Shown: in pieces, positions 1-64,000 of the stretch
Numbering within the stretch: the stretch's first letter is position 1
Layout of the letters: the number at the start of each line of letters is the position of its first letter
Origin: an uncultured Flavobacteriaceae bacterium
Lineage (GTDB): Bacteria > Bacteroidota > Bacteroidia > Flavobacteriales > Flavobacteriaceae
Reading direction: 5' to 3'
Length of the DNA: 64,000 nt
Assembly: GCA_947502635.1 (NCBI GenBank)
Contig: CANNAN010000009.1
Coordinates: forward strand, 124,001 to 188,000
Notes under the pieces: model-generated
Told to the model about the DNA's origin: nothing
What the model saw: the letters and a program-made list of their open reading frames with translations, nothing else
Databases searched by the model: none
Position numbers and translations under genes: made by a program

Positions 1-101
1 TATTATTTTTTTAACACTGAATATGGTATTTTTGTTCAAGTTATTCACAATTTAATTTTTTGCAATTGAGTGTAGCTTTCATTACTTTAAATTTTACTCT
101 T

Positions 102-1757
102 ATGAAGAATTATTGTTTAGCATTTATTATCTTTTTTACGTTTTTTACATGTTTAAACGCACAAACACAATTAGGCGCTGATATTTATGGAGATGCTTCA
201 GGTGATAGTTTTGGAAAATATGTTAGCATATCAAATAGTGGAGATGTAATTGCGATAAGTGGGATGTACAATGATAATAATGGTAATAATTCAGGGCATG
301 TCAAAATTTATAAAAATATTTCTGGGACATGGACACAAATTGGAGATGATATTGAAGGGGTAAATACAAGTGACCAATCAGGAGCGAGTATTAGTTTATC
401 AAATGATGGAAATATTGTTGCCATTAGTGCTCCTTGGTATAATGGTATAAGAACTGATACTGGACATGTAAGAATTTTTGAAAATATATCTGGTACATGG
501 ACTCAAATTGGTAGTGATATAGAAGGTTCTCAGTTATATGAAAAAATAGGTACTTGTGTTCGCCTGTCTGGTGATGGCTCAATAATAGCAATTGGTGTTA
601 CAGGTAATTCACAGAATAATTCAGGTCATGTTAGTATTTATAAAAATATATCTGGTACGTGGACACAAATTGGCAATGATATAGAAGGTGAAAATATAGG
701 TGATTATTTTGGAGCTAGTGTAAGTTTATCTGATGCTGGTAATATAGTAGCAATTGGTTCAACCTATAATTCAGATAATGGAACTCGTTTTGGGCATGTA
801 AGGATTTATGAAAACATATCTAATGTATGGACTCAAGTTGGGAATGACATTAATGGAATAAGTAACATTTCTTTTAGCAAAAGTATTAGTTTATCTATTG
901 ATGGTAATATTGTGGCAATTGGAGCTACAGGTTATGATAATAGAAAAGGTTTAGTACAAATATATCAGAATGTAGCAGGAAATTGGACACAGGTTGGTGG
1001 TAATATTATTGGTAAATCAACATATTCATCCTCAGGCGATAGTGTAAGTCTATCTGATGATGGAACGGTTGTTGCAATTGGAGCTCCTGAAAGTAGCTCT
1101 GATAGAGGTTATGCAAGGCTTTATAAGAATATGTCTGGTTCTTGGGTTCAATTTGGTAATGACATTACTGGACTAATAAGTTATGACAGATTAGGAACGA
1201 GTGTAGGTTTATCTGGTGCAGGGAATATTGTTGCTATTGGAGCTGATCAAATATTTAGTGGTGATTCTAAAGGGTTTTGTAGTGTATATGATTTTAGTTC
1301 TGAATTAGCTTTGCTTGAGGTTAAAGATGATATACAAGGTAATGTCAATGGGGTTAATGTGACAGCTGCACAACTAAATAGTATTATTGGTGTATCTGGA
1401 GCAATAGAAGATGTGAATTATTCTCTAGCTTTAGCAGATGCAACCTTTGCAAACCCGAACAACCCTACCGCAATTGAAGTTCAAGCAGTAGTTGATTCAG
1501 TAAACAGTACTCTAAGTATAGAAGAAAATAAAGGAAATTATTTTAAGGTCTATCCTAATCCTGTAAAAGACATTTTAAACATTGAACTTAATAATGGTTT
1601 GGTTTTAAAAGAAGTTAATATTTACAATAGTTTAGGTCAATTTATGACTGTTTCTAGCAAATTGAAAATCATTACCAGTAAGTTTTCAAAGGGGATCTAT
1701 TTCTTGGAAGTAGAAACAAATGAAGGGAGCTCAACCAAAACTATTGTTGTGGAGTAA
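102..1757 (+). CDS. Secreted T9SS-sorted repeat (beta-propeller-like) protein
   Basis: A 551-residue secreted protein. The ATG at 102 is preferred over an upstream TTG because it opens directly onto a signal peptide (Lys near the start, hydrophobic run, then LNAQ). The body is about seven or eight imperfect repeats of roughly 55 residues, each with a core like SLSDDGNIVAIGA followed by GHVRIYENISGTWTQIG, the pattern of propeller-type integrin/FG-GAP or WD-like blades. The last 75 residues (from YFKVYPNPVKD to TIVVE) form a type A T9SS sorting domain, so the product is probably exported by the gliding/Por machinery and attached or released at the surface. Function beyond a surface scaffold or adhesin is unknown. 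Confidence 0.85.
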   Translation: MKNYCLAFIIFFTFFTCLNAQTQLGADIYGDASGDSFGKYVSISNSGDVIAISGMYNDNNGNNSGHVKIYKNISGTWTQIGDDIEGVNTSDQSGASISLSNDGNIVAISAPWYNGIRTDTGHVRIFENISGTWTQIGSDIEGSQLYEKIGTCVRLSGDGSIIAIGVTGNSQNNSGHVSIYKNISGTWTQIGNDIEGENIGDYFGASVSLSDAGNIVAIGSTYNSDNGTRFGHVRIYENISNVWTQVGNDINGISNISFSKSISLSIDGNIVAIGATGYDNRKGLVQIYQNVAGNWTQVGGNIIGKSTYSSSGDSVSLSDDGTVVAIGAPESSSDRGYARLYKNMSGSWVQFGNDITGLISYDRLGTSVGLSGAGNIVAIGADQIFSGDSKGFCSVYDFSSELALLEVKDDIQGNVNGVNVTAAQLNSIIGVSGAIEDVNYSLALADATFANPNNPTAIEVQAVVDSVNSTLSIEENKGNYFKVYPNPVKDILNIELNNGLVLKEVNIYNSLGQFMTVSSKLKIITSKFSKGIYFLEVETNEGSSTKTIVVE

Positions 1758-1895
1758 GTACTTTTTGCTTTAAAATTGTTCTTTCAGCATAGAAAATTTT
1801 CATTGACTAAAATTATGAAAGATGAATTTGGCGAAAGTGAAGAAGCTAAGGGCATTGATGAGAAATGCACTAAAGAATCCTTCAGGTTTAAATAA

Positions 1896-2234
1896 ATGAG
1901 ACAAATTCTAAGAGCCACTATACGTCCTATTTTTATTGGAATTCTATTTTACCTTTTTGTGTTATTAGCAAATAATTCAGGGGTTATCGCCGAAGATTTA
2001 ATTCGTACATGGACTACTTTAATAGCGGGAGTTCTTTTTTTATATTTAATCGCATTTGCAGCTATTGGATTTAGTGTAGCACATCTTATATTCAGTATTG
2101 GGATGCCAGTTTTTATGATTATAAATGAGGTATTTTTTGTTGACCACTCTAAAAAGCCTCCACGATCATTATTAGAAAAAGAAAATATTCAAATTATAAT
2201 AGATTTTAAAGAATGTCACAAAATAAAATACTGA
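1896..2234 (+). CDS. Small integral membrane protein, unknown
   Basis: A 112-residue protein with two or three predicted membrane segments (about residues 10-27, 40-62 and 66-82) and a short charged C-terminus. I recognise no family. It ends in TGA at 2232-2234, and the next reading frame (2244) is in the same phase, so the two could be one interrupted gene. It lies in a plus-strand run of small unknown genes between a T9SS protein and a GldL-like membrane protein. Confidence 0.6.
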   Translation: MRQILRATIRPIFIGILFYLFVLLANNSGVIAEDLIRTWTTLIAGVLFLYLIAFAAIGFSVAHLIFSIGMPVFMIINEVFFVDHSKKPPRSLLEKENIQIIIDFKECHKIKY

Positions 2235-2243
2235 ATATTTATA

Positions 2244-2507
2244 TTGGCATTTGATACTATAGTACGTTATTCTGAAAACAATAAAGATTACGAAATCGTT
2301 AAAACCTTTGAGTCTCAAATTACCAATAGAATAAAATGGTTAGACAGTTGCTCTTACGTACGATTAGATGATAGTAACGGTTTAACATCAGAATATATCA
2401 GACTAGGGAATTTTAAAGAAGGAATACATGATTTCTATTCTAAACCGACAAGCTTACATAAGTTATCTGATGAAAAAATTGAAATGGCTCGTGAGCTTAA
2501 AAATTAA
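2244..2507 (+). CDS. Hypothetical 87-aa protein, non-ATG start
   Basis: An 87-codon open frame rich in charged residues, with no membrane segment or motif I recognise. The only candidate start is TTG at 2244, nine bases after the stop of the previous gene and in the same phase. Either it is separately translated from TTG, or it is the 3' part of a gene interrupted by the TGA at 2232. The composition looks coding. Function unknown. Confidence 0.45.
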   Translation: MAFDTIVRYSENNKDYEIVKTFESQITNRIKWLDSCSYVRLDDSNGLTSEYIRLGNFKEGIHDFYSKPTSLHKLSDEKIEMARELKN

Positions 2508-2531
2508 TATTTGTTATCTATTGTAATCGCA

Positions 2532-3320
2532 ATGAATCCTTTTGTAATCTTCATTTTTATTATTTGCGGAATTTCAGTCCTATTTTGTTTGTATATAATG
2601 TTTAAACCCAGAACAAAGGAGGAAAAAGAATATGACAGAAAGCTTAAAGCAAGTTTAAAAGATGAATATATAATTGACCCAGAAACTGGAGCTAAATTAA
2701 CTTTAGAACAGGCGGAATCTGGGCATTGGATAGCTCATGATAATGAGTTTAATACTATTACAGAGGCGGAGTTAGATAAATTGCCTTCCGAAGGAGCAAA
2801 ACAAGCAGAATTGGCTTTGAATTATTTAAGAGAAAGTAAGAACTACAGAAAAACCAAATTCTCTGAAGAACAACTCAATATTTTAGAAGAAATAAAAACT
2901 TTAAGTAATCATGATGATTGGTCATATTCATATTTATATAAATTTGATGATGGCATTGTTTTCCTCCCTTCTGTTGAATTAAATTTAGCGGGTCATTATA
3001 GAGAGTCTCATTTAATGTTTTGGGTAAAAATAGATTCAATAAATGGGCATTACTATTTTACAGAGAAATCATCTTTAGAAAAAATATTTGACCTCATAAG
3101 AAATGATGACGAAATCAAATCAGATCATTATGAGTGCTTTACTTTGAAAAAGAGTTTTAACATTATACAGATTAATCGAATTCTAGAGATGTTTGAAAAA
3201 GAAAAAGGGTTGGAAGTTGAAATTGAAAATGACAATCTATTTATAAAAACACTTAAACTTGTCTCTTTAGAAGATATTATTAGAGTTGAACTAATAGTGA
3301 ATAAAATTATTAAGCTTTAA
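2532..3320 (+). CDS. Membrane-anchored hypothetical protein
   Basis: A 262-residue protein. The ATG at 2532 is chosen over TTG at 2511 because it gives a compact N-terminal membrane anchor (about residues 2-24). After the anchor comes a soluble region with a charged linker, a segment around YIIDPETGAKLTLEQAESGH, and a mixed alpha/beta C-terminal half. I do not recognise a family. It sits 22 bases before the GldL-like gene on the same strand and may be co-transcribed with it. Confidence 0.6.
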   Translation: MNPFVIFIFIICGISVLFCLYIMFKPRTKEEKEYDRKLKASLKDEYIIDPETGAKLTLEQAESGHWIAHDNEFNTITEAELDKLPSEGAKQAELALNYLRESKNYRKTKFSEEQLNILEEIKTLSNHDDWSYSYLYKFDDGIVFLPSVELNLAGHYRESHLMFWVKIDSINGHYYFTEKSSLEKIFDLIRNDDEIKSDHYECFTLKKSFNIIQINRILEMFEKEKGLEVEIENDNLFIKTLKLVSLEDIIRVELIVNKIIKL

Positions 3321-3342
3321 ATGGAAATGTTTAAAGAATTCT

Positions 3343-3858
3343 ATGAAAACTAAAAATTACAATTATGTTTCGATTATAATTATAGGTCTTGTAATAGCAT
3401 TAATAGGGTTTGTAGTTTCAAAATTCACTTATAGTCCAGACGCCGAATTTTGGACTCAAATTGGTCTAACAATAAGTGAGTTTGCTGGATTTCTTATGTT
3501 AATTCGCAATGGCACTTTTATTAGAACTAAATATTTCAGAATATTCAAGGGGGTGTTTGCTATTATTATCATTGGTGCATTAGCTAAAATATTACATTGG
3601 CAGTACAATAATATAATTATGATTATTGGTTTTGCATTAGCTGTATTAACTTATTTCTTTAGTTTTCTTAATAAACCGATTAGAAAAAGACTTGATTATT
3701 TAAAACTAGTTTGGGTTATTGTTGCTTATACAGGCACTATACTTAAAATTTTACATATTACCAGTATTGACTCTCAAATATTATCAAGTGCAATTATGTG
3801 GCTTGCCATAATTGACTACATGAAAATAGAAAGGGAAAAGCGAAGGTTGTTTGATTGA
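3343..3858 (+). CDS. GldL-like integral membrane protein
   Basis: A 171-residue protein with four or five hydrophobic segments and a charged C-terminus. The stretch around IIIGALAKILHWQYNN resembles the membrane segment of GldL, the T9SS/gliding motor protein of Bacteroidota. Several flavobacterial paralogues of this size carry the segment without the long cytoplasmic part of GldL. The protein is much shorter than true GldL, so I call it GldL-related only. It is the last gene of the plus-strand run and converges on the lipoprotein gene at 3860. Confidence 0.55.
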   Translation: MKTKNYNYVSIIIIGLVIALIGFVVSKFTYSPDAEFWTQIGLTISEFAGFLMLIRNGTFIRTKYFRIFKGVFAIIIIGALAKILHWQYNNIIMIIGFALAVLTYFFSFLNKPIRKRLDYLKLVWVIVAYTGTILKILHITSIDSQILSSAIMWLAIIDYMKIEREKRRLFD

Positions 3859-3859
3859 A

Positions 3860-4415
3860 TTAGTTTGTTAATAAGTCACTAAATACCTCTTCCAACTTCT
3901 CAAATTTAAGCTTACTAAAATTAGGATTAGGTAGCCAAATACCATCATCTTCAGTATATAAAATAGAAAAATCATCGCTATTCAAATATTTTTTAAGAAT
4001 TGAATTAGCTCGACTTCTATTGATTTTTAGTGTCTTCTTATATTCTTCAAAGTATTTTTTATTATTCTCTTGGTCTAATGGAACAGCGGTTATTGTAAGC
4101 TCACTTATATCAGTTTGAGCAAATGTCTGAAAGGCAACATAAATTATGTCTCCTTTTACAGTTTCTTTTTTATTCTTTTCTAAATCATTTTGAAAGACAG
4201 GCTTAGAAACTTGAATATGTAAATTATTACTAGCTTCTGAAATAAATTTAAGAGAGCCGTTCTCTTCGTAAAAGTCACTAGCATATGATAACATCTCTTT
4301 TATTGTTTCATATTGTGGCAAGTTTTTTTGCAGCAGGTTTTTTAGTCTCTGATTTACAGCTCATTAAAATTGTAAGTGAGGTTAAAATAATTATTACTTT
4401 TCTATTGATCTTCAT
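3860..4415 (-). pseudogene. Lipoprotein gene frameshifted at an A7 run
   Basis: The open frame 3860-4321 has only a TTG start and no export signal. Immediately upstream in another phase, an ATG at 4415 opens a good lipoprotein signal (hydrophobic run then LMSCKSET, with Cys as the lipidation site). The two frames meet at a run of seven A on the coding strand (T7 at 4323-4329). Removing one A joins them as PAAKNLPQYETIKE, a smooth reading through. The gene is therefore a 180-190-residue lipoprotein of unknown function that is either truly frameshifted, phase-variable through the homopolymer, or affected by a sequencing error. Confidence 0.65.
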
Positions 4416-4445
4416 GGGTGATTTTTTATTCATTGTATACGATTT

Positions 4446-4486
4446 TGTTTGTAAGCAAACATAAATAAAACAACCGTTCGGTTGTT
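4446..4486. promoter_or_regulatory. Two inverted repeats upstream of the XRE gene
   Basis: Two palindromes lie just upstream of the XRE regulator: TGTTTG-taag-CAAACA (4446-4461) and AACAACC-gttc-GGTTGTT (4469-4486). Neither is followed by a T-run, and XRE regulators commonly repress their own promoters, so operators are the most likely reading. Inference only. Confidence 0.45.
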
Positions 4487-4519
4487 AATAAAATCGTTTT
4501 TTGACCTCAAATTGTTATC

Positions 4520-4744
4520 ATGAAAAATGATAGCAAGGAAAAGCTTCTTTTAGAGTTGGCAAAAAGAGTAAAGGAATTGAGAAAAATTAAAAGAGTGACT
4601 CAAGAAGACGCCTTAAATGATACAGGTATTCAGTTTTCAAGAATAGAGCAAGGCAAAAGAGATATTCAATTATCTACTTTGAATAAGCTTTGTGAATATT
4701 TCGATATCTCTTTAAAAGAGTTTTTTGATGAAAATTTTGACTAA
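4520..4744 (+). CDS. XRE-family transcriptional regulator
   Basis: A 74-residue protein that is almost entirely one HTH_3/XRE domain. It contains LAKRVKELRKIKRVTQED, the turn region with SRIEQGKRDIQLSTLNKLCEYF, and an acidic tail. It would bind DNA as a dimer. Two inverted repeats lie within 75 bases upstream. Neighbouring genes are an HNH nuclease and an ImmA/IrrE remnant, which suggests it is a leftover of a restriction, toxin-antitoxin or defence module. Confidence 0.85.
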   Translation: MKNDSKEKLLLELAKRVKELRKIKRVTQEDALNDTGIQFSRIEQGKRDIQLSTLNKLCEYFDISLKEFFDENFD

Positions 4745-4886
4745 CTACTTCACATCTATTTTTTTTATAGACTATAAGTATTCCAAGTTCATCAATTTGA
4801 ATGGCGATGTCCCTGTACATTTTCCCTGCTTTGTTTTTTAATATTTCATGTTCTTCTTTTGGAGTATTTTGTAGCAATGCCTCCTC

Positions 4887-5750
4887 CTAATCTAATCCAA
4901 ACTCAGCATTATAATAGCCTCCTTTTGTTCGATAGTTTTGATACATTTTTATTAGGTTTAAAACTGCATTTTTATGAATATGGTTATATCTTGCTTCTAA
5001 TCTAAAGTCAGTTGTTGATAAATCATTTTTATTTCCCAATTGTTGAATTTCAATAATGGGTCTCTCGCCTATAACTAAAGGGTAGGGGTTAACAAAAAAC
5101 TTATATAAATCATCAAAAGATTCATAATATGGATTTACATGTGTAGATATGCAGAAATCTTTATCTCGTTTTTCGGTTGCATTGCAAGATCTACAACTAG
5201 GTATTAAATTGTAAAATGAAAGAGCAAAAAAAGGCATTCTAGATTTAGGATAAAAATGGTCGAGTTCTAGATAAGCTCTTAAAAGTTCACCTTCAACATC
5301 TTCATCCGATACAAGGGTTGTCATTACAGTAAGGCAAAATACATTTTCAAAACCTGCTTCATGAAGTAATTCTCTACAAAAGGGAGTCTTTCTATAATTA
5401 TTATAATTAAAAAGGCTACTTATTAATTTCTCACTAAAAGGAGTCTGATTAACAGTATGACCATTGATAGTAAATAAATCATCAATATTAATTAATCCAA
5501 ATATCTCATTTCTTATTACTAATAAGTCATATGGTTTATTAATAACACAAGCCCTCAACTTGGCGTAATCATTATTTTTAAGATAATTCAAAGCATCTTT
5601 TTGTCTTTGCAATAGATTATTATCTTCTAAGCTAATATCTTCAAAAAAAGTTTGAGTATTCGTTTCTAATAATAGGTTGTCTAGTTTCTTAATTAATGAG
5701 TTAGCACGATATTCGTTATCTGCTCTTTTTTGGTTCAAAAAATCCCACAT
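4887..5750 (-). CDS. HNH endonuclease (PtuB-like), possibly truncated
   Basis: A 287-residue protein. The C-terminal half holds an HNH fold: ELDHFYPKSR, then NLIPSCRSCNATEKRDKDF with a CxxC zinc pair, then HVNPYYESFDDLYKFFV. This arrangement is typical of HNH effectors such as PtuB of Septu or retron-linked HNH proteins. No ATPase partner lies next to it. After the TAG stop the same frame stays open for about 45 more protein-like codons into the region near 4745, so the stop may be a nonsense mutation. The start at 5750 abuts the ImmA fragment, suggesting a recombination junction. Confidence 0.7.
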   Translation of the reverse strand: MWDFLNQKRADNEYRANSLIKKLDNLLLETNTQTFFEDISLEDNNLLQRQKDALNYLKNNDYAKLRACVINKPYDLLVIRNEIFGLINIDDLFTINGHTVNQTPFSEKLISSLFNYNNYRKTPFCRELLHEAGFENVFCLTVMTTLVSDEDVEGELLRAYLELDHFYPKSRMPFFALSFYNLIPSCRSCNATEKRDKDFCISTHVNPYYESFDDLYKFFVNPYPLVIGERPIIEIQQLGNKNDLSTTDFRLEARYNHIHKNAVLNLIKMYQNYRTKGGYYNAEFGLD

Positions 5751-5793
5751 TTTAATCGCTAAAGAATCAAGATAACTATCTGCATCTGCATTT

Positions 5794-6213
5794 ATGTATG
5801 GCGATAATCCTGTTGTTGCTTTAACAGGTCGGTACGACAGAGTAGATAATTTTTGGTTTACATTGGCACACGAAATTTCTAACGTATATGCTCACATATC
5901 TATTAGCAAGGGAGAAGATAAAATATACATTGATGATACCTCAAAAGGACGGGATAAAACATCTAAAAAAGAAAGAGAAGCAAATGAGATGGCTGAAAAG
6001 TTAATGTTAAAAGAAGTGATTTTTGAATATTTTGATGATGATTTTGATTATATAACTGAAGAGAAGGTTCGTAATTTTTCTAAAGCTTATAAATTGCATC
6101 CATCGATAGTAGTTGGAATTTTAGCATTCAATAATAGGGTGTCTTACTCTACTCTTCATCGTTTTAAGGAACCTATTAGGGATAAAATACCTAATAAGTA
6201 CAAGGCTGAATAG
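5794..6213 (+). pseudogene. ImmA/IrrE metallopeptidase fragment
   Basis: A 139-residue frame matching the C-terminal half of ImmA/IrrE-type peptidases, usually fused to or paired with an XRE domain. The core reads NFWFTLAHEISNVYAH, followed by a region ending in HPSIVVGILAFNNRV. The expected HExxH is HEISN here, so the second zinc histidine is missing. The N-terminal domain is absent: a stop codon lies a few codons upstream of the first ATG. It is most likely an inactive remnant. Confidence 0.65.
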
Positions 6214-6297
6214 GGCTTAGAGATAAAGCATAGAATTGATGCTTCTACTGAAATCATTTTGTGTTACCATACATAAATCGTACAAATAATAAAAGTA

Positions 6298-6339
6298 AAA
6301 ATCCGTAAACAATTAATCATCAATTGTATTACGGATTTT
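6298..6339 (-). terminator. Likely original terminator of tRNA-Leu
   Basis: An 11-bp perfect stem (AAAATCCGTAA / TTACGGATTTT) stacks on an inner ACAATT/AATTGT stem, with a T-rich tail when read on the minus strand. It lies just outside the left attachment repeat. In the empty site it would sit directly behind the 3' end of tRNA-Leu, so it is probably that gene's original terminator, displaced 15 kb by the element. Confidence 0.7.
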
Positions 6340-6343
6340 ACAT

Positions 6344-6358
6344 GTACTCAAGGTGGGA
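6344..6358. repeat. attL direct repeat
   Basis: GTACTCAAGGTGGGA, identical to 21387-21401 in the tRNA-Leu 3' end. Homology stops immediately on both sides (GTACC versus ATCGA to the right). Position next to the integrase fits an attachment site. Confidence 0.85.
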
Positions 6359-6468
6359 GTACCTTTATTTTTAATCATACTTAAATCGTTTTAAATCCTT
6401 AAATACTAATATATATAGTATATGATAAATTAATTAAAATCTAATTAAATCAATTTTTATTCAAAAAA

Positions 6469-6488
6469 GTTGCCCTTTTTGTTGCCCT
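6469..6488 (+). repeat. Paired GTTGCCC repeats, left arm
   Basis: GTTGCCCT at 6469 and 6481, spaced 12 bp. The same pair with the same 12-bp spacing recurs near the right end (21321 and 21333). They are candidate arm-type binding sites for the integrase or excisionase. Confidence 0.55.
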
Positions 6489-6519
6489 ATTTAGTATATT
6501 TATTTCAAATTAAACACTA

Positions 6520-7758
6520 ATGCAGGTTTCATTTCATTTAAGGAAAGACAAAATCGGTAAAGCTGGGCTTGCACCTGTTAGAATGGTCATTGCTACCAAT
6601 GGATTTAAAATCTTTAAAGCGGTTAAAGGAGTAAAATGTTCTGAAAGCAATTGGGATACCAGAAAAGAAAGAATCAAGACACAAAAAAGAAAAGAAGAGT
6701 ATAATAACCATATAGAATATAATAAAATTATCGATGAACTTGAAGCCAATATTAAAAAGCTTGGTAGATATATCCTTCTTAACAACATTACTCCCACTAA
6801 AGCATACATCATAGAAAAACTTGCTTCTGGTATCGAGAAGGTTGAACTTGCACATTTTTTCTTTCCTTCTTTCGAAGAATTTATAGAAACAAGCAAATCA
6901 GTAAAAGTTCCCAGAACAATTAAATCTTACGTTACTACTCGTAATTTTTTACAGGATTTTGAAATATCCACTGGTTTTAAGTTAAGCTTTGAATCTATCG
7001 ATAATAATTTCTTTGAAAAAATACAGGATTACACCTTTCTAGATCGAAAAAACAAGAATAGTTACCTGGCTTTTATTATAAAAGTCTTGAATACTTTTAT
7101 GAGATGGTCATATGACAAAGAATATCACAACAATCTTAAATTCAAAAAATTCAAAGTTAGAATCGATGAAACAGAAATCATCTACTTAACGATGGATGAG
7201 TTAATGACACTATACAACTATGAATTTGAATCCAAGAGATTAAGCCAAGTTAGAGACGTATATTGTTTCAATTGCTTTACAGGATTACGAATAAGTGATA
7301 CTAGCTCCCTTAAACCTTCAAATATTAGTAATGATGCGATTACCCTAACCATTCAAAAAACTAGGGCTAATAATACTCGAATTCCTTTAAATCGGTTTTC
7401 TAGAGCTATTCTTGAAAACTATAAGAACACAATTTATGAACCCCTGCCTATTATTTCGCAACAAAAATTCAACAAATACATTAAAGAATGTTGTGAAGAA
7501 GCTGAAATTAATACACCCATTACAATTACAAGATATATTGGTCAAAAACGAATTGACAAAACAGTTCCTAAGCACAATCTAATAACGAGTCATACGGCTC
7601 GTAAGACTTTTGTCACTAATAGTCTTGTGCTAGGAATGAAGGAAATAGTAGTACGCAATATTACAGGGCATAAAAAAGAGGAAAGTTTCCGTAGATATGT
7701 TAAGATAGCAGAGGATCTGAAACGTCAGGAAATGGATAATACTTGGGATAAACTATAA
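6520..7758 (+). CDS. Tyrosine recombinase (integrase)
   Basis: A 412-residue site-specific recombinase of the Bacteroidota phage-integrase type. It has an N-terminal arm-binding region (to about 100), a SAM-like core-binding domain (about 105-210) and a catalytic domain. The catalytic residues are visible: Arg257 in TGLRISD, His358 and Arg361 in SHTARKTF, His384 in ITGHKKEE, and Tyr393 in RRYVKI. It sits 161 bp inside the left attachment repeat and should catalyse integration into, and excision from, the tRNA-Leu 3' end. The next gene starts 5 bp later and is probably co-transcribed. Confidence 0.95.
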   Translation: MQVSFHLRKDKIGKAGLAPVRMVIATNGFKIFKAVKGVKCSESNWDTRKERIKTQKRKEEYNNHIEYNKIIDELEANIKKLGRYILLNNITPTKAYIIEKLASGIEKVELAHFFFPSFEEFIETSKSVKVPRTIKSYVTTRNFLQDFEISTGFKLSFESIDNNFFEKIQDYTFLDRKNKNSYLAFIIKVLNTFMRWSYDKEYHNNLKFKKFKVRIDETEIIYLTMDELMTLYNYEFESKRLSQVRDVYCFNCFTGLRISDTSSLKPSNISNDAITLTIQKTRANNTRIPLNRFSRAILENYKNTIYEPLPIISQQKFNKYIKECCEEAEINTPITITRYIGQKRIDKTVPKHNLITSHTARKTFVTNSLVLGMKEIVVRNITGHKKEESFRRYVKIAEDLKRQEMDNTWDKL

Positions 7759-7762
7759 GATT

Positions 7763-9304
7763 ATGAAAATAATTGATGAACTCAATCCTTACAACTCAAA
7801 TGTTAATTATTTAATATTCGCTTTTTTATATGGTAAATATAATGAAATCTCATACAGCGAATTAAGATCGAGAATTGGACAATTACACTATTTTCAATTT
7901 TTCCACTTATTAGCAAAAGCATGTAATTTCATTAAATGGAATAAGAAAACTGTTTCTTTATTTTTTGACTTCGATCTAGATGACTTATCAACTTTTAAAG
8001 CTAATTGTTTAGACACAGGAATAGAAAAATTCCTTAAGCCATATATTACTACATATGACCTTGTAGAAAAATTCTATTTTTATTCACACCAACATAAATT
8101 GATTAGAGACATTTTTTACAAAATGTGGGATAATGAACTTGAATTAGTACTTAAATCAATTAAGCAAAGTGAATTTGGAAAAAGTATCTTAATTAATCAT
8201 GGAGTTAATGAAAAACTAAGTAAAGAAAAACAAATAACACTTAACGAATTTATTAGAAGAGAAATAGATTGGGAATTTACTTATAAAGAGTCTGAAATAT
8301 CTTCTTTGCATTATCCCCAAGCTGAATTAAGTACAACTACTAGCTCGGAAATTGAAGAATTTAGAAATTACATAATATTAGTTGTAACTAATCATCAAGT
8401 AATAGGATTAAAGAATCTTTCTTTAATGCCTTGTTTTTTCAATATAAATAACTATGCTATAATAGTTACATATATTCTTAAAAATTCCAATACGGAAAAT
8501 GAGTTTCAATTACATAAAGCACATTTCTTAAATGCATTAAAATATTATAAACGCTTTGAATCACAATATTCTAATGGTGTATTTTATGATAGAATAAAAA
8601 GAGTTTATAAAATCCATGATTTAGAATTACAAGATAACGGCACTCCTAGAGATTTTTTTGAAGTAGAACATCTAATAGATTGGATCGAGACAACTTTTGT
8701 TTCGAAAAATAATATTCATTTAAATTCAAAACTTTATTATGAAACTAATTTTCGTCAATTGCTCAAATCTAACAAAAAAATGAATGATGAAGACATGAAC
8801 CATTTTTTTAAATTTCATGAAATTTATAACCATAAAATTGTAATAGATAAACACCAAGATAAAGATAAAATTAAACTACTTGCTAGTCCCAACGATTTCT
8901 TTAAAATATTACTATTGTTTTTTGAAAAAAACCTTAATGTGACTGATGGTAACTCTAGGGGTATGATAAGAAAATTTATTAAAAACATCGCTCTCTACGA
9001 CAATAATAAATATAGATTTTTCAAAAATGACCCTAAAAGCCCTTCGATTAATTTCTTTACCTCTAAAAGCTTTAGGAATTTCTCCTGTTTGTTATTTTTT
9101 TTAGAAAAAAATAATGTTTTGGAACTTCCTGGCCCAACTCATCTTACTAGACTATTTCAAAATGAACTTGAATATCTTAATATAGGAAATTCTAGAAGAG
9201 AGACATTTAGTAAGTTGAAAAAGAAAACAGCTAATGAATTACTCAAGATTTCTAACCTATCATGGAGTTTATTAGGTGTGTATATATTTAAAACAGACAA
9301 ATAG
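7763..9304 (+). CDS. Unknown 513-aa protein linked to integrase
   Basis: A large Lys/Asn/Phe-rich soluble protein with no signal peptide, membrane segment or motif I recognise. It begins four bases after the integrase stop, so the two are almost certainly one operon. It ends just before a TTAAACCC/GGGTTTAA hairpin. The tight linkage suggests a role in integration or excision control, or in host range, but the sequence shows no function. Composition matches the rest of the element. Confidence 0.7.
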   Translation: MKIIDELNPYNSNVNYLIFAFLYGKYNEISYSELRSRIGQLHYFQFFHLLAKACNFIKWNKKTVSLFFDFDLDDLSTFKANCLDTGIEKFLKPYITTYDLVEKFYFYSHQHKLIRDIFYKMWDNELELVLKSIKQSEFGKSILINHGVNEKLSKEKQITLNEFIRREIDWEFTYKESEISSLHYPQAELSTTTSSEIEEFRNYIILVVTNHQVIGLKNLSLMPCFFNINNYAIIVTYILKNSNTENEFQLHKAHFLNALKYYKRFESQYSNGVFYDRIKRVYKIHDLELQDNGTPRDFFEVEHLIDWIETTFVSKNNIHLNSKLYYETNFRQLLKSNKKMNDEDMNHFFKFHEIYNHKIVIDKHQDKDKIKLLASPNDFFKILLLFFEKNLNVTDGNSRGMIRKFIKNIALYDNNKYRFFKNDPKSPSINFFTSKSFRNFSCLLFFLEKNNVLELPGPTHLTRLFQNELEYLNIGNSRRETFSKLKKKTANELLKISNLSWSLLGVYIFKTDK

Positions 9305-9364
9305 TATTAGTTCGTTAAATAAAAATAATACTTATATATCTGAACTTCATTTATTTAAAATAAG

Positions 9365-9396
9365 TTAAACCCTGCAAAATAAGAATGTGGGTTTAA
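9365..9396 (+). terminator. Hairpin behind the integrase operon
   Basis: An 8-bp stem TTAAACCC / GGGTTTAA with a 16-nt loop, followed by a short T-rich tail. It lies 61 bp after the 513-aa gene. It is a weak candidate terminator. Confidence 0.45.
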
Positions 9397-9461
9397 TTTC
9401 TAATACATTGTATTCAAATTTGAACTGTTGAAATCAAAGTTAAATTCAAAACAGTTTAAAT

Positions 9462-9761
9462 ATGAGTTTCCAATTAATTACCCACACAAAAAAAGATCTC
9501 GAAAAAGTAGTAGAAGTAGTAATAGATCGACTACGAAAAACAGAACTTATTCAGCAGACACCAATAAATCCAGAAGAAGATCGTCTATCCCAAAAAGAAG
9601 CTGCAAAATTTCTAGGAATATCCGTTACAAGTTTAATCTCTTGGAAAAAGCAAGGAAAAGTACCGTACTATCAAATAGGCAGATCTATTTTCTTTTCTAA
9701 AGCTGAACTCTTAAAGTTAGCTCGTAAAAATACTGGGTTAATAAAATCTAGCCGTTCGTAA
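9462..9761 (+). CDS. Excisionase-like helix-turn-helix protein
   Basis: A 99-residue protein with a C-terminal HTH_17 (MerR/excisionase-type) domain: LSQKEAAKFLGISVTSLISW, then KKQGKVPYYQIGRSIFF. Proteins of this kind act as recombination directionality factors or as regulators in Bacteroidota elements. An inverted repeat (AACTGTT...AACAGTT, about 9423-9454) overlaps its upstream region. The Rep gene begins 4 bp after it, so it may also control replication. The ATG at 9462 fits the start of the conserved region. Confidence 0.85.
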   Translation: MSFQLITHTKKDLEKVVEVVIDRLRKTELIQQTPINPEEDRLSQKEAAKFLGISVTSLISWKKQGKVPYYQIGRSIFFSKAELLKLARKNTGLIKSSRS

Positions 9762-9765
9762 TACT

Positions 9766-10764
9766 TTGAGAGACAAGAATAGAATAATACAGCCAAATCA
9801 TATATCTACAGCTAGATTTTCTTTATCTGTACTTGAAAAGAATATCATCTATACTGTAATCGATGAGCTTCAAAAAAATATGAGTAAAGATTTGAATGAG
9901 GTATTTGAGGAACAAGAGATTACAGTTGAATTGAAGAAGATTGAGAAAAACAACAACTATTCAAGAATTAGAAGCACCATGAAGTCGTTAGCTGCCAAAC
10001 AAGTTGAGTTTGAGTTAAGAATTCCTGGAACAGGAAAAAGCGAAAGAATTCAGGAGAATATAACGTCATTAATTAGCGGTCTTAAATATGAAAGACAATC
10101 TCAGTTTATATCCTTTATGGTTCCATCATCTGCTTGTAGGTTCTTCTGTTATATTGGAGGTGGATTTACTTCATTTCAAAAAACCATTGCAATTAGTTTG
10201 AGTTCTACACATTCTAAATCATTGTACGAGTTGTGTTGTAGATGGGCAGATAGAGGAGGTTATACTTGTTCGATTGAAGATTTGAAAGTTTATTTATCTA
10301 TTACAGGAAAGTATGATCAAATATCTCATTTAAGACACAAGGTTTTGGATACTTCAGTAAAGGAACTAAAGAAAAAAGCAGATTTATTTTTTACTTATTC
10401 ACTAAAAAAAGTAGGGCGTAAATATGCTAATATTTCCATCAAAATACATAAGAATACTATTGACAAAGAGGAGTATTATGGAGTTCGTGAAGAACATTAT
10501 TCTTATGTATACTCATTTTTAAGCAGATTCTTTCCAAACTACATCAACAATAAGGCATTAGCTTACTCAGAACTTCTAGTTGCTAAAGGTAATATGGATA
10601 AAGCTTATTACAGGTTTATAAGACTAGATGATGAATTCTCAACAGGGCGTAAAGATAAGCGTGATATTTTAAATCTTTTAATCAAAAAAATTCTACCTGA
10701 ATTTGGAGTAAAGACATCTGTTAAAAATCAAAATAACACTCAATTAAAATTAAGTGTGGGTTAG
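9766..10764 (+). CDS. Rep_3 family replication initiator (RepB)
   Basis: A 332-residue plasmid-type initiator. The N-terminal winged-helix domain begins QPNHISTARFSLSVLEKNII, and a second winged helix contains SKSLYELCCRWADRGG and ISHLRHKVLDTSVKELKKKA. Such proteins bind iterons and open the origin. Three iteron-like repeats lie directly downstream (10774-10844). The start is TTG at 9766, four bases after the HTH gene; no ATG lies near the conserved N-terminus. Its presence suggests the excised circle can replicate, at least transiently. Confidence 0.88.
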   Translation: MRDKNRIIQPNHISTARFSLSVLEKNIIYTVIDELQKNMSKDLNEVFEEQEITVELKKIEKNNNYSRIRSTMKSLAAKQVEFELRIPGTGKSERIQENITSLISGLKYERQSQFISFMVPSSACRFFCYIGGGFTSFQKTIAISLSSTHSKSLYELCCRWADRGGYTCSIEDLKVYLSITGKYDQISHLRHKVLDTSVKELKKKADLFFTYSLKKVGRKYANISIKIHKNTIDKEEYYGVREEHYSYVYSFLSRFFPNYINNKALAYSELLVAKGNMDKAYYRFIRLDDEFSTGRKDKRDILNLLIKKILPEFGVKTSVKNQNNTQLKLSVG

Positions 10765-10773
10765 ATAAAATAT

Positions 10774-10844
10774 TTAGTCATTTGGTGTGATTTGTTTAGT
10801 CATTTAGTGTGAATAAGAGAAAAAAGATTAGTCAATTAGTGTGA
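10774..10844 (+). repeat. Iterons, putative oriV
   Basis: Three 17-bp direct repeats close to TTAGTCATTTAGTGTGA at 10774, 10796 and 10828. Start-to-start spacing is 22 and 32 bp, near two and three helical turns. They lie between the Rep_3 initiator and the primase, the usual place for an iteron origin. Confidence 0.75.
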
Positions 10845-10942
10845 TTTATATTAAGAAAACCCAATAATAACAGCAATTTAGAGAGGTATACAATAGGTTA
10901 ACCTACAATTTTAATTACAAGTAATAAAAACTTTAAAAACTA

Positions 10943-11869
10943 ATGAAAGAAAAAATATTAACGTGCGAAAATGCCCGAAAGATTTCAGGTTTATCAGTGA
11001 TGGCATCTTTCGGAAAATTTCCCACGAAGAAAACGGAAAGAGAAGCTTGGTTTTTATGCTTCTGGAGATCAGAAAACAAAGCATCTCTTAAGTTTGATTT
11101 GAGGATCAACCGTTGGTATGATCACGGTGAAGGTGTTGGTGGAAATGTTATAGACTTAGTAATAAAAATAAAAAACTGTTCAGTAAAAGAAGCTCTAATT
11201 TATCTTGGAAAGATAACACCTTCTTTTTCTTTTCAGCAGCAGCCAGATATTAAAAACAAGGACGAGAAAAGTTATCAAATAAGGAAGATTAAAAAGCTTG
11301 AAAATGGGGCTTTGATTGAATACCTAAAATCCAGAATGATTGATATAGACATAGCAAAGAAATACTGCAAGGAGATCTATTACACCCAGAACGGGAAAAG
11401 CTATTTTTCTATAGCCTTTAAAAATGATCTGGATGGATATGAACTCAGAAATAAATATTTCAAAGGATGCATTGGAAAGAAGGCAATTACTTTCATTAAA
11501 AACAATAATGATAGTGTATGCATTTTTGAGGGGTTTATTGATTTTTTATCCTATAAAACAATGTATAAGTCTTATCCACTAAATGAAGATTATTTAATCT
11601 GTAATTCGACTGCATTAGTGAAAAGCATTTTACCAAAAATAAAAGATTACCATAGCGTTTATGCATGTTTGGACAATGATAACTCTGGGAGAACTGCGAC
11701 TCAATTTCTTAGGCAAAACCATAGTGGCGTTTTTGATGCAAGTATAGCCTATATAAAACACAAAGACATTAACGAGTACCTCATGAGTAAGGTCTCTAAA
11801 AAAAGAGAGCAAGTCGGACAGGGGCTTCTCCCCCTATCCGACTTGCCCTGCGGGGCTGAAAGCAGATAA
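10943..11869 (+). CDS. Primase with CHC2-like and Toprim domains
   Basis: A 308-residue primase-like protein. The N-terminal CHC2-type region includes WFLCFWRSENKASLKFD and YDHGEGVGGNVIDL. A Toprim domain follows, with CIFEGFIDFLS (catalytic Glu) and YACLDNDNSGRTA (the DxD-type acidic motif). It would prime replication of the element or the incoming single strand after transfer. The last 20 or so codons are encoded by a GC-rich hairpin and terminator, so the C-terminal tail is probably a read-through of regulatory DNA rather than conserved sequence. Confidence 0.85.
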   Translation: MKEKILTCENARKISGLSVMASFGKFPTKKTEREAWFLCFWRSENKASLKFDLRINRWYDHGEGVGGNVIDLVIKIKNCSVKEALIYLGKITPSFSFQQQPDIKNKDEKSYQIRKIKKLENGALIEYLKSRMIDIDIAKKYCKEIYYTQNGKSYFSIAFKNDLDGYELRNKYFKGCIGKKAITFIKNNNDSVCIFEGFIDFLSYKTMYKSYPLNEDYLICNSTALVKSILPKIKDYHSVYACLDNDNSGRTATQFLRQNHSGVFDASIAYIKHKDINEYLMSKVSKKREQVGQGLLPLSDLPCGAESR

Positions 11870-11880
11870 AATCTGCTTTT
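11809..11880 (+). terminator. Two stacked hairpins at the primase 3' end
   Basis: A 16-bp stem with one mismatch (arms 11809-11824 and 11831-11846, loop CTTCTC) lies inside the last codons. A second perfect 9-bp hairpin AAAGCAGAT-aaa-ATCTGCTTT (11859-11879) contains the TAA stop. The second looks like an intrinsic terminator. The first is GC-rich and unlike its surroundings. Confidence 0.7.
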
Positions 11881-11903
11881 ACAGTATTGTATAAATATAC
11901 TGT
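11881..11903. promoter_or_regulatory. Inverted repeat before the mob operon
   Basis: ACAGTAT-N9-ATACTGT, a perfect 7-bp inverted repeat 62 bp upstream of bfmA. It is a candidate operator, or part of oriT, since origins of transfer often lie upstream of the accessory and relaxase genes. Confidence 0.4.
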
Positions 11904-11964
11904 ATTATAAAATTATTATAAACAAACATCTAATCAACTCATTAACAGTGTTAAAAACTATAAA

Positions 11965-12429
11965 ATGGCTAAGAAAAGCATACTTATTAATCAAAAGTAT
12001 CACAAGGATTTAAAGACACTATCCGATGGACTTAATGAGCCTATGAGCACCCTTATTGAACAGATGATTTTGTATTTCAAAAGAACAGGAATAGACCCAA
12101 AAAATGCAGTCAATAATAATCCTTCAATTATGGTAAAAGCCTTAGACAAAAGGATTGTTTCTTTTTTAAAAGTTCAGGAGCGAGACATCTTAAAACCAAT
12201 GAGAAATGAAGTCTATACATATTCGAAAGAACAGCAGGAAAAAACAGATCATTTAAAAGCTGCTTTAAAGGAATTACTTGACAAAATGAATAAAGCCGAT
12301 AAGGATAGAACACTTATGGTAAAAAGTGAACTGAACAAACAACAAAATGCAATCTTGGCTATTGCTGAAAATATTGACCCTAAAAACAGGACTGGATTGA
12401 CAAACCAAATCAAAGACTTTTTTAAATGA
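11965..12429 (+). CDS. BfmA/BtgA-type mobilisation accessory protein
   Basis: A 154-residue basic protein. The N-terminal 45 residues (ILINQKYHKDLKTLS, then LNEPMSTLIEQMILYF) look like a ribbon-helix-helix or short DNA-binding region. The rest is a coiled coil rich in Lys and Glu. This matches the BfmA/BtgA family that assists the relaxase at oriT in Bacteroidota mobilisable elements. The gene overlaps the relaxase start by 4 bp, so the two are translationally coupled. Confidence 0.75.
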   Translation: MAKKSILINQKYHKDLKTLSDGLNEPMSTLIEQMILYFKRTGIDPKNAVNNNPSIMVKALDKRIVSFLKVQERDILKPMRNEVYTYSKEQQEKTDHLKAALKELLDKMNKADKDRTLMVKSELNKQQNAILAIAENIDPKNRTGLTNQIKDFFK

Positions 12430-13310
12430 TGCCAATAAGCAAACCACATAGTAGTTATGGAGGAAACAACTCTGGAAGTTGCGGAAATTTAGTCGAATAT
12501 CTGGATAAGGAAAATCAAGAACTCGATCAATTAGCAGAAAATACCCAATCCAAAGGTAAATCTTTGGAAATTCAAGAACGTAAACAAGATTTCTTCTCTC
12601 ATAGAAGCGATAATGTATCCCAAATCGAGGTAAGAGAATCCATTGATTCTAATAAAAGAAAGCTCGGGAAAGAAGATGCAAAATTCTTTGCTCCCACTAT
12701 CAATTTTAGTCAAACCGAATTAAAGCATCTTGCCTTAAAAGCCACCAAAGGGCGCGAGGTAAAATCGGTTTGGGATATGAAAACATCAGAATTCAAAGCA
12801 TACAATAAATCCTTACAAGATTATGGTAGAAAAGCCATGAATAATTATGCTCAAAACTTTAATCGACAAGAAAAAGGCTTAAAAAGCGGAGATGATTTGG
12901 TGTATTATGGAAAGATAGAACATAATCGAAAATATAAAGGCACAGATCCCGAGGTACTAAAAGGTAATGCAAAATCTGGACAAAACAAACCTGGTCTGCA
13001 ATCACACATCCATATTATCGTAAGCAGAAAAGATAAATCTCAACGCTTAAAATTAAGTCCAACGGCAAATGAAAAGAATACAAAACGAACCATTGGAAAA
13101 AATAAATATACGGTTGGTTTTGATCGCAAAGAATGGATCAATAAAAATGAGAAATCATTCGATCAGATGTTTCAACACCAACGCAAAGAAGTGGAAAAAT
13201 TTGAAGTACAAAACATTTTAAAAAATGGATCTCCTACGGAAAAAGATAAACTACTACAGGAGATAGAAAAACATAAAGAAATGAATAACACTAAATCCCT
13301 AGAACTATGA
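12426..13310 (+). CDS. Relaxase / mobilisation nuclease (DUF5712-like)
   Basis: A 294-residue protein with the features of small Bacteroidota relaxases. It has an N-terminal Gly/Ser/Asn-rich segment (SSYGGNNSGSCGNLVEYLD), a tyrosine-containing segment DLVYYGKIEHNRKYKG, and a histidine motif LQSHIHIIVSRKD matching the HxH metal site of rolling-circle relaxases. It would nick oriT and pilot the strand. It overlaps bfmA upstream and the coupling protein downstream by 4 bp each, giving a coupled bfmA-relaxase-T4CP operon. The family name is from memory; the relaxase role is inferred from motif and context. Confidence 0.75.
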   Translation: MMPISKPHSSYGGNNSGSCGNLVEYLDKENQELDQLAENTQSKGKSLEIQERKQDFFSHRSDNVSQIEVRESIDSNKRKLGKEDAKFFAPTINFSQTELKHLALKATKGREVKSVWDMKTSEFKAYNKSLQDYGRKAMNNYAQNFNRQEKGLKSGDDLVYYGKIEHNRKYKGTDPEVLKGNAKSGQNKPGLQSHIHIIVSRKDKSQRLKLSPTANEKNTKRTIGKNKYTVGFDRKEWINKNEKSFDQMFQHQRKEVEKFEVQNILKNGSPTEKDKLLQEIEKHKEMNNTKSLEL

Positions 13311-15124
13311 TTTCAATTATTCTAAAATTAATAAAATATTTTATAGGCTTTTTCCTGGCTATGTTCCCTATAGCTTGGATGGTAGTAGGTCAATTACCAA
13401 CTTTTATACCAATAGAAGTTGATTTCCCCTGGCTATATAGAATTTCCTTTTCTATACATCCTATTCTAATTTCTATAATTATATGGCCTTATGAAAAATG
13501 GATCAAAAATCTGATTTTTACTTCCATAGCCTTATTTGCTATATCAATGGGATTATCCTTGTTAGGCAATGCTATTGATCCAGATGATCCAAAACTACAA
13601 AAAGATATTTTGACAGGACTAAATGTAATCCTTATTGCATTTATAACTATCAGGCAGTTTTACAAAAGAGATAGAAAACAAGTCAAAGTAGAAAAAGAAA
13701 AAACTACTGATAACCCGTCAAGATTGATCTTTGATGCAAAACCTCAAAAAATATTTTTGGATAATCCCTATCGTGGAATATACATTCAAGGTGGGGCAGG
13801 ATCTGGTAAATCTGAAAGTATCTTTAAGCCCATTATCAAAAAAGCAGCAGAGCTATCTTTATCGGGAGTTCTTTATGATTTTAAAAGTGGGGGTCTAACA
13901 AAGTACTTGTTTCATCATATATCAAAATCGCAAAGTAATATCACTCCATACTTTATTGATTTTAAGAACCCTTTACGAAGTCATCGAGTAAATGCCTTGA
14001 ATCCTAAATATCTTAGAAAATCCGCCTATGCGTTCGAATATTCAGAAGTCATTATAAATAACCTTTTACCAGAGACAATCAAAGAAAGGAAGTTCTGGGA
14101 TCGTGACGCTCAAAGTATTTTAACTGGTATCATTTGGTATATTAAGAAGCATCACCCTCAATTTTGCAGCCTTCCGCATATCATTGCTCTAATTTTAGAG
14201 ACCGATACCAAAACTTTATTGGATAAGGTAAGTTCTGATCCTGAAACTGCAGGAATGGTAGTAAGTCTTCGTCAAGCAATGGAACGTGGAGCAGAAAAGC
14301 AAGTTGCAGGTGTTGTCTCTACATTGCAAACAGCATTATCAAGACTAAATACGCCAGATATATTTTGGTTACTATCAGGTGATGATTTGGATTTGGATAT
14401 CAATGCTATTGAAGACCCAAAATTCTTATGCATTGGCAATGACAGTACTTTGCCTACTGCTTATGCACCCGTGATATCCTTAATCATTTCCGTTTGCACA
14501 AGGTTAATGAATCAACCAAGTAAGCATCCTAGTACTTTGATAATAGATGAAGCTCCAACCTTATACTTGCCAAATTTTGAACAAATACCAGCCACAGGAC
14601 GAGAAAATAAGATAGCAACTGTTTTTGGTGTTCAGGATTACAGTCAGATAGCAGAAAAGTATGGTCAAGATAAAGCACAAGTAATTCTTTCCAATCTCGG
14701 AAATCAATTTTACGGAAGAACTTCTAATGCTAAAACAGCTGAAATGATCAAAAGCTTATTTAGCAAGGAAGATAAAGTGTACTGGGCTAAAAGTAAAAAT
14801 TCAGGTTCTTCTGGAACAATGGTACACTTTAACACCAATGATGGAAAGGGTAAAAGTGAGAGTATACAAGAAAGAGATCGTGTAAAAATTAGTGAAATAC
14901 TAAAAGCAGAAACAGGTCAATTCTATGGTCTTATTGCAGAAGGGAAACCTCGAGAATTCATTAATTACAAGTTTAGCTATGATCAAGAGCAAATTGATCT
15001 TTCAGTAATTGAGGTGCCAAATGCAGATGAATATCACATGAACTTTAACTACTCCAAAATTATCGAGGAAGCTAAAAGTATTTTATCCAGCAATGAAGTT
15101 CGACCAGGGTTAATAGATCTATAA
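13307..15124 (+). CDS. VirD4/TraG-type coupling ATPase
   Basis: A 605-residue inner-membrane ATPase. Four hydrophobic segments occupy residues 1-115. The P-loop IQGGAGSGKSES lies near residue 165 and Walker B STLIIDEAP near 412. A conserved GRTSNAKTAE segment lies in the C-terminal part. Coupling proteins deliver the relaxase-DNA complex to a type IV secretion channel. The gene overlaps the relaxase by 4 bp. No channel genes (VirB4-like ATPase, TraJ-N) follow, so the element must borrow a channel. Confidence 0.9.
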   Translation: MISIILKLIKYFIGFFLAMFPIAWMVVGQLPTFIPIEVDFPWLYRISFSIHPILISIIIWPYEKWIKNLIFTSIALFAISMGLSLLGNAIDPDDPKLQKDILTGLNVILIAFITIRQFYKRDRKQVKVEKEKTTDNPSRLIFDAKPQKIFLDNPYRGIYIQGGAGSGKSESIFKPIIKKAAELSLSGVLYDFKSGGLTKYLFHHISKSQSNITPYFIDFKNPLRSHRVNALNPKYLRKSAYAFEYSEVIINNLLPETIKERKFWDRDAQSILTGIIWYIKKHHPQFCSLPHIIALILETDTKTLLDKVSSDPETAGMVVSLRQAMERGAEKQVAGVVSTLQTALSRLNTPDIFWLLSGDDLDLDINAIEDPKFLCIGNDSTLPTAYAPVISLIISVCTRLMNQPSKHPSTLIIDEAPTLYLPNFEQIPATGRENKIATVFGVQDYSQIAEKYGQDKAQVILSNLGNQFYGRTSNAKTAEMIKSLFSKEDKVYWAKSKNSGSSGTMVHFNTNDGKGKSESIQERDRVKISEILKAETGQFYGLIAEGKPREFINYKFSYDQEQIDLSVIEVPNADEYHMNFNYSKIIEEAKSILSSNEVRPGLIDL

Positions 15125-15153
15125 TAATCATATAAATCAATAAAATCGTTCAT

Positions 15154-15831
15154 ATGAAAAATACACTCTTATGGGGGCTACTCCTATTAAACACCATTAG
15201 TCTATTTTCACAAAATACAGAAGGTCAAACATTAGTACTTCTTGAAAATTTGAAAGAACAAAAAGAAAAATTGCTTGTCAGTCTTAACGATTTGAAAGAA
15301 AGCATACTTGAAATAGGGCAAAAAAAGCAAGCGTTTTCTGTTCTTACAGGTTACTCAGAAAATGGCTTTTCAGTATTAGGAAGTTACAGCTATTACAATA
15401 GCAATTCTGAAAAAAGAAAGAATAACTTTCTCGAACTAAGTTTTTTAGCATCATTCATAAAGGAAAATGAATCTAATTATGATATTCCAGTAGATCAGTA
15501 CACCTTAAATGCAGGATATTTTATAAAGATACCAATGCTAAGCGCATCCAATAAACAAATAGTAATAGCTGTTGGAGCGGGTGGTACTTTAGGTTATGAG
15601 CACATTAACAAGGGAAAATCTATGCTATCAAATGGAGCTATAATAACTGATGAAAGTAAGGTTATTTATGGTGCATTTGGTGGTTTTGACGCGGACATAC
15701 AACTTTCTAAAAAATTATCTCTAGCCACAAAAATCAATATATACTACCACGCAAATAGTGATCTAGCCAAAACAAAATTCTTTGTAGGTCTAGGCCTAAA
15801 ATATTCAATTCTTAAAAATCAAGCACAATGA
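15154..15831 (+). CDS. TraO-like conjugal transfer outer-membrane protein
   Basis: A 225-residue exported protein. The signal peptide ends near SLFSQ. A short coiled coil (residues 25-55) follows, then a beta-rich region with alternating aromatic and Gly residues ending in KFFVGLGLKYSIL, typical of a small outer-membrane barrel. The size, the opening and the closing strand resemble TraO of Bacteroidota conjugative transposons. It overlaps the next gene (TraQ-like) by 4 bp, as traO and traQ are often close. It is odd that it occurs without the rest of the tra operon. Confidence 0.65.
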   Translation: MKNTLLWGLLLLNTISLFSQNTEGQTLVLLENLKEQKEKLLVSLNDLKESILEIGQKKQAFSVLTGYSENGFSVLGSYSYYNSNSEKRKNNFLELSFLASFIKENESNYDIPVDQYTLNAGYFIKIPMLSASNKQIVIAVGAGGTLGYEHINKGKSMLSNGAIITDESKVIYGAFGGFDADIQLSKKLSLATKINIYYHANSDLAKTKFFVGLGLKYSILKNQAQ

Positions 15832-16889
15832 AAAAATCAATCTTAATTTTGTTCGCACTATCCTTTATAACAGGTTGTGAACCAATCGAAGTAAATGTAA
15901 AAGATTCATTTGATTTTCAAATCAAAAGTGAATATGTATCCTCAAATAAAATCGACACAGAAATATTAACTTTTATTAGTGTTATTCCTGACCACATAGT
16001 CGAAGAAACTAATTACTCTTTTGAATATGAAATACAGGAAGGTGAAGGGTTTTATAAATTAGAAAACAATATTCTTCCACCAGGACAACAGTATGAATTT
16101 AACAATTTAGAGATTGTTCCAAAGTATGTTGCTAAAACAGAAGGAGAACATCAAATTAATACCTTTTTAGAAAATAATAAAGGGTTACGAAAAGAATATA
16201 AGCTAGCCTATCAGATTACTGAACCAGACTTTGATTTTACTGTTACTTTTGATAAAAATGAGAACTACATAAATGAATACACAAATCTTATTTTTCGCTT
16301 AAATACAACAAAAAATAAGGAAGCTACTTATAAAGTATATTTCAAAAATATAGTTGGTGAACTAGAAATATTAGATAGCGAAGAAACCATAGATCAAAAC
16401 GAATTTTTAGATTTAAGTAGTGGGGTTACAAAAGGAAGGTTCCGGTCGTTTGAAGTTGGGAATAAAGAAATTGAATTTGTTATTGAATCATCAAACGGAA
16501 TAGCCAAATCTCAAAAAGTAGAATACTCATCATTACAAACAGATTTTGAAGTGAAAATTACTCCTACTCCGCTAGTAGATAACTACACAAATCTTATTCA
16601 ATTTCGCATGTTAATCTTACCTCCAGACAATCTAGAGCAAAGAATCAACTATTCAATGTATTACACTTCTATAGGATTAGATTATTTGCGTTTGAAAATA
16701 TTTAACGGAGGACCAGAGACATTAATTATTCCTGGTTATGAATATGGTCTAAATACAGAATTTAATAATATTGTAACCTGCAACTTGTATCTAAATTTTC
16801 ACGTGACACAAACAGGCTCCATTACACTCTTTTTTAAAGATTCAAATGGCGCTCGATTTCAAACCACACTCGATGTCGAGTTTTTATGA
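15828..16889 (+). CDS. TraQ-like lipoprotein with three tandem domains
   Basis: A 353-residue lipoprotein (signal ending in ITGC). Three Ig-like modules of about 105 residues follow, beginning near FDFQIKSEY (30), DFDFTVTFDKNEN (140) and DFEVKITPTPL (245). Each shows the TraQ/DUF3872 pattern of an opening FxFxV strand, an extended pair of strands, and a closing 'SNG/DSNG' hairpin. TraQ of conjugative transposons normally has one such module in about 150 residues, so a triple version is unusual. Probably exposed in the periplasm or at the surface as a partner of the preceding TraO-like protein. Confidence 0.6.
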   Translation: MKKSILILFALSFITGCEPIEVNVKDSFDFQIKSEYVSSNKIDTEILTFISVIPDHIVEETNYSFEYEIQEGEGFYKLENNILPPGQQYEFNNLEIVPKYVAKTEGEHQINTFLENNKGLRKEYKLAYQITEPDFDFTVTFDKNENYINEYTNLIFRLNTTKNKEATYKVYFKNIVGELEILDSEETIDQNEFLDLSSGVTKGRFRSFEVGNKEIEFVIESSNGIAKSQKVEYSSLQTDFEVKITPTPLVDNYTNLIQFRMLILPPDNLEQRINYSMYYTSIGLDYLRLKIFNGGPETLIIPGYEYGLNTEFNNIVTCNLYLNFHVTQTGSITLFFKDSNGARFQTTLDVEFL

Positions 16890-16902
16890 CAATTAACCAA
16901 AA

Positions 16903-17045
16903 GTGTTTTCCAAATCAACTTATCTTGTTCAGCTTCGCAAAATTTGTGTTAAGACCTGTTCAGGAACTTACCATAAATCTTTGTTCGCTTCTCTGCACTA
17001 AATTGATTTGAAAAAACACCTTACGGAATAAAAGTACACTTTAAG
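16903..17045 (+). repeat. Long-hairpin repeat H, copy 1
   Basis: Arms near GTGTTTTCCAAATCAA (16904) and TTGATTTGAAAAAACAC (17002-17018) pair across a loop of about 85 nt. The loop contains TTATCT, TTCAgCTtCGCAAAATTT and AAATCTTTG, all shared with the copies at 18755 and 19442. The downstream box ACGGaAtaAAAGTaCacTTTAA is also shared. It lies just upstream of the 17080 gene. Confidence 0.6.
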
Positions 17046-17079
17046 AAAAAATCACTTTCAAAATTTAAAATACAACAAT

Positions 17080-17589
17080 ATGAAAACTATTATAGTAACA
17101 TTATTTGCACTAAGCATAAACCTAATTACAACTGGTCAAGAATTAAAACACCAAGAGATTAAATCAAAATTGTATACGGCAGTAGAAGCAAATTTACCTG
17201 TTCGTTTTAATTCAATAAAATCGCTTCGCCAACTCTTTTATACAAAGTGTGATAGGTTTCCTAAATACTGCGATAAATTAAAGTTGGATAAAATAACAGA
17301 TTTTAGAATTATTGAGGTCATAGTGGAAGATTATATAGAAGAAATCAATGAAATAGAAGCTATCCCTTCAAAATATTACAGAATAAATGCATCACTCGAT
17401 TTTATCTATAGTGGTGAAAATATAAGCCATCAAGCTACTGCAGTTTTAGAATGTGCAATCAAGAAAATTATAGATGGGTATGAGATTGATTATATCAAAA
17501 TACTAGGTCGAAAAAGCATATATGAGTACTATGAACCCATAGGAGATCCTGAATATTACATTTTGAATTATTTGCACTTTACTAATTAA
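17080..17589 (+). CDS. Exported hypothetical protein, element cargo
   Basis: A 169-residue protein with an N-terminal signal (MKTIIVTLFALSINLITTG). The mature region is mixed alpha/beta with two cysteines close together (KCDRFPKYCDKLK) and a Tyr/Ile-rich C-terminal half. No family recognised. It stands alone between repeat H copy 1 and a 256-bp gap. It is cargo of the mobilisable element and could be a lipid- or ligand-binding periplasmic protein, but nothing in the sequence proves this. Confidence 0.65.
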   Translation: MKTIIVTLFALSINLITTGQELKHQEIKSKLYTAVEANLPVRFNSIKSLRQLFYTKCDRFPKYCDKLKLDKITDFRIIEVIVEDYIEEINEIEAIPSKYYRINASLDFIYSGENISHQATAVLECAIKKIIDGYEIDYIKILGRKSIYEYYEPIGDPEYYILNYLHFTN

Positions 17590-17845
17590 GCGAAAGGATA
17601 TGTATAGCATATTCTTTATTGCGGATCATCATTTAGATCGCAAAGGTGTTTAAACACTCTAAAAGACCTTTTCAAGTTATTGAAGAGCTGTATTTTAATT
17701 TAAAGAGGCAACTTAAACACTGCGTTATCTGCTAATTTCTTTAGAATAATTATCTTCAAAGAACAAGTAATTAGAAATAATCCCGTTAAGAATGTCTTTG
17801 ATCTCATGAGGAAGTACGAAATAAATTAAACTTAAATCCATTAGT

Positions 17846-18049
17846 ATGAATACTGCAGGAGAATCTACAGAACTCTTTAGAAAAGCAATGATTAAATACA
17901 AGCTTTTAATAGAGAAGTATCCTTTAGAAATATACGAGATAACCAATATCATTAATAATTCTGATAATTTTGAACAGGCAGAAGTTCAGCAGGCGTTCAA
18001 AAAATTACATTTAATTTTAGATGATGTGAAAAATTACATAAATACTTAA
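17846..18049 (+). CDS. Small hypothetical helical protein
   Basis: A 67-residue mostly helical acidic protein with a STELFRKAMIKYKLLIEKYP start. It lies two bases before the 18052 gene, and the pair is probably co-translated. The tight spacing and codon use support a real gene over the antisense frame at 17725-17952. Small paired helical proteins in mobile cargo may be toxin-antitoxin or anti-defence factors, but no motif supports a specific role. Confidence 0.5.
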   Translation: MNTAGESTELFRKAMIKYKLLIEKYPLEIYEITNIINNSDNFEQAEVQQAFKKLHLILDDVKNYINT

Positions 18050-18051
18050 TT

Positions 18052-18294
18052 ATGAATTCTTATGAAGCAACCATTGATGCTTTATTGGATATTTTAGAGC
18101 GTAAGTACTCTATTAACGAAGAACTTCTGGAGCACAGGAGATTATTGGAATATGTTACTAGTCCAAAAAACACTGAAAGTATTAAGAAGTTTATTGTTAG
18201 GGTAGGCCGAAAAAAGGAAGATTTTAATAATAAACAGCATACTACTAGTTATACGCTTAAGCTTTTAGAGGGCATGATGAAACATAGTAATTAA
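18052..18294 (+). CDS. Small hypothetical protein, paired with 17846
   Basis: An 80-residue protein, helical at the start (YEATIDALLDILERKYSIN) and basic in the middle (FIVRVGRKKEDFNNKQ). It starts two bases after the previous stop, so the two form a bicistronic unit. No family recognised. Ten bases after its stop begins the first copy of repeat module B. Confidence 0.5.
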   Translation: MNSYEATIDALLDILERKYSINEELLEHRRLLEYVTSPKNTESIKKFIVRVGRKKEDFNNKQHTTSYTLKLLEGMMKHSN

Positions 18295-18303
18295 ATCAAA
18301 CAT

Positions 18304-18380
18304 AGGACAAATAGTCGGCATTCCAGCAAAAAATCTAACACCGTTCATTTCATAGTATTAGTTTTGATAGATTTGGGGGC
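18304..18380 (+). repeat. Repeat module B, copy 1 (without H)
   Basis: AGGACAAATAGTCGGC followed about 45 bp later by ATTAGTTTTGATAGATTTGG and a GC-rich patch. Near-identical modules occur at about 18891 and 19577. Here it stands without the preceding long hairpin and lies about 140 bp upstream of the 18519 gene. Confidence 0.65.
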
Positions 18381-18518
18381 TGCGCGCTGCGCTTGCTAAA
18401 AAAGAATAATAAGAGAATCAATTTCACTAAATTTGATTTTTGTAAAACGAAAATATGTTACTTGTTAAAATTTTAAAAGGCTCGATGTTTTAAGTATTCA
18501 CTTAAAAACATTGGACTA

Positions 18519-18743
18519 ATGAAAAATTATAAGAAATTAAAAAAAGCTTTTGGCCTCAATCAATTTGAATTAATTGATTTTCCTAAGAAGTTTTCTAATA
18601 TAAAAATTTCACGTATTCAGAATTCAGATAAAAGAGGAGGTTGCAGTTGGTGTTTTCCTCACGGGATTGACACCACTAATTCTAAAGAATCAAAATTTAC
18701 CAGAAATTGGAAGGCATACAGACTTAAGCAATGGAGAAGTTGA
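18519..18743 (+). CDS. Small basic protein with CxxC-like motif
   Basis: A 74-residue basic protein. It starts MKNYKKLKKAFGLNQFE and ends in a conserved-looking block, GGCSWCFPHGIDTT then FTRNWKAYRLKQWR, with a CxxC that could bind metal. I believe similar small proteins occur repeatedly in flavobacterial genomes, but I know of no function. It follows repeat module B copy 1 and precedes the full H+B copy 2, so it is one unit of a repeat-separated array. Confidence 0.5.
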   Translation: MKNYKKLKKAFGLNQFELIDFPKKFSNIKISRIQNSDKRGGCSWCFPHGIDTTNSKESKFTRNWKAYRLKQWRS

Positions 18744-18754
18744 TTATTAATAAG

Positions 18755-18958
18755 CAACCAAGTTTATCTCATTCAACTGCGCAAAATTTTCACTAAGTCT
18801 TTTGTCCTATCCTATCTCAAATCTTGGCTTGTTTCATTTCGCTAAGTTGGTTTTTTAACGGGAACAAAAAGTGCAGTTTAATAAAAAGTAAGGACAAATA
18901 GTCGGCGCAATTTTATCTCTCATTTAATAGTTATTAGTTTTGATAGATTTTAGGGCTG
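18755..18958 (+). repeat. Repeat unit H+B, copy 2
   Basis: Hairpin part: AACCAAGTTTATCTC (18756) through ATTTCGCTAAGTTGG (about 18836-18850), then TTTTTTAACGGGAACAAAAA, then module B from AGGACAAATAGTCGGC (18891) to TTAGTTTTGATAGATTTT. About 200 bp, closely similar to 19442-19640. It lies directly before the 19079 gene. Confidence 0.75.
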
Positions 18959-19078
18959 ATAGCTGTACCTGTTAAAAAGGTAAATTATATAGTCAAAAAT
19001 ATAATACTTAACGATTCAACAACGATGATTATTACGTTAGATTGAAGTAAAAAACTCATGAACGAATTTTTAAAATAA

Positions 19079-19261
19079 ATGATCGTGAAAAAGATGGAAA
19101 TATTACCTAAGGATATTTGGAACGATAAAAAACTCTATAACGTAAATGACTTTATCAAGAAGCATTCCGACAATCAATCCAAAGAAAGAAAAATTAGAAA
19201 TAAACTTCTTTCCATCCAATATAAATTGGAAGATTATATAGAAAAGAGGATATCAAGGTAA
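19079..19261 (+). CDS. Very small basic hypothetical protein
   Basis: A 60-residue Lys-rich helical frame (MEILPKDIWNDKKLYNVNDF, basic tail). It sits about 120 bp after repeat copy 2 and is followed by a clear intrinsic terminator, which supports it as a separate transcription unit. No family recognised. The start could be ATG at 19079 or ATG at 19094. Confidence 0.4.
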   Translation: MIVKKMEILPKDIWNDKKLYNVNDFIKKHSDNQSKERKIRNKLLSIQYKLEDYIEKRISR

Positions 19262-19354
19262 TTAAAGAGGTTAAAACTAATACTAAAAGAATAAAGCACT
19301 AATTGTTGAAGAAATCTAAGCTCTTTATAAAGCTAACGCACTTGGTTTATTTCA

Positions 19355-19405
19355 TTTCAAAAGAGAATTAAAACAAGTTTAAAGCTCTTTTGAAACGGTT
19401 TTTTT
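19355..19405 (+). terminator. Intrinsic terminator in the cargo array
   Basis: A perfect 11-bp stem TTTCAAAAGAG / CTCTTTTGAAA (19355-19365 and 19385-19395) followed by CGG and seven T. It ends the 19079 unit. Confidence 0.7.
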
Positions 19406-19441
19406 AATACAAGTACGTGCATTCATTGCTCTAGGTCAATA

Positions 19442-19640
19442 AAACCAAGCTTATCTCATTCAACTGCGCAAAATTCTCACTAAGTTGCTGCGCTGCCTTA
19501 TCTCAAATCTTTGCTTGTTTCATTTCGCTAACTTGGTTTTTTCACGGGAACAAAAGTGCCGTTTAATAAAAAGGAAGGACAAATAATCGGCGTAATTTTA
19601 TCTCTCGTTTAATAGCTATTAGTTTTGATAGATTTGGGGC
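19442..19640 (+). repeat. Repeat unit H+B, copy 3
   Basis: Arms AACCAAG (19443) and CTTGGTT (about 19532-19538) enclose the conserved loop TTATCTCATTCAACTGCGCA...AAATCTTTGCTTGTTTCATTTCGC. Then come the CACGGGAACAAAAGTGC box and module B from AGGACAAATAATCGGC (19577). About 200 bp, the closest relative of copy 2. It lies about 75 bp before the 19715 gene. Confidence 0.75.
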
Positions 19641-19714
19641 TTTATGCTTCGTTAGCCTAAAAAGTACGTGTATTTTAATGCGCTTGACAATTCAAGCACA
19701 AATATTAGAAGTTT

Positions 19715-20206
19715 ATGACTAAGAAATTCAGGTTACCAAGAAAAGTAAAGAAAAAACTTAAGAAAGGTTTTTGGCTATACCATCCAGACGAAAAAGGAGA
19801 TTCACTAGGTGCTAGCCCTGCAAAAAATCAACAAGATTATATTGCATACAAAAAAGGTGATTTAAGAAACCTTGTTGATAGAAAGAACTCTAGAAAAAGA
19901 AGAAAAGAATTTAACTCAAAACTTGATAAAGAAGTTTCTATATCTGACCAAGTACTACAAGAATATGTTAATGATATCTTCGCTGAAGAATTTAGGGATT
20001 CTTCATATAGAACTTTATTAGAAGCAAAGAATAGTCGAAAAGGGATTAAAGCTTATCATAATTTCATTAATGCATATGAATTACAAGCTAATGGGGAGGA
20101 GTCTTTTGGTAATATTTCTTGTATGTCGGTAGATTACGCTAGGGATTTATTACGTGAAGAAAAACTACTTAAAAAGAAGAAGAAAGCTAGAAAAAAGCGT
20201 AGATAA
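19715..20206 (+). CDS. Basic hypothetical protein, element cargo
   Basis: A 163-residue very basic protein: Lys/Arg-rich ends (FRLPRKVKKKLKKGFWLYHP at the start, KKKKKARKKRR at the end) around a helical core with YVNDIFAEEF and SVDYARDLLREEK. The charge suggests nucleic-acid binding. I have seen similar proteins as flavobacterial hypotheticals but cannot name a function. It is the last member of the repeat-separated array, just before the predicted AbiF RNA. Confidence 0.6.
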   Translation: MTKKFRLPRKVKKKLKKGFWLYHPDEKGDSLGASPAKNQQDYIAYKKGDLRNLVDRKNSRKRRKEFNSKLDKEVSISDQVLQEYVNDIFAEEFRDSSYRTLLEAKNSRKGIKAYHNFINAYELQANGEESFGNISCMSVDYARDLLREEKLLKKKKKARKKRR

Positions 20207-20308
20207 ATTGAGACCTACAAAAATTTAGAAGACATTGTCTGTTAGATTTACTTGGATATGTAAATAAAAAATATTGTTAAAAAATAACAAAGAAAGAAAT
20301 AAAAACAG

Positions 20309-20316
20309 TATCTTTG
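20309..20316 (+). promoter_or_regulatory. Bacteroidota -7 box for the AbiF-linked RNA
   Basis: TATCTTTG, an exact match to the TAnnTTTG consensus. It predicts transcription from about 20322, at the base of the hairpin. I could not find a well-spaced -33 TTG. Confidence 0.6.
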
Positions 20317-20322
20317 CAGTAA

Positions 20323-20375
20323 CAGTACACACCACGCTACCCATTAGAACAGCGTCCCAGGGTGTGTCTTTTGCT
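20323..20375 (+). ncRNA. Predicted structured RNA upstream of AbiF gene
   Basis: A two-part stem: ACACACC (20327-20333) pairs with GGTGTGT (20361-20367), and ACGCT (20334-20338) with AGCGT (20351-20355). There is a 12-nt loop and a CCCAG bulge on the 3' side. It starts a few bases after a consensus -7 box and lies 28 bp before the abiF start. To my knowledge AbiF/Abi_2 HEPN proteins have been linked to a non-coding RNA encoded just upstream. The hairpin is seen; the RNA function is inferred. Confidence 0.55.
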
Positions 20376-20402
20376 TTATAGACCTTTCCGATTCATCTCA
20401 AT

Positions 20403-21308
20403 ATGTTTAAAAAAGATCCTACGACAATAGAAGAACAGATACAAAAACTTAAGGATAGGGGGCTAAATATCACTCCCGAAGATAATGCAGAACACTATCT
20501 TTCACATATAAGTTATTATCGATTAGGTGAGTATTGGCATTCAATGCAATACGATAAAGAAAAACATCTTTTTAAAGAAAACAGTCGTTTTTCAGATGTT
20601 ATTGCACTTTATAGTTTTGATAGAGAACTACGCATTTTACTTTTTGATGTCATTGAAAAAATAGAAATAAGCTTAAGGACTAAACTAATTTATCATCTAT
20701 CGCACGAAGTAGACCCTTGGTGGTTTCAAAACTTTGATTTGTTTACAGATAGCATGGCGTTAGTGAAAACGTTATCCAACTTGGAGGAAGAATTGTCTCG
20801 CTCGAAAGACCCTACAATTAAGAATCACAGGAAAAAACACAAAGACGATTTACGTTTCCCTCCTGCATGGAAATCTTTAGAACAGACCAGTTTTGGAGCA
20901 TTGTCAAAATTATATGGAAACCTTAAGAATACTGTTAATGCCAAGGATAAAATTGCAGAAGAATATGGTGTTGTAAATCATACGTTTTTACCTAGTTGGT
21001 TGCAATCTATAGCGCAGATACGTAACTATTGTGCACATCATTCCAGGCTTTGGAACAGGAATTTACCTGGAGCTCCAAAATTATTGCCAAAACCACCCAA
21101 TCCTTGGATACTTGAAAAAGAAAACGTACCAAGACAATTTAACAAACTATACGTGCATCTATGTTTGATGAAATATTTGTTAAACACAGTACAACCTGGT
21201 AATACCTTTGCATCAAAATTAGGTGCTTTGATAAAAAAATACCCCAATGTAGACCCAGATGCCTTAGGCATGAAACCTGACTGGCAAAATGAGCCTTTAT
21301 GGAAGTAA
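20403..21308 (+). CDS. Abi_2-family (AbiD/AbiF) HEPN protein
   Basis: A 301-residue member of the Abi_2 family. It opens IEEQIQKLKDRGLNI, followed by HYLSHISYYRLGEYW and ALYSFDRELRILLFDVIEKI. The HEPN RNase motif R-x4-H is visible as RNYCAHHSRLWNR (Arg207, His212). AbiD/F proteins cause abortive infection, and the HEPN motif implies RNA cleavage. The gene is cargo at the right end of the element, adjacent to the attachment site, with a hairpin RNA directly upstream that could be its RNA antitoxin. An intrinsic terminator follows at 21351. Confidence 0.88.
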   Translation: MFKKDPTTIEEQIQKLKDRGLNITPEDNAEHYLSHISYYRLGEYWHSMQYDKEKHLFKENSRFSDVIALYSFDRELRILLFDVIEKIEISLRTKLIYHLSHEVDPWWFQNFDLFTDSMALVKTLSNLEEELSRSKDPTIKNHRKKHKDDLRFPPAWKSLEQTSFGALSKLYGNLKNTVNAKDKIAEEYGVVNHTFLPSWLQSIAQIRNYCAHHSRLWNRNLPGAPKLLPKPPNPWILEKENVPRQFNKLYVHLCLMKYLLNTVQPGNTFASKLGALIKKYPNVDPDALGMKPDWQNEPLWK

Positions 21309-21320
21309 ATCTACTTCAAT

Positions 21321-21340
21321 GTTGCCCCATTCGTTGCCCT
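21321..21340 (+). repeat. Paired GTTGCCC repeats, right arm
   Basis: GTTGCCCC at 21321 and GTTGCCCT at 21333, spaced 12 bp, the same unit and spacing as at 6469/6481 by the integrase. They are probable recombinase or accessory-factor arm sites. Confidence 0.55.
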
Positions 21341-21350
21341 AAAAAATAAC

Positions 21351-21384
21351 AAAACCCCTAAAATCAATGGATTATAGAGGTTTT
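21351..21384. terminator. Element-encoded terminator behind tRNA-Leu
   Basis: A 10-bp stem with one mismatch: AAAACCCCTA / TAGAGGTTTT. T-runs on either side allow use by abiF (plus) and by tRNA-Leu (minus). Because integration cut the tRNA off from its own terminator at 6298, this one probably substitutes for it. Confidence 0.6.
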
Positions 21385-21386
21385 TA

Positions 21387-21401
21387 GTACTCAAGGTGGG
21401 A
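21387..21401. repeat. attR direct repeat within tRNA-Leu
   Basis: GTACTCAAGGTGGGA; 14 of the 15 bases are the 3' end of tRNA-Leu (acceptor and part of the T stem). Identical to attL at 6344-6358. Confidence 0.85.
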
Positions 21402-21469
21402 ATCGAACCCACACAACCGAAGTTACTGGATTTTGAATCCAGCGCGTCTACCAATTCCGCCACTTGAGC
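21388..21469 (-). tRNA. tRNA-Leu (anticodon CAA)
   Basis: A class II tRNA of 82 nt. Acceptor GCTCAAG pairs with CTTGAGT (one G-U), the D-arm contains GGCGGAATTGGTAGAC, and the anticodon stem CTGGA/TCCAG frames loop TTCAAAA with anticodon CAA. A variable arm follows, then T-arm GTGGG-TTCGATT-CCCAC. CCA is not encoded. The 3' end is the integration site of the 15-kb element. A partial copy of its 5' end lies at 21761-21808. Confidence 0.95.
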
Positions 21470-21498
21470 ATTAATAAACTAAATAAGACAATTCAAAA

Positions 21499-21747
21499 TT
21501 ACGAATTATCTCTAATTAAACGGAGTTTTTTTTCTTTTCCAACTCCCGATTTCCAATATTTTTCTCTTTTTCTAGCATCAATTCTAATATCTAATGATTC
21601 AGAATATAATAACTTAAAAGGACGATATGCTCTCGTTGTTTTCTCACGACCTTGATTATGTCTTTCCAACCTATCAGGAATATTAATTGTCATTCCTACA
21701 TAAATATAATTTCTTGACAAGCTTGAAATAGCATAAACATAATACAC
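21499..21747 (-). CDS. Small GIY-YIG nuclease-family protein
   Basis: An 82-residue single-domain protein: MYYVYAISS (the GIY half), YIYVGMTINIPDRLERHN (YIG-like half with catalytic-type Arg), and a basic C-terminal helix ARKREKYWKS. These tiny GIY-YIG proteins are common in flavobacteria, often beside tRNA genes. Here it lies between the intact tRNA-Leu and a broken copy of the tRNA's first 29 nt, in tRNA orientation. It may be a selfish nuclease or part of a minimal mobile unit. The physiological role is unknown. Confidence 0.85.
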   Translation of the reverse strand: MYYVYAISSLSRNYIYVGMTINIPDRLERHNQGREKTTRAYRPFKLLYSESLDIRIDARKREKYWKSGVGKEKKLRLIRDNS

Positions 21748-21760
21748 TATATAAATTTAA

Positions 21761-21808
21761 GCGCGCCTGCCTGTCGGCAGACAGGTCTACCAATTCCGCC
21801 ACTTGAGC
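21761..21808 (-). pseudogene. tRNA-Leu 5' fragment split by a 20-bp palindrome
   Basis: Reading the minus strand from 21808, the first 23 nt of tRNA-Leu are followed by CCTGTCTGCCGACAGGCAGG and then CGCGCT, which are tRNA nt 24-29. After that homology ends. The insert can form hairpins and belongs to a palindrome type common in flavobacterial intergenic regions. The fragment retains an upstream promoter-like TATATTTTTG on the minus strand. Confidence 0.8.
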
Positions 21809-21952
21809 ATTTCGGACAGCAAAAATATAGATTTTTTCGATATTAATCATAAAAATACCCACCAATATCCTTTTTAGGTTAAAATAAATGTATAAATTTG
21901 CACCTCGTTTAAAATAAGGTACTGTTTAGTACTGCAAAACAACTAGTTATCT

Positions 21953-22894
21953 ATGCCAACTATAAATACTGAAGCAAAAATTTTTGCATGTACACAAAGT
22001 AAAGTTCTTGGTGAAAAAATAGCAAAAGCATTTGGTGCAGATTTAGGAAATGTAATAACCTCTACCTATAGTGATGGTGAATTTCAACCATCTTATGAAG
22101 AGTCTATTCGTGGAACTAGAATTTTTATTATTGGTTCTACCAATCCAGGTCCAGAAAACTTAATGGAAATGTTATTAATGATAGACGCAGCAAAGCGTGC
22201 TTCAGCAAGACATATTACAGCAGTGTTACCCTATTTTGGATGGGCAAGACAAGATAGAAAAGATAAACCTCGTGTGCCTATTGCTGCCAAATTGGTTGCT
22301 AAAATGTTAGAAGCTGCAGGAGCTACACGTATTATTACTATGGATTTGCATGCCGATCAAATACAAGGTTTTTTTGAAAGACCCGTTGATCATTTATTTG
22401 CATCCACCATTTTTCTACCTTATTTAAAGAGTTTAAACTTAGATAATTTAACAATTGCATCTCCTGATATGGGAGGTTCTAAAAGAGCTTATGCCTATTC
22501 TAAAGCATTAGGAAGTGATGTGGTAATTTGCTACAAGCAACGTGCCAAGGCCAATATAATTTCACATATGGAATTAATTGGTGACGTTACTGGTAAAAAT
22601 GTTGTATTGGTCGACGATATGGTTGACACGGCAGGCACTTTAACGAAAGCAGCAGATTTAATGATAGAACGAGGTGCATTAAGTGTTAGAGCTATTTGTA
22701 CACACCCTATTTTATCTGGAAAAGCTTATACGAATTTAGAAAATTCAAAATTAGAAGAACTTATAGTAACAGACTCTATACCATTATCGCAAAAGAGTGA
22801 TAAAATTAGAGTTTTAAGTTGTTCCGACTTGTTTGCTGAAGTTATGGACAAAGTTCACAACAATCAGTCTATTAGTTCAAAATTTGTAATGTAA
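21953..22894 (+). CDS. prs: Ribose-phosphate pyrophosphokinase
   Basis: A 313-residue PRPP synthase making 5-phosphoribosyl-1-pyrophosphate from ribose-5-phosphate and ATP. Seen: FACTQSKVLGEKIAKAFG, STYSDGEFQPSYEESIRGT, the YFGWARQDRKDKPRVPI flexible loop, the Mg-binding TMDLHADQIQGFF, and the PRPP-binding motif NVVLVDDMVDTAGT. Length is typical of the bacterial class I enzyme. It is followed 65 bp later by rplY, a pairing seen in many Bacteroidota, and then pth. Confidence 0.97.
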   Translation: MPTINTEAKIFACTQSKVLGEKIAKAFGADLGNVITSTYSDGEFQPSYEESIRGTRIFIIGSTNPGPENLMEMLLMIDAAKRASARHITAVLPYFGWARQDRKDKPRVPIAAKLVAKMLEAAGATRIITMDLHADQIQGFFERPVDHLFASTIFLPYLKSLNLDNLTIASPDMGGSKRAYAYSKALGSDVVICYKQRAKANIISHMELIGDVTGKNVVLVDDMVDTAGTLTKAADLMIERGALSVRAICTHPILSGKAYTNLENSKLEELIVTDSIPLSQKSDKIRVLSCSDLFAEVMDKVHNNQSISSKFVM

Positions 22895-22959
22895 ACCCTC
22901 CCAACCTCAAAGGAAAGGAGCGTTAGATAAGAATAATTATTAATTAACATAAATAGAAA

Positions 22960-23598
22960 ATGAAATCAATTACAATCAACGGATCTCAAAGAGAAAGCGT
23001 GGGCAAAAAAGCGACAAAAGCCTTACGTAATGCTGGTCAGGTTCCTTGCGTATTATACGGAGGAGATAAGCCAGTTCATTTCGCAGCAGCAGAATTAGCA
23101 TTCTCTAAACTTGTATACACACCAAATGCGCATACTGTTGTGATTAATTTGGAAAATGGAGAAACTCTTAATGCAGTACTCCAGGATATTCAATTTCATC
23201 CAGTTACCGATAAAATTTTACACGTAGATTTTTATCAGTTATTTGAAGACAAAGAAATTGCGTTAAATATTCCTGTTCAGCTTGTTGGAAACTCAAAAGG
23301 TGTTAAAAACGGTGGTGTTTTAAGAAGAAACAACAGAAAACTTCGTATCAAGGCATTACCTGCTAATTTACCAGATTTTATAGAGATAGATATTACACCT
23401 CTAAAAATTGGTGATAAAGTTGCTGTGGGCGATTTACCAAGTGATAAGTATAGTTTTTTACATTCAGACAACACTGTTGTATGTCAGATCAAAACTTCAA
23501 GAACAGCTGTTGAAGACGAAGATGAAGATGAAGAGGCAGCAGAAGGAGCTGAAGCACCAGCAGCAGAAGGAGCAGAAGCACCAGCAGCTCAAGAATAG
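22960..23598 (+). CDS. rplY: 50S ribosomal protein bL25 (Ctc/general stress type)
   Basis: A 212-residue long-form bL25, binding 5S rRNA. The N-terminal RNA-binding domain ([33 protein letters not shown]) is followed by the TL5/Ctc beta domain ([20 protein letters not shown]). The Ala/Glu-rich acidic tail from about residue 185 is a low-complexity extension frequent in Bacteroidota. A strong terminator follows at 23626. Confidence 0.95.
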
Positions 23599-23625
23599 AT
23601 ATTATATTCTTAACTTAAATATTAG

Positions 23626-23657
23626 AAGCATCCTGTATTATTCAGGATGCTTTTTTA
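23626..23657 (+). terminator. Intrinsic terminator after rplY
   Basis: A 10-bp stem AAGCATCCTG / CAGGATGCTT followed by TTTTTATTTTT. Confidence 0.88.
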
Positions 23658-23680
23658 TTTTTACAGAAACATAAAATGTT

Positions 23681-24307
23681 ATGTATCGGTTTTTATTAAA
23701 ATTATTTAAGAGAGACAAGAAAATAGAAGGACAAAATATAATGAAGAAGTATTTAATAGTTGGTTTAGGGAATATAGGAGAGAAGTATGAAAATACCCGC
23801 CATAATATTGGATTTAAAATATTAGATTATTTTGCAAATAAAGAATCCTTAACCTTTGAAACTCAAAAACTAGGAGACATTACCACCTATAAATTAAAAG
23901 GGAGAACCTTTATTTTTTTAAAACCTAATACCTATATGAATTTAAGCGGAAAAGCAATACTGTATTGGTTAACAAAAGAAAAAATTCCTTTAGAAAACTT
24001 ATTAGTTATTACAGATGATTTAAATCTCCCCTTTGGAAGTATTCGATTGAAAGCAAAAGGTAGTGATGGCGGACATAACGGATTAAAGGATACCCAAGAT
24101 AAGTTAAACACCACTAAATATAATCGTTTTAGATTTGGAATTAGTGACGCCTTCGGAAAAGGCAGACAGATTGATTATGTTTTAGGAGAATGGACTCAAG
24201 AGGAATCCGATCAACTTAAAGAACGCTTAGATAAATCAGCCGAGCTTATAAAATCTTTTGCTTTAGCAGGAATGAATATTACAATGAATACCTTTAACGG
24301 TAAATAG
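23681..24307 (+). CDS. pth: Peptidyl-tRNA hydrolase
   Basis: A 208-residue enzyme that recycles tRNA by hydrolysing peptidyl-tRNA. Seen: YLIVGLGNIGEKYENTRHNIG (catalytic His and the Asn pair), FLKPNTYMNLSGKA, TDDLNLPFGSIRLKAKGSDGGHNG, and YNRFRFGIS. The first 20 residues (MYRFLLKLFKRDKKIEGQNI) are a basic extension before the conserved start. I recall such extensions in flavobacterial Pth, but ATG at 23741 is an alternative start. Confidence 0.95.
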   Translation: MYRFLLKLFKRDKKIEGQNIMKKYLIVGLGNIGEKYENTRHNIGFKILDYFANKESLTFETQKLGDITTYKLKGRTFIFLKPNTYMNLSGKAILYWLTKEKIPLENLLVITDDLNLPFGSIRLKAKGSDGGHNGLKDTQDKLNTTKYNRFRFGISDAFGKGRQIDYVLGEWTQEESDQLKERLDKSAELIKSFALAGMNITMNTFNGK

Positions 24308-24381
24308 AAAGCATTATAACATCCTAAAAAGTACCAACAGATCTCGGACGGAGCGGACATTTTTTATACACCCACTTTTAT

Positions 24382-27300
24382 TTATTTAACAATGATCTTT
24401 TTAGCGGTTTTACGAACGCCATCACTCACTTTTAAAACATACATACCAGATTGTATATTATTTAAATTTACAGGCTCGTTTAAATCACCAGTACCCTCAA
24501 ATACATTTTTATAAATAAATTCACCTCTTACATTAAAAACTTCTATCGTAATATCTCTGGACAAAGCCCCATTTAGCTTAATATTAAATTTTCCATTGTT
24601 ATGGTTTGGATACACAATTAGGTTAGCAAAACCAGACGTCTCGATAGCTTTGGTTGGCACTATTGTAAGTGTGTAATCTTCAACTTCACCTTCAAAACCA
24701 TTTGCAGAAGGAATTGGTTCCTGATTACCAGAAGCTCCAATATATTTGGTAGCAATTCTCATAATCGTATTTCCTAAAACGGCATCAACAGGAATAGTAA
24801 TAGAAAGTGGAGAATTAGTTGTTGCTTCATCTGAAACATTAGTAGTATCACCTAAATCATAGGCTTCACCAGGATCATCAAAACTGGAATTTTGATCCCA
24901 ATCTACCCACACCCTAGTTGCGGTAGTAAAATCTCCTTCCGTATTAACATTTACAGTTAAATCATATGCATCATCCCTGTTAACTTCTGTACTAACAGAT
25001 GTGAAATCAGAATAATCAGAAGGTTTTCCAGAAACCTGATTAATCGTATTGAATTGCACTGAAGTTATTGAACTATCGTATTCAAAATCTGATGACAATA
25101 TACTGATCGTATAATCTTCAACCTCTCCATCAAAACCATTTTCACAAGAAGTTGGCAATCCATCATCCTTATATTTTGTAGAAACCCTCATGATGGTATT
25201 TCCAGAAATAGCACCCATAGGAACAGTAATTGAAAAGGGCGAATTGGTTGTTACCCCATTAGCAACATTGGTAGCATCACCCAAATTATATATTTCACCA
25301 ACATCATCAAAACTGCAATTTTGATTCCAATCTATCCAAACTCTGGTAGCGGTAGTAAAATCACCGTCCGTATTAACATTTACAGTTAAATTGTAAGAAC
25401 TCCCCCTGCTTAAAGCTGTAGTTATTGAAGTATAATCTGAATAACCTGAAGGCTTGGCAGAGGCATTATCAATCGTATTAAATTGAACACGCGTTGTACT
25501 TGTATTATACGACATGTTTGCAATAGAAGTACATAACCCATTGAAAAAAGGAAATGCAACATTCTTATTTTTTGTAATTGATGTTGAAGTCCCCGTTACT
25601 ATTAAATTATAGGCTGCTGACGCAACACCATCTAGATCACTAATAGTCATGGTAACACTTCCTGATGCATCTAAACTTGCAGGAGAGAAAGTTACAGTAG
25701 AACTTCCTGGGTTTCCAGAAGCACTAAAAACAGTGTTCTCTGAGAAGCCATTCGCTGTAACATAATCAAAATGAAATGTTGCCGTAGTCTCCGCACAACC
25801 AACTGGATCTAAAGTTTCCTCAACCATAAAAAAGTCTGGAGTAGTAGAAATAGAAAAGTCAAAGTTAGAAACATCATAAAAAATATTATCAGCAGCCTCA
25901 ATTAATAAGCGTGCTGTAGAGGTATCTGACATTGCTGGAACCGTATAACTAAAAGAACCATCATTAGGAGTATTAGACACTATGGTTGTTGGAAACGTTA
26001 AACCTCCATCTATTGATAATTTTATATTTACATCCTGGCAATTTATAGTCCCATTGGTTGTTTCCCCTACTTCCCATTCAATAACTTGTGTAGATCCCTG
26101 TGACCAAAAAACAGGGTTAGTCATAGTAAAAGGCGTTACATCTTCAACTATAACTTGCATGGTATCATAACTACTTTGTCCTCCTATAAAAGATGCAGGA
26201 GACCTGTCTCTAACAGTTAAAGCCCAATTTAAAGACCTTGCTACAGTTGAAACTGTTTCCCAATCACTACCCAATGTAGGATTAGTTTGCACAGTATTAC
26301 CTGCAATAACACTACTGAGTTTAGGAATATATCTATTGGGAGAATTAGAAGGAGGTAACGATCTATTGATAGAGCCAGAAGCCAATTCTGGACCAAAATT
26401 TAAATAATTAGTAATCCCACTGTCAATTTGTTCCCAACAATAAGTTAGGTTATCTCCGCCATCCGAATCTGTAGCAGCTCCTCTTAAAACATAAGCGGTT
26501 CCTTTGGGTATATTATAATTATTTCCTGCATTGGCACTTGGTGGATTATTTGAGATAACCTCTGTTGTTTGGCAACTTTTAGTACTCAGGTTGTCTAAAA
26601 TCTGTTTAATACTATGGTAGTGAAAATAGTCATCACCATTTAACTCTACGTTATCAGCATCTTGAATACCAGCATAGGCCATTACAGTTGTACCGCTTCC
26701 TGGTTCAGAATTAACACCTGTTCCCTCACTATCAAAAGCCCATGTATGATTAGCGCCCATTTGATGACCAATTTCATGAGCTACAAAATCTATATCGAAA
26801 GTATCTGTTTCAGGAATACCATTCGATGGCGATGTATAACCACTCCCCTTACCATGAGATGACCCGCTAGTAGGATTTTCGCAAACACATCCAATACAAC
26901 CTGCATTTCCACCACCGCCAGTAGCTCCAAAAAGATGACCTATATCATAAGCAGCATTCCCAATAACACTCGTTAGGTTATTTTGAAGTTGTAAACTCCA
27001 GCCATTCGTATTATTAAAGTTATCACTATCGGTACCAACACTTGCATCAGAATACGGATCTGTAGCGGCATCAGTATATATCAATTGAGTGGCATCTATA
27101 AGCTCAAAAGTCACAGCCATATCTGTCTCAAAAATTTCATTAACCCTATTTAATGTTGTATTTATTGCCGCAAGTGCATCTGCAACAGCATCACCATTTC
27201 CTGTATTATTATCATCATGATAAGCCGTATATTCTGATGTCGTAGAAACGGCTATTCTAAATTTCTGTAAGGTTTGATCATTTGCTCCACCCTCATTAAC

Positions 27301-27882
27301 TTTTGCTGTCTGGCTAGTTTTGTTAAATGATTTATTTAATTTATCTAAAGTTTTACACTCAAGTTTGTCAACTAAACCACTTTTAGACTCCTTATTATAT
27401 ACAACATATTTACTAGAACCTTTTGTTAAAGGCTGCATAAACACTGTCGATTTATCGCTATAGGAAATCATAGTTTGTACTCCTTGAGGAGACATACTCA
27501 TGCGCAAACGTGTTCCAGAATTATCGGTACTAATACCTACGTACGATTTAATATTAGGATATTTAGAAGCAAGTTCTGGTGAAAAAACTGGGGCTTCATA
27601 AACTTTAAAGGTTTCCATTCGACCATTAATTCCAGGGACAGAAATAATAGAATTTCCTATTTTGCCTTTAACATTTCTTAAACTTATTGAAACTGTGTGC
27701 TTTTTAAACGAATCCATATCAAGTTCAAACAGGTGAACTTTATTTTTGTTTAAATGAAATTTAGATAAATTATCAGAATTTTTTAAATTTTCAACCTGTT
27801 TCCATGAAGAATTTTGTGCAATAGCTGAAAATACAAACAAAAGCATTGTTATTGATAAAACATAATGTAGTTTTGTTTTCAT
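24382..27882 (-). CDS. Secreted reprolysin-type metalloprotease, T9SS-sorted
   Basis: A 1166-residue secreted protease. Order: signal peptide (LFVFSAIAQ), propeptide-like region (to about 200), M12B/reprolysin catalytic domain with zinc motif DFVAHEIGHQMGANHTW near residue 367, Ig-like/PKD-type domains, and two GEVED domains. The two GEVED copies are about 130 residues long and near-identical in plan (each with TATRVW[IV]DW[ND]QN, then GNTIMR[IV], then GEVEDYT[IL]). A T9SS type A sorting domain (VYPNHNNGKFNIKLN to KIIVK) ends the protein. It would act outside the cell in protein degradation. It stands alone, facing ribF divergently. Confidence 0.92.
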   Translation of the reverse strand: MKTKLHYVLSITMLLFVFSAIAQNSSWKQVENLKNSDNLSKFHLNKNKVHLFELDMDSFKKHTVSISLRNVKGKIGNSIISVPGINGRMETFKVYEAPVFSPELASKYPNIKSYVGISTDNSGTRLRMSMSPQGVQTMISYSDKSTVFMQPLTKGSSKYVVYNKESKSGLVDKLECKTLDKLNKSFNKTSQTAKVNEGGANDQTLQKFRIAVSTTSEYTAYHDDNNTGNGDAVADALAAINTTLNRVNEIFETDMAVTFELIDATQLIYTDAATDPYSDASVGTDSDNFNNTNGWSLQLQNNLTSVIGNAAYDIGHLFGATGGGGNAGCIGCVCENPTSGSSHGKGSGYTSPSNGIPETDTFDIDFVAHEIGHQMGANHTWAFDSEGTGVNSEPGSGTTVMAYAGIQDADNVELNGDDYFHYHSIKQILDNLSTKSCQTTEVISNNPPSANAGNNYNIPKGTAYVLRGAATDSDGGDNLTYCWEQIDSGITNYLNFGPELASGSINRSLPPSNSPNRYIPKLSSVIAGNTVQTNPTLGSDWETVSTVARSLNWALTVRDRSPASFIGGQSSYDTMQVIVEDVTPFTMTNPVFWSQGSTQVIEWEVGETTNGTINCQDVNIKLSIDGGLTFPTTIVSNTPNDGSFSYTVPAMSDTSTARLLIEAADNIFYDVSNFDFSISTTPDFFMVEETLDPVGCAETTATFHFDYVTANGFSENTVFSASGNPGSSTVTFSPASLDASGSVTMTISDLDGVASAAYNLIVTGTSTSITKNKNVAFPFFNGLCTSIANMSYNTSTTRVQFNTIDNASAKPSGYSDYTSITTALSRGSSYNLTVNVNTDGDFTTATRVWIDWNQNCSFDDVGEIYNLGDATNVANGVTTNSPFSITVPMGAISGNTIMRVSTKYKDDGLPTSCENGFDGEVEDYTISILSSDFEYDSSITSVQFNTINQVSGKPSDYSDFTSVSTEVNRDDAYDLTVNVNTEGDFTTATRVWVDWDQNSSFDDPGEAYDLGDTTNVSDEATTNSPLSITIPVDAVLGNTIMRIATKYIGASGNQEPIPSANGFEGEVEDYTLTIVPTKAIETSGFANLIVYPNHNNGKFNIKLNGALSRDITIEVFNVRGEFIYKNVFEGTGDLNEPVNLNNIQSGMYVLKVSDGVRKTAKKIIVK

Positions 27883-27966
27883 AAAAAATATTTAGGGCGT
27901 TTTTAATTAGGCAATCTATAAACAAATCTAACTTTTTTAGGCGGAATTAGCAATTTAACTTGTTAA

Positions 27967-28902
27967 ATGAGTAAGGTAAAAGACATCGAAACTTATAAAT
28001 CTTTAGAAGACACAGTAGTTACAATTGGTACTTTTGATGGCGTTCATATTGGGCATCAAAAAATAGTTAAGCGTTTAATTTCTACTGGAAAAACAGATGG
28101 TTTAAAATCTGTAATTCTAACTTTTTTTCCACATCCGCGGATGGTTTTACAGAAAGACTTCAATATAAAGTTAATAAATACTATTGACGAACGACGCGAT
28201 ATTTTATATGGCCTTGGTTTAGATTACTTGCTTATCAAAGAATTTACTAAAGAATTTTCACGGCTTACAGCTGAAGATTTTGTAAAACAAATTCTAGTTG
28301 ATAAACTCAATGCGAAAAAGGTTATTATTGGTTACGACCATAGATTTGGAAGAAACAGAAATGCCAATATCGATGATTTAAAAAAGTTTGGAGAAACTTA
28401 CGGGTTTGAAGTTGAAGAAATATCGGCACAAGATATAGATGACGTAGCAGTAAGTTCTACTAAAATTAGAAAGGCCTTAAAAGAAGGCGATATTACAAAA
28501 ACTAATGCTTTTTTAGGCTATAACTTCGCCATAACAGGAACAGTAACCAAAGGAAAAGAATTAGGAAGGCAATTAAATTTTCCAACAGCCAATATTAAAG
28601 TAGAAGAAACTTATAAATTAATACCAAAACACGGATCTTATATTGTAAAAGCCATCATTAATAAAACATTGGTTTATGGTATGATGAATATAGGTTTAAA
28701 TCCAACTGTTAATGGCAAAAAGGAAACGATCGAGGTTCATTTTTTCAATTTTGATAGTGATATTTATGGTGAGCACATTCAAATTGAATTGTTAAATCGT
28801 ATTCGTGATGAAGAAAAGTTTGAATCTGTTGAAGCCTTAAAAATTCAATTAAAAAAAGACAAACAAACGGCACTTACATACATAGCAATGCATCATGCTT
28901 AA
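27967..28902 (+). CDS. ribF: Bifunctional riboflavin kinase / FAD synthetase
   Basis: A 311-residue enzyme making FMN from riboflavin and then FAD. The N-terminal nucleotidyltransferase domain has TIGTFDGVHIGHQKIV, LTFFPHPRMVL and the SSTKIRKALKEGD signature. The C-terminal flavokinase domain has GRQLNFPTANI, YGMMNIGLNPTVNGKKETIEVH and the final IQLKKDK segment. The gene overlaps the next (HTTM protein) by 8 bp, suggesting coupling. Confidence 0.96.
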   Translation: MSKVKDIETYKSLEDTVVTIGTFDGVHIGHQKIVKRLISTGKTDGLKSVILTFFPHPRMVLQKDFNIKLINTIDERRDILYGLGLDYLLIKEFTKEFSRLTAEDFVKQILVDKLNAKKVIIGYDHRFGRNRNANIDDLKKFGETYGFEVEEISAQDIDDVAVSSTKIRKALKEGDITKTNAFLGYNFAITGTVTKGKELGRQLNFPTANIKVEETYKLIPKHGSYIVKAIINKTLVYGMMNIGLNPTVNGKKETIEVHFFNFDSDIYGEHIQIELLNRIRDEEKFESVEALKIQLKKDKQTALTYIAMHHA

Positions 28903-30211
28903 TAAATGGTTATTTAAAAATATTGATAATTCCGCTTTAATAGTCTTCCGAATTATTTTTGGACTCCTTTGTTTTTTAGAATCGATTGGTGCTATTTTTA
29001 CAGGCTGGGTAAAGAAAACACTTGTAGAACCCCAATTTACCTTTTCTTTTATTGGCTTTGAATGGCTACAACCACTTCCAGGTAATGGCATGTATTATTA
29101 CTATGTTATTATGGGCATATTTGCATTACTTATCATGGTAGGTTATAAATACAGGTTAGGTGTTATATGTTTTGCAATTATGTGGACTGCTACTTATTTA
29201 ATGCAGAAATCGTCTTATAATAACCATTATTATTTATTAATGCTTTTAAGTAGTATCATGGTGTTTCTTCCAGCACATAAATACGCTTCTATTGATGTTA
29301 AATTAAATCCTAAACTAAAAAGTTTTTCTATGCCTCGTTGGTGTCGTTTGGTTATTATATTACAGCTTTTTATTGTCTACACCTATGCATCAATAGCAAA
29401 GCTATATCCCGATTGGTTAGATACCAGTGTTATAGAAATACTTATGAAAGGCAAGGCGCGTTATATTTTAGTGGGTGACGTGCTTCAGCAAAAATGGCTA
29501 CACTATATTTTAGCTTATGGAGGTATTATATTCGACGGCTTAATTGTTCCATTATTATTATTCAAACCAACAAGAAAATATGCTTTTATAGCATCTATTT
29601 TCTTTCACTTATTCAACTCATTCATTTTTCAAATAGGCATTTTTCCATATTTATCATTAGCATTTACTCTATTCTTTTTTGAACCTAAAACTATTCAAAA
29701 GTTATTTTTAAAAAAGAAGCCTTTTTATAATTCAGATGAGCTTGTAATTCCAAAGCTTAAAACACCGTTATTGGCGCTGTTTTCTATTTATTTTTTAGTG
29801 CAAATAGGATTACCACTAAGACATCATTTTTTTGAAGATAATGTGCTTTGGACAGAAGAAGGTCATAGACTTTCGTGGCGTATGATGCTTAGATCTAAAA
29901 GTGGCATAACAAGCTATAGAATAGAAAATAAAGATTCGGGGAAAAGTATGGTTATTAATTTGGACGACTATTTAACCTCTAAGCAAAAACGTACTGCAAG
30001 CACAAAACCAGATATTATTTGGCAGTTTTCGCAGCATTTAAAAGAAAAGTTTCAAAATGAAGGTCAGAACATAGCAGTTTATGTTGATAGTAAAATAAGT
30101 ATCAATGGAAAATCTTATAAAACATTAATAAACCCAGAAGTAGATTTGGCAAATGTTACATGGAGCTCCTTCAAACATAGCAATTGGATTTTACCCTTAA
30201 AAGAGGATTGA
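28895..30211 (+). CDS. HTTM-domain membrane protein
   Basis: A 438-residue integral membrane protein of the horizontally transferred transmembrane (HTTM) type, related to the N-terminal part of vitamin K-dependent gamma-carboxylase. Features: NSALIVFRIIFGLLCFLES at the start, YLMQKSSYNNHYYLLMLLS, YASIAKLYPDWLD, and a soluble C-terminal domain with WTEEGHRLSWRMMLRSKSG. It has at least eight hydrophobic segments. In flavobacteria this gene is frequently found near ribF or serS. The substrate is unknown; carboxylation of Glu is not established for bacterial members. Confidence 0.88.
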   Translation: MLNKWLFKNIDNSALIVFRIIFGLLCFLESIGAIFTGWVKKTLVEPQFTFSFIGFEWLQPLPGNGMYYYYVIMGIFALLIMVGYKYRLGVICFAIMWTATYLMQKSSYNNHYYLLMLLSSIMVFLPAHKYASIDVKLNPKLKSFSMPRWCRLVIILQLFIVYTYASIAKLYPDWLDTSVIEILMKGKARYILVGDVLQQKWLHYILAYGGIIFDGLIVPLLLFKPTRKYAFIASIFFHLFNSFIFQIGIFPYLSLAFTLFFFEPKTIQKLFLKKKPFYNSDELVIPKLKTPLLALFSIYFLVQIGLPLRHHFFEDNVLWTEEGHRLSWRMMLRSKSGITSYRIENKDSGKSMVINLDDYLTSKQKRTASTKPDIIWQFSQHLKEKFQNEGQNIAVYVDSKISINGKSYKTLINPEVDLANVTWSSFKHSNWILPLKED

Positions 30212-30255
30212 ATTTCTTCGCAATTCCCTAAATTTGTCGCTTAAATTTTCAAGAT

Positions 30256-31527
30256 ATGTTACAAGTCCCGTTTATTAGAGAAAATAAAGAGTTAGTCATT
30301 GAACGCTTAGCAAAAAGAAATATAGATGCTACTCAAATGATCAATGATGTTATCTCCTTTGATGAAGATAGAAGACGTATTCAAACAGAACTAGATAACA
30401 CTTTAGCAGAATCTAATTCATTATCTAAAGAAATAGGGAACTTGTTCAAATCTGGAGAAGCTCAAAAGGCCAATCTTTTAAAAGAAAGAACAGTCCAGTT
30501 AAAAGAAACTTCAAAAGAACTTGCAGAAGCTCTTAATAATAAGTCTAATGAGTTAAACGAACTCCTTTATAAAATTCCAAACGTACCCAATAAGCTTGTG
30601 CCTTCTGGTAATTCTGATTTGGATAACGAAGAGATATTTAAAGAAGGAGAGATTCCTGTTTTACATGAAAATGCTTTACCACATTGGGAACTGGCTAAGA
30701 AGTATGATATCATCGATTTTGAACTTGGAAATAAAATCACAGGAGCAGGGTTCCCTGTTTACAAGGGAAAAGGTGCACGATTACAACGTGCATTGATCGC
30801 CTATTTTTTAGATAAAAATACAGCCGCAGGTTATACAGAATACCAATTACCACTCTTAGTAAACGAAGCCTCAGGTTTTGGTACAGGGCAGCTACCAGAT
30901 AAAGAAGGACAAATGTACCACGTTACTGAAGATAATTTATATTTAATACCAACAGCAGAAGTTCCTGGAACCAATATTTTTAGAGATGTGGTTTTAAATG
31001 AAAGCGAACTCCCTATTGGTATTACTGGTTACACACCTTGCTTTCGTCGTGAAGCTGGAAGCTACGGTGCACATGTAAGAGGCTTAAATAGATTACATCA
31101 ATTTGATAAAGTTGAAATATTGCGCGTGGAACATCCAAGTAAATCATACGAGGCTTTGGATGGCATGGTCAATCACGTAAAGACCATTCTTAAAGAATTA
31201 GAATTACCATACAGAATTTTAAGACTGTGCGGTGGGGATTTAGGATTTACCTCAGCGTTAACCTACGATTTCGAATTGTTTTCTACAGCACAAGATAGAT
31301 GGTTAGAAATTTCTTCAGTATCTAATTTTGAGACCTTTCAGGCCAACCGACTAAAACTACGTTTTAAAAATAGTGATGGTAAAAATGAATTAGCGCACAC
31401 GTTAAACGGAAGTTCGTTAGCATTACCTAGAGTACTTGCTGGAATTCTAGAAAATTATCAAACTAAAGACGGTATTGTAATACCAAAAGCACTTCAAGCT
31501 TACACTGGATTTAATATTATTGATTAG
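30256..31527 (+). CDS. serS: Seryl-tRNA synthetase
   Basis: A 423-residue class II synthetase. It has the long N-terminal coiled coil (about residues 30-105) that grips the serine tRNA long arm. The catalytic motifs are GFPVYKGKGARLQRALIAYF, EVPGTNIFRDVV, TPCFRREAGSYGAHVRGLNR (motif 2), and the motif 3 region NGSSLALPRVLAGILENYQ. Length is typical. It follows the HTTM gene by 44 bp on the same strand. Confidence 0.97.
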   Translation: MLQVPFIRENKELVIERLAKRNIDATQMINDVISFDEDRRRIQTELDNTLAESNSLSKEIGNLFKSGEAQKANLLKERTVQLKETSKELAEALNNKSNELNELLYKIPNVPNKLVPSGNSDLDNEEIFKEGEIPVLHENALPHWELAKKYDIIDFELGNKITGAGFPVYKGKGARLQRALIAYFLDKNTAAGYTEYQLPLLVNEASGFGTGQLPDKEGQMYHVTEDNLYLIPTAEVPGTNIFRDVVLNESELPIGITGYTPCFRREAGSYGAHVRGLNRLHQFDKVEILRVEHPSKSYEALDGMVNHVKTILKELELPYRILRLCGGDLGFTSALTYDFELFSTAQDRWLEISSVSNFETFQANRLKLRFKNSDGKNELAHTLNGSSLALPRVLAGILENYQTKDGIVIPKALQAYTGFNIID

Positions 31528-31699
31528 GCCGCACAGGAAAAGGAAATAAAAACCTACAATATCGTAAGTTTTTTGTTTCTAAAATCGACAAAATACACGT
31601 TTCACATGCTGTTTAACGATTATGCATAAATTCTTTTTGTGGTAAGGTATATATTTTAGATGTTAGCTAGACCAAAACCTAACCTAACCATAGCTAACC

Positions 31700-31822
31700 A
31701 TGAAAAATTTAAAACGCATTGTAATATTAATTACATTAATCTTTTTCGCGAGCAAAGTTTTATTTTCAGATTTCGAAATTTCAAAATCTGAGAATAAAGT
31801 TTCAGCAGTCGTGAATAAATAG
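31700..31822 (+). CDS. Putative 40-aa membrane or secreted peptide
   Basis: A short frame: MKNLKRIVILITLIFFASKV followed by a Ser/Glu-rich tail of 20 residues. It has a classical positive N-terminus plus hydrophobic core, like a signal or membrane anchor. The AACC-rich leader directly before the ATG and the terminator at 31919 make a self-contained unit in an otherwise gene-free stretch of 467 bp. No family recognised. Confidence 0.45.
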   Translation: MKNLKRIVILITLIFFASKVLFSDFEISKSENKVSAVVNK

Positions 31823-31918
31823 AAATTTTATTTCATTTATAAAAACTGTCCCCAATCATATATTACATCGTTTTAATATTAACGGTAGTTAATGGAACAT
31901 TTTTTTTGGTTGGTTAGT

Positions 31919-31947
31919 GCCCGAATTTTTATTCGGGCATTTTTTTA
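31919..31947 (+). terminator. Intrinsic terminator before the TPR gene
   Basis: GCCCGAAT-tttt-ATTCGGGC, a perfect 8-bp stem, followed by ATTTTTTT. It ends the small transcription unit at 31700, and is the reason for placing the start of the next gene downstream, at 31995. Confidence 0.9.
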
Positions 31948-31994
31948 TAAAAATATTTACAATATCTACATATTACATTGCTTATATTTACGAT

Positions 31995-33770
31995 ATGAGA
32001 GGCCTTCATATTTTATTCATATTAATAAGTGTAACCGTGTTTTCCCAAAACGATATTCTTGCGAAAGAATATTTTAAAAAGGGAGACTTTCAAAAGGCAT
32101 TGCATGAATACAAAAAGTTATATGCCAATTCACCTTCTAATATTAATTACATCAATCAAATTGTAAGTACCCATCAACAATTAGAACAATATGATGAGGT
32201 TGAAGCATTTCTATTAAAATTAATGGAAAGAATTAATTATCCAGCATTTTTAGTAGAGTTAGGTTATAATTATCAACTTAAAAACGATTTAGAAAATGCT
32301 ACAAACAACTACAATAAAGCCATTGCAAGCATAGATGTTAAAGCCAGCAATGTATTTGCTGTTGCCAGAAGTTTTCAGGGTCACACGCTTTTAAACGAAG
32401 CTGTTATATCTTATGAAAAGGCTATGGTTCTAAATCCAGATTTTAATTTTAACCTACAATTAGCTAAAATATATGGTGAGCAGGGAAACATAGAAAAAAT
32501 GTTTACTAGTTATATTGAATTTGCAGAATTTAACCCACCTAGTTTAAACAACATTAAAAGAGCAATTAGTGAATTTATAAGCGAGGATAGTGCTAACGAA
32601 AACAATATAATTTTTCGTAAAATTTTACTCAAAAAAAATCAAGAAGAACCTAACTTACTTTGGAATGACATGTTAAGTTGGCTATTCATACAACAAAAAG
32701 ATTTTAATAAAGCATTCACTCAAGAAAAAGCAATTTTTAATAGACAACCAGATAATTTAAGTAAGATTGAAGCGCTAGCATTAATAGCTACGAATGAGAA
32801 TAGAAATGATGTTGCTAAAAATATTTTCGCATACTTAATTGAAACCGCTCAAGACTCAGATACCAAACTAAAGGCACATTATAATTTACTCCGATTAGAG
32901 ACGAAAGAAAGCTTAAAAGAACATTACACTGTTATTAATGCTAAATATTTAGAGTTATTTAAAGAATTTGGAACATTTTCTCAAACCTTAAAATTACAAA
33001 TAGCCTACGCTCATTTTTTAGCATTTTACATGAATGAAACTAATAAAGCAACAGCCTTTTTAGAAGAGACATTAAAATTACCATTAAATAAATTCCAAAA
33101 AGCAGAGGTAAAATTAGAGTTAGGAGACATTCTTATACTACAAGAAAAGTTTAACAAAGCCTTAATTTATTATACACAGATTCAGCGTAATTTAAAAAAC
33201 AGCACGATTTCGCAAGAAGCACGTTACAAAGTAGCAAAAGCAAGTTATTATAAAGGTGATTTTAAGTGGGCAGAATCGCAGCTTAAAATTTTAAAAGCTT
33301 CCACTTCTCAGCTTATTGCCAATGATGCTCTTTATTTAAAATTACTTATTTCTGATAATAAATATGAAGACTCTCTGCAAACTGCTTTAAAGCTTTATGC
33401 AAAAGCAGACCTCCTTGCTTTTCAAAATAGAAATCAAGAATCTATACTATTATTAAATAAGATTTTAGATGAACATAAAACCGAGCCTATAATGGCTCAG
33501 GCATTATATAAACAAGCCCAATTGTTTGAAGTTAAAAAACAGTATGAAAAAGCGGAGGCCAATTACGAGGCCATCATTGCTAATTATAGAGATGGTATTT
33601 TAATAGACGATGCTTATTTTAAGCTGGCCAAGATATACGAAAAACAATTAAACTTACCCGAAAAAGCAAAGGCTCTATACGAGCAAATTATCTTTAACCA
33701 TGCCGATAGTATTTATTTTGTAGATGCCAGAAAACGCTATAGAGCGTTGCGTGGTGACGCTATTAATTAA
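31995..33770 (+). CDS. Secreted tetratricopeptide-repeat protein
   Basis: About 591 residues from the ATG at 31995, which opens a signal peptide (LHILFILISVTVFSQ). An upstream frame start would lie inside the terminator. The mature protein is a series of TPR units, for example AKEYFKKGDFQKALHEYKKL, KAEVKLELGDILILQEKFNK and QALYKQAQLFEVKKQYEKAE, with a YfgC/BamD-like C-terminal set. It probably acts as a periplasmic scaffold. It is followed 5 bp later by a GNAT gene, and a run of closely spaced genes to mgtE suggests one operon. Confidence 0.88.
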   Translation: MRGLHILFILISVTVFSQNDILAKEYFKKGDFQKALHEYKKLYANSPSNINYINQIVSTHQQLEQYDEVEAFLLKLMERINYPAFLVELGYNYQLKNDLENATNNYNKAIASIDVKASNVFAVARSFQGHTLLNEAVISYEKAMVLNPDFNFNLQLAKIYGEQGNIEKMFTSYIEFAEFNPPSLNNIKRAISEFISEDSANENNIIFRKILLKKNQEEPNLLWNDMLSWLFIQQKDFNKAFTQEKAIFNRQPDNLSKIEALALIATNENRNDVAKNIFAYLIETAQDSDTKLKAHYNLLRLETKESLKEHYTVINAKYLELFKEFGTFSQTLKLQIAYAHFLAFYMNETNKATAFLEETLKLPLNKFQKAEVKLELGDILILQEKFNKALIYYTQIQRNLKNSTISQEARYKVAKASYYKGDFKWAESQLKILKASTSQLIANDALYLKLLISDNKYEDSLQTALKLYAKADLLAFQNRNQESILLLNKILDEHKTEPIMAQALYKQAQLFEVKKQYEKAEANYEAIIANYRDGILIDDAYFKLAKIYEKQLNLPEKAKALYEQIIFNHADSIYFVDARKRYRALRGDAIN

Positions 33771-33774
33771 ATTT

Positions 33775-34284
33775 ATGATTGCTGAAACTGATCGGCTTTT
33801 AGTTGAAAAATTCACTTTAAAAGACGCCTCTTTTTTTAAAGAATTAGTAAATACACCACATTGGTTAAAATATATTGGTGATAGAGATATTAAAACAATT
33901 AACGATGCTAAAGCGTATATAAAAAAGACGCATTTAAAAAGTTATGAAACCACTGGGTTTGGATTTTATAAACTTTTGCTAAAAGAAGAAAACAATAAAC
34001 CCATAGGTTCATGTGGATTGGTAAAAAGAGAAGGCTTAGATGATGTAGACATCGGGTTTGCCTTTCTTCCAGAATATGAAGGTAAGGGTTTAGCATACGA
34101 GTCTTCTTCAGCTATTTTAGAAATTGCTAAAGAAGAATTTGGATTAGAAAGAATCGTTGCTATTACATTACCAACAAATTCAAATTCTATCAAATTATTA
34201 GAAAAATTGGGCTTTGCTTATGAAAAAAGAGTAAAACCTTTTGAAGATGGCGAAGAACTCCTGTTATTTGCAAAAACGCTTTAA
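33775..34284 (+). CDS. GNAT-family N-acetyltransferase (RimJ/RimL-like)
   Basis: A 169-residue acetyltransferase. It starts MIAETDRLLVEKFTLKDASF, has the acceptor region KPIGSCGLVKREGLDDVDIGF, the acetyl-CoA motif LPEYEGKGLAYESSSAILE, and C-terminal NSNSIKLLEKLGFAYEKRV. The ATG at 33775 is chosen because it fits the conserved N-terminus; an earlier in-frame codon lies inside the TPR gene. Substrate unknown. Confidence 0.92.
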   Translation: MIAETDRLLVEKFTLKDASFFKELVNTPHWLKYIGDRDIKTINDAKAYIKKTHLKSYETTGFGFYKLLLKEENNKPIGSCGLVKREGLDDVDIGFAFLPEYEGKGLAYESSSAILEIAKEEFGLERIVAITLPTNSNSIKLLEKLGFAYEKRVKPFEDGEELLLFAKTL

Positions 34285-34285
34285 A

Positions 34286-34609
34286 ATGATAATTTACAAC
34301 GTAACAGCAAACATAGAAGAAAGTATTCATGATGAATGGTTAACATGGATAAAAGAACATATTCCGCAAGTACTTGCAACAGGCAAATTTGAAAAAGCCA
34401 CATTAACTAAAGTTTTAATAGAAGAAGATATGGGTGGCGTGACCTATTCTATTCAATATCGATCCTATTCGCGTGAAGCCTTAGATGCCTATTATAAAGA
34501 AGATGCCGAAAAATTAAGAGCAGATGGCATGAAAAAATTTGCAGATAAGATGTTAGCCTTCAGAACAGAATTACAAATTATAGACGAGTACTCCGTAGAA
34601 TTTAAATAA
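34286..34609 (+). CDS. DUF4286 family protein
   Basis: A 107-residue small protein: MIIYNVTANIEESIHDEWL, GGVTYSIQYRS, and LRADGMKKFADKMLAFRTEL. This matches DUF4286, a ferredoxin-like-fold family widespread in Bacteroidota and usually next to rsmA, as here. The ATG at 34286 is right after the GNAT stop. Function unknown. Confidence 0.88.
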   Translation: MIIYNVTANIEESIHDEWLTWIKEHIPQVLATGKFEKATLTKVLIEEDMGGVTYSIQYRSYSREALDAYYKEDAEKLRADGMKKFADKMLAFRTELQIIDEYSVEFK

Positions 34610-34614
34610 CTTTT

Positions 34615-34639
34615 GTCATTCCTGCGAAGTCAGGAATCC
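34615..34639. repeat. Dispersed flavobacterial palindrome
   Basis: ATTCCTG-cgaagt-CAGGAAT with flanking GTC and CC. Palindromes of this wording are common between genes in flavobacteria. It marks 34615-34639 as intergenic and so argues for the downstream start of rsmA. Confidence 0.6.
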
Positions 34640-34681
34640 ATTTATATAACTTACTTTTGTATTCAAAACATTCGTGAATTC

Positions 34682-35476
34682 GTGGCTCATAATCCAAATC
34701 AACATCAAGTAAAAGCAAAGAAGTATTTAGGTCAGCATTTTTTAAATGATGAATCTGTTGCTCAAAAAATTGCCGATACACTTACTTTAAAAGATTATAA
34801 AAATGTTTTAGAGATTGGTCCAGGAATGGGTGTCTTAACGAAATATTTACTAAAAAAAGACATCACAACTTATGTGATAGAAATTGATAGCGAGTCGGTA
34901 GAATATTTACAAGCCAACTACTTAAATCTAGCCCCAAGAATCATAGAAAAAGATTTTTTAAAGTACGATTTAAACAGTGTTTTTAATCAAGAACCATTCG
35001 CTATTATAGGTAACTTTCCTTATAATATTTCAACGCAAATAGTTTTTAAAACTTTAGAAATGCGCAACCAAATTCCTGAGTTTTCTGGGATGTTTCAAAA
35101 AGAAGTTGCACAACGCATTTGCTCTAAAGAAGGCAGTAAAGTTTATGGCATTCTATCCGTTTTAGCTCAAGCATATTATGATGCTGAATATTTATTTACA
35201 GTACCTCCTAATGTTTTTAATCCGCCACCAAAAGTAGAATCGGGAGTATTACGACTTATCAGAAAAAAAGATTACACATTACCCTGCGAAGATGCCTTGT
35301 TTTTTAAAGTCGTAAAAACAGCATTCCAACAGCGTAGAAAAACACTTCGTAACAGTTTAAAAACATTCAATTTATCTGATAATTTAAAAGCAAATGTTAT
35401 ATTTGGCAAACGTCCAGAACAATTAAGTGTTCAAGAATTTATTGAACTCACCCAATTGATTGAAAAAGACGTATAG
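34682..35476 (+). CDS. rsmA: 16S rRNA dimethyladenosine transferase
   Basis: A KsgA/RsmA methyltransferase that dimethylates the two adenines near the 3' end of 16S rRNA. Seen: [35 protein letters not shown] (SAM motif I), [16 protein letters not shown] (catalytic NxPY), and [18 protein letters not shown]. The GTG at 34682 is preferred, as the longer frame would translate through a dispersed palindrome. Followed 21 bp later by mgtE, an order typical of Bacteroidota. Confidence 0.95.
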
Positions 35477-35497
35477 AATCTTTTAAATTTTCCCTTT

Positions 35498-36874
35498 TTG
35501 TTAGAAGAAAAAGAGAACATACAATTTCAGCTTACTGATGAGCTCATTGAGCAAGTAGAATTATTAGTCGAAGAACAAAAAGACAAAGAACTACAAGCGC
35601 TTTTAAATGAGTTTCACTACGCAGATATTGCCGAAATTTTAGATGAGTTAAATTTCGAAGAGGCTTTATATGTTATAAAACTTTTAGATTCCGAAACGAC
35701 TTCAGATGTATTAACAGAACTTGATGAGGACAATCGGGAAAAAGTATTAAAAAACTTATCTGCCAAAGAAATTGCTGAAGAAATTGAAGCATTAGACACC
35801 GATGATGCAGCTGATATTATTTCAGAATTACCCGAAGAACGCCAACAAGAAGTCATCTCGAAAATTGAAGATGAAGAACATAAGGCAGAAATTACAGAAC
35901 TTCTAAGGTATGATGAAGATACAGCAGGTGGACTTATGGCAAAAGAGCTTGTAAAAGTCTATGAAACATGGACGGTTGCAGGTTGCTTAAGGCGTATTAG
36001 AGGTCAAGCTAAAGAAGTAACCAGAGTACACTCCATTTATGTAGTTGACAAGCAAGATAAACTCATAGGACGTCTTTCTTTAAAGGATCTTATTGTTGCC
36101 AAAAACGAAAAAAAAATCGCAGATATTTACATATCAAATGTAGATTATGTTGGAGTAAATGAAGATGTTGAAGATGTTGCTAAAATAATGGCTAAGTACG
36201 ATTTAGAAGCGATCCCAGTCGTTGATAAAAATCAAACTTTATTAGGAAGAATAACCATTGATGATATTGTAGATGTTTTAAAAGAAGAAGCTGATAAAGA
36301 TTATCAATTAGCAGCAGGTATTACTCAAGATGTAGAAGCCGATGATAGTATTTTAGAGCTTACAAGAGCACGATTGCCTTGGTTGGTTTTAGGATTAGTA
36401 GGGGGCGTAGGCGCTTTTTTAATTATGGAAGGGTTTCAAGAATCGTTTAAAGAAAAAGCAATCCTTTTCTTTTTTACACCTTTAATTGCTGCCATGGCAG
36501 GTAATGTTGGTGTACAGTCCAGCGCTATCATTGTACAAGGACTTGCTAACGACGATGTTAGAGGTAGTGTAAATAGTCGGCTAATAAAAGAAATGCTTTT
36601 AGCTGCTCTAAATGGTATTATACTTGCCATTTTCTTATTTCTATTTGTTTGGTTCTACAAAGGGGAATTAGATAAGGCTGTTGCAATATCAGTTTCACTA
36701 GTCGTTGTAATTATTGTTGCAGGTTTAATAGGAACTTTTGTGCCTTTATTTTTAAACAAACGTGGCATCGACCCAGCTATTGCAACTGGTCCGTTTATAA
36801 CAACCAGCAACGATATTTTAGGGATTCTTCTTTATTTCTGGATAGCCGAAATGATAATAGGTTTTTACAGTTAA
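35498..36874 (+). CDS. mgtE: MgtE-family magnesium transporter
   Basis: A 458-residue Mg2+ channel. An N-terminal acidic MgtE_N superhelix (LLNEFHYADIAEILDELN through about residue 140) is followed by a pair of CBS domains (about 145-265; IYVVDKQDKLIGRLSLKDL, IPVVDKNQTLLGRITIDDI). Five membrane helices with the pore motif LIAAMAGNVGVQSSAI complete it. The start is TTG at 35498; there is no ATG near the conserved N-terminus. Confidence 0.95.
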   Translation: MLEEKENIQFQLTDELIEQVELLVEEQKDKELQALLNEFHYADIAEILDELNFEEALYVIKLLDSETTSDVLTELDEDNREKVLKNLSAKEIAEEIEALDTDDAADIISELPEERQQEVISKIEDEEHKAEITELLRYDEDTAGGLMAKELVKVYETWTVAGCLRRIRGQAKEVTRVHSIYVVDKQDKLIGRLSLKDLIVAKNEKKIADIYISNVDYVGVNEDVEDVAKIMAKYDLEAIPVVDKNQTLLGRITIDDIVDVLKEEADKDYQLAAGITQDVEADDSILELTRARLPWLVLGLVGGVGAFLIMEGFQESFKEKAILFFFTPLIAAMAGNVGVQSSAIIVQGLANDDVRGSVNSRLIKEMLLAALNGIILAIFLFLFVWFYKGELDKAVAISVSLVVVIIVAGLIGTFVPLFLNKRGIDPAIATGPFITTSNDILGILLYFWIAEMIIGFYS

Positions 36875-36884
36875 GATATTCCTT

Positions 36885-36907
36885 ATTCCTGAAACAAGTT
36901 CAGGATC
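36885..36907. repeat. Dispersed palindrome after mgtE
   Basis: TCCTGAA-acaag-TTCAGGA, the same type as the unit before rsmA. No T-run, so a repeat rather than a clear terminator. Confidence 0.5.
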
Positions 36908-36995
36908 CATACCTAGTGCTTTTCATTATAATCTTTTGTAAAAGCAAAAATATTTCCACTACAACTACTAATACAAAACTTCGTAATTTTACAAT

Positions 36996-37361
36996 ATGCA
37001 AGCAATAAACATTAAAGACAAATTTTCAAAATTTTACAAAAACTGGCATCCACATCAAATTGCTGTGGTTGACAATATGCAAGTTATTTTAGCAAAACTA
37101 AAAGGCGAATTTGTATGGCATAGTCACGATGATGAAGATGAGTTATTTCAAGTAGTGAAAGGCACATTATACATGCAATTTCGTGATAGAACAGAAATAG
37201 TTAAGGAAGGTGAAATTATAGTAGTGCCAAAAGGTACTGAACACAACCCGTGTACAAAAAATGGAGAAGAAGTACATGTGTTACTTTTCGAAAAACTATC
37301 AACAGCACATACAGGAAATGTAAAACACGAAAAAACACAAGCTCATTATCCGAAAATTTAA
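36996..37361 (+). CDS. Cupin-domain protein
   Basis: A 121-residue single-domain cupin. Motif 1: WHSHDDEDELFQVVKGTLYM (metal-type His-x-His and Glu). Motif 2: VPKGTEHNPCTKNGEEVHVL. It lies alone between mgtE and a hydroxyacid dehydrogenase gene. Probably a metal-dependent isomerase, dioxygenase or sugar-binding protein; the substrate cannot be told. Confidence 0.9.
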   Translation: MQAINIKDKFSKFYKNWHPHQIAVVDNMQVILAKLKGEFVWHSHDDEDELFQVVKGTLYMQFRDRTEIVKEGEIIVVPKGTEHNPCTKNGEEVHVLLFEKLSTAHTGNVKHEKTQAHYPKI

Positions 37362-37448
37362 CTTTTAACATGCTAAATTTGTTTCAGCAGCTCATACCTT
37401 ACTTTCGAATGATAATTAAATAAACACTTAATTTTTATAGGGCATTAC

Positions 37449-38405
37449 ATGAAAATACTTCACTTAGATACCAATCATAAATTACTAATCGATCAACTTA
37501 ACGATTTAGGTTTTACAAATCACGAAGACTACACAGCATCAAAAGAATCTATTGAGGCAAAAATTGAATCGTATCAAGGCATCGTTTTGCGAAGTCGTTT
37601 TTCCATCGATAAGCAATTTTTAGATGCAGCAACAAATCTTAAATTTATTGGTCGAGTAGGCGCAGGATTAGAAAATATAGATTGCGATTACGCCGAAAAA
37701 AAAGGAATCACCTTAATTGCTGCACCCGAAGGCAATAGAAATGCTGTAGGAGAACATGCATTAGGTATGCTTTTATCATTATTTAATAAACTTAATAAAG
37801 CAGACCTTGAAATTAGACAAGGCAAATGGCTACGTGAAGATAACCGAGGGATAGAACTCGATGGAAAAACAGTGGGAATTATTGGTTATGGAAATATGGG
37901 AAAGGCTTTTTCCAAAAAACTACGCGGGTTTGATGTTGAGGTACTTTGTTATGACATTAAAGAGCATGTAGGAGACCCCAATGCAAGGCAAGTGTCATTA
38001 AATGAGTTTCAGGAAAAAGTAGATATAGTAAGTTTACACACACCGCAAACACCTTTAACTTTAAATATGGTAGATGAAGTGTTTATCAATCAATTTAAAA
38101 AACCATTTTGGTTTATAAATACCGCACGTGGCAAAAGTGCTGTAACAAAAGATTTAGTTTCAGCTTTACAATCTGAAAAAGTATTAGGCGCTGGACTCGA
38201 TGTTTTAGAATACGAAAAAGCATCGTTCGAAAACTTATTTAAAAAAGATGTCGTGTCTGGTACAGCGCAGCTGCCAGAAGCTTTTAAATATTTAATTAAT
38301 TCGCAAAACGTTATTTTATCACCACACGTTGCTGGTTGGACTATTGAAAGTAAAGAGAAATTAGCACAAACCATTGTAGATAAAATTAAAGTGGAATTTT
38401 GCTAA
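37449..38405 (+). CDS. D-2-hydroxyacid dehydrogenase (SerA-like)
   Basis: A 318-residue NAD-dependent dehydrogenase. Seen: FIGRVGAGLENIDCDYAEKK, the Rossmann motif GKTVGIIGYGNMGKAFSKKL, the catalytic Arg region FINTARGKSAVTKDLV, Glu in GLDVLEYEKASF, and His in ILSPHVAGWTIES. It is short, without an ACT domain, like the phosphoglycerate dehydrogenases of many Bacteroidota, but other 2-hydroxyacids are possible. The next gene starts 9 bp downstream. Confidence 0.9.
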   Translation: MKILHLDTNHKLLIDQLNDLGFTNHEDYTASKESIEAKIESYQGIVLRSRFSIDKQFLDAATNLKFIGRVGAGLENIDCDYAEKKGITLIAAPEGNRNAVGEHALGMLLSLFNKLNKADLEIRQGKWLREDNRGIELDGKTVGIIGYGNMGKAFSKKLRGFDVEVLCYDIKEHVGDPNARQVSLNEFQEKVDIVSLHTPQTPLTLNMVDEVFINQFKKPFWFINTARGKSAVTKDLVSALQSEKVLGAGLDVLEYEKASFENLFKKDVVSGTAQLPEAFKYLINSQNVILSPHVAGWTIESKEKLAQTIVDKIKVEFC

Positions 38406-38414
38406 ATTTAGCAT

Positions 38415-38825
38415 ATGAAAAAAACTATTTTAGTTTTTACCCTTTTAATTGTTGCACTCTATACCATTTTTAGGATTAGCAAATATGCTCTGTTTGTGGG
38501 AAATACTTCAATAGAGTTAATGATTGCAATTATTGCCATTGTGTTTTTTATTGTTGGCATCTATATTAATAAAAAGAGTCTTCACAAACCACAACATATT
38601 TCTAAGGAAATCAATCATCAAAAAATTAAAGAACTCGAAATCACCTCACGTGAATATGAAGTGCTTCAAGCTATTTCGGCAGGTTTATCCAACAAAGAAA
38701 TTGCTGAAAAATTATTCTTATCAGAAAGCACAATCAAAACCCACGTTTCTAATCTATTAGTAAAACTCAATGCAAAAAGACGCACACAAGCTGTTCAAAT
38801 TGCAAAAACCAATAAGATTTTATAG
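38415..38825 (+). CDS. Membrane-anchored LuxR-type regulator
   Basis: A 136-residue protein with two N-terminal membrane segments (about residues 4-20 and 34-53) and a C-terminal LuxR/GerE helix-turn-helix: LEITSREYEVLQAISAGLSN, KEIAEKLFLSESTIKTHVSN, LLVKLNAKRRTQAVQIA. There is no receiver domain. It would be a DNA-binding protein held at the membrane, a common small flavobacterial type. Confidence 0.88.
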   Translation: MKKTILVFTLLIVALYTIFRISKYALFVGNTSIELMIAIIAIVFFIVGIYINKKSLHKPQHISKEINHQKIKELEITSREYEVLQAISAGLSNKEIAEKLFLSESTIKTHVSNLLVKLNAKRRTQAVQIAKTNKIL

Positions 38826-38926
38826 TTTTAGAACTTAAGTATTAGGCATTTGGTACTTTAGTATGAAAGCTATTTTAGTAATTACGAGTAGTTTTATGCT
38901 TATAATAATTTTTTAAAATAAGTTGT

Positions 38927-39298
38927 ATGACATTAGGAGCATTTTCAATTAGTTTAAACGTTAAAGACATTAACGCATCAAAAGTATTTTATGAAAACCT
39001 AGGATTTCAGGTTTTCGCAGGCGATTTAGAAAGGAATTACCTCATTATGAAAAACGAGAATGCCTTAATAGGATTATTTCAAGGCATGTTTGATAATAAT
39101 ATTTTAACCTTCAATCCTGGCTGGAATGAAAACGCAAATACATTAGATACTTTTACAGATATACGAGACATTCAAAAGCATTTAAAAAGTAAAGAAATCA
39201 AATTAGAAAATGAAGCAGACGAACATACTACAGGGCCAGCAAGCTTTGTTTTAAAGGATCCCGATGGCAATACCATTCTTATAGATCAACACGTTTAA
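38927..39298 (+). CDS. VOC/glyoxalase-family protein
   Basis: A 123-residue VOC protein: SLNVKDINASKVFYENLGFQ, a middle strand with LIMKNENALIGLFQGMF, and FVLKDPDGNTILIDQHV. Such proteins bind a divalent metal or act as resistance or lyase proteins. First of a run of small genes (DUF4199, DUF1801, second VOC) on the plus strand. Confidence 0.9.
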   Translation: MTLGAFSISLNVKDINASKVFYENLGFQVFAGDLERNYLIMKNENALIGLFQGMFDNNILTFNPGWNENANTLDTFTDIRDIQKHLKSKEIKLENEADEHTTGPASFVLKDPDGNTILIDQHV

Positions 39299-39313
39299 TC
39301 GAATACGAAAGTT

Positions 39314-39823
39314 ATGCAAAACACAATTAAAAAGTTTGGTGGTTATGCCGCTTTGGTTGGCGGACTTATATTTATTGGTGGACACTTTTTTGATTGGAAT
39401 ATTGATTTTTCAATCTTAGAAGTTCTTGGTTACGCATCCATTTTTGCTTCGCTCGCTTTTGTGTTTTTCGGAATAAAACATTTTAGAGACCAAAAAAATA
39501 ATGGCGTTATTTCATTTAAAAAGGCATTACTTATTGGCTTAGCAATTTCGGCAATTTCAGGTATTGCTATTGGTCTTCTCGATGTTATTTATGTAACTAT
39601 GATAAACCCAGATTTTGTTGTTGAATATAAAGAATATGCTTTAGAAGGTATGAAAACCACCTTATCAGCAAATGAATTTGAGTTAGAAAAAGCAACATTA
39701 GAAGAACAAATGAAGTTATTTGAAAACCCTGTCTTTACTGGTGCAATCATGTTTACAACAGTATTCGCAATTGGAATAATTGTATCTTTATTATCATCTT
39801 TAATTTTACAACGTAAAAACTAA
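39314..39823 (+). CDS. DUF4199 family membrane protein
   Basis: A 169-residue protein with four membrane segments (about 10-27, 35-55, 68-92, 138-163) and a soluble loop between the third and fourth (Glu-rich, LEKATLEEQMKLFENP). The arrangement fits DUF4199, a Bacteroidota family of unknown function. It starts 15 bp after the VOC gene and ends 4 bp before the DUF1801 gene. Confidence 0.8.
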   Translation: MQNTIKKFGGYAALVGGLIFIGGHFFDWNIDFSILEVLGYASIFASLAFVFFGIKHFRDQKNNGVISFKKALLIGLAISAISGIAIGLLDVIYVTMINPDFVVEYKEYALEGMKTTLSANEFELEKATLEEQMKLFENPVFTGAIMFTTVFAIGIIVSLLSSLILQRKN

Positions 39824-39827
39824 TACC

Positions 39828-40283
39828 ATGCAATCTAAAGCAACATCACCACAGCAGTACTTGAACGAATTGCCAGAAGATAGAAAAAAATCAATTAATA
39901 AATTAAGACAACAAATTCTAGATAATCTGCCTAAAGGGATGGAAGAACAAATGAATTATGGTATGTTAGGCTATGTTATCCCGCATTCTGTCTATCCAGA
40001 TGGATACCACTGCAATCCTAAACTACCATTACCATTTATGAATCTGGCTTCGCAAAAGAATTTTATAGCTGTTTATAGTATGGCGTTATATTCAAAAAAA
40101 GAGCTCATGGATTGGTTTACTTCAGAATATGCTAAGCAATGTAAATATAAATTAGATATGGGGAAAAGTTGCATTCGTTTTAAAAGAATAGATGATATTC
40201 CTTTCGAATTAATAGGAGAATTAACTGCTAAAGTGACTACGAAAGAATGGATAAACATTTACGAATCAGCAATTAAAAAATAA
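39828..40283 (+). CDS. DUF1801 family protein
   Basis: A 151-residue soluble protein. It opens SPQQYLNELPEDRKKSINKL, has MEEQMNYGMLGYVIPHSVYP, and closes with DMGKSCIRFKRIDDIPFELI. It belongs to the DUF1801/YdhG-like group with an iron-chaperone-like fold. Function unknown. It is probably co-transcribed with the DUF4199 gene. Confidence 0.88.
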   Translation: MQSKATSPQQYLNELPEDRKKSINKLRQQILDNLPKGMEEQMNYGMLGYVIPHSVYPDGYHCNPKLPLPFMNLASQKNFIAVYSMALYSKKELMDWFTSEYAKQCKYKLDMGKSCIRFKRIDDIPFELIGELTAKVTTKEWINIYESAIKK

Positions 40284-40301
40284 AGTTTAATCAAACAAAT
40301 T

Positions 40302-40320
40302 CCCTCTCCTTTAGAGAGGG
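40302..40320. repeat. Palindrome between DUF1801 and VOC genes
   Basis: CCCTCTC-cttta-GAGAGGG followed by TTAGG. This wording is a dispersed flavobacterial palindrome. It lacks a T-run, so terminator activity is uncertain. Confidence 0.5.
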
Positions 40321-40332
40321 TTAGGAAGAGAA

Positions 40333-40719
40333 ATGAAAAAACGCGTCACAGGAATAGGTGGATTATTCTTTAAAACAAAGAATCCTAAGGCAACTAAAGA
40401 TTGGTATAAAAAACATTTAGGATTTAATACAGATGATTATGGTTGTACCTTTTGGTGGAAAGACAAGGATGGGAATGATTGTTCCACACAATGGAGCCCG
40501 TTTTCTCAAGACACTAAATATTACGAGCCATCTAAAAAAGATTTTATGTTTAATTATCGTGTTGAAAATTTACATGAATTGCTTAAAGTTTTAAAAGAAG
40601 AAGGCATTACCATTGTTGGAGAAGTAGAAGAATACGAATATGGGAAATTTGGTTGGATTATAGATAATGAAGGTAATAAAATAGAACTTTGGGAACCTAT
40701 AGACAGTGCTTTTTTGTAA
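40333..40719 (+). CDS. VOC-family protein
   Basis: A 128-residue VOC protein with KKRVTGIGGLFFKTKNPKAT at the start, FWWKDKDGNDCSTQWSPF in the middle and a terminal GWIIDNEGNKIELWEPID metal-ligand strand. It is a different subgroup from the VOC protein at 38927 (only the fold pattern is shared). Substrate unknown. Confidence 0.9.
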   Translation: MKKRVTGIGGLFFKTKNPKATKDWYKKHLGFNTDDYGCTFWWKDKDGNDCSTQWSPFSQDTKYYEPSKKDFMFNYRVENLHELLKVLKEEGITIVGEVEEYEYGKFGWIIDNEGNKIELWEPIDSAFL

Positions 40720-40751
40720 ATTCGCTTGATTAAATCAACCCATTAATTCTA

Positions 40752-41516
40752 TTGACTTATTTAGAAATACTAGCATCGTATAACTTAACTGCACTACAAT
40801 GGACCGCTATTTGTTTTGCGGTTTTTTTATTAGGCTTATCCAAGTCTGGAATTAAAGGAATAGGGATTTTAATTGTCGTTATACTGGCCTTTGTTTTTGG
40901 TGAAAAAGCTTCAACAGGTGTTTTGCTTCCCATGCTCATAGTAGCAGATATTTTTGCGGTAATATATTATAACAGACATGCGCAATGGGGGTATATAAAA
41001 AAGCTAATGCCATGGATGATTATAGGTGTTTTAGTAGGCGTATGGGCAGGTAATGATATTTCTGAAATACTGTTTAAAAGAATCATGGCCGTTATAATAA
41101 TAGTTTCTGTACTAATTATGTTTTATACAGAAAATAGAACGTCTAAAAATATTCCGAAAAACAAATTATTTTCTACAGGTGCTGGGTTTTTAGCAGGATT
41201 TACAACCATGGTTGGCAATTTAGCAGGCCCTATTTCTAATATTTATTTTTTGGCTATGCGTTTACCAAAAAATGAATTCATAGGAACAGCTGCCTGGCTG
41301 TTTTTTATCATTAATGTATTTAAATTGCCCTTCCATTTTTTTGTTTGGAAAACAGTTAGCCTAGAAACTCTAGCTTTAAATGTTGTTTTAATTCCAGCAA
41401 TAATCATTGGTTTTTTTGTTGGAGTTGCTATTGTAAAATTAATTTCGAATGTAAATTACAGACGGTTTATATTAATTGTCACTGCCTTGGGAGGTCTTGT
41501 TATGCTATTTAGATAA
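40752..41516 (+). CDS. TauE/SafE-family permease
   Basis: A 254-residue membrane protein with seven or eight hydrophobic segments. The family pattern shows in FLLGLSKSGIKGIGILIVVI and its internal repeat STGAGFLAGFTTMVGNLAGP. Members export sulfite, sulfoacetate or other organic anions. It starts with TTG (40752); no ATG is nearby. It stands alone. Confidence 0.9.
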   Translation: MTYLEILASYNLTALQWTAICFAVFLLGLSKSGIKGIGILIVVILAFVFGEKASTGVLLPMLIVADIFAVIYYNRHAQWGYIKKLMPWMIIGVLVGVWAGNDISEILFKRIMAVIIIVSVLIMFYTENRTSKNIPKNKLFSTGAGFLAGFTTMVGNLAGPISNIYFLAMRLPKNEFIGTAAWLFFIINVFKLPFHFFVWKTVSLETLALNVVLIPAIIIGFFVGVAIVKLISNVNYRRFILIVTALGGLVMLFR

Positions 41517-41577
41517 GCTTATTTGTAACATTGTTAAACGTTTATAGACCTATAGAGTGTATTAAAAGTGAATAATT

Positions 41578-42033
41578 ATGTCTAAAGAATCCGAAAATAA
41601 TCAATCTAAAGAAAAAGTTTATAAAGCTGAGGTTATAAAAGACGATTCATATCATGACAAAAACCATATAAATGATAAAACTGAAAAGTTAAAAGCAGAA
41701 GCTAAAGAAATCTTTTATAAAACAAAAGAAAAAGCTAATGAGTTTTTGGAAGAAGCGAGCGAAAAACTAGAAAACTTGACAGAAATAGCAAAAGAAAAAG
41801 GTGCTAAACTCTCGATTGAAGCCAAAGAAAAGTATGTAGAAGTAAAGGGTAAAACAAAAGAGCTTGCAGAAGAAGCAGGAGAAAAGTTAGAGGTTGTTGC
41901 TGAAAAAACAACTGTATTTGTAGACGAAACAAGTGAGAAATTAGAAGGGTTTGCAGAAGAAACAAAAGAAACTCTATCTGAAGTATCAACTAAAACAAAA
42001 AGGTATTTAAAAAGACTTTTTGATAAAAATTAA
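41578..42033 (+). CDS. LEA/YtxH-like amphipathic repeat protein
   Basis: A 151-residue Lys/Glu-rich protein made of 11-residue-type amphipathic repeats (KEKANEFLEEASEKLENLTE, GKTKELAEEAGEKLEVVAEK, TSEKLEGFAEETKETLSEVS). No signal peptide. It resembles LEA or apolipophorin-like stress proteins. The start of the following TM2 protein has related KxxAxxA repeats, so the two may share a role in envelope or desiccation stress. Confidence 0.75.
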   Translation: MSKESENNQSKEKVYKAEVIKDDSYHDKNHINDKTEKLKAEAKEIFYKTKEKANEFLEEASEKLENLTEIAKEKGAKLSIEAKEKYVEVKGKTKELAEEAGEKLEVVAEKTTVFVDETSEKLEGFAEETKETLSEVSTKTKRYLKRLFDKN

Positions 42034-42121
42034 ATGATTAACAGTCTATTAATGAAACATATTTATAAATAAATTTAATTTTTTCTTACCTTTATTTTTT
42101 AACCAAAATTTACAAAACATT

Positions 42122-42577
42122 ATGTCAGATGAAAAGAATTTAAGTGACGATCTAAACGATATGCTAGGTGATGCCAAAGATGGTGCAAAAAAGGCAGCTG
42201 ATAAAGCAGGAGAATTTGCTGAGGATGCCAAAGAAAAAACAAAAGAAACCTTTGAAGAAGTAAAAGAATCTGCTTCAGATTTTGCCGACGGCGCCAAAGA
42301 AACGTTTAATAACGTAGCTGGAGGTGATAATAAAAAAGTGTTAGCAGGTATTTTAGCTATCTTATTAGGCCCTTTTGGAATACATAAATTTATTTTAGGA
42401 TATAACAAAGAAGGCATTATTATGCTAGTGGTAACTCTTATTCTTGGATTTATAACTTGTGGTTTAGGAGTGGGATTAACTGGTATTATAGGTTTAGTAG
42501 AAGGCATTATATACCTTACTAAATCTGATGAAGAATTTTATAACACTTATCAGGCAGGTCAAAAACCTTGGTTTTAA
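42122..42577 (+). CDS. TM2-domain protein
   Basis: A 151-residue protein. The first 70 residues are Ala/Lys/Glu-rich amphipathic repeats (KDGAKKAADKAGEFAEDAKE). The second half is a TM2 domain: KVLAGILAILLGPFGIHKFI, a DRF-like LGYNKEG turn, then a second hydrophobic segment TCGLGVGLTGIIGLVEGIIY. Topology suggests a soluble coiled region on a two-helix membrane anchor. A strong terminator follows. Confidence 0.9.
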   Translation: MSDEKNLSDDLNDMLGDAKDGAKKAADKAGEFAEDAKEKTKETFEEVKESASDFADGAKETFNNVAGGDNKKVLAGILAILLGPFGIHKFILGYNKEGIIMLVVTLILGFITCGLGVGLTGIIGLVEGIIYLTKSDEEFYNTYQAGQKPWF

Positions 42578-42601
42578 TAGACTGCCATTTTTAGATATAA
42601 T

Positions 42602-42634
42602 AAAGCCAGAAATCCCATTTCTGGCTTTATTTTT
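42602..42634 (+). terminator. Intrinsic terminator after TM2 gene
   Basis: AAAGCCAGAAAT-ccc-ATTTCTGGCTTT, a perfect 12-bp stem, followed by ATTTTT. Confidence 0.9.
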
Positions 42635-42657
42635 GATACAACTAAACTCATTTCGTT

Positions 42658-44817
42658 ATGAAAAAATTAATAATTAGCCTTTTAATAATTGCAGCAATTA
42701 TAATAAGTTGTAAAAAAGAAAATGAAGCGAAAAAAACTATTATTGTGAATTACCCTGAAACCAAAACCGTAGATACTCTAGACACATATTTTGGTATTGA
42801 AATAAAAGACCCCTATCGTTGGCTAGAAGATGATAGAAGTCTAGAAACAGAAGCCTGGGTAGAAACTCAAAATAAATTAACCTATAGTTATTTAGACCAC
42901 ATTCCATTTAGAAAAGAGCTTAAAGAACGTCTTTCAAGCTTATGGAATTACGAAAAAGTAAGTGCCCCTTTTGTAGAAGGTGACCATACTTATTTTTATA
43001 AAAATGATGGTTTACAAAATCAATATGTTATTCATAGAAAAAAAGATAATGGTAAATCTGAAGTCTTTTTAGATCCCAATACCTTTTCTAAAGATGGCAC
43101 GATATCTTTAGACGATGCCAGTTTTTCAAAAGACGGTAGCATTTTAGCATATTCTATTTCTGAAGGCGGTAGTGATTGGAGAAAAATTCTTGTCATGAAT
43201 ACCGAAACTAAAGAAATAATAGAGGACAGTCTCGTAGATGTAAAATTCACTCAAATATCATGGTATAAAAATGAAGGCTTCTATTATTCCAGCTATGATA
43301 AACCAGAAGGCAGTGCCCTTTCTGCAAAAACAGATCAACACAAAGTATATTATCATAAACTAGGAACTCCACAAAAAGAAGATGTTTTAATTTTTGGAGG
43401 CACCCCAAAAGAAAAACACCGATACATATATGCTAATGTAACCGAAGACAACAACTATTTAGTAATTACACCTCGTGTCTCTACTTCTGGGAACAAATTG
43501 TACATAAAAGATCTTTCTATTCCTAACAGTAAATTAATCACTGTTTTAGATCATACAGATAGTGATACTTATATTATTGAAAATAAAGGCAGCAAGCTAT
43601 TTCTTGTTACAAATCTTGATGCTCCAAATAAAAAAATAGTGACCGTTGATGCCTCCAGCCCCACGTCAGAAAATTGGGTGGATCTTATTCCAGAAACGAA
43701 GGATGTTCTATATCCGTCAACAGGTGGAGGGTACTTTTTTACCGAATATATGGTTGATGCCATCTCTAAAGTAATGCAGTATGACTATAACGGCAACTTA
43801 GTTAGAGATATAAAACTGCCTGGTGTTGGAAACGTGAACGGTTTTGGAGGAAAAAAAGAAGCCAAAATAGATTATTATTCTTTCACAAATTACAATACGC
43901 CACCTAGTATTTATAAATTTAATATTGAAACGGGTGAATCTGAATTATACTGGAAGCCTTCTATAGATTTTAATACTGCCGATTATGAAAGTAATCAGGT
44001 GTTCTACACATCAAAGGATGGCACTAAAGTTCCAATGATAATTACCTATAAAAAAGGTGTGGAATTAAATGGTAAAAACCCAACCATATTATACGGTTAT
44101 GGCGGATTCAACATTAGCTTAAATCCATCATTTAGTATTACTAATGCTGTTTGGATGGAACAAGGGGGCATTTTAGCCGTTCCAAACCTTCGTGGTGGTG
44201 GCGAATATGGTAAAGCATGGCATGATGCTGGGACTAAACTGCAAAAACAAAATGTATTTGACGATTTTATAGCCGCGGGTGAATATCTCATCGAGAATAA
44301 GTATACATCTTCAGATTTTTTAGCCATAAGAGGTGGCTCTAATGGTGGATTATTAGTGGGAGCAACCATGACACAGCGTCCAGATTTAGCCAAAGTAGCA
44401 TTACCAGCAGTTGGCGTACTAGACATGCTACGGTACCATACCTTTACCGCTGGAGCTGGTTGGGCTTACGACTATGGAACTGCAGAACAAAGCAAAGAAA
44501 TATTCGAATACCTAAAAGGGTATTCACCAGTACATAATGTAAAAACAGGTGTGCAATACCCTGCAACACTAATTACTACTGGAGATCATGATGACCGTGT
44601 TGTACCCGCACATAGTTTTAAATTTGCTGCCGAACTGCAAAGCAAACAAACAGGTAATAATCCAACATTAATACGTATTGAAACTGATGCTGGACATGGT
44701 GCTGGAACCCCTGTTAGTAAAATCATTGAGCAATATGCTGACATTTTTGGCTTTACATTATACAATATGGGTTTTGAAGTGCTACCAACTAAAACCAATG
44801 AGAAAATAAAAGGATAA
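42658..44817 (+). CDS. Prolyl oligopeptidase family serine peptidase (S9A), lipoprotein
   Basis: A 719-residue peptidase cleaving after proline in short peptides. A lipoprotein signal ([11 protein letters not shown]) places it in the envelope. An N-terminal segment with [20 protein letters not shown] leads into a seven-bladed propeller (about 90-430). The C-terminal hydrolase domain has catalytic Ser near 560 ([13 protein letters not shown]), Asp near 645 ([11 protein letters not shown]) and His near 680 (DAGHGAG). Single-gene unit. Confidence 0.95.
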
Positions 44818-44868
44818 TATCTTATAACACTTCATTTAAAAAAGAAAGGCATCTAAAAGCATTAAAAA

Positions 44869-44896
44869 TGTCACATCGAGCGCAGTCGAGGTGTCT
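44869..44896. repeat. Dispersed palindromic repeat
   Basis: A short palindrome based on TCGA-gcgcag-TCGA with TGTCACA and GGTGTC ends. This is a type seen again and again between flavobacterial genes. Confidence 0.5.
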
Positions 44897-44923
44897 TAAA
44901 AATTAAGATATTATACAGTTCTT

Positions 44924-44956
44924 GACTTTAGTTTATACTCAAGATAAACTAAAGTC
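44924..44956. repeat. 13-bp perfect inverted repeat
   Basis: GACTTTAGTTTAT - 7-nt loop - ATAAACTAAAGTC. No T-run follows. It sits in the 219-bp gap before the ABC gene; a dispersed repeat or regulatory structure. Confidence 0.5.
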
Positions 44957-45036
44957 GAAGTGCCCGAACAGACGTTCCAAGCACGCTTAGAACATCTTTT
45001 TTATTATGCTATTTTTGCACTTCCATAAAGAAAATT

Positions 45037-45948
45037 ATGCTTCAAGTAAAAAAAATATCGTTTCGTTATAAAAGAAAAACTGTTTTAAATAACATTAGTT
45101 TTATTGTTAAAGCAGGTGAACACCTTTCAATTATAGGCGAAAGTGGCTCAGGAAAAAGCACACTTTTAAAGTTACTTTATGGTACTTACGATTTAGACAA
45201 AGGACATATTTTCTGGAAGGATGAAGACATTTTAGGTCCAAAACATAACCTCATTATTGGCCCAGAGTTCATGAAGTATGTGGCTCAGGAATTCGACTTA
45301 ATGCCTTTTACCACTGTTGCTGAAAATATTGGCACTTTCCTATCTAACTTTTACCCTGAAGAAAAACAAGAACGCATTAACGAACTTTTAGAAGTTGTAG
45401 AATTAGTCGCTTATAAAGACGTTAAAGTAAAGGAACTAAGCGGTGGACAAAAACAGCGGGTAGCTTTAGCTAAAGCTATAGCAAGACAACCTGAAATAAT
45501 TTTACTAGATGAGCCTTTTAGTCACATTGACAACTTTAAAAAGCAATCTTTACGCAGAAGCTTATTCAAGTACTTAAAAGAAAAGAACATTAGCTGTATT
45601 GTTGCTACTCACGACAAAGACGATGTCTTGTCTTTTTCGGATAATATGATTGTATTGCACAACACTAAAATTATAGCTAATAATACACCTAAACATTTAT
45701 ACAACAATCCAGAAAACAAACTGATAGCTTCTTTCTTTGGTGAATTTAATGAGATAAACAGCAAATTTGTTTATGCTAATCAATTAAAAGTGGTAGACCA
45801 TTCCAATTTAAAAGCCATAGTAAAACAATCTTACTATAAAGGACATTACTATTTAATTGAAGCCAGTTTAAATGGAAAAACTATATTTTTTGAACATGAT
45901 ATCCAACTTAAAAAAGGAAATAATGCCTTTTTAAACCATGTTTCATAA
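45037..45948 (+). CDS. ABC transporter ATP-binding protein
   Basis: A 303-residue ATPase. Walker A GESGSGKST near residue 36, Q-loop VAQEFDLMPFTTVAENIG, signature LSGGQKQRVALAKAIA, Walker B EIILLDEPFSHID, and switch His in ATHDKDD. The last 80 residues resemble the TOBE-like regulatory part of importer ATPases. No permease lies next to it, so its membrane partner is elsewhere. Confidence 0.93.
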   Translation: MLQVKKISFRYKRKTVLNNISFIVKAGEHLSIIGESGSGKSTLLKLLYGTYDLDKGHIFWKDEDILGPKHNLIIGPEFMKYVAQEFDLMPFTTVAENIGTFLSNFYPEEKQERINELLEVVELVAYKDVKVKELSGGQKQRVALAKAIARQPEIILLDEPFSHIDNFKKQSLRRSLFKYLKEKNISCIVATHDKDDVLSFSDNMIVLHNTKIIANNTPKHLYNNPENKLIASFFGEFNEINSKFVYANQLKVVDHSNLKAIVKQSYYKGHYYLIEASLNGKTIFFEHDIQLKKGNNAFLNHVS

Positions 45949-46048
45949 TTTATATATCTTTGCATGTGTTCATTGAGAAGTTCTTTTGATAAATTTTGAA
46001 AGCTATGTAAGGCAATAATGTCTTACATAACATTTAAAATTAAATATT

Positions 46049-46345
46049 ATGAATTGGAAAATTCAAAAACTACAAAATGGTGAAACCATTATTTCAAAAG
46101 AACCTGGTAATTCTATGTTACCGCTACTAAAGTCTAAACAACCTGTAAAATTGAAGCCCATTACATGGGAAGACTGTGAAACAGGAGATATTGTTTATTG
46201 TAAGGTTAGAGGCAATTGCTTTACACACCTTGTAAAAGGAAAAAACAGCAAACGCGGCTTATTAATTGGCAATAATCATGGTAGAATTAACGGATGGACT
46301 AAAAATGTTTATGGTAAAGTAATAGAGATATTACCTATGTCATAG
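46049..46345 (+). CDS. S24/S26 peptidase-like small protein
   Basis: A 98-residue protein with the fold cues of the S24/S26 (LexA/signal peptidase) family: EPGNSMLPLLKSKQPVKL with the nucleophile-type Ser, then DCETGDIVYCKVRGNCFTHL, and GLLIGNNHGRINGWT. The catalytic Lys position is not clear, and there is no membrane segment or DNA-binding domain. I cannot tell whether it is an active protease. It converges on the WYL-dioxygenase gene, 28 bp apart. Confidence 0.7.
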   Translation: MNWKIQKLQNGETIISKEPGNSMLPLLKSKQPVKLKPITWEDCETGDIVYCKVRGNCFTHLVKGKNSKRGLLIGNNHGRINGWTKNVYGKVIEILPMS

Positions 46346-46373
46346 ACATTATCTAATAAATAAAATAAAACAC

Positions 46374-48095
46374 TTACAATACTTCTTTTTCGGCATACTG
46401 CAATCCGTTTGGTAATTCAATTGAAGAAAATTCTAAATGCAGAACACGTCGTCTTTTCTGAACGGTCGTTTCAGATGAAGCATGCAACAATAAAGGCTTT
46501 ATTAATTGAACACCTCCAGATCCTACCTCACTAACAAAAGGAATTGAATTGGTTGTGATTAATTTGATTTCCGCATCATTTAAACCTTTGTTGTGCGAAC
46601 CTGGAATCACTTTAAGAGCACCATTTTTTAACGTCGTATCATCCAAATGAATGCGTATAGAAAATGTGTTTTTTGAGATTTCCTCAGGTGGGCGAACACC
46701 AATCACCCCCTTCTTATTAGTCCACGAAGTGAACCCATTAGTTTCTATTTTCTTTGCAACATTAATTGGAATATCCTGATGCCAAGTCACATACCAATTA
46801 TCTTTAGGTGATTTATCAAAATAAATAGCCTTGGTTAAAAACACATCCTTATCAATCGATTTGATAAGCTTTTTAAAATTTTTATTAAATAAGATATCTT
46901 TTAATTCAGGCATTTTTAAAAGCACTTCGCGCATACCAAAAGCTTGTTCGCTGTTTTGTTTAATATAAGTATCAAATTTTGCTTTCAGTTTCCTAATATC
47001 TCGTTTCGAATATACATGGTTTAATATACCAAAGCCTTTATACTCCAATCGTTTTGCTATTGTTCGTAAGTTCTTATCATTAATTTCGGTCTCATAAGCA
47101 TCTACAGCATCATACAATCGTTCTTTAATGTTCCGCTTCAATCGCTCGGGAGCAATCACTTTCACACCTTCACCCAAACCAAGAATTTCTTTTTCTAATT
47201 CAAAATTTAGTTGAACTTCAAAAGCAATAGTCACGCCATAATTATCTCGACTTACCTCTTTTTGAGAATGATGAAATGGTTTCGTAAGCACATAAGGTGC
47301 ATGTTTATGATTCACATAAAGCATAACCGTTTCAGGTTCTAAATTTGGGCTTACAGAAACACCAATAACATTTTTATAATAGATTTCAGAATCAAAACCA
47401 GCGTTAAAAATAAATGGTTTATCGCTTCGTTCAATCGAAATAATTCGATCCAAAGCCAAATTCATTAAGCCTTCATTTTTTTTGCGTTGACCAATTACAA
47501 ACCAACGATTTCTAAATTCTTTTAGTAAATAAGGATAATATGTAAATGTGCTTTCCTGCCGTGCCTTGAACGACTGATATGTAATTTCTATAGCTTGCTT
47601 TTTTAGTATGAATTGATAGAGCTCATCTAAAAACTCTAAGCCTTTTAAGTTTTCATTTTTTTCAAAATCAATCAAAGATTTCTCCTGTGTTTTCTGTGTA
47701 TAAACATGATCTTCCAACTTTTGGACCATACTTCCTAATTCAGCAAAATGAGAAAAGCCTTGAAACTGTTTTAAAAACGACACAGCTTCAGATAATTTTG
47801 TTAAATCCTGATTAGAAATGGGGCTATTTGTAATGCTATAATTTTCATCTTCATACTTATAAAACTTTCGGTTATAAACCACAATTGGGGCGTTGTATCC
47901 CAATTTATCACTACGCATCATTTGCAAATCTAATTGTACGGTGCGTTTACTCACATCAACATCTTTTCCTTCATACTCGTAAAGCGCATCAGAAACCGAT
48001 TCAATCAAATCATTAAGCGTCCATTGTTTGTAGTTATTTTGAAGACATTGATCTATCGTTTTGTAACGAATTAATGCATTTTTATTGGCAGCCAT
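46374..48095 (-). CDS. WYL-domain regulator fused to phytanoyl-CoA dioxygenase domain
   Basis: A 573-residue uninterrupted frame. The N-terminal third has a winged-helix start (ALIRYKTIDQCLQNNYKQWT, DVSKRTVQLDLQMM). A WYL domain follows (about 140-235; IEITYQSFKARQESTFTYYP, RWFVIGQRKKNEGLMNLALD), then a WCX-type tail to about 330. The C-terminal 240 residues are a PhyH-type Fe(II)/2-oxoglutarate dioxygenase: WHQDIPI (His-x-Asp), HLDDTTLKNGALKVIPGSHN, the distal His in PLLLHASS, and a 2OG-type Arg region (KRRRVLHLEFS). WYL regulators often control RNA-repair, defence or DNA-damage genes. The gene is downstream of the CAP gene, whose promoter carries operator S1. Confidence 0.85.
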   Translation of the reverse strand: MAANKNALIRYKTIDQCLQNNYKQWTLNDLIESVSDALYEYEGKDVDVSKRTVQLDLQMMRSDKLGYNAPIVVYNRKFYKYEDENYSITNSPISNQDLTKLSEAVSFLKQFQGFSHFAELGSMVQKLEDHVYTQKTQEKSLIDFEKNENLKGLEFLDELYQFILKKQAIEITYQSFKARQESTFTYYPYLLKEFRNRWFVIGQRKKNEGLMNLALDRIISIERSDKPFIFNAGFDSEIYYKNVIGVSVSPNLEPETVMLYVNHKHAPYVLTKPFHHSQKEVSRDNYGVTIAFEVQLNFELEKEILGLGEGVKVIAPERLKRNIKERLYDAVDAYETEINDKNLRTIAKRLEYKGFGILNHVYSKRDIRKLKAKFDTYIKQNSEQAFGMREVLLKMPELKDILFNKNFKKLIKSIDKDVFLTKAIYFDKSPKDNWYVTWHQDIPINVAKKIETNGFTSWTNKKGVIGVRPPEEISKNTFSIRIHLDDTTLKNGALKVIPGSHNKGLNDAEIKLITTNSIPFVSEVGSGGVQLIKPLLLHASSETTVQKRRRVLHLEFSSIELPNGLQYAEKEVL

Positions 48096-48099
48096 AATA

Positions 48100-49611
48100 T
48101 TAGTTGTTACAAGTCTTACAATATAAATTTTTCACACCCTCGTATCTCAAGTTTTGAAAATCCTTATCAATCCATTCGCACCATCTTTTCTGATTAAATT
48201 TTATAGCTAGTTTATGAACATCTAGCAATTCTTCCAATCCAGATTCGGAATTTTCAAGCACATACGTTTTTGCTAAAAGAAAAGAAGTTTCTTCATTTAA
48301 AGTTTTGTCATTAAATCGATACATTAACAATTCAACCGTTAAATAATAGGTGCTCCACTTATTAAAAAATAGGCATAAATCCATATCATCTTGTATTGTT
48401 GATGATACTTCCCTAAAATAATCTGTAATGAATTCAAATGACTCATGAATCTTTGGACTGAAATTAATTTGTCCATAATATTCTATGCTTGCCATATGAA
48501 AATTTAAAAATAGAGGGTTCACCGTTTCCTCAGATTTATACTTTTCAAATAATAATTCTACCTTTTTTGGGTGCATTACTTTGGAAAAATCTTCTAAACT
48601 ACTATCCCAAGACCAAAGTAACTGCCTACTTGTTATTGCATATAAATTTAAGAGGTTTTGCTGTGCCTCTAAAGAAAGTTGTTCTGGTTGTGACAACCAG
48701 TTTCTAACAAATAACACAACATTGTCTAAGTTATAGTTATTTACTTCCTTTAATAATAAAGCTGAAACATTCTGAACCAATTCCTTTTTATCAAACAGTT
48801 TATCAATTATAAATTCTTCATTAAAAAAGATGTCATTCCCTTCTTTATTATACATTTCAAATAGTACTCTATTTGCTAAATCGTAGTTTTTTGTAAGCAA
48901 AGCATCTGTTAAATTATAAAAAAGAAAATTAGGATCAGTTTCAAGCCATTCCCCATATTCATATAAAATTGCTTTTGATTTTCTTTGCAGATTTAATGCA
49001 TTCTGCCAAAAAGGATCAAGATTGTTTTTAATATATTGTTTTATCTCTTCTTTATCATCTCCCAAAGCCTCTTCCAAACCCAGGAGTTCAATTTGATATT
49101 GACACAACTCCCAGTTTTCCTTTGCTTGAATATTAAAAGAAACTTCATTAGTGGTCTTATTTTTTATTAAACTTTTTATGAATTGCGCTCTCTCAGTATG
49201 TAATACAGAATTAGTGTTAGTATTTCCATCAACAGATGTAAAACTTTTTATATCTATTCCAAATAATTTCTTCGAATCGAAATTTATTTCAGGGATCATT
49301 ACAGGTTTTTTTTGTCCTGTTTTAAAATCAAAAACAATTTCCCTGATACCATTAATCCCTTTTAATTTCAGGACAACCTCAGGTTTTTTAATAAGTGGTT
49401 CAATCTGTCTTAAGTCATATCTTTTGCTTGGGATTGACGCTGGAACATTATAACTACATTTCTTTCCATCTTTTATCAAGATAAGGTTCGGACTTATATC
49501 TTTACCTCTCATATGTTCAGGAATCACACCTAAAAAGGTTACAAATCTTTTTTTATTATCAGCAAGGTTATGAGAAAATAAACTGTCTCTATAAACAGGC
49601 TTTAACATCAC
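48100..49611 (-). CDS. C-terminal part of a frameshifted CAP-type protein
   Basis: A 503-residue frame without recognisable motifs, rich in helices and Trp/Tyr. The GTG at 49611 is only the first canonical start. The same frame continues upstream to about 49760 with convincing coding sequence (DSIIRHYSKETVEEIIENP, LVCHGDNKLDVSPIYDGVML) but no start codon. It meets the end of the CAP gene (49746-50390) in another phase near 49758-49761, where one missing base would join GNAIS to DSIIRH. It is therefore probably the rest of one protein of roughly 765 residues. It ends 4 bp before the WYL-dioxygenase gene. Confidence 0.65.
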   Translation of the reverse strand: MMLKPVYRDSLFSHNLADNKKRFVTFLGVIPEHMRGKDISPNLILIKDGKKCSYNVPASIPSKRYDLRQIEPLIKKPEVVLKLKGINGIREIVFDFKTGQKKPVMIPEINFDSKKLFGIDIKSFTSVDGNTNTNSVLHTERAQFIKSLIKNKTTNEVSFNIQAKENWELCQYQIELLGLEEALGDDKEEIKQYIKNNLDPFWQNALNLQRKSKAILYEYGEWLETDPNFLFYNLTDALLTKNYDLANRVLFEMYNKEGNDIFFNEEFIIDKLFDKKELVQNVSALLLKEVNNYNLDNVVLFVRNWLSQPEQLSLEAQQNLLNLYAITSRQLLWSWDSSLEDFSKVMHPKKVELLFEKYKSEETVNPLFLNFHMASIEYYGQINFSPKIHESFEFITDYFREVSSTIQDDMDLCLFFNKWSTYYLTVELLMYRFNDKTLNEETSFLLAKTYVLENSESGLEELLDVHKLAIKFNQKRWCEWIDKDFQNLRYEGVKNLYCKTCNN

Positions 49612-49745
49612 ACCATCGTAAATAGGAGAGACATCTAATTTGTTATCTCCATGGCAAACTAACTGTTCTCGTTCTACTAAATCTATAGCAATCCCGTCAT
49701 TAGGGTTTTCTATTATCTCTTCAACAGTTTCTTTGCTATAGTGTC

Positions 49746-50390
49746 TTATAATTGAATCGATATAGCATTACCCATATTGATCATAGAATTTCCTTTATCA
49801 GCCAAAAAATATCTACATGAATTATCACCTTTCTTTATACCAAATGCATTTTCAGATAATTGCCCTGAAATCAAAACACCCTTTTTACCAAACACTTGTG
49901 TCGCAAAAATGCGTTTGGATTTTGGATTATATGTGAATCCGAAATCACCATATCTATAATCGTCTAAGATCATGTTAGCATAATGACCTGGTGAATTTTT
50001 CCAGGAACGAAACATATCAAAAGCTAATTTTTCTAAGGCTTTAAAATTTAATGACAACCTCACTGGTTTAGTGTATAATATATTTTCACCAACTGTTGAA
50101 AATTGTCTGCTAAAATGAGAAACACGATCTTTTACTTTTATAAATTTTGTCCCCACTTGAACATGTGTTAAAGAATTTATTTCTGCATTATAATCCGATT
50201 GAAGTTTTGCTGCTTTAGCTAAATCAACATCTCTCTTTAATGGTAATTTTCCCAAACTCACCCTTAATTCATTTACACGTGCTGCTAATAAATCGGATAA
50301 TTTTTCATGATCAAAATTTGAATTTTGCGCATTCAAAAAAGAAAAAAACAAAACAAATGTTAGTAGACAAAATGATTTTTGTTTCTTCAT
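49746..50390 (-). CDS. Secreted CAP (SCP/PR1-like) domain protein
   Basis: A 214-residue exported protein. The signal peptide ends at FLNAQ. The CAP domain has LAARVNELRVSLGKLPLKRD, AKLQSDYNAE with the Asn/His region NSLTHVQVG, FSTVGENILYTK, and RSWKNSPGHYANMILDDYRY. The stop at 49746 falls just after GNAISIQL, and an open frame in the next phase continues for about 550 codons, so this is likely the N-terminal part of a larger broken gene. Its promoter region contains operator S1, shared with the divergent 50473 gene. Confidence 0.8.
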   Translation of the reverse strand: MKKQKSFCLLTFVLFFSFLNAQNSNFDHEKLSDLLAARVNELRVSLGKLPLKRDVDLAKAAKLQSDYNAEINSLTHVQVGTKFIKVKDRVSHFSRQFSTVGENILYTKPVRLSLNFKALEKLAFDMFRSWKNSPGHYANMILDDYRYGDFGFTYNPKSKRIFATQVFGKKGVLISGQLSENAFGIKKGDNSCRYFLADKGNSMINMGNAISIQL

Positions 50391-50422
50391 AAAAACGTTT
50401 TAAAATTAAAGATAAAAATTAT

Positions 50423-50458
50423 TACGCAAAAAGACTGCGCACTGGTAAAAAACATTTG
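50423..50458. promoter_or_regulatory. Operator-promoter S1 (RNA-repair regulon)
   Basis: TACGCAAAAAGACTGCGCA (50423-50441), with TTTG of an ACATTTG -7-like box at 50455, exactly 14 bp from the operator end, as in S2 and S3. It lies between divergent genes, so it can control both the 50473 gene and the CAP/WYL-dioxygenase operon (minus-strand -7-like TATCTTTA near 50407-50414). Confidence 0.75.
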
Positions 50459-50472
50459 TATAAAAAAAGAAA

Positions 50473-51081
50473 ATGAAAGCGCTAAAACATAAAATATTCA
50501 ATGTCCTAATTGAAAAAATAACTGTTTCAGAATTTGAAAATTGGTTGTATAACTCAGAAGAAATTATAGAAAACTTAGACAGCAATCCATACTATTTTGA
50601 TCTAATTTCAATTAATTATAAAAATGATAAATGGCAAAATGAATTTAAAAATTTGGTTAAAAAAAACTACGGTACAGATTTATTAATACTAAGTAGGCTT
50701 GAAGTGATATGCTCCAAAATCATACATTCAAAAAATATTAATGATTGTCATTGGTTAATTTCTGAAATAATAAAGGACTATAATTACGAAACAGAAAACA
50801 TAGTTTTATTTGATTTCTATAGTCTTTATAGTCAGTTCGACTTAATTAATTTGGGATATATGAACGATTCTAATTATAGTTCTGAAGCTAAATATATTTC
50901 ATCTTTATTTTTAAATAAAGTTGAAAATTTTAATTCTTTAGATGAAAAAGTTAACGCTTTGAAATCTTCATTAGAAAAAAATTTTTTTTTAGACAGGAAA
51001 AATAATAAGATAAAACCTATTTCGAATTATCAAAATTCAACTCTAAAACAAAAAATACTTGCTTTTTTCAAAAAAAGTTAA
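50473..51081 (+). CDS. Hypothetical protein of the RtcB regulon
   Basis: A 202-residue acidic, Asn/Tyr/Ile-rich soluble protein. It opens MKALKHKIFNVLIEKITVSE with EFENWLYNSEEIIENL. It has a helix-rich plan like small immunity or adaptor proteins, and a basic tail LKQKILAFFKKS. No family recognised. It is driven by operator S1 and so is expected to be co-regulated with the tRNA-like leader operon and rtcB. It diverges from the CAP gene. Confidence 0.65.
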   Translation: MKALKHKIFNVLIEKITVSEFENWLYNSEEIIENLDSNPYYFDLISINYKNDKWQNEFKNLVKKNYGTDLLILSRLEVICSKIIHSKNINDCHWLISEIIKDYNYETENIVLFDFYSLYSQFDLINLGYMNDSNYSSEAKYISSLFLNKVENFNSLDEKVNALKSSLEKNFFLDRKNNKIKPISNYQNSTLKQKILAFFKKS

Positions 51082-51164
51082 TACTTCGTATTAAGGGGTC
51101 CTTTTTTTTAGAAAATGAAAAAATAAATTTTGAAAATTGAAAAATAAATCTAAATATTTGCATC

Positions 51165-51345
51165 GCAATAGAGCAATAAAAACAAGTTTAACTAACATCG
51201 AAGCTATGAGTTTATTTATATCATATCAAGACAATCCGAAGGGCATAAAGCCTTTTGTGATGCTTCGTGATTATCGTTAGATAAATTTTTCAAATTATAA
51301 ATGAAAATCCGAAGCAATCTTAAAATTGTTTCGGATTTTTTGTTT
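51165..51345 (+). ncRNA. Predicted structured RNA with a 24-aa frame
   Basis: An orphan transcription unit in the gap between the 50473 and 51472 genes. A promoter-like TTG...TAAATATTTG ends at about 51163. An intrinsic terminator lies at 51304-51341 (AAATCCGAAgCAAT...ATTGttTCGGATTT, T-run). CTAAC (about 51191) can pair with GTTAG (about 51276), and CGAAG/CTTCG form an inner stem. An ATG at 51206 opens MSLFISYQDNPKGIKPFVML plus four residues (to 51280). It could be a small regulatory or Y-like RNA or a tiny peptide gene. Inference. Confidence 0.4.
51304..51341 (+). terminator. Intrinsic terminator of the 51-kb small RNA unit
   Basis: AAATCCGAAgCAAT - cttaaa - ATTGttTCGGATTT followed by TTT. 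Strong, and not associated with a preceding long gene. Confidence 0.8.
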
Positions 51346-51471
51346 TCAGTCGTTAGCAATTCCGCTAAACAATTTCCAAAAACAGTTTTAAATTAAATAT
51401 GGAACGTCTCGATTCTTGAAAATGAATCTTAAAAAGGCTTTCCAAAAAACGAATTATTAAAATAAAAAACA

Positions 51472-51999
51472 ATGGACACACATTTGTTAAATAATTATGT
51501 GCTGAAAGCTATAGATGCCTATCCATATGATTTAGAAGAAACAGTAGAAAATTTAAACTACGCTTTATCATACGAATCCAATAATGCTTATGCGCTTTTC
51601 TTAATGGGGAAATTACAAGCAGAAAAAATTGGAGATTACGAAACGGCTAAGTTGTATTTCGCTGAAGCTTTGGCATCAAAAATGGATTTTCAAAAGGTAT
51701 ATCCCAAATATATTCAAACTTTGTTATGGAATGATGATTTAGATGAAGCTCAAAAATTAATAGACTTTGCATTAACCATAAAAGGTATAGACAAAGGTGC
51801 TATCTGGGATAAACAAGGACAGCTTTTTGAAATAAAACAAGCATATAAGAAAGCAATAAAAGCATATAAAACAGCAAAAGTATTTGGTTACAACGATTCA
51901 TTTATAAACTACACCGATGATGAGATTAGTAGAATAAAAAGTAAGTTAAAACCAAAGAAAAAGAAAAGTGCTTCTAAAAAAAAGAAGAAAAAAAAGTAA
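51472..51999 (+). CDS. TPR-repeat protein with Lys-rich tail
   Basis: A 175-residue soluble protein with about four TPR units: LEETVENLNYALSYESNNAY, YALFLMGKLQAEKIGDYETA, LIDFALTIKGIDKGAIWDKQ, YKKAIKAYKTAKVFGY. It ends in a poly-lysine-like tail (KKKKKSASKKKKKKK). The tail suggests RNA or ribosome contact. It is placed directly before operator S2 and inside the RNA-repair island, so an accessory role in the same system is plausible. No further function can be assigned. Confidence 0.75.
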   Translation: MDTHLLNNYVLKAIDAYPYDLEETVENLNYALSYESNNAYALFLMGKLQAEKIGDYETAKLYFAEALASKMDFQKVYPKYIQTLLWNDDLDEAQKLIDFALTIKGIDKGAIWDKQGQLFEIKQAYKKAIKAYKTAKVFGYNDSFINYTDDEISRIKSKLKPKKKKSASKKKKKKK

Positions 52000-52011
52000 A
52001 ATAAAACTTAC

Positions 52012-52047
52012 TACGCAGAAACATTGCGCAATAGTATAAAATATTTG
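52012..52047 (+). promoter_or_regulatory. Operator-promoter S2 (RNA-repair regulon)
   Basis: TACGCAGAAACATTGCGCA (52012-52030), then TTTG at 52044, spaced exactly 14 bp as in S1 and S3, with ATATTTGCAG as the -7 region. Predicted start near 52053. It drives the hairpin/tRNA-like leader and the 624-aa gene. Confidence 0.78.
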
Positions 52048-52093
52048 CAGAGTAATCATAAAGAAATCTATTTAAGCAAGATTTCAAAGTAGC

Positions 52094-52122
52094 ACTCCAC
52101 CAGACGCGGATGCTGGTGGGGT
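52094..52122 (+). other. Strong leader hairpin
   Basis: ACTCCACCAG - 9-nt loop - CTGGTGGGGT, a 10-bp stem with one G-U pair, about 40 nt after the predicted start from S2 and 34 nt before the tRNA-like fold. No T-run of terminator length follows. It may be a processing or protein-binding element. Confidence 0.6.
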
Positions 52123-52156
52123 TTAATAAAAACGTTCTTTAAAATTATAAAAAAAC

Positions 52157-52271
52157 AGTTCGGTAGCTCAGTGGTTAGAGCAACAGAAATTACTTTGCGC
52201 AAATAAGCATACAAAGTTCCTAAAAAACTTTAATCTGTGTGGCGCAGGTTCGAATCCTGCCCGAACTACCA
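52157..52271 (+). tRNA. tRNA-like RNA with 39-nt insertion in the anticodon loop
   Basis: Canonical tRNA parts are all present: acceptor AGTTCGG/CCGAACT (7 bp), T8-A9, D-arm GCTC-AGTGGTTA-GAGC with the GG pair, anticodon stem ACAGA/TCTGT, variable loop GTGGC, T-arm GCAGG-TTCGAAT-CCTGC, discriminator A and encoded CCA. The anticodon loop is 46 nt (52188-52233) rather than 7. Without the extra 39 nt the RNA would be a standard 76 nt. The insert can fold as ACTTTG...CAAAGT or, exclusively, as AAAGTT...AACTTT. It lies in the leader of an RtcB-linked operon, so an intron-like, bait or sensor tRNA is possible. The amino-acid identity cannot be told. Confidence 0.72.
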
Positions 52272-52283
52272 TTATAAATCACT

Positions 52284-52448
52284 GACATAGAAAGTTCCTA
52301 TAAACAATCATTTAAAGAAATTACTTTCCGTTAGTAAAAAGACAAAAAGAGTTCCTATATCTGGTTCGATTCCAGAGCTCGAAAGAGCTTGCAGTTAATT
52401 TATACTCTTCGTCTTTTAAAATAGGTAAAAGGAGTTCCTATATACACC
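52284..52448 (+). ncRNA. Second leader RNA module with T-arm mimic and repeated motifs
   Basis: Contains CTGG-TTCGATT-CCAG (52361-52375), a T-arm look-alike, joined directly to AGCTC-GAAA-GAGCT (52376-52389), a GAAA-capped stem that could mimic an acceptor helix. The motif AGTTCCTATA occurs at about 52292, 52350 and 52433, with a variant AGTTCCTAAA inside the tRNA-like insert (52215). GAAATTACTTT-s-CG occurs both in that insert (52186) and at 52317. The repeats are seen; a shared recognition or cleavage function is inferred. Confidence 0.5.
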
Positions 52449-52455
52449 TCCAAAA

Positions 52456-54330
52456 ATGAATACTCCTCACTTATTTAAAATATTAAAAATGAAAACATTA
52501 AAATTATTTAACGCGATAGTAGCAAAAACATCAAACGAAAAACCATACATCTCAGAAGATGGATTCATAATTGAATCAAATGCACTTTGGGCAAAAGACA
52601 AGATTATCGCCTTTTTTAAAAATGAAAAATTAAACGGTAACGGTTTAAATAAGACATTTCATAAATCTTGGTCTAAGATCAAAGAAAGTACACAGCATGA
52701 ATTATTCTTAGATCAAATTTCTCATTACATATCTACTTATGCAAGTGATTTTCAGGATGAAGTTTACATCCCTAAAGAAGTCTTGAATATTCCAGAAATA
52801 AAGCTAGTTTATAAGATAATTAAAGCATATTCTATTGATGAAATGAAGCAAAAGTGTTTGTTTATGCTTCAATCTGGTATGGCATTGAAAGAAGATACGG
52901 TAAACGATCTTATTTTAGTATTAGTTGATGAGTTAGGCTATACATTTACAGGAAAAGAGGGCATTAAGAATAAAGAAGCTATTGTAAAATTAGCCGAATA
53001 CTATAATATATACCCAGAAAGTGCAGTTGAATTTTTTAGATACATTATTTATAAAACAACAGATACTACATTATTAATAAAAAATGAAAAGTTAATTGAA
53101 TTGATTAAAAACAGTTCATATAACCCAACACAAGCCTTTGGCAGTTTTGGTCTAGAAAAACTTGCTAAAATCTTTAATAGATTCAAGCCTTTGTTCTTGG
53201 CTTTCAAAAATAGAGCACCAAAAACGATTAATAAAATAAGTAAACTTTCTAAAACACACCACAAGCCATTGGTTTCAAATCCGTTAAACGATGTGACTAA
53301 TACAATAATAACAGACAAAGATGTACATTGGTTAGATAACGCAACACCATTTGCTTTGTTTAAGGCTTTATCTGCTTGTTACAATAGAAAACAAGGGCAA
53401 GACGCCTTTTTGTATAAAATTAGAAATGGTAAGTCTTGGGTGAAATCTAGCGAAACCACAATTATAGACAACAAGAATAATCAATTTTTAAGCTTTATAA
53501 AGCAGAAAGCTAATCCATCTAAAAAAGAAATCAATGTTTTAGAAAATACAATTTACACAAAAAATTATATGTTTTTGTTAAACTATATAAAGCAACGATT
53601 TGATTTATCTGGCAAAACGATCTTTCTTCCAAAGAACATCAAGTATGCATTACCAACCTCGGAAAAAATGTATATAGGAAACATTCCTGTAGGAACACGT
53701 TTTTATGGTAAAAAATTAGCTATTGGCGTTTATTGGGAAAATGCTTGGGGAGCTCATGATTTGGATTTATCTGGTTTAAATATTGCTGGTAAAATAGGTT
53801 GGAATGCGACTTATAATCAACAAAAAGGTAATTTGATGTATTCTGGAGATATTACATCAGCGCCTGAAGGAGCTGTAGAATATTTGTATGCAAACAAAGG
53901 ACTTAATGCGCCAACGTTGATTCAAAACAATGTCTATTCAGGAAATGCAAATAGCGGCTACAAAATCATCATTGGTCAAGGAGATTCGGTTTCTAACGAT
54001 TTCATGATGAATCCAAACAATTTGTTTGCAGATATCAAATGTGAATCTGTACAAAAACAAACTATTTTAGGCCTGTTAATCCCGAAAAAGGAGGGAAAGC
54101 AATGCTTTGTGCTATTAAATTTTGGTGCGGGTCACGCTAGAGTTTCTGGTAATTCTGAAGTATCAAATTTAGCAACAAAAGCACTTTACCAGCAATGGAA
54201 TAAGCCATTATCGTTTGGTAAATTTATAAAGTCCTTGGGAGCAGAACTTGTTAATGATAGAACAGAAGCAGATTATGATTTTTCCTTAGAAACTTTAGAA
54301 AAAGATAGTTTTTTGGAGCCTTTTAGATAA
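52456..54330 (+). CDS. RtcB-island protein with helical repeats and TerD-like C-terminus
   Basis: A 624-residue soluble protein. ATG 52456 is the longest start; ATG 52489 (MKTLKLFNAIVAKT) may be the real one. Residues about 80-300 are helical repeats with KIFNRFKPLFLAFKNR and a basic segment KISKLSKTHHKPL, like HEAT/TROVE-type RNA-binding modules. Residues about 440-620 read RFYGKKLAIGVYWENAWGAH, DLDLSGLNIAGKIGW and GDITSAPEGAVEYLY, a pattern like TerD-family domains. It follows the tRNA-like leader under operator S2 and precedes rtcB. I infer an RNA-binding or sensing role for the leader RNA; there is no proven function. Confidence 0.75.
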   Translation: MNTPHLFKILKMKTLKLFNAIVAKTSNEKPYISEDGFIIESNALWAKDKIIAFFKNEKLNGNGLNKTFHKSWSKIKESTQHELFLDQISHYISTYASDFQDEVYIPKEVLNIPEIKLVYKIIKAYSIDEMKQKCLFMLQSGMALKEDTVNDLILVLVDELGYTFTGKEGIKNKEAIVKLAEYYNIYPESAVEFFRYIIYKTTDTTLLIKNEKLIELIKNSSYNPTQAFGSFGLEKLAKIFNRFKPLFLAFKNRAPKTINKISKLSKTHHKPLVSNPLNDVTNTIITDKDVHWLDNATPFALFKALSACYNRKQGQDAFLYKIRNGKSWVKSSETTIIDNKNNQFLSFIKQKANPSKKEINVLENTIYTKNYMFLLNYIKQRFDLSGKTIFLPKNIKYALPTSEKMYIGNIPVGTRFYGKKLAIGVYWENAWGAHDLDLSGLNIAGKIGWNATYNQQKGNLMYSGDITSAPEGAVEYLYANKGLNAPTLIQNNVYSGNANSGYKIIIGQGDSVSNDFMMNPNNLFADIKCESVQKQTILGLLIPKKEGKQCFVLLNFGAGHARVSGNSEVSNLATKALYQQWNKPLSFGKFIKSLGAELVNDRTEADYDFSLETLEKDSFLEPFR

Positions 54331-54350
54331 AAAAATCTAAATAAAAAAAT

Positions 54351-54386
54351 TACGCAGAAAGACTGCGCAATATGCTATAATATTTG
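54351..54386 (+). promoter_or_regulatory. Operator-promoter S3 upstream of rtcB
   Basis: TACGCAGAAAGACTGCGCA (54351-54369), then TTTG at 54383, spacing 14 bp. The same 19-bp inverted repeat and geometry occur at S1 and S2, which defines a regulon. Position over the -33 region fits a repressor or activator dimer. Confidence 0.8.
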
Positions 54387-54394
54387 TAGCGTAA

Positions 54395-56235
<1,841 letters not shown>

Positions 56236-56291
56236 TCAAACCAGATAGAACAAGAAGTCTTATCATTTCAAAATGTTCACAAGAAAAAAAG

Positions 56292-56325
56292 CCCCCGAGT
56301 ACTTTTAGCACTCGGGGTCTTTTAT
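56292..56325. terminator. Terminator after the rtcB operon
   Basis: CCCCGAGT - 9-nt loop - ACTCGGGG followed by TCTTTTATTT; A-runs on the other side make it bidirectional, serving also the 56374 gene. Confidence 0.9.
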
Positions 56326-56373
56326 TTAGAACTAGACAAGTGAACACCTTCTCCTTTAAAACGGTATAACCAA

Positions 56374-57897
56374 CTAGTAAAAAAGCACCTTTTTAACGAA
56401 AGACTCACCTCTTAAAAGACCTTTTATTACATAAATACCTTTCAAATTTTTTGTTGTTTTCCATTCAATTTTTGAAGTTCCTTCAATTATTTTAGAAGGC
56501 ATTGTTTCGATTAACCTGCCCGACAAATCATATAATCTAGCTTCTAGAACACCTTTATTATTTGTTTTATTATTAAAGGTTATTTTACCTTCTAGAGTTA
56601 AATTATTAATTGATACATTTTCATCATCGCCAACTGCAATCGTTTTTTCTTCGCTTCTTTTCGATGAATTTTTTTTGGTTACGTTAACATTTACAACAAA
56701 CGTTTTACTATTATTTCCCTTGTAATCACCAACCTTTATAAATTTAGGAGAAAATGTGTAATTAGCATGTTCAAAAAATATAGCACGATTATCATTAGCT
56801 CTTGCAGGAAAAGAATAGAATAGATGCCATTCTGCCCTTATACCTTGATATTCGACGTTTTTAACTTTTACCCAAGAACCATTTTTAAATTCAGCAAGGT
56901 AAGCTTTTACGTCTCTTACATGATTTCTAGGATCCTTAACGTCTATAAACTGCCCTCTAACTTCATTTATTCTATTTAAATCATTTATTTGGGCCAATGC
57001 CTTATTACCATTAGACAGATTATAATAATCTACTACTATAGAAGGGCGATGCCCAAATTGGTACCATGCATTTACCGCTTTTACCCACACTCCTTTATTT
57101 GCTTCTTTAGATTTATTAATATCACCATTGTACGTTGGGGCATCTCCTGCAAAATGATTAATCGTTAAAATAGTTTTATGATCTACTCCTCTTTCTACAC
57201 GAAATTTATTTGCTTCTGCAAGCTCACTTACCTGACCTGCTCGAAACGGGTTTTGAGCAGTATGCCCAAATTCATATCGATACAAATCACTATTGTAATT
57301 TGTTTCAGTGAAAATAACCAACTGCTTGTCTTTATTCAACATTTCCTGAATAGTAGGATAGACATCAGATCCTGCTCCTCTTGGTTTACTAGCACTTTCA
57401 AAAGTTTTGTGATTATAGATAAATCGGGACATGTTTTTATAACCACCCCTCCGTCCAAAAAAAATATCATCTAAACCAGCTTTACCTAAATTAGGACCGC
57501 TTTGTATATGGAGCGTAATAACATCTAATGGATGATTTTCCAACCAATTTGCAATAATATTATTAAAATCCTTAGCATCCATCATACATGTATTTGGACT
57601 ACCATGCTTTAATCTAAGTTCACCGTTTACACGAAATATATCCACAGCTAAACTCCGAATACCGTCTTGTAATTGTTTTTGAATTCCCACATTTTGGTTT
57701 CCACCCCCAAGACAGCCAAAAAATCCACCAGGACCATCCGTTCTGTTATTATTAGCATTGTGTGTAATTAACCATGAAACTTCATCATATCTCCGTTGAG
57801 AATTTATGCTACTAGCTCCCTGAGCAAAGTTTTCAGCAATAAATATAAAATTCATAACTAAAAGCACTATTAATTTAATCTTGTTTACTTTTTTCAT
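56374..57897 (-). CDS. Secreted PI-PLC-like phosphodiesterase, T9SS-sorted
   Basis: A 507-residue exported protein. Signal peptide ending in AENFAQG. The catalytic TIM-barrel of PLC-like phosphodiesterases opens with YDEVSWLITHNANNNRT (first catalytic His) and continues GIQKQLQDGIRSLAVDIF and LRLKHGSPNTCMM (second His region), VITLHIQSG and IVVDYYNLSNGN. The C-terminus (from about 435, LTLEGKITFNNKTNNKGVLE to FVKKVLFY) is a T9SS-type sorting domain. It probably cleaves phosphatidylinositol or related lipid head groups outside the cell. Confidence 0.9.
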   Translation of the reverse strand: MKKVNKIKLIVLLVMNFIFIAENFAQGASSINSQRRYDEVSWLITHNANNNRTDGPGGFFGCLGGGNQNVGIQKQLQDGIRSLAVDIFRVNGELRLKHGSPNTCMMDAKDFNNIIANWLENHPLDVITLHIQSGPNLGKAGLDDIFFGRRGGYKNMSRFIYNHKTFESASKPRGAGSDVYPTIQEMLNKDKQLVIFTETNYNSDLYRYEFGHTAQNPFRAGQVSELAEANKFRVERGVDHKTILTINHFAGDAPTYNGDINKSKEANKGVWVKAVNAWYQFGHRPSIVVDYYNLSNGNKALAQINDLNRINEVRGQFIDVKDPRNHVRDVKAYLAEFKNGSWVKVKNVEYQGIRAEWHLFYSFPARANDNRAIFFEHANYTFSPKFIKVGDYKGNNSKTFVVNVNVTKKNSSKRSEEKTIAVGDDENVSINNLTLEGKITFNNKTNNKGVLEARLYDLSGRLIETMPSKIIEGTSKIEWKTTKNLKGIYVIKGLLRGESFVKKVLFY

Positions 57898-58243
57898 TTT
57901 TATAATTTTTAAATAGGTTATAATTGGGGTTTTACTGTACTTTCATACAGCTATAAGACAATAAAATCGTAGTACGGCTATGACACTTATTTGCCGATTT
58001 AACAATAACAAAACATGGTTAACACCTAGGAAACAAAATGAGTTGTTCTAAGAAATGTTAAGCACTCTTTTTTACAAAACAATAAAGGCAGGTTTTAAGA
58101 ATAACTATCGCCCTTTTCCTTTTCAAAACAGAAAGAAAAAACACTTTACCTGACTAAATCTTAATCTAAATGCGATAACAATTATTTAATAATTAGCATA
58201 AGCCTTAATGCTATTTATTTAATTTTTTTGAAGAAAATTGTTT
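57898..58243. other. Intergenic region, no gene seen
   Basis: A 346-bp divergent spacer. I see no coding frame, strong hairpin or consensus promoter, only a 15-bp AT palindrome AATTATTTAATAATT at 58180-58194 upstream of the sigma-factor gene. Confidence 0.5.
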
Positions 58244-58801
58244 ATGATTAAATTGCCAGAAGACATTGAATTATTTAAAAAGCTACAGGAAGAAGACAAT
58301 ACAGAATTCTTAAATATTATTTTTTTTAAATACCATGATTTACTATTAACTTTTGCTATATTTTTTTTAAATAAGGTCGATGCAGAAGAAATCGTATCAG
58401 ATATTTTTTTTCAATTATGGCAAAAAAGAAAACAAATACATATAAAAACAACACTTAAAGGCTACTTGTTATCAACGACACGCAATAAGTGTATCAACAC
58501 CTTAAAAAAACAACATGTTTTATTAGAACGTATTGCAAAATTAGATTATAGCACAATTGCTTATATCCCTATTAGCCCTGACAAATCCATAGAATATGAA
58601 GAAATTAAAAAATCAATAGACTTTTTTATTGAAAAACTCCCTTCAAAATGTAAACTAATTTTCAAATTAAGCAGAGAGAACAATCTTAGTTATAAAGAAA
58701 TAAGTAATGAATTAGACATCTCTATAAATACAGTAAACACACAAATGTACAGGGCTTTAAAATTTCTTAAAGAAAAAATTATTTTAGATAATATCTATTG
58801 A
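58244..58801 (+). CDS. ECF RNA polymerase sigma factor, Bacteroidota type
   Basis: A 185-residue sigma-70 family protein. Region 2: EDNTEFLNIIFFKYHDLLL, VDAEEIVSDIFFQLWQKRKQ. Region 4: LPSKCKLIFKLSRENNLSYK, EISNELDISINTVNTQMYRA. The ATG at 58244 is preferred to TTG at 58238. Most Bacteroidota relatives are paired with a FecR-type anti-sigma factor and a SusC transporter, but here no such genes follow, so it is an orphan within this window. Confidence 0.93.
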   Translation: MIKLPEDIELFKKLQEEDNTEFLNIIFFKYHDLLLTFAIFFLNKVDAEEIVSDIFFQLWQKRKQIHIKTTLKGYLLSTTRNKCINTLKKQHVLLERIAKLDYSTIAYIPISPDKSIEYEEIKKSIDFFIEKLPSKCKLIFKLSRENNLSYKEISNELDISINTVNTQMYRALKFLKEKIILDNIY

Positions 58802-59110
58802 TTTAATTCATGGTAAAACGTTAGCTATTATGATATTTCGAAGTGTTATAACATGCGTTCAATACAACAGAAAACTAATTATTTAAAAACCAAAAACTTA
58901 TACGCCCTTTTAGGATGAGCACAGTCTGAATCTATAGGTTATACATGATTCTTTTGTATAGCTTTACTTTGCTACTTTCAATGAAAAAATATTTTCATTT
59001 TAGTAATGCTCAAGGAGACAAATACCAATTTTATTAACCTTTGCTTAAAAACAAACTCGCTTTTACGTCGAACTCACGCTCATAGTAAAGTTTTAATGTC
59101 TAAAATAAAT
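58802..59110. other. Intergenic region, no gene seen
   Basis: A 309-bp spacer between the converging sigma-factor and Gre-like genes. I see no convincing frame, repeat or terminator hairpin in it. Confidence 0.5.
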
Positions 59111-59584
59111 TTATAGTATTTGTATAATCTGAAATCTTTGTTCTCTAAAAACAATAATATCATCAGTTTTTTTCCCAATCAATAACTGCCCAACAGGTGT
59201 ACTTGGAGAAATCGCATAAAATTTAACCCCATCAATAATTAATTCTCCAGCACTAATCGCAATAAAGTAATTAGCTTGAGATGTGAAGACAACACTTCCC
59301 AAACCTACTATTTTTAATGTTTGAGAGGCATCTATTTTAAATAGAACTTCTTTAATTTTTTGAATTTCAGCTAACTGATTTCCTGCTTTTTCACGTTCTA
59401 ACTGTAGCATAGCACGTCCTGTTTCATGTTTATCACCTGCACTACTTTTGGTTTCTGAAGTTAATGAAATCTGGATTTCATTTATCGTATTCTGTACAGT
59501 TTGATATCTATAATTTATAGCACCCAAACATTGTGAATAAAGGGCTTCTTTAATTTTTAACAGGTTTTCCATCATTCTTGGCAT
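59111..59584 (-). CDS. GreA/GreB-like factor
   Basis: A 157-residue protein with an N-terminal coiled coil (residues about 5-85, including ETKSSAGDKHETGRAMLQLE) and a C-terminal FKBP-like Gre domain (IVGLGSVVFTSQANYFIAIS, AISPSTPVGQLLIGKKTDD). Bacteroidota have such short Gre-like proteins, often misnamed as 3-oxoacyl-ACP synthase. It would bind RNA polymerase. The start at 59584 or the ATG pair at 59575 are both possible; either overlaps mtgA, so the genes are co-translated. Confidence 0.85.
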   Translation of the reverse strand: MPRMMENLLKIKEALYSQCLGAINYRYQTVQNTINEIQISLTSETKSSAGDKHETGRAMLQLEREKAGNQLAEIQKIKEVLFKIDASQTLKIVGLGSVVFTSQANYFIAISAGELIIDGVKFYAISPSTPVGQLLIGKKTDDIIVFREQRFQIIQIL

Positions 59585-60260
59585 AATCTAGTTTTCCAAA
59601 ATAATTCATTTGTTTTACAATCCAAGTCTTTCTTCCTTGAATATAGCTTGATGCTGGATTTGCTTTATACACCCTCGGGTTTGGTAAAATGGCTGCTATA
59701 GCGGCTGCTTCTAGTTGCGACAACTTACTTGCCGATTTTCTAAACCAATATTGAGATGCCGCTTCAGCGCCATAAATTCCATGACCCATTTCGATGCTGT
59801 TTAAATAAACTTCGATAATACGTTCTTTAGTCCATATCGACTCTATTAAAAAAGTAAAATAAACCTCTAACCCTTTACGAAACCAACTGCGTTGAGGCCA
59901 TAAAAAAACATTCTTTGCCGTTTGCTGACTTATGGTACTCGCGCCCTTTAAATTTTTACCTTTTTTATTATTCTTATAGGCTTTTTCAATAGCCTTTATA
60001 TCGAATCCATTATGAATTAAAAAATTTTGATCTTCGCTACAAATAACAGCTAATTGTAAGTTCTTGGAAATAGCATCAATTGAAACCCAATCATGTTTCC
60101 AAAATGTTTCTTTTTTAACATCCGATTTTTCAAAATATCTTATCACCATAAGTGGTGTTCCAGGAACAGGCACCCATTTATATAGAAAAACAAGCGCTAT
60201 AGACACTATAATAAACCACAGTACAATTTTAAATATGAATTTGAAAAAACGCTTTATCAA
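59550..60260 (-). CDS. mtgA: Monofunctional peptidoglycan transglycosylase
   Basis: A 236-residue GT51 enzyme polymerising lipid II into glycan strands. One N-terminal membrane anchor (residues 7-27). Then the GT51 motifs: ICSEDQNFLIHNGFD (catalytic Glu), KGASTISQQTAKNVFLWPQR, KERIIEVYLNSIEMGHGIYG, and AAAIAAILPNPRVYKA. No transpeptidase domain. It overlaps the Gre-like gene by 35 bp. Confidence 0.95.
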   Translation of the reverse strand: MIKRFFKFIFKIVLWFIIVSIALVFLYKWVPVPGTPLMVIRYFEKSDVKKETFWKHDWVSIDAISKNLQLAVICSEDQNFLIHNGFDIKAIEKAYKNNKKGKNLKGASTISQQTAKNVFLWPQRSWFRKGLEVYFTFLIESIWTKERIIEVYLNSIEMGHGIYGAEAASQYWFRKSASKLSQLEAAAIAAILPNPRVYKANPASSYIQGRKTWIVKQMNYFGKLDYAKNDGKPVKN

Positions 60261-60290
60261 CTTGAATATTTTACTTTTTAAGATTCCTTT

Positions 60291-61406
60291 TTACTCAGAA
60301 ATTAAATCTGCTAATTCCTTTCCAACCAAACTTCCAATAGCAACACCCATACCACCTAAACGAACACCACAAAACACATGATTTGATACTTGTTTTACAA
60401 CTGCTTTTTTCTGACTACCTAACCCCATGATGCCACTCCATCTGTGATCTATATCGAAACTAGTTTCTGGCAAAATAGTAGTTTTCAAAAGCGTTTCCAA
60501 TTTTTCTTGGATTAAACGCGTTTGATTAAACTCCATAGTCTCTTCGCCTTTAAAATCAAGATGTCGACCACCACCAAGCAAGATTCTATCATCAATATTT
60601 CTAAAATAATAATAGCCTTTATCCAAATGAAATGTACCTTTTATATGTAGGTTTTTAATAGGCTTAGTGATTAATACCTGAGCACGTGCTGGTTTTACAT
60701 TTCCATCTAATAATTGTGATGCAAAACCATTGGTGGCAATTAATAATTTAGATGTTGTAAATTCAAATTGATTGGTTTTTATTTTCACCGCATTAGCATC
60801 TTCTGAAAAATTTTTGACATTTATATTATTAAGAATTTTTATGTCCTTTTTTAATACTAATTGTGTCAGTGACACCATCATTTTCCCTGTATCAACTTGC
60901 CCTTCGTATTGATTGAAAATATATTTATCCTCTACGTTCTGAAATTTAAAACGATTCGGTTTTACACTAAACACAGAGTCTTCAAATATAGATTGAAGTA
61001 ACGTGTTAATATATTCTTTTTTTGAAAGACATTCTTCTAATAAATCATCTTCTTTTGTAAACAATTCATACCCTCCTAGTCCTTGATAATCGATTATTTT
61101 ATCCCCTAAAGTTCGGCGCAATAATTGCAAACCCATCACACGTTTTTTTACAAGCTCTAGGACGTCTGCTTCTGTATGCGACTTTAAATCATCAAGCATT
61201 TCGCTAAGACTCCCAAAACAAGCAAATCCAGCATTTTTAGTACTTGCACCCTGAGGCAAAACACCTTTTTCCAGTATTACGATATTAGCTTTAGGAAAAC
61301 GCTCCTTCAAACTTAAAGCACAGTTCAAACCAACAATACCACTGCCTACAATAGTAAAATCGATGTTAGTTAACCAGCTTTTAATTTCCCAATAGGATAA
61401 GTCCAT
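60291..61406 (-). CDS. FAD-dependent oxidoreductase (DAO/glycine oxidase type)
   Basis: A 371-residue flavoprotein. The N-terminal dinucleotide-binding motif is FTIVGSGIVGLNCALSLKER, followed by ASTKNAGFACFGSL. The substrate-domain signature near the end is HRWSGIMGLGSQKKAVV, and a C-terminal FAD segment reads CGVRLGGMGVAIGSLVGKEL. This is the DadA/ThiO/SoxA superfamily. The exact amine or amino-acid substrate is unknown. It is upstream of mtgA by 30 bp in the same direction. Confidence 0.93.
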   Translation of the reverse strand: MDLSYWEIKSWLTNIDFTIVGSGIVGLNCALSLKERFPKANIVILEKGVLPQGASTKNAGFACFGSLSEMLDDLKSHTEADVLELVKKRVMGLQLLRRTLGDKIIDYQGLGGYELFTKEDDLLEECLSKKEYINTLLQSIFEDSVFSVKPNRFKFQNVEDKYIFNQYEGQVDTGKMMVSLTQLVLKKDIKILNNINVKNFSEDANAVKIKTNQFEFTTSKLLIATNGFASQLLDGNVKPARAQVLITKPIKNLHIKGTFHLDKGYYYFRNIDDRILLGGGRHLDFKGEETMEFNQTRLIQEKLETLLKTTILPETSFDIDHRWSGIMGLGSQKKAVVKQVSNHVFCGVRLGGMGVAIGSLVGKELADLISE

Positions 61407-61575
61407 TTTACGAAGTTACTGCTTTCGTGTTAAGAATAGAAACCTTCCACTTACAACAGTATAAAAAAGATATAGTGTGGCGTGTTTTGTCTTCTTCTGG
61501 TTATTTTATTTATCGAACATATCTACATCTATTATCTCCAAATGGAAATGATCACCGCAAGAACAATCTAAATTC

Positions 61576-63495
61576 TCATAATTTTTCATCTAAAGGTATT
61601 TCAATAGTAACTATTGTACCTCTGTTAAGAGCGCTATCTATAACAAGCTCCCCTTTAAGTTGTCCCATTCTATTTTTAATATTGGAAAGCCCAATACCGT
61701 CTTGTACTTGTTTTACATTAAAGCCAACTCCATCATCTTCAAATAATAACTGAAATGTTTTTTCGTAAATAGTAAGATGCAAATCAATGTTTTTTGCATT
61801 GGCATGCTTTATAGCATTTGTAAATAGTTCTTGAATAATCTGGTAAATTTGTATTTTTATAACTTCAGATAAATCGTCTATTTCACCTTCAGGATGCGTT
61901 AAAAAAGTAATTGAAAAATCTACATTTTGTTGTATCCTTTGAATATATTCACGAATAAGTGTCGCAAAAGCATTTTCATTAAACTTCCTAGGGATAAGAT
62001 CATGAGAAATACTACGGACCAACTCATACGTTTCATCCACTTGAAGTATAATTTCCTCATCCTCTTTATTTAAACTATCCATGTTAGACATTCGCAATTT
62101 GATTCCTGCTAAATTACCTCCAATGCTATCATGTAATTGTTGAGCTATTCTGGTCCTTTCCTCTTGTTGCGCGCCTAGAGAGGTTTTGGCTAATTTTAGT
62201 TCCTGTTCGCCTAAAAGAGATGCTATTTTACGATTATTTAATTCTTTTTGTTTTGTATTCAGTTGATTTTGTGTCTGTAGTTTTTGATAGTAAACATATA
62301 GTAAAGCCAAAATAGGAATTAAAAGCGCCAAGAATCCATATAAAAATGCTTGCTTAATCGTTTTTTGACGATTTATTTCTTTCTCTTTCTGCAAAGTTTG
62401 GTATTTGTATTCCAAATCTTTAATAACTATGTTATTCTGTTGTTGTAAAACCTTATTAGAAACACTCAAATATTGAGTCAATAGATTATACGCATTTTTA
62501 TAATCACCTCTTGCATAAAAAACACGTCTCAAACCATTTATTATCTTTTTTTGAAGCTCAAAACGGTTCCATTGTACGGCATTAGTATAGGCCATAGAAA
62601 GTATTATTTGAGCATCTTCATACTTGCCAAGCTCTGTGTATATTTCACCAAAATTTAGCACTGCATCGATATAAAGGTCATAATAGTCATATTCCAAACT
62701 ACGATCCATAATATTCTTAAAAATATCTAAGGCATTATTTCGTTTTTCGTTTTTCCAAGCTATAATTCCCTTATATAATTCTATTTTTAGAATTAATTTT
62801 AAAGATTTTTCTGAGTTAACTAAGGCTTCGTCAAAAAACGCAATAGCTTCATCTATATTGCTTTGTGTATACCTCAAAACACCTAAGCAATAATTTGCCT
62901 GAGCAGTTAGCTCACTATCTTTATTGAATTTGGAACATTCTTGAAATAGCTCTTCTGCTTTTTTATAATCGTTTTTTTGAAAGTATACTTTTCCCAAGCC
63001 CAATTTTAACCATCCTATCTCTGGATAATTCAAAGGTTTTTTAACTATGGAAATACCTTCTATATAAGCTTTAAGAGCATTTTCATAAAGCCCATTCATA
63101 TACATTCCGTCACCTAGAAGCCTTTTGGACTTAATTTGATATGAATTATAATGACTTATTTTTCGCTCTGCATAGGAAATAATTGAGTCTATTTTTTTAG
63201 CGTAGAACACTATGGAATCTGTTGTTCCTGCATGAACATGTGTTATTCCAATATCATATATCAAATTTAGTTTTTTATTTATATCCGTTTCGTGTTTTAG
63301 TTGAAGATAAACGGAGTCTGGAATAATATTAGGCATATATCCAAAGGATTTAAAGTTAACCTTTTCTTGGCTAACAATTGTATTGGATACTATGAGTAGT
63401 AATATTAAGAAGCTTATAAAATGACCTTTATATTCTCGAAAAAGAAAAGGGTTCCTTCTATGGTGACTCAATATGGTATTGGTTTTAAATTTCAA
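61576..63495 (-). CDS. TPR sensor histidine kinase (NarL/DesK type)
   Basis: A 639-residue kinase. A signal or anchor segment (about 26-43) leads to a periplasmic TPR array (about 60-370; LGLGKVYFQKNDYKKAEELF, NYCLGVLRYTQSNIDEAIAF). A membrane helix follows (AFLYGFLALLIPILALLYVY), then a coiled coil, the HisKA_3 box RTRIAQQLHDSIGGNLAGIK with the phospho-His, and an HATPase_c domain (ELFTNAIKHANAKNIDLHL, DDGVGFNV, GIGLSNIKNRMGQLKGEL). It would phosphorylate a LuxR-type response regulator, which is not adjacent in this window. Confidence 0.94.
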   Translation of the reverse strand: MKFKTNTILSHHRRNPFLFREYKGHFISFLILLLIVSNTIVSQEKVNFKSFGYMPNIIPDSVYLQLKHETDINKKLNLIYDIGITHVHAGTTDSIVFYAKKIDSIISYAERKISHYNSYQIKSKRLLGDGMYMNGLYENALKAYIEGISIVKKPLNYPEIGWLKLGLGKVYFQKNDYKKAEELFQECSKFNKDSELTAQANYCLGVLRYTQSNIDEAIAFFDEALVNSEKSLKLILKIELYKGIIAWKNEKRNNALDIFKNIMDRSLEYDYYDLYIDAVLNFGEIYTELGKYEDAQIILSMAYTNAVQWNRFELQKKIINGLRRVFYARGDYKNAYNLLTQYLSVSNKVLQQQNNIVIKDLEYKYQTLQKEKEINRQKTIKQAFLYGFLALLIPILALLYVYYQKLQTQNQLNTKQKELNNRKIASLLGEQELKLAKTSLGAQQEERTRIAQQLHDSIGGNLAGIKLRMSNMDSLNKEDEEIILQVDETYELVRSISHDLIPRKFNENAFATLIREYIQRIQQNVDFSITFLTHPEGEIDDLSEVIKIQIYQIIQELFTNAIKHANAKNIDLHLTIYEKTFQLLFEDDGVGFNVKQVQDGIGLSNIKNRMGQLKGELVIDSALNRGTIVTIEIPLDEKL

Positions 63496-63545
63496 GTAAT
63501 TAGAATTGAAATCTGATTAAAAAACTATCGATATAGATTATAAAT

Positions 63546-63575
63546 AAAAACTCCGAAATTGCTTTCGGAGTTTTT
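63546..63575. terminator. Bidirectional terminator after accC
   Basis: AAAAACTCCGAAA-ttgc-TTTCGGAGTTTTT, a perfect 13-bp stem with A- and T-runs, just behind the accC stop. Confidence 0.92.
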
Positions 63576-63577
63576 AT

Positions 63578-64000
63578 TTATTCTTCTATTTCTTTTTCTA
63601 TTACGAAGTCTTCCATAAACTTAGTCGTATAATTTCCAGCTAAATAATCGGGATGATCCATAAGCTGTCTGTGGAACGGAATAGTTGTTTTAATACCTTC
63701 TATTACAAACTCATCTAAAGCACGTTTCATTTTATTGATAGCTTCCTCTCGGGTTTGTGCCGTTGTAATTAACTTAGCTATCATAGAATCATAATTTGGC
63801 GGTATCGCATAACCAGCATAAACATGTGTATCTAAACGCACACCGTGTCCTCCTGGAGCATGTAATGTAGTAATAACACCTGGTGATGGACGGAACCCGT
63901 TAAAGGGGTCTTCTGCATTGATACGACATTCTATAGAGTGTAATTTAGGGGTGTAGTTTTTTCCTGAAATTGGCACCCCAGCAGCTACCAAAATTTGCTC
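63578..64000 (-). CDS. accC: Biotin carboxylase subunit of acetyl-CoA carboxylase, partial
   Basis: The C-terminal 140 residues of a biotin carboxylase; the gene runs off the right edge of the window and the reading frame is open to base 64000. Seen: [20 protein letters not shown] (with the ECRINAEDP signature), [40 protein letters not shown], and [20 protein letters not shown]. It carboxylates the biotin on AccB for fatty-acid synthesis. An efficient terminator follows. Confidence 0.95.

What the first reader, a model, noticed from the sequence alone, without database searches (positions are those of the whole stretch)
52157..52271. tRNA with an intron-like 39-nt insertion in the anticodon loop, in an RtcB-linked operon
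Every structural element of a canonical tRNA is intact and CCA is encoded, but the anticodon loop holds 46 nt instead of 7. Standard bacterial tRNAs do not carry insertions here except group I introns, which are several times longer. The insert can form two mutually exclusive hairpins (ACTTTG/CAAAGT or AAAGTT/AACTTT). RtcB, encoded 2 kb downstream under the same operator, is the ligase that joins tRNA halves in archaea and animals. The RNA may be a spliced tRNA, a decoy for anticodon nucleases, or a damage sensor.
Basis: partly seen in the sequence, partly recalled or inferred. Interest (0 to 1): 0.92.

Follow-up and report, generated by a model that had tools for sequence, protein, structure and literature searches.

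The report
tRNA-bodied docking RNA of repair system
A bacterial tRNA gene carries an extra hairpin in its anticodon arm, and the same hairpin motif recurs beside the gene for one uncharacterised protein in many Bacteroidota and some phages, which suggests an unrecognised protein-RNA partnership that mimics tRNA and, in the bacteria, usually sits next to RNA repair genes.

Summary
The window encodes a covariance-supported tRNA whose anticodon loop is 46 nt. The insert is one copy of an RNA motif (P1 helix, AAA/C internal loop, 6-bp P2 helix, GUUCCUA/UAC) that also forms, with its strands in the opposite order, three free hairpins just downstream; one holds a T-arm and a capped mini-helix in its loop. 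The array leads a 613-aa protein gene (helical N-part, TerD-like C-part), not primarily rtcB. Of 395 genomes of the order, the hairpin model hits 30, all among the 32 with a protein match, always beside the gene. 63 of 80 named bacterial loci carry an insert-bearing tRNA; 22 of 28 viral loci with the protein carry hairpins. In this genome the exact operator occurs at four places: three here, one beside a 12-tRNA array near RlaP, RF-1-domain and RtcB genes. Best reading: a Y-RNA-like, tRNA-bodied scaffold for a non-Ro60 protein in an RNA-damage regulon. Chryseobacterium also has a TROVE/Ro60 gene preceded by a tRNA with a different insert. Protein binding and function are inferred; key papers were not available to me.

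The parts
52012..52030 (.). operator TACGCA-N7-TGCGCA upstream of the RNA array
   Evidence: exact pattern at 4 places in the whole genome, 3 in this window; reversed control 0
52157..52271 (+). tRNA with insert in the anticodon arm (acceptor 52157-52163/52261-52267, T-arm 52244-52260, CCA 52269-52271)
   Evidence: RF00005 56.4 bits; model R2 106.9 bits (this sequence is one of the 33 in the seed); covariation
52188..52233 (+). 46-nt anticodon 'loop': motif with strand order A-B; P2 52192-52197 with 52212-52217, P1 52199-52200 with 52207-52208, GUUCC at 52216
   Evidence: alignment A2, pair counts, minimum-energy fold
52283..52334 (+). free hairpin 1 of the motif (strand order B-A)
   Evidence: model R1 E 6.6e-14 in the whole genome (a member of the seed alignment A8)
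52340..52415 (+). free hairpin 2; its loop holds a T-arm (52361-52375) and a GAAA-capped mini-helix (52376-52389)
   Evidence: R1 E 7.4e-9 (not in the seed); minimum-energy fold shows P1, P2, T-arm and mini-helix
52423..52473 (+). free hairpin 3, ending 16 nt before the start codon
   Evidence: R1 E 3.8e-12 (seed member); spacing 11-46 nt, median 21, over 78 sources
52489..54330 (+). 613-aa partner protein: helical N-part, TerD-like C-part (ORF can be read from 52456; the start conserved in relatives is 52489)
   Evidence: alignment; AlphaFold2 pLDDT 84.9; Foldseek TerD 3ibz E 5.2e-5; hhalign to TerD E 6.2e-4, probability 28%
54351..54369 (.). operator upstream of rtcB
54407..55798 (+). RtcB RNA ligase
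   Evidence: Pfam PF01139 E 1.1e-37
46374..48095 (-). WYL-WCX regulator fused to a PhyH domain; candidate reader of the operator (inferred)
   Evidence: Pfam WYL 2.9e-11, PhyH 8.2e-11; homologue in 64 of 80 named loci
50423..50441 (.). operator upstream of a 202-aa ORF of unknown function (50473-51081)

Best explanation
The RNA is a tRNA-bodied noncoding RNA that works like a bacterial Y RNA. The insert is a docking module for the protein encoded next to it (helical N-part plus TerD-like C-part); the tRNA body, T-arm or mini-helix attached to the same end of that module is a tRNA mimic which the ribonucleoprotein presents to, or places on, enzymes that act on tRNA. The operon is switched on together with rtcB, and with a locus that holds RlaP nucleotidyltransferases, an RF-1-domain (PrfH-like) protein, a second RtcB and a 12-tRNA array, when translation RNA is damaged. 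The hairpin just before the start codon probably lets the protein limit its own synthesis. Shown here: the RNA family, its covariation, its co-occurrence with the protein, the two strand orders, the T-arm contents of some hairpins and the shared operator sites. Inferred: that the protein binds the motif, that the WYL protein reads the operator, the damage signal, control of the tRNA array, the tRNA-mimic role and the autoregulation.
For: Motif: 60 free hairpins, covariation 0.662 against 0.280 shuffled (these were pre-selected for P2 pairing, but P1 was not and is 98.8% paired with 71 two-sided changes). Without pairing selection: P2 88.7% and P1 91.8% paired against shuffled maxima of 70.5% and 75.0%. 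Co-occurrence: R1 in 30 of 395 genomes, all among the 32 with a protein match; the other two have a 1.7e-4 match and a 110-aa fragment (some of these genomes are those of seed loci, so the weight lies in the place of the hits and their absence elsewhere). Full free motif at 288 of 368 leader GTTCC sites, against 41 of 963 elsewhere on the same strand and 21 of 1178 on the other. Own genome: 3 R1 hits, all in this leader. Insert tRNA in 63 of 80 named loci, 30 of them seed loci of R2; tRNA stems show compensatory change. T-arms in 18 of 278 apical loops against 0.05 expected from shuffles. Cyanophages S-CRM01 and S-CBWM1 have the gene inside tRNA clusters, and R1 hits them and Phass-1, none in the seed. 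Parallel: a Chryseobacterium TROVE gene (Pfam E 1.4e-11) preceded by the operator and a tRNA with a different insert. Regulon. Precedent for joint control of a tRNA array and rtcB: Anabaena TrcR (PMC10272220, passages).
Against: No binding, expression or phenotype data. The protein is not TROVE by sequence (hhalign probability 0.2%) and its N-part has no significant fold match, so the Y-RNA comparison rests on RNA architecture and gene context. By R2, 17 of 80 named loci and 15 of the 22 viral loci with hairpins have no insert tRNA, so the tRNA body is not essential to the system. 260 of 278 free hairpins carry no recognisable T-arm. Anticodon-arm-like loops (11 against 2.4 expected) are weak evidence. 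Viral loci L121 and L123, whose upstream sequence is present, have no motif. 10 of 80 named loci have no RtcB match in the fetched flanks and 3 more only one of 27-31% identity. The fourth operator stands at the 3' end of the tRNA array, in front of an RlaP gene, so its control of the array is not shown.
Confidence: 0.61

Rival explanations
1. Decoy or sensor: the tRNA body and the tRNA-arm hairpins are baits cut by anticodon nucleases or other tRNases; the protein holds them, and RtcB re-seals them or the cut ends report damage.
For: Repair-gene setting; T-arm loops; anticodon-arm-like loops of Lys or Gln type in single loci, read from sequence (L040, L042, L120, Phass-1 L177); phage copies amid tRNA clusters.
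Against: 25 of 38 parsed insert tRNAs show no canonical anticodon arm at any cut, which would spoil a bait for anticodon nucleases; in Salmonella, YrlA was reported not to be cut by the induced nuclease (PMC7790460, passages).
Confidence: 0.16
2. Cis-regulatory leader only: the hairpins are operators by which the protein represses its own translation, and the tRNA body merely serves RNA processing.
For: Array lies in the leader; last hairpin ends 11-46 nt before the ATG in 78 sources.
Against: Does not explain tRNA bodies with compensatory changes, T-arms in loops, or hairpins placed after the gene in Phass-1 and S-CRM01 and within the tRNA cluster of S-CBWM1.
Confidence: 0.12
3. A spliced bacterial tRNA: the insert is an intron, cut by an unknown endonuclease and joined by RtcB.
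For: In 7 loci removal after nt 29 restores a canonical arm (six CAU, one CAA), and in 4 more other cuts outside the motif do so. This count was mended on re-reading, so I raised the odds from 0.05 to 0.07.
Against: Not restored in the window at any cut, and in 2 of 20 Chryseobacterium rows, one of them with a cut inside the motif; the same motif exists outside tRNAs; no RtcB match in the fetched flanks of viral loci that have insert tRNAs.
Confidence: 0.07
4. Decayed tRNA pseudogene with a random insertion.
For: Non-canonical anticodon loop in the window.
Against: Covariation of body and insert and wide conservation.
Confidence: 0.01

Closest known systems
YrlA-type bacterial Y RNA with Rsr/Ro60 (TROVE protein)
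   Same: tRNA mimic (D, T and acceptor arms) attached to a protein-binding stem; encoded beside an RNA-binding protein gene and rtcB in some bacteria (PMC8394870 and PMC7790460, passages).
   Different: Partner protein is not TROVE by sequence; different stem motif; here the tRNA is whole and unpermuted with free ends, the docking motif sits in its anticodon arm, and several hairpins form an array. Permuted or partial forms occur in the same family (S-CRM01, T-arm hairpins).
Listeria phage CKA15 Rsr-like gene 055 with three abundant upstream RNAs
   Same: Phage RNA-binding protein near tRNA genes with putative noncoding RNAs (PMC12282133, passages).
   Different: The authors' best HHpred match is to Rsr; I did not test that phage for the present motif.
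Anabaena TrcR regulon (26-tRNA array plus rtcB)
   Same: A normally silent tRNA array and rtcB under one regulator, linked to translation stress (PMC10272220, passages).
   Different: Different regulator; a term search of that text found no TROVE, Ro60 or WYL.
ROT/TROVE and SPFH/Band-7 RNA-repair systems with a tRNA-like partner (Burroughs and Aravind 2016)
   Same: RtcB-linked scaffolds with noncoding RNA partners (cited in PMC7824862, passages; the abstract is recalled, the paper is not held).
   Different: I could not read it; whether it includes this protein or RNA is unknown to me.

Membership tests
YrlA / Ro60 Y RNA | partner is a TROVE (Ro60/Rsr) protein | tested here: not met
   no Pfam TROVE match in 40 members; hhalign to 10 TROVE proteins probability 0.2%; own genome has no PF05731 match
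YrlA / Ro60 Y RNA | tRNA-like module with D and T arms | tested here: met
   RF00005 56.4 bits and stem covariation
YrlA / Ro60 Y RNA | permuted module with closed acceptor stem, no free CCA | tested here: not met
   window tRNA has free ends and CCA; hairpin 2 and S-CRM01 show capped or permuted forms
YrlA / Ro60 Y RNA | Ro60-binding stem sequence (GGUCCGA/UUGACC, recalled) | tested here: not met
   by eye: motif is GUUCCUA/UAC with AAA/C loop; the consensus is from memory
YrlA / Ro60 Y RNA | RNA bound by the protein in cells | not testable with these tools
   needs pull-down
tRNA intron (protein-spliced) | excision restores a canonical anticodon arm | tested here: not met
   window: no cut gives 5 bp, U33 and R37; 13 of 38 parsed relatives reach it at some cut, 2 of these only with a cut inside the motif; no chance control
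group I intron | intron core recognised by Rfam | tested here: not met
   at gathering thresholds only tRNA is found at 52157-52268; loop 46 nt
TerD proteins (PF02342) | C-part matches TerD family or fold | tested here: inconclusive
   no Pfam match; Foldseek E 5.2e-5, TM 0.50 by target; hhalign E 6.2e-4, probability 28%

The most novel reading that the evidence does not exclude
A second, Ro60-independent class of tRNA-mimic ribonucleoprotein shared by Bacteroidota and phages of several hosts: one RNA docking motif, usable in two strand orders, has repeatedly been placed into different tRNAs (Met-type, other types, phage tRNAs) and has picked up single tRNA arms, so that one protein carries a panel of tRNA surfaces for repair, sensing or protection of tRNA during phage or toxin conflict; in bacteria it is co-regulated with repair enzymes and a spare tRNA array.
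Probability: 0.45. Interest if true: 0.93.

Novelty: new variant of a known kind. Interest (0 to 1): 0.86.

Why it matters
What bacterial RNA-repair operons act on, and how tRNA mimicry is used there, are open questions (PMC7790460: substrates of the encoded enzymes called unknown in the listed abstract). This gives a compact RNA family with a specific protein neighbour, a defined motif and phage versions, so binding, processing and function can be tested directly. At Rfam's gathering thresholds only tRNA and tmRNA families were matched in the window and the 30 loci. ARAGORN missed the insert tRNA in the window and in the 10 loci with one that it was run on, so such genes are probably unannotated in many genomes.

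Tried and rejected
Ro60/TROVE identity of the 613-aa protein was my first idea; rejected. N-part structure alone: pLDDT 75.9, no significant match. Nearest normal tRNA in the genome: weak best match, Phe, so origin unknown. Insert tRNAs before TROVE genes of other Bacteroidota: none in 12 loci of about 3.3 kb, against 2 of 2 Chryseobacterium loci in the same call. Anticodon-arm mimicry in hairpin loops: suggestive only. The first hairpin count (300 free sites) included 22 sites whose partner lies beyond another GTTCC, mostly insert tRNAs; I dropped them, but one search has no such filter. The matching test for insert sites is loose (59 of 368 leader sites, but also 23 of 963 and 43 of 1178 elsewhere) and I do not rely on it. 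Single-sequence folding of insert tRNAs often misfolds, and for S-CRM01 the permuted-tRNA fold (-29.3) is not the minimum (-33.7). A domain-wise hhalign run in a script gave no usable alignment.

Full report
OBSERVATION. The tRNA at 52157-52271 is real: RF00005, 56.4 bits, full model, 46 nt in place of the 7-nt anticodon loop. ARAGORN misses it. It is the only match longer than 90 nt among the 47 RF00005 matches listed for the genome.

WHAT THE INSERT IS. Homologues of the next gene (613-aa protein; conserved start 52489) matched in 32 of 395 genomes of the order, the own genome included, and in 124 named genome loci of which 80 were kept. The leaders printed contain the same sequence pattern. 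33 insert tRNAs align: the insert core reads UACUUUYCGC...GGCA-A-AAAGUUCCUA. Over 28 pairs 97.2% of cells pair and 14 pairs show two-sided change; helices of the tRNA body and of the insert both hold. Against this, the outermost P2 pair (columns 46/67) fails in 16 of 33 rows and pair 40/77 in 7 of 32 with letters; the P1 pairs of the insert never vary, so they say nothing.

FREE HAIRPINS. Downstream of the tRNA stand three hairpins with the same two strands in the opposite order: P1 (4 bp), AAA opposite C, P2 (6 bp), then UCCU unpaired beside A-U. On 60 such hairpins 98.5% of cells pair and the covariation score is 0.662 against 0.280. These had been chosen for pairing in P2, so I repeated the test choosing partners by TACNNNNC[GA] only: 270 of 333 GTTCCTA sites had such a partner, and on 95 distinct cases P2 pairs at 88.7% and P1 at 91.8%, shuffled maxima 70.5% and 75.0%. 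At least one full free motif occurs in 80 of 80 named loci and 22 of 24 viral loci; four further viral loci begin inside the gene and were left out.

ASSOCIATION. Model R1 finds 3 hits in this genome, all here, and hits in 30 of 395 genomes of the order, all among the 32 with a protein match; every listed hit lies within about 400 nt of the gene. Some of those genomes hold seed sequences. R1 also hits three phages outside the seed: S-CRM01 (5 places), S-CBWM1 (2) and Phass-1 (5). R2, whose 33 seed rows come from the window and 30 of these loci, finds insert tRNAs near the gene in 63 of 80 named loci and, by length and place, in 7 of 28 viral loci, two of which look like near copies (L129, L130); L134 is seen by RF00005 only, at 29.5 bits.

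TRNA PIECES IN HAIRPINS. After removing 22 doubtful sites, 18 of 278 apical loops hold a T-arm (0.05 expected), in 14 named loci, two viral loci and the window. In the window, hairpin 2 folds as motif stem, T-arm and GAAA-capped mini-helix. S-CRM01 has a fully permuted tRNA in a hairpin loop: T stem 5 of 5, closed acceptor 9 of 9, D stem 4 of 4 pairs, though this is not the minimum-energy fold.

SPLICING. 38 of 40 insert tRNAs could be parsed. 13 reach 5 bp, U33 and R37 at some cut: 7 at the same cut after nt 29 (L039, L040, L041, L042, L046, L104 with CAU; L065 second copy with CAA), 4 with other cuts that I judge to lie outside the motif (L044 second copy, L050, L084, L134), 2 with cuts inside it (L060, L119). 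25 do not, the window among them. No chance control was run. So some inserts look like entries at position 29/30 of working tRNAs, while in most rows no canonical anticodon arm is left. This argues for a kept tRNA shape rather than a kept decoding tRNA.

THE PROTEIN. No Pfam match at 1e-3, and no NCBIfam or PADLOC match at 0.1, for the window protein. AlphaFold2: pLDDT 84.9, helical N-part, beta C-part. Foldseek: TerD 3ibz E 5.2e-5, the only match at 1e-3 or better. hhalign: TerD E 6.2e-4 at probability 28%, TROVE 0.2%. The N-part alone gave nothing significant.

SETTING. Within the fetched flanks RtcB is matched in 70 of 80 named loci (3 of them, L044, L050 and L065, at 27-31% identity), upstream of the protein gene in 66 and downstream in 4; the WYL-PhyH regulator is matched in 64; neither is matched in 28 viral loci. 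TACGCAN7TGCGYA occurs at 4 places in the genome, 3 in this window and one at C14:37620, control 0. There it lies between a 12-tRNA array and two RlaP-family genes, with an RF-1-domain protein (PrfH-like, label from recall) and a second RtcB further on. The operator stands at the array's 3' end, in front of the RlaP gene, so control of the array is an inference. With the looser form T[AG]CGCAN7TGCGYA, 63 of 80 named loci have at least one site, 15 within 800 nt upstream of the gene, and 0 of 28 viral loci have any. In 7 of 80 named loci the system is near 7-18 tRNA genes; 13 of 28 viral loci have 3 or more tRNAs.

A PARALLEL WITH TRUE RO60. In Chryseobacterium L117 a TROVE gene (E 1.4e-11) follows the operator, a tRNA with a different insert and a hairpin; a clear copy of this tRNA stretch is in 3 of 9 genomes searched, two of them the genomes of L117 and L102 themselves. 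Its hairpin strands GGUGUGA and UUAACC resemble the Ro60 site of animal Y RNAs as I remember it; this is recall, not a test. The shared design (motif in a tRNA anticodon arm plus a free hairpin, by my reading in the opposite strand order) is the strongest argument that the present RNA works like a Y RNA.

LITERATURE. Seen: passages of PMC7790460, PMC7824862, PMC8394870, PMC12282133, PMC10272220 and PMC7159879; search listings with titles and abstract starts. I saw no mention of this RNA there, which is a small part of the literature. Burroughs and Aravind 2016, Chen et al. 2014 and the 2020 Ro60 review are not held and could contain part of it.

VERDICT. A conserved RNA family with a specific protein neighbour; binding and mechanism inferred by association and analogy. 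Interest high, function untested.

Noticed in passing
own genome C14:37662-38990 (L252 7662-8990): Array of 12 divergent tRNA genes next to the only other exact operator of the genome, two RlaP-family genes, an RF-1-domain protein, a second RtcB and a DUF3686 ATPase.
   Followed up: partly
L117 10296-11784, L241, L242: Chryseobacterium TROVE/Ro60 gene preceded by the operator and a tRNA with a different insert (GUUACUUCG motif) plus a hairpin: a possible unpermuted Y RNA.
   Followed up: partly
L040, L041, L044, L046, L065, L104, L109: The system lies near arrays of 7-18 tRNA genes in these loci.
   Followed up: partly
window 52095-52121: GC-rich hairpin between operator and tRNA (CTCCACCAG...CTGGTGGGG); similar ones at the same place in L039 and L042.
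   Followed up: no
window 46374-48095: WYL regulator fused to a PhyH dioxygenase-like domain, which struck me as an unusual combination.
   Followed up: no
L128, L129, L177: tmRNA genes (one matching the permuted family) near the phage copies of the system.
   Followed up: no
L044, L068, L101, L106, L118: Open reading frame of the TerD-like protein is shorter or interrupted in these loci although the RNAs are present.
   Followed up: no
L102 4650-4811: Insert tRNA with a further insertion of roughly 50 nt in the T-loop region.
   Followed up: no

Follow-up and report, generated by a model that had tools for sequence, protein, structure and literature searches.

Genes and RNAs at the locus

The window, a 64,000-nucleotide stretch of a contig from an uncultured Flavobacteriaceae bacterium, carries an RtcB gene, a candidate regulator gene, a gene for a candidate RNA-binding protein, and several structured RNAs. 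The features are as follows, with positions counted from the first letter of the window.

46374 to 48095, minus strand: WYL/WCX regulator fused to a PhyH dioxygenase-like domain, candidate regulator (Pfam)
50423 to 50441, no strand assigned: third copy of an operator-like palindrome, upstream of ORF 50473 (pattern scan)
51472 to 51999, plus strand: TPR protein with a basic tail, a conserved neighbor (tblastn matches in the L012, G597, and G383 loci)
52012 to 52030, no strand assigned: operator-like palindrome upstream of RNA 1 (pattern scan)
52157 to 52271, plus strand: RNA 1, tRNA-like; acceptor, D, and T arms all complete, CCA encoded, module in the anticodon loop
52188 to 52233, plus strand: 46-nt anticodon loop of RNA 1 (cmscan alignment and sequence)
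52192 to 52221, plus strand: permuted module (scan and covariation)
52281 to 52335, plus strand: RNA 2, module hairpin (module scan and sequence)
52337 to 52417, plus strand: RNA 3, circularly permuted tRNA-like domain closed by the module (module scan and sequence)
52420 to 52475, plus strand: leader module, candidate autoregulatory site (module scan and sequence)
52489 to 54330, plus strand: candidate RNA-binding partner protein with an N-terminal helical and a C-terminal TerD-like domain (ORF and alignment)
54351 to 54369, no strand assigned: operator-like palindrome upstream of rtcB (pattern scan)
54407 to 55798, plus strand: RtcB RNA ligase (PF01139; E = 1.1e-37)

The initial annotation had described RNA 1 as a tRNA with an encoded CCA and 46 nt in the anticodon loop. 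Both features are present. We ran cmscan on the whole window. RF00005 matched positions 52157 to 52268 on the plus strand (56.4 bits; E = 1.7e-9), and the CCA follows directly 3' of the match, at 52269 to 52271. By eye, CCA after the discriminator base is missing from the other tRNA-form RNAs shown and is thus no feature of the family. ARAGORN did not call RNA 1 in the window, presumably because of the long loop, and Rfam scans of the window gave no match to a group I intron. When RNA 1 of the window was folded with RNAfold (z score, -2.99), the acceptor, T, and module stems were retained, and the middle preferred a fold other than the cloverleaf. The best match of the tRNA body in its own genome was tRNA-Phe, a weak match from a comparison with part of the 47 tRNA matches. 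A AACGTTCTTT box lies immediately 5' of the tRNA-like RNA in the window (52095 to 52142) and in L012, L013, L014, and L015 (5/5), and by eye a G+C-rich hairpin precedes the box in the window, L012, and L014. Box and hairpin ahead of a tRNA-like RNA form what we take to resemble an antitermination leader.

We found that the insert is a recurring RNA module made of a 6-bp upper stem, a 3-nt/C internal loop, a lower stem, and UCCU, whose order is circularly permuted in RNA 1. There it reads, as RNA, ACUUUG-C-GC(loop)GC-AUA-CAAAGU-UCCU; the corresponding DNA is ACTTTG (52192 to 52197), C (52198), GC-loop-GC (52199 to 52208), ATA (52209 to 52211), CAAAGT (52212 to 52217), and TCCT (52218 to 52221). 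Between RNA 1 and the partner gene the module occurs three times unpermuted, in RNA 2, RNA 3, and the leader. Its 5' half then runs lower stem, AAA or AUA, 6-bp upper stem with a final U, and UCCUAUA, and its 3' half runs loop, upper 3' strand with a first A, C, and lower 3' strand. In RNA 1 the lower stem is capped, and the module opens toward the anticodon stem. RNA 3 has the reverse arrangement, an open lower stem and a permuted tRNA part in which the T arm (TCTGG-TTCGATT-CCAGA) is followed by an acceptor stem (GCTC) under a GAAA cap; its D-arm region is degenerate in the window. In the counterpart of RNA 3 in phage S-CRM01 (L016, 7624 to 7741), the T arm is complete, UUCG caps an acceptor stem of 9 bp, and the D arm is, by eye, canonical. 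Phage locus L031 carries further permuted-tRNA RNAs, one found by script and a second by eye. RNA 1 and RNA 3 thus look like one object opened at different places. The initial annotation was right about a conserved RNA of tRNA origin with a link to RtcB; it did not mention the circular permutation, the RNAs nearby, or the partner protein.

The leader module ends 13 nt 5' of the ATG that we took as the start of the partner gene, and relatives carry equivalent module copies just 5' of the gene. The longest form of the ORF begins at 52456, inside the leader module; we chose 52489 because relatives align from there. The partner protein had no credible relative in Pfam, NCBIfam, or the PDB sequences, the last tried with both sequence and profile, and no match in PHROGs. 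Its AlphaFold2 model has a pLDDT of 87, and the C-terminal half of the model matched TerD (3ibz; Foldseek E = 1.4e-4; probability, 1.00); Pfam gave no TerD match to the sequence. Modeled alone, the N-terminal helical half reached a pLDDT of 74.7 and a best Foldseek E value of 0.26, with no confident solved RNA-binding fold among the matches listed. Among predicted viral structures, the whole chain resembles uncharacterized phage proteins, including one from Campylobacter virus IBB35 (E = 3e-18) and one from Lactobacillus phage LpeD (E = 2e-13).

RtcB had been placed 2 kb downstream of RNA 1 under a common operator. The rtcB gene indeed starts 2.1 kb downstream of RNA 1, and palindromes of the form TACGCA-N7-TGCGCA, found by pattern match alone, precede both and occur a third time at 50423, in agreement with a shared operator. 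No palindrome was present in the short stretches of L058, L060, and L061 (3 of 11 window-type loci). RtcB is encoded at 10 of the 11 bacterial loci of the window type; seven, the window counted, have a close type (70 to 88% identity to the window RtcB), and three have a distant type (27 to 29%). No RtcB was found within the 9 kb examined at L014.

The same circuit appears to extend to other RNA-binding proteins. A TACGCA...TGCG(C/T)A palindrome, again by pattern match alone, occurs at 7 of 10 TROVE loci. Relatives of the WYL regulator (about 47 to 60% identity) lie beside four window-type loci (L113 to L116) and beside a second system in genome G628, described below, and they adjoin TROVE genes in 5 of 10 TROVE genomes. 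Judging from neighborhood, three different RNA-binding proteins in the phylum appear to plug into one regulatory circuit.

Several further observations concern the surroundings of these loci. Large tRNA arrays lie by RNA-repair genes in Bacteroidota at L012 (3016 to 4734), L013 (915 to 2658), L015 (758 to 2488), L111 (11549 to 14866), and L112 (1695 to 4989). L013 also encodes an apparent RNA ligase and CCA-adding-type and other nucleotidyltransferases, all named by eye. Oddly spaced tRNA-like stretches, called by neither cmscan nor ARAGORN, lie 5' of the tRNA-insert RNA at 4800 to 5570 of L013 and 4800 to 5570 of L015. In genome G122 (L012, 6631 to 7329 and 7882 to 8961, both minus strand), a PrfH-like release factor, identified by eye, adjoins the second, distant RtcB type.

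Conservation of the RNAs and association with the partner gene

We aligned 17 tRNA-insert RNAs from 15 loci (alignment A3). On the stated structure, 96.3% of the cells were paired, and 20 of 29 pairs showed changes on both sides; part of the rows had been picked by acceptor, D, and T pairing, so the pairing of those helices is partly selection, and the module helices were required only of rows first found by the module scan. The covariation score was 0.498, compared to 0.158 for shuffled alignments (0 of 500 shuffles as good), and sliding the pairing partners abolished the covariation. Changes on both sides were found in the acceptor, anticodon, module, and T stems. Two hairpins had been proposed for the insert, and these fared differently. 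ACTTTG/CAAAGT, the upper stem of the module, was 96.1% paired, with five of its six pairs changed on both sides. The second, AAAGTT/AACTTT, forms 6 bp in only 2 of the 17 RNAs (the window and L027) and is therefore probably due to chance. The RF00005 gathering score was reached by L012, L014, and L015 and missed by L013.

We searched for the partner protein in genomes, phages, and plasmids. Matches were found in 2 of the 299 genomes drawn from the family (its own genome and G122) and in 7 of 395 genomes of the phylum, its own counted. Further relatives were found on three named contigs and in three distinct phages (five records); in the three named phages, the gene sits in tRNA clusters. An alignment-based scan of IMG/VR gave 36 contigs with relatives, two of which are copies of these phages. 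The viral scan with the single window sequence found no relative, and tblastn of plasmids with the window protein gave no match. Protein alignment A2 holds 35 of the 40 proteins in a pool of the window, L013 to L015, and 36 viral proteins; L025, L026, L029, L034, and L046 were left out.

To the module we applied a scan of 44 nonduplicate loci within 1.2 kb of the gene, leaving out the near-duplicates L025, L029, L034, L039, L042, and L046. Of the 145 candidate 5' motifs that lie on the gene strand, 78 had an exact downstream partner, compared to 0 of 61 on the opposite strand. Swapping partners between loci gave 335 of 6,819, and this 4.9% is likely an overestimate because the null includes arrays with common stems. 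The 78 partnered modules have 30 distinct upper stems. At least one direct module was present at 35 of the 44 loci; the nine without one within 1.2 kb are L018, L022, L024, L041, L044, L045, L047, L050, and L054. L022 and L024 are fairly close homologues, and the array at L018 starts about 1.2 kb beyond the gene end. This array, in phage Phass-1 (L018, 10970 to 11890), is a row of six module-like hairpins, three found by script and the others by eye, followed by an apparent tmRNA gene (by eye). With a looser criterion for the permuted form, the gene strands of the 44 loci gave 14 matches and the opposite strands 8, so this criterion alone is not discriminating.

The initial annotation had proposed a covariance search in other Bacteroidota. 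In 395 genomes of the phylum, the tRNA form (at least 80 bits; range, 80 to 112) was found in 6, all among the 7 that bear the protein, and the next best match had 73.9 bits and ordinary tRNA length (both among the matches listed). The association has a Fisher p value of 1.4e-12, which assumes the same 395 genomes in both searches and comes from genomes that are mutually related. Genome G498 has module hairpins and lacks the tRNA form. The R1 covariance model gave RNA 1, itself a row of R1, 112.4 bits. When R1 was run on the 395 genomes with stricter filters, no tRNA with module 1 appeared beyond the model rows among the matches listed. On the loci, with the duplicates L039 and L042 left out, all 18 matches of at least 80 bits were model rows or the duplicate L029, and L030 and L031 scored 52.2 bits. 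The R1 genome search showed that the association is specific and led to a sister system in G628.

A sister system with SCO0854-like proteins

An odd 117-nt match in the R1 genome search led us to this second system. The G628 protein has 746 aa and matches the MXAN_6230/SCO0854 model distantly (127.7 bits; cutoff, 600), and two tRNA-insert RNAs precede its gene. We examined six Bacteroidota genome loci (G628 and five found in 247 genomes), and all six carry tRNA-insert RNAs. The sister system lies as follows.

L094, minus strand: upstream tRNA-insert RNAs at 3417 to 3839 and SCO0854-like 746-aa protein at 935 to 3175; further loci L102 to L106

By eye, the sister module reads AGGU-CAA-8-bp stem-UACUUC...CAUU-ACCU, and it too is permuted inside the tRNA. 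The sister loci L094 and L102 to L106 also hold a permuted tRNA-like RNA and hairpins with the module GGUCAA...UACUUC. Hhalign of the window family against six SCO0854-like proteins gave a probability of 96.3% (E = 1.6e-9; 521 columns). By profile comparison, the window protein and the SCO0854-like family are thus distant homologues over shared domains.

We also looked at plasmids and phages. Both Bacteroidota plasmid loci examined (L117 and L118, a count that excludes the sister-family relative H17) carry long-loop tRNA matches immediately 5' of the gene, one of 112 nt and one of 123 nt. Variovorax and Streptomyces plasmid loci of the related protein family gave no tRNA match. On the Variovorax plasmid (L119, 1 to 5166), the gene for a RING finger family 4 protein lies close to, and divergent from, rtcR, an activator of RNA repair. 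Rhodococcus phage Weasels2 (L121, 5275 to 5664) has an array of module-2-like hairpins with a circularly permuted tRNA, both seen by eye, after a protein that matches the SCO0854-like family; RtcB is encoded 3 kb downstream.

A proposed scaffold RNA, its rivals, and known systems

We propose, with a probability of about 70%, that RNA 1 is a tRNA-mimicking scaffold RNA of an RNP for RNA repair, like the Ro60/YrlA RNP in idea and different in its protein and in the grip on its RNA. Such a scaffold is more likely than a working or spliced tRNA. According to this model, the 52489 to 54330 protein would bind the module, which sits on tRNA bodies in two arrangements of equivalent topology, either in the anticodon loop (RNA 1) or closing a capped, permuted tRNA (RNA 3), as well as on a simple hairpin (RNA 2) and on the protein's own leader. 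The position of the leader module, ending so close to the start codon, suggests autoregulation, in which free protein at the leader would probably repress its own translation. By analogy with YrlA, the tRNA bodies may offer their acceptor/T/D surface to enzymes that handle tRNA, for example RtcB or nucleases, and may steer these to damaged tRNA. Under RNA damage, the gene set would be turned on by the WYL regulator.

The alternative that survives best, and still an improbable one, is a decoy for anticodon nucleases, in which the tRNA shape titrates or reports a nuclease and RtcB reseals the product. The tRNA body is kept, RtcB is linked, the three named phages encode the protein within tRNA clusters, and a role as competitive inhibitor has been proposed for YrlA (PMC8394870/PMC7790460). 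Against this, a script that looked only for CAU found such an anticodon loop beside the insert in L012 to L015 and in none of the remaining 13 of the 17 RNAs; moreover, the protein-linked module and its copy in the leader point to a binding partner, for which a pure decoy would have no need. A decoy or sensor role is possible as a subfunction of the scaffold.

The initial annotation also suggested a spliced tRNA, with the insert excised as an intron and the halves joined by RtcB into a translating tRNA. We consider this quite unlikely. RtcB is nearby, several loci adjoin tRNA arrays, and L012 to L015 have an intact CAU anticodon stem-loop with the insert, by eye, in the 5' strand of the anticodon stem; in L014 the inner pairs are compensatory (CGG/CCG, by eye). 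However, a CAU loop, the one anticodon loop looked for by script, was present in only 4 of 17 RNAs, and this led us to reject the intron as a general explanation. The module is also found free, in the neighboring hairpins and the leader, and on a capped permuted tRNA that could not be spliced to a tRNA, and the structure of the insert is conserved from phages to Bacteroidota.

There is very little chance that the locus is a true Ro60/YrlA system with a highly diverged TROVE protein and ordinary Y RNAs. The idea of the architecture and the operon context are alike, and some TROVE loci also have a relative of the WYL regulator. However, Pfam gave no TROVE match in the partner protein, hhalign against nine TROVE proteins gave 0.3%, and the C-terminal structural match is to TerD. 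Foldseek gave no Ro60 structure among the best 50 of 721 and the best 50 of 305 matches, and module 1 was found in 0 of 20 TROVE locus pieces (10 genomes). The own genome has no TROVE gene, and we rejected TROVE membership. Finally, a decayed tRNA gene with a chance insertion, which the missing ARAGORN call might suggest, is refuted by the homologues with conserved, covarying stems among the 17 rows; the association with one gene also speaks against it.

A broader form of the scaffold reading, which we hold to be slightly better than an even bet, is that TerD-domain proteins and their RNAs make up a second RNP class independent of Ro60 and Y RNA and convergent on their design, with a swappable protein-specific grip, tRNA bodies in either permutation, and control of the protein's own mRNA, present in cyanobacterial and actinobacterial phages and in Bacteroidota. 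It would have at least two branches, the window type and the SCO0854-like type, with different grips and one layout. Only the site of chain opening distinguishes the two permutations, so RtcB could in principle interconvert them. The idea of a tRNA-mimic scaffold is known, and there is a real chance that this class is an independent one. If the scaffold reading is true, Ro60 is not alone in having a tRNA mimic as scaffold at RNA-repair loci, and a second protein family with its own RNAs, in plain and permuted forms, shows how a Y RNA can be derived from tRNA. TerD-domain and SCO0854-like RING proteins would gain a concrete candidate RNA ligand, and the long-open role of bacterial RtcB would become testable in a new setting.

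Among the matches listed from open-licence papers, we found no report of the tRNA-form RNA, the module, or RNAs for SCO0854-type proteins. A 2016 survey of RNA repair by Burroughs and Aravind reportedly has Y RNAs with TROVE proteins and a novel tRNA-like RNA with Band-7 proteins. Passages of one paper (PMC9964418) name S-CRM01 and S-CBWM1 as tRNA rich without mention of module-type RNAs.

The window protein shares a TerD-like C terminus with MXAN_6230/SCO0854 (NF041916), and Bacteroidota loci of SCO0854-like proteins carry tRNA-insert RNAs. In contrast to that family, it has no RING by Pfam and no NF041916 match at an E value of ≤1; the Bacteroidota SCO0854-like proteins themselves score 110 to 128 bits, below the cutoff of 600. 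The modules differ as well, with CAA/CAUU and UACUUC in SCO0854-like systems versus AAA/C and UCCUAUA in the window type. Introns in archaeal and eukaryotic tRNAs and group I introns in bacterial tRNAs are alike in lying at or near the anticodon. Unlike them, the window insert is a recurring module also found free, and it has no Rfam group I match.

Listeria phage CKA15 is described as encoding, downstream of tRNA genes, a protein that its authors matched to Rsr via HHpred, along with abundant unannotated RNAs and putative Y RNAs (PMC12282133). As far as that description goes, the locus is similar in having a phage-encoded RNA-binding protein by tRNA genes with RNAs, the binding being predicted for the window type. 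Searching phage records by tblastn with three proteins of the window and sister families gave no Listeria phage.

The closest known system is YrlA with Rsr/Ro60 and rtcBA in Salmonella and D. radiodurans. YrlA combines a tRNA-like domain with an Rsr-binding stem, and an rsr-yrl-rtcBA operon is the precedent for the layout (PMC8394870, PMC7790460). On these accounts, each system has an RNA that combines tRNA-like acceptor, D, and T arms with a stem for protein binding, and in each the genes for the binding protein and RtcB lie with that RNA; for the window the binding is predicted. The tRNA-like domain typical of bacterial Y RNAs is present in the window as the RF00005 match of RNA 1 and as the permuted T arm and capped acceptor of RNA 3, and rtcB linkage, as in the Y RNA/Ro60 RNP, is found in the window and most related loci. 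Rfam scans of the window gave no Y RNA match, and Rfam may not cover bacterial Y RNAs. Unlike Ro60, the window protein was placed in TROVE by neither sequence nor profile comparison, and its grip motif, the 3-nt/C internal loop with UCCU, looks like its own. Also unlike YrlA, one of the window RNAs is an unpermuted, complete tRNA, and the module recurs in an mRNA leader.
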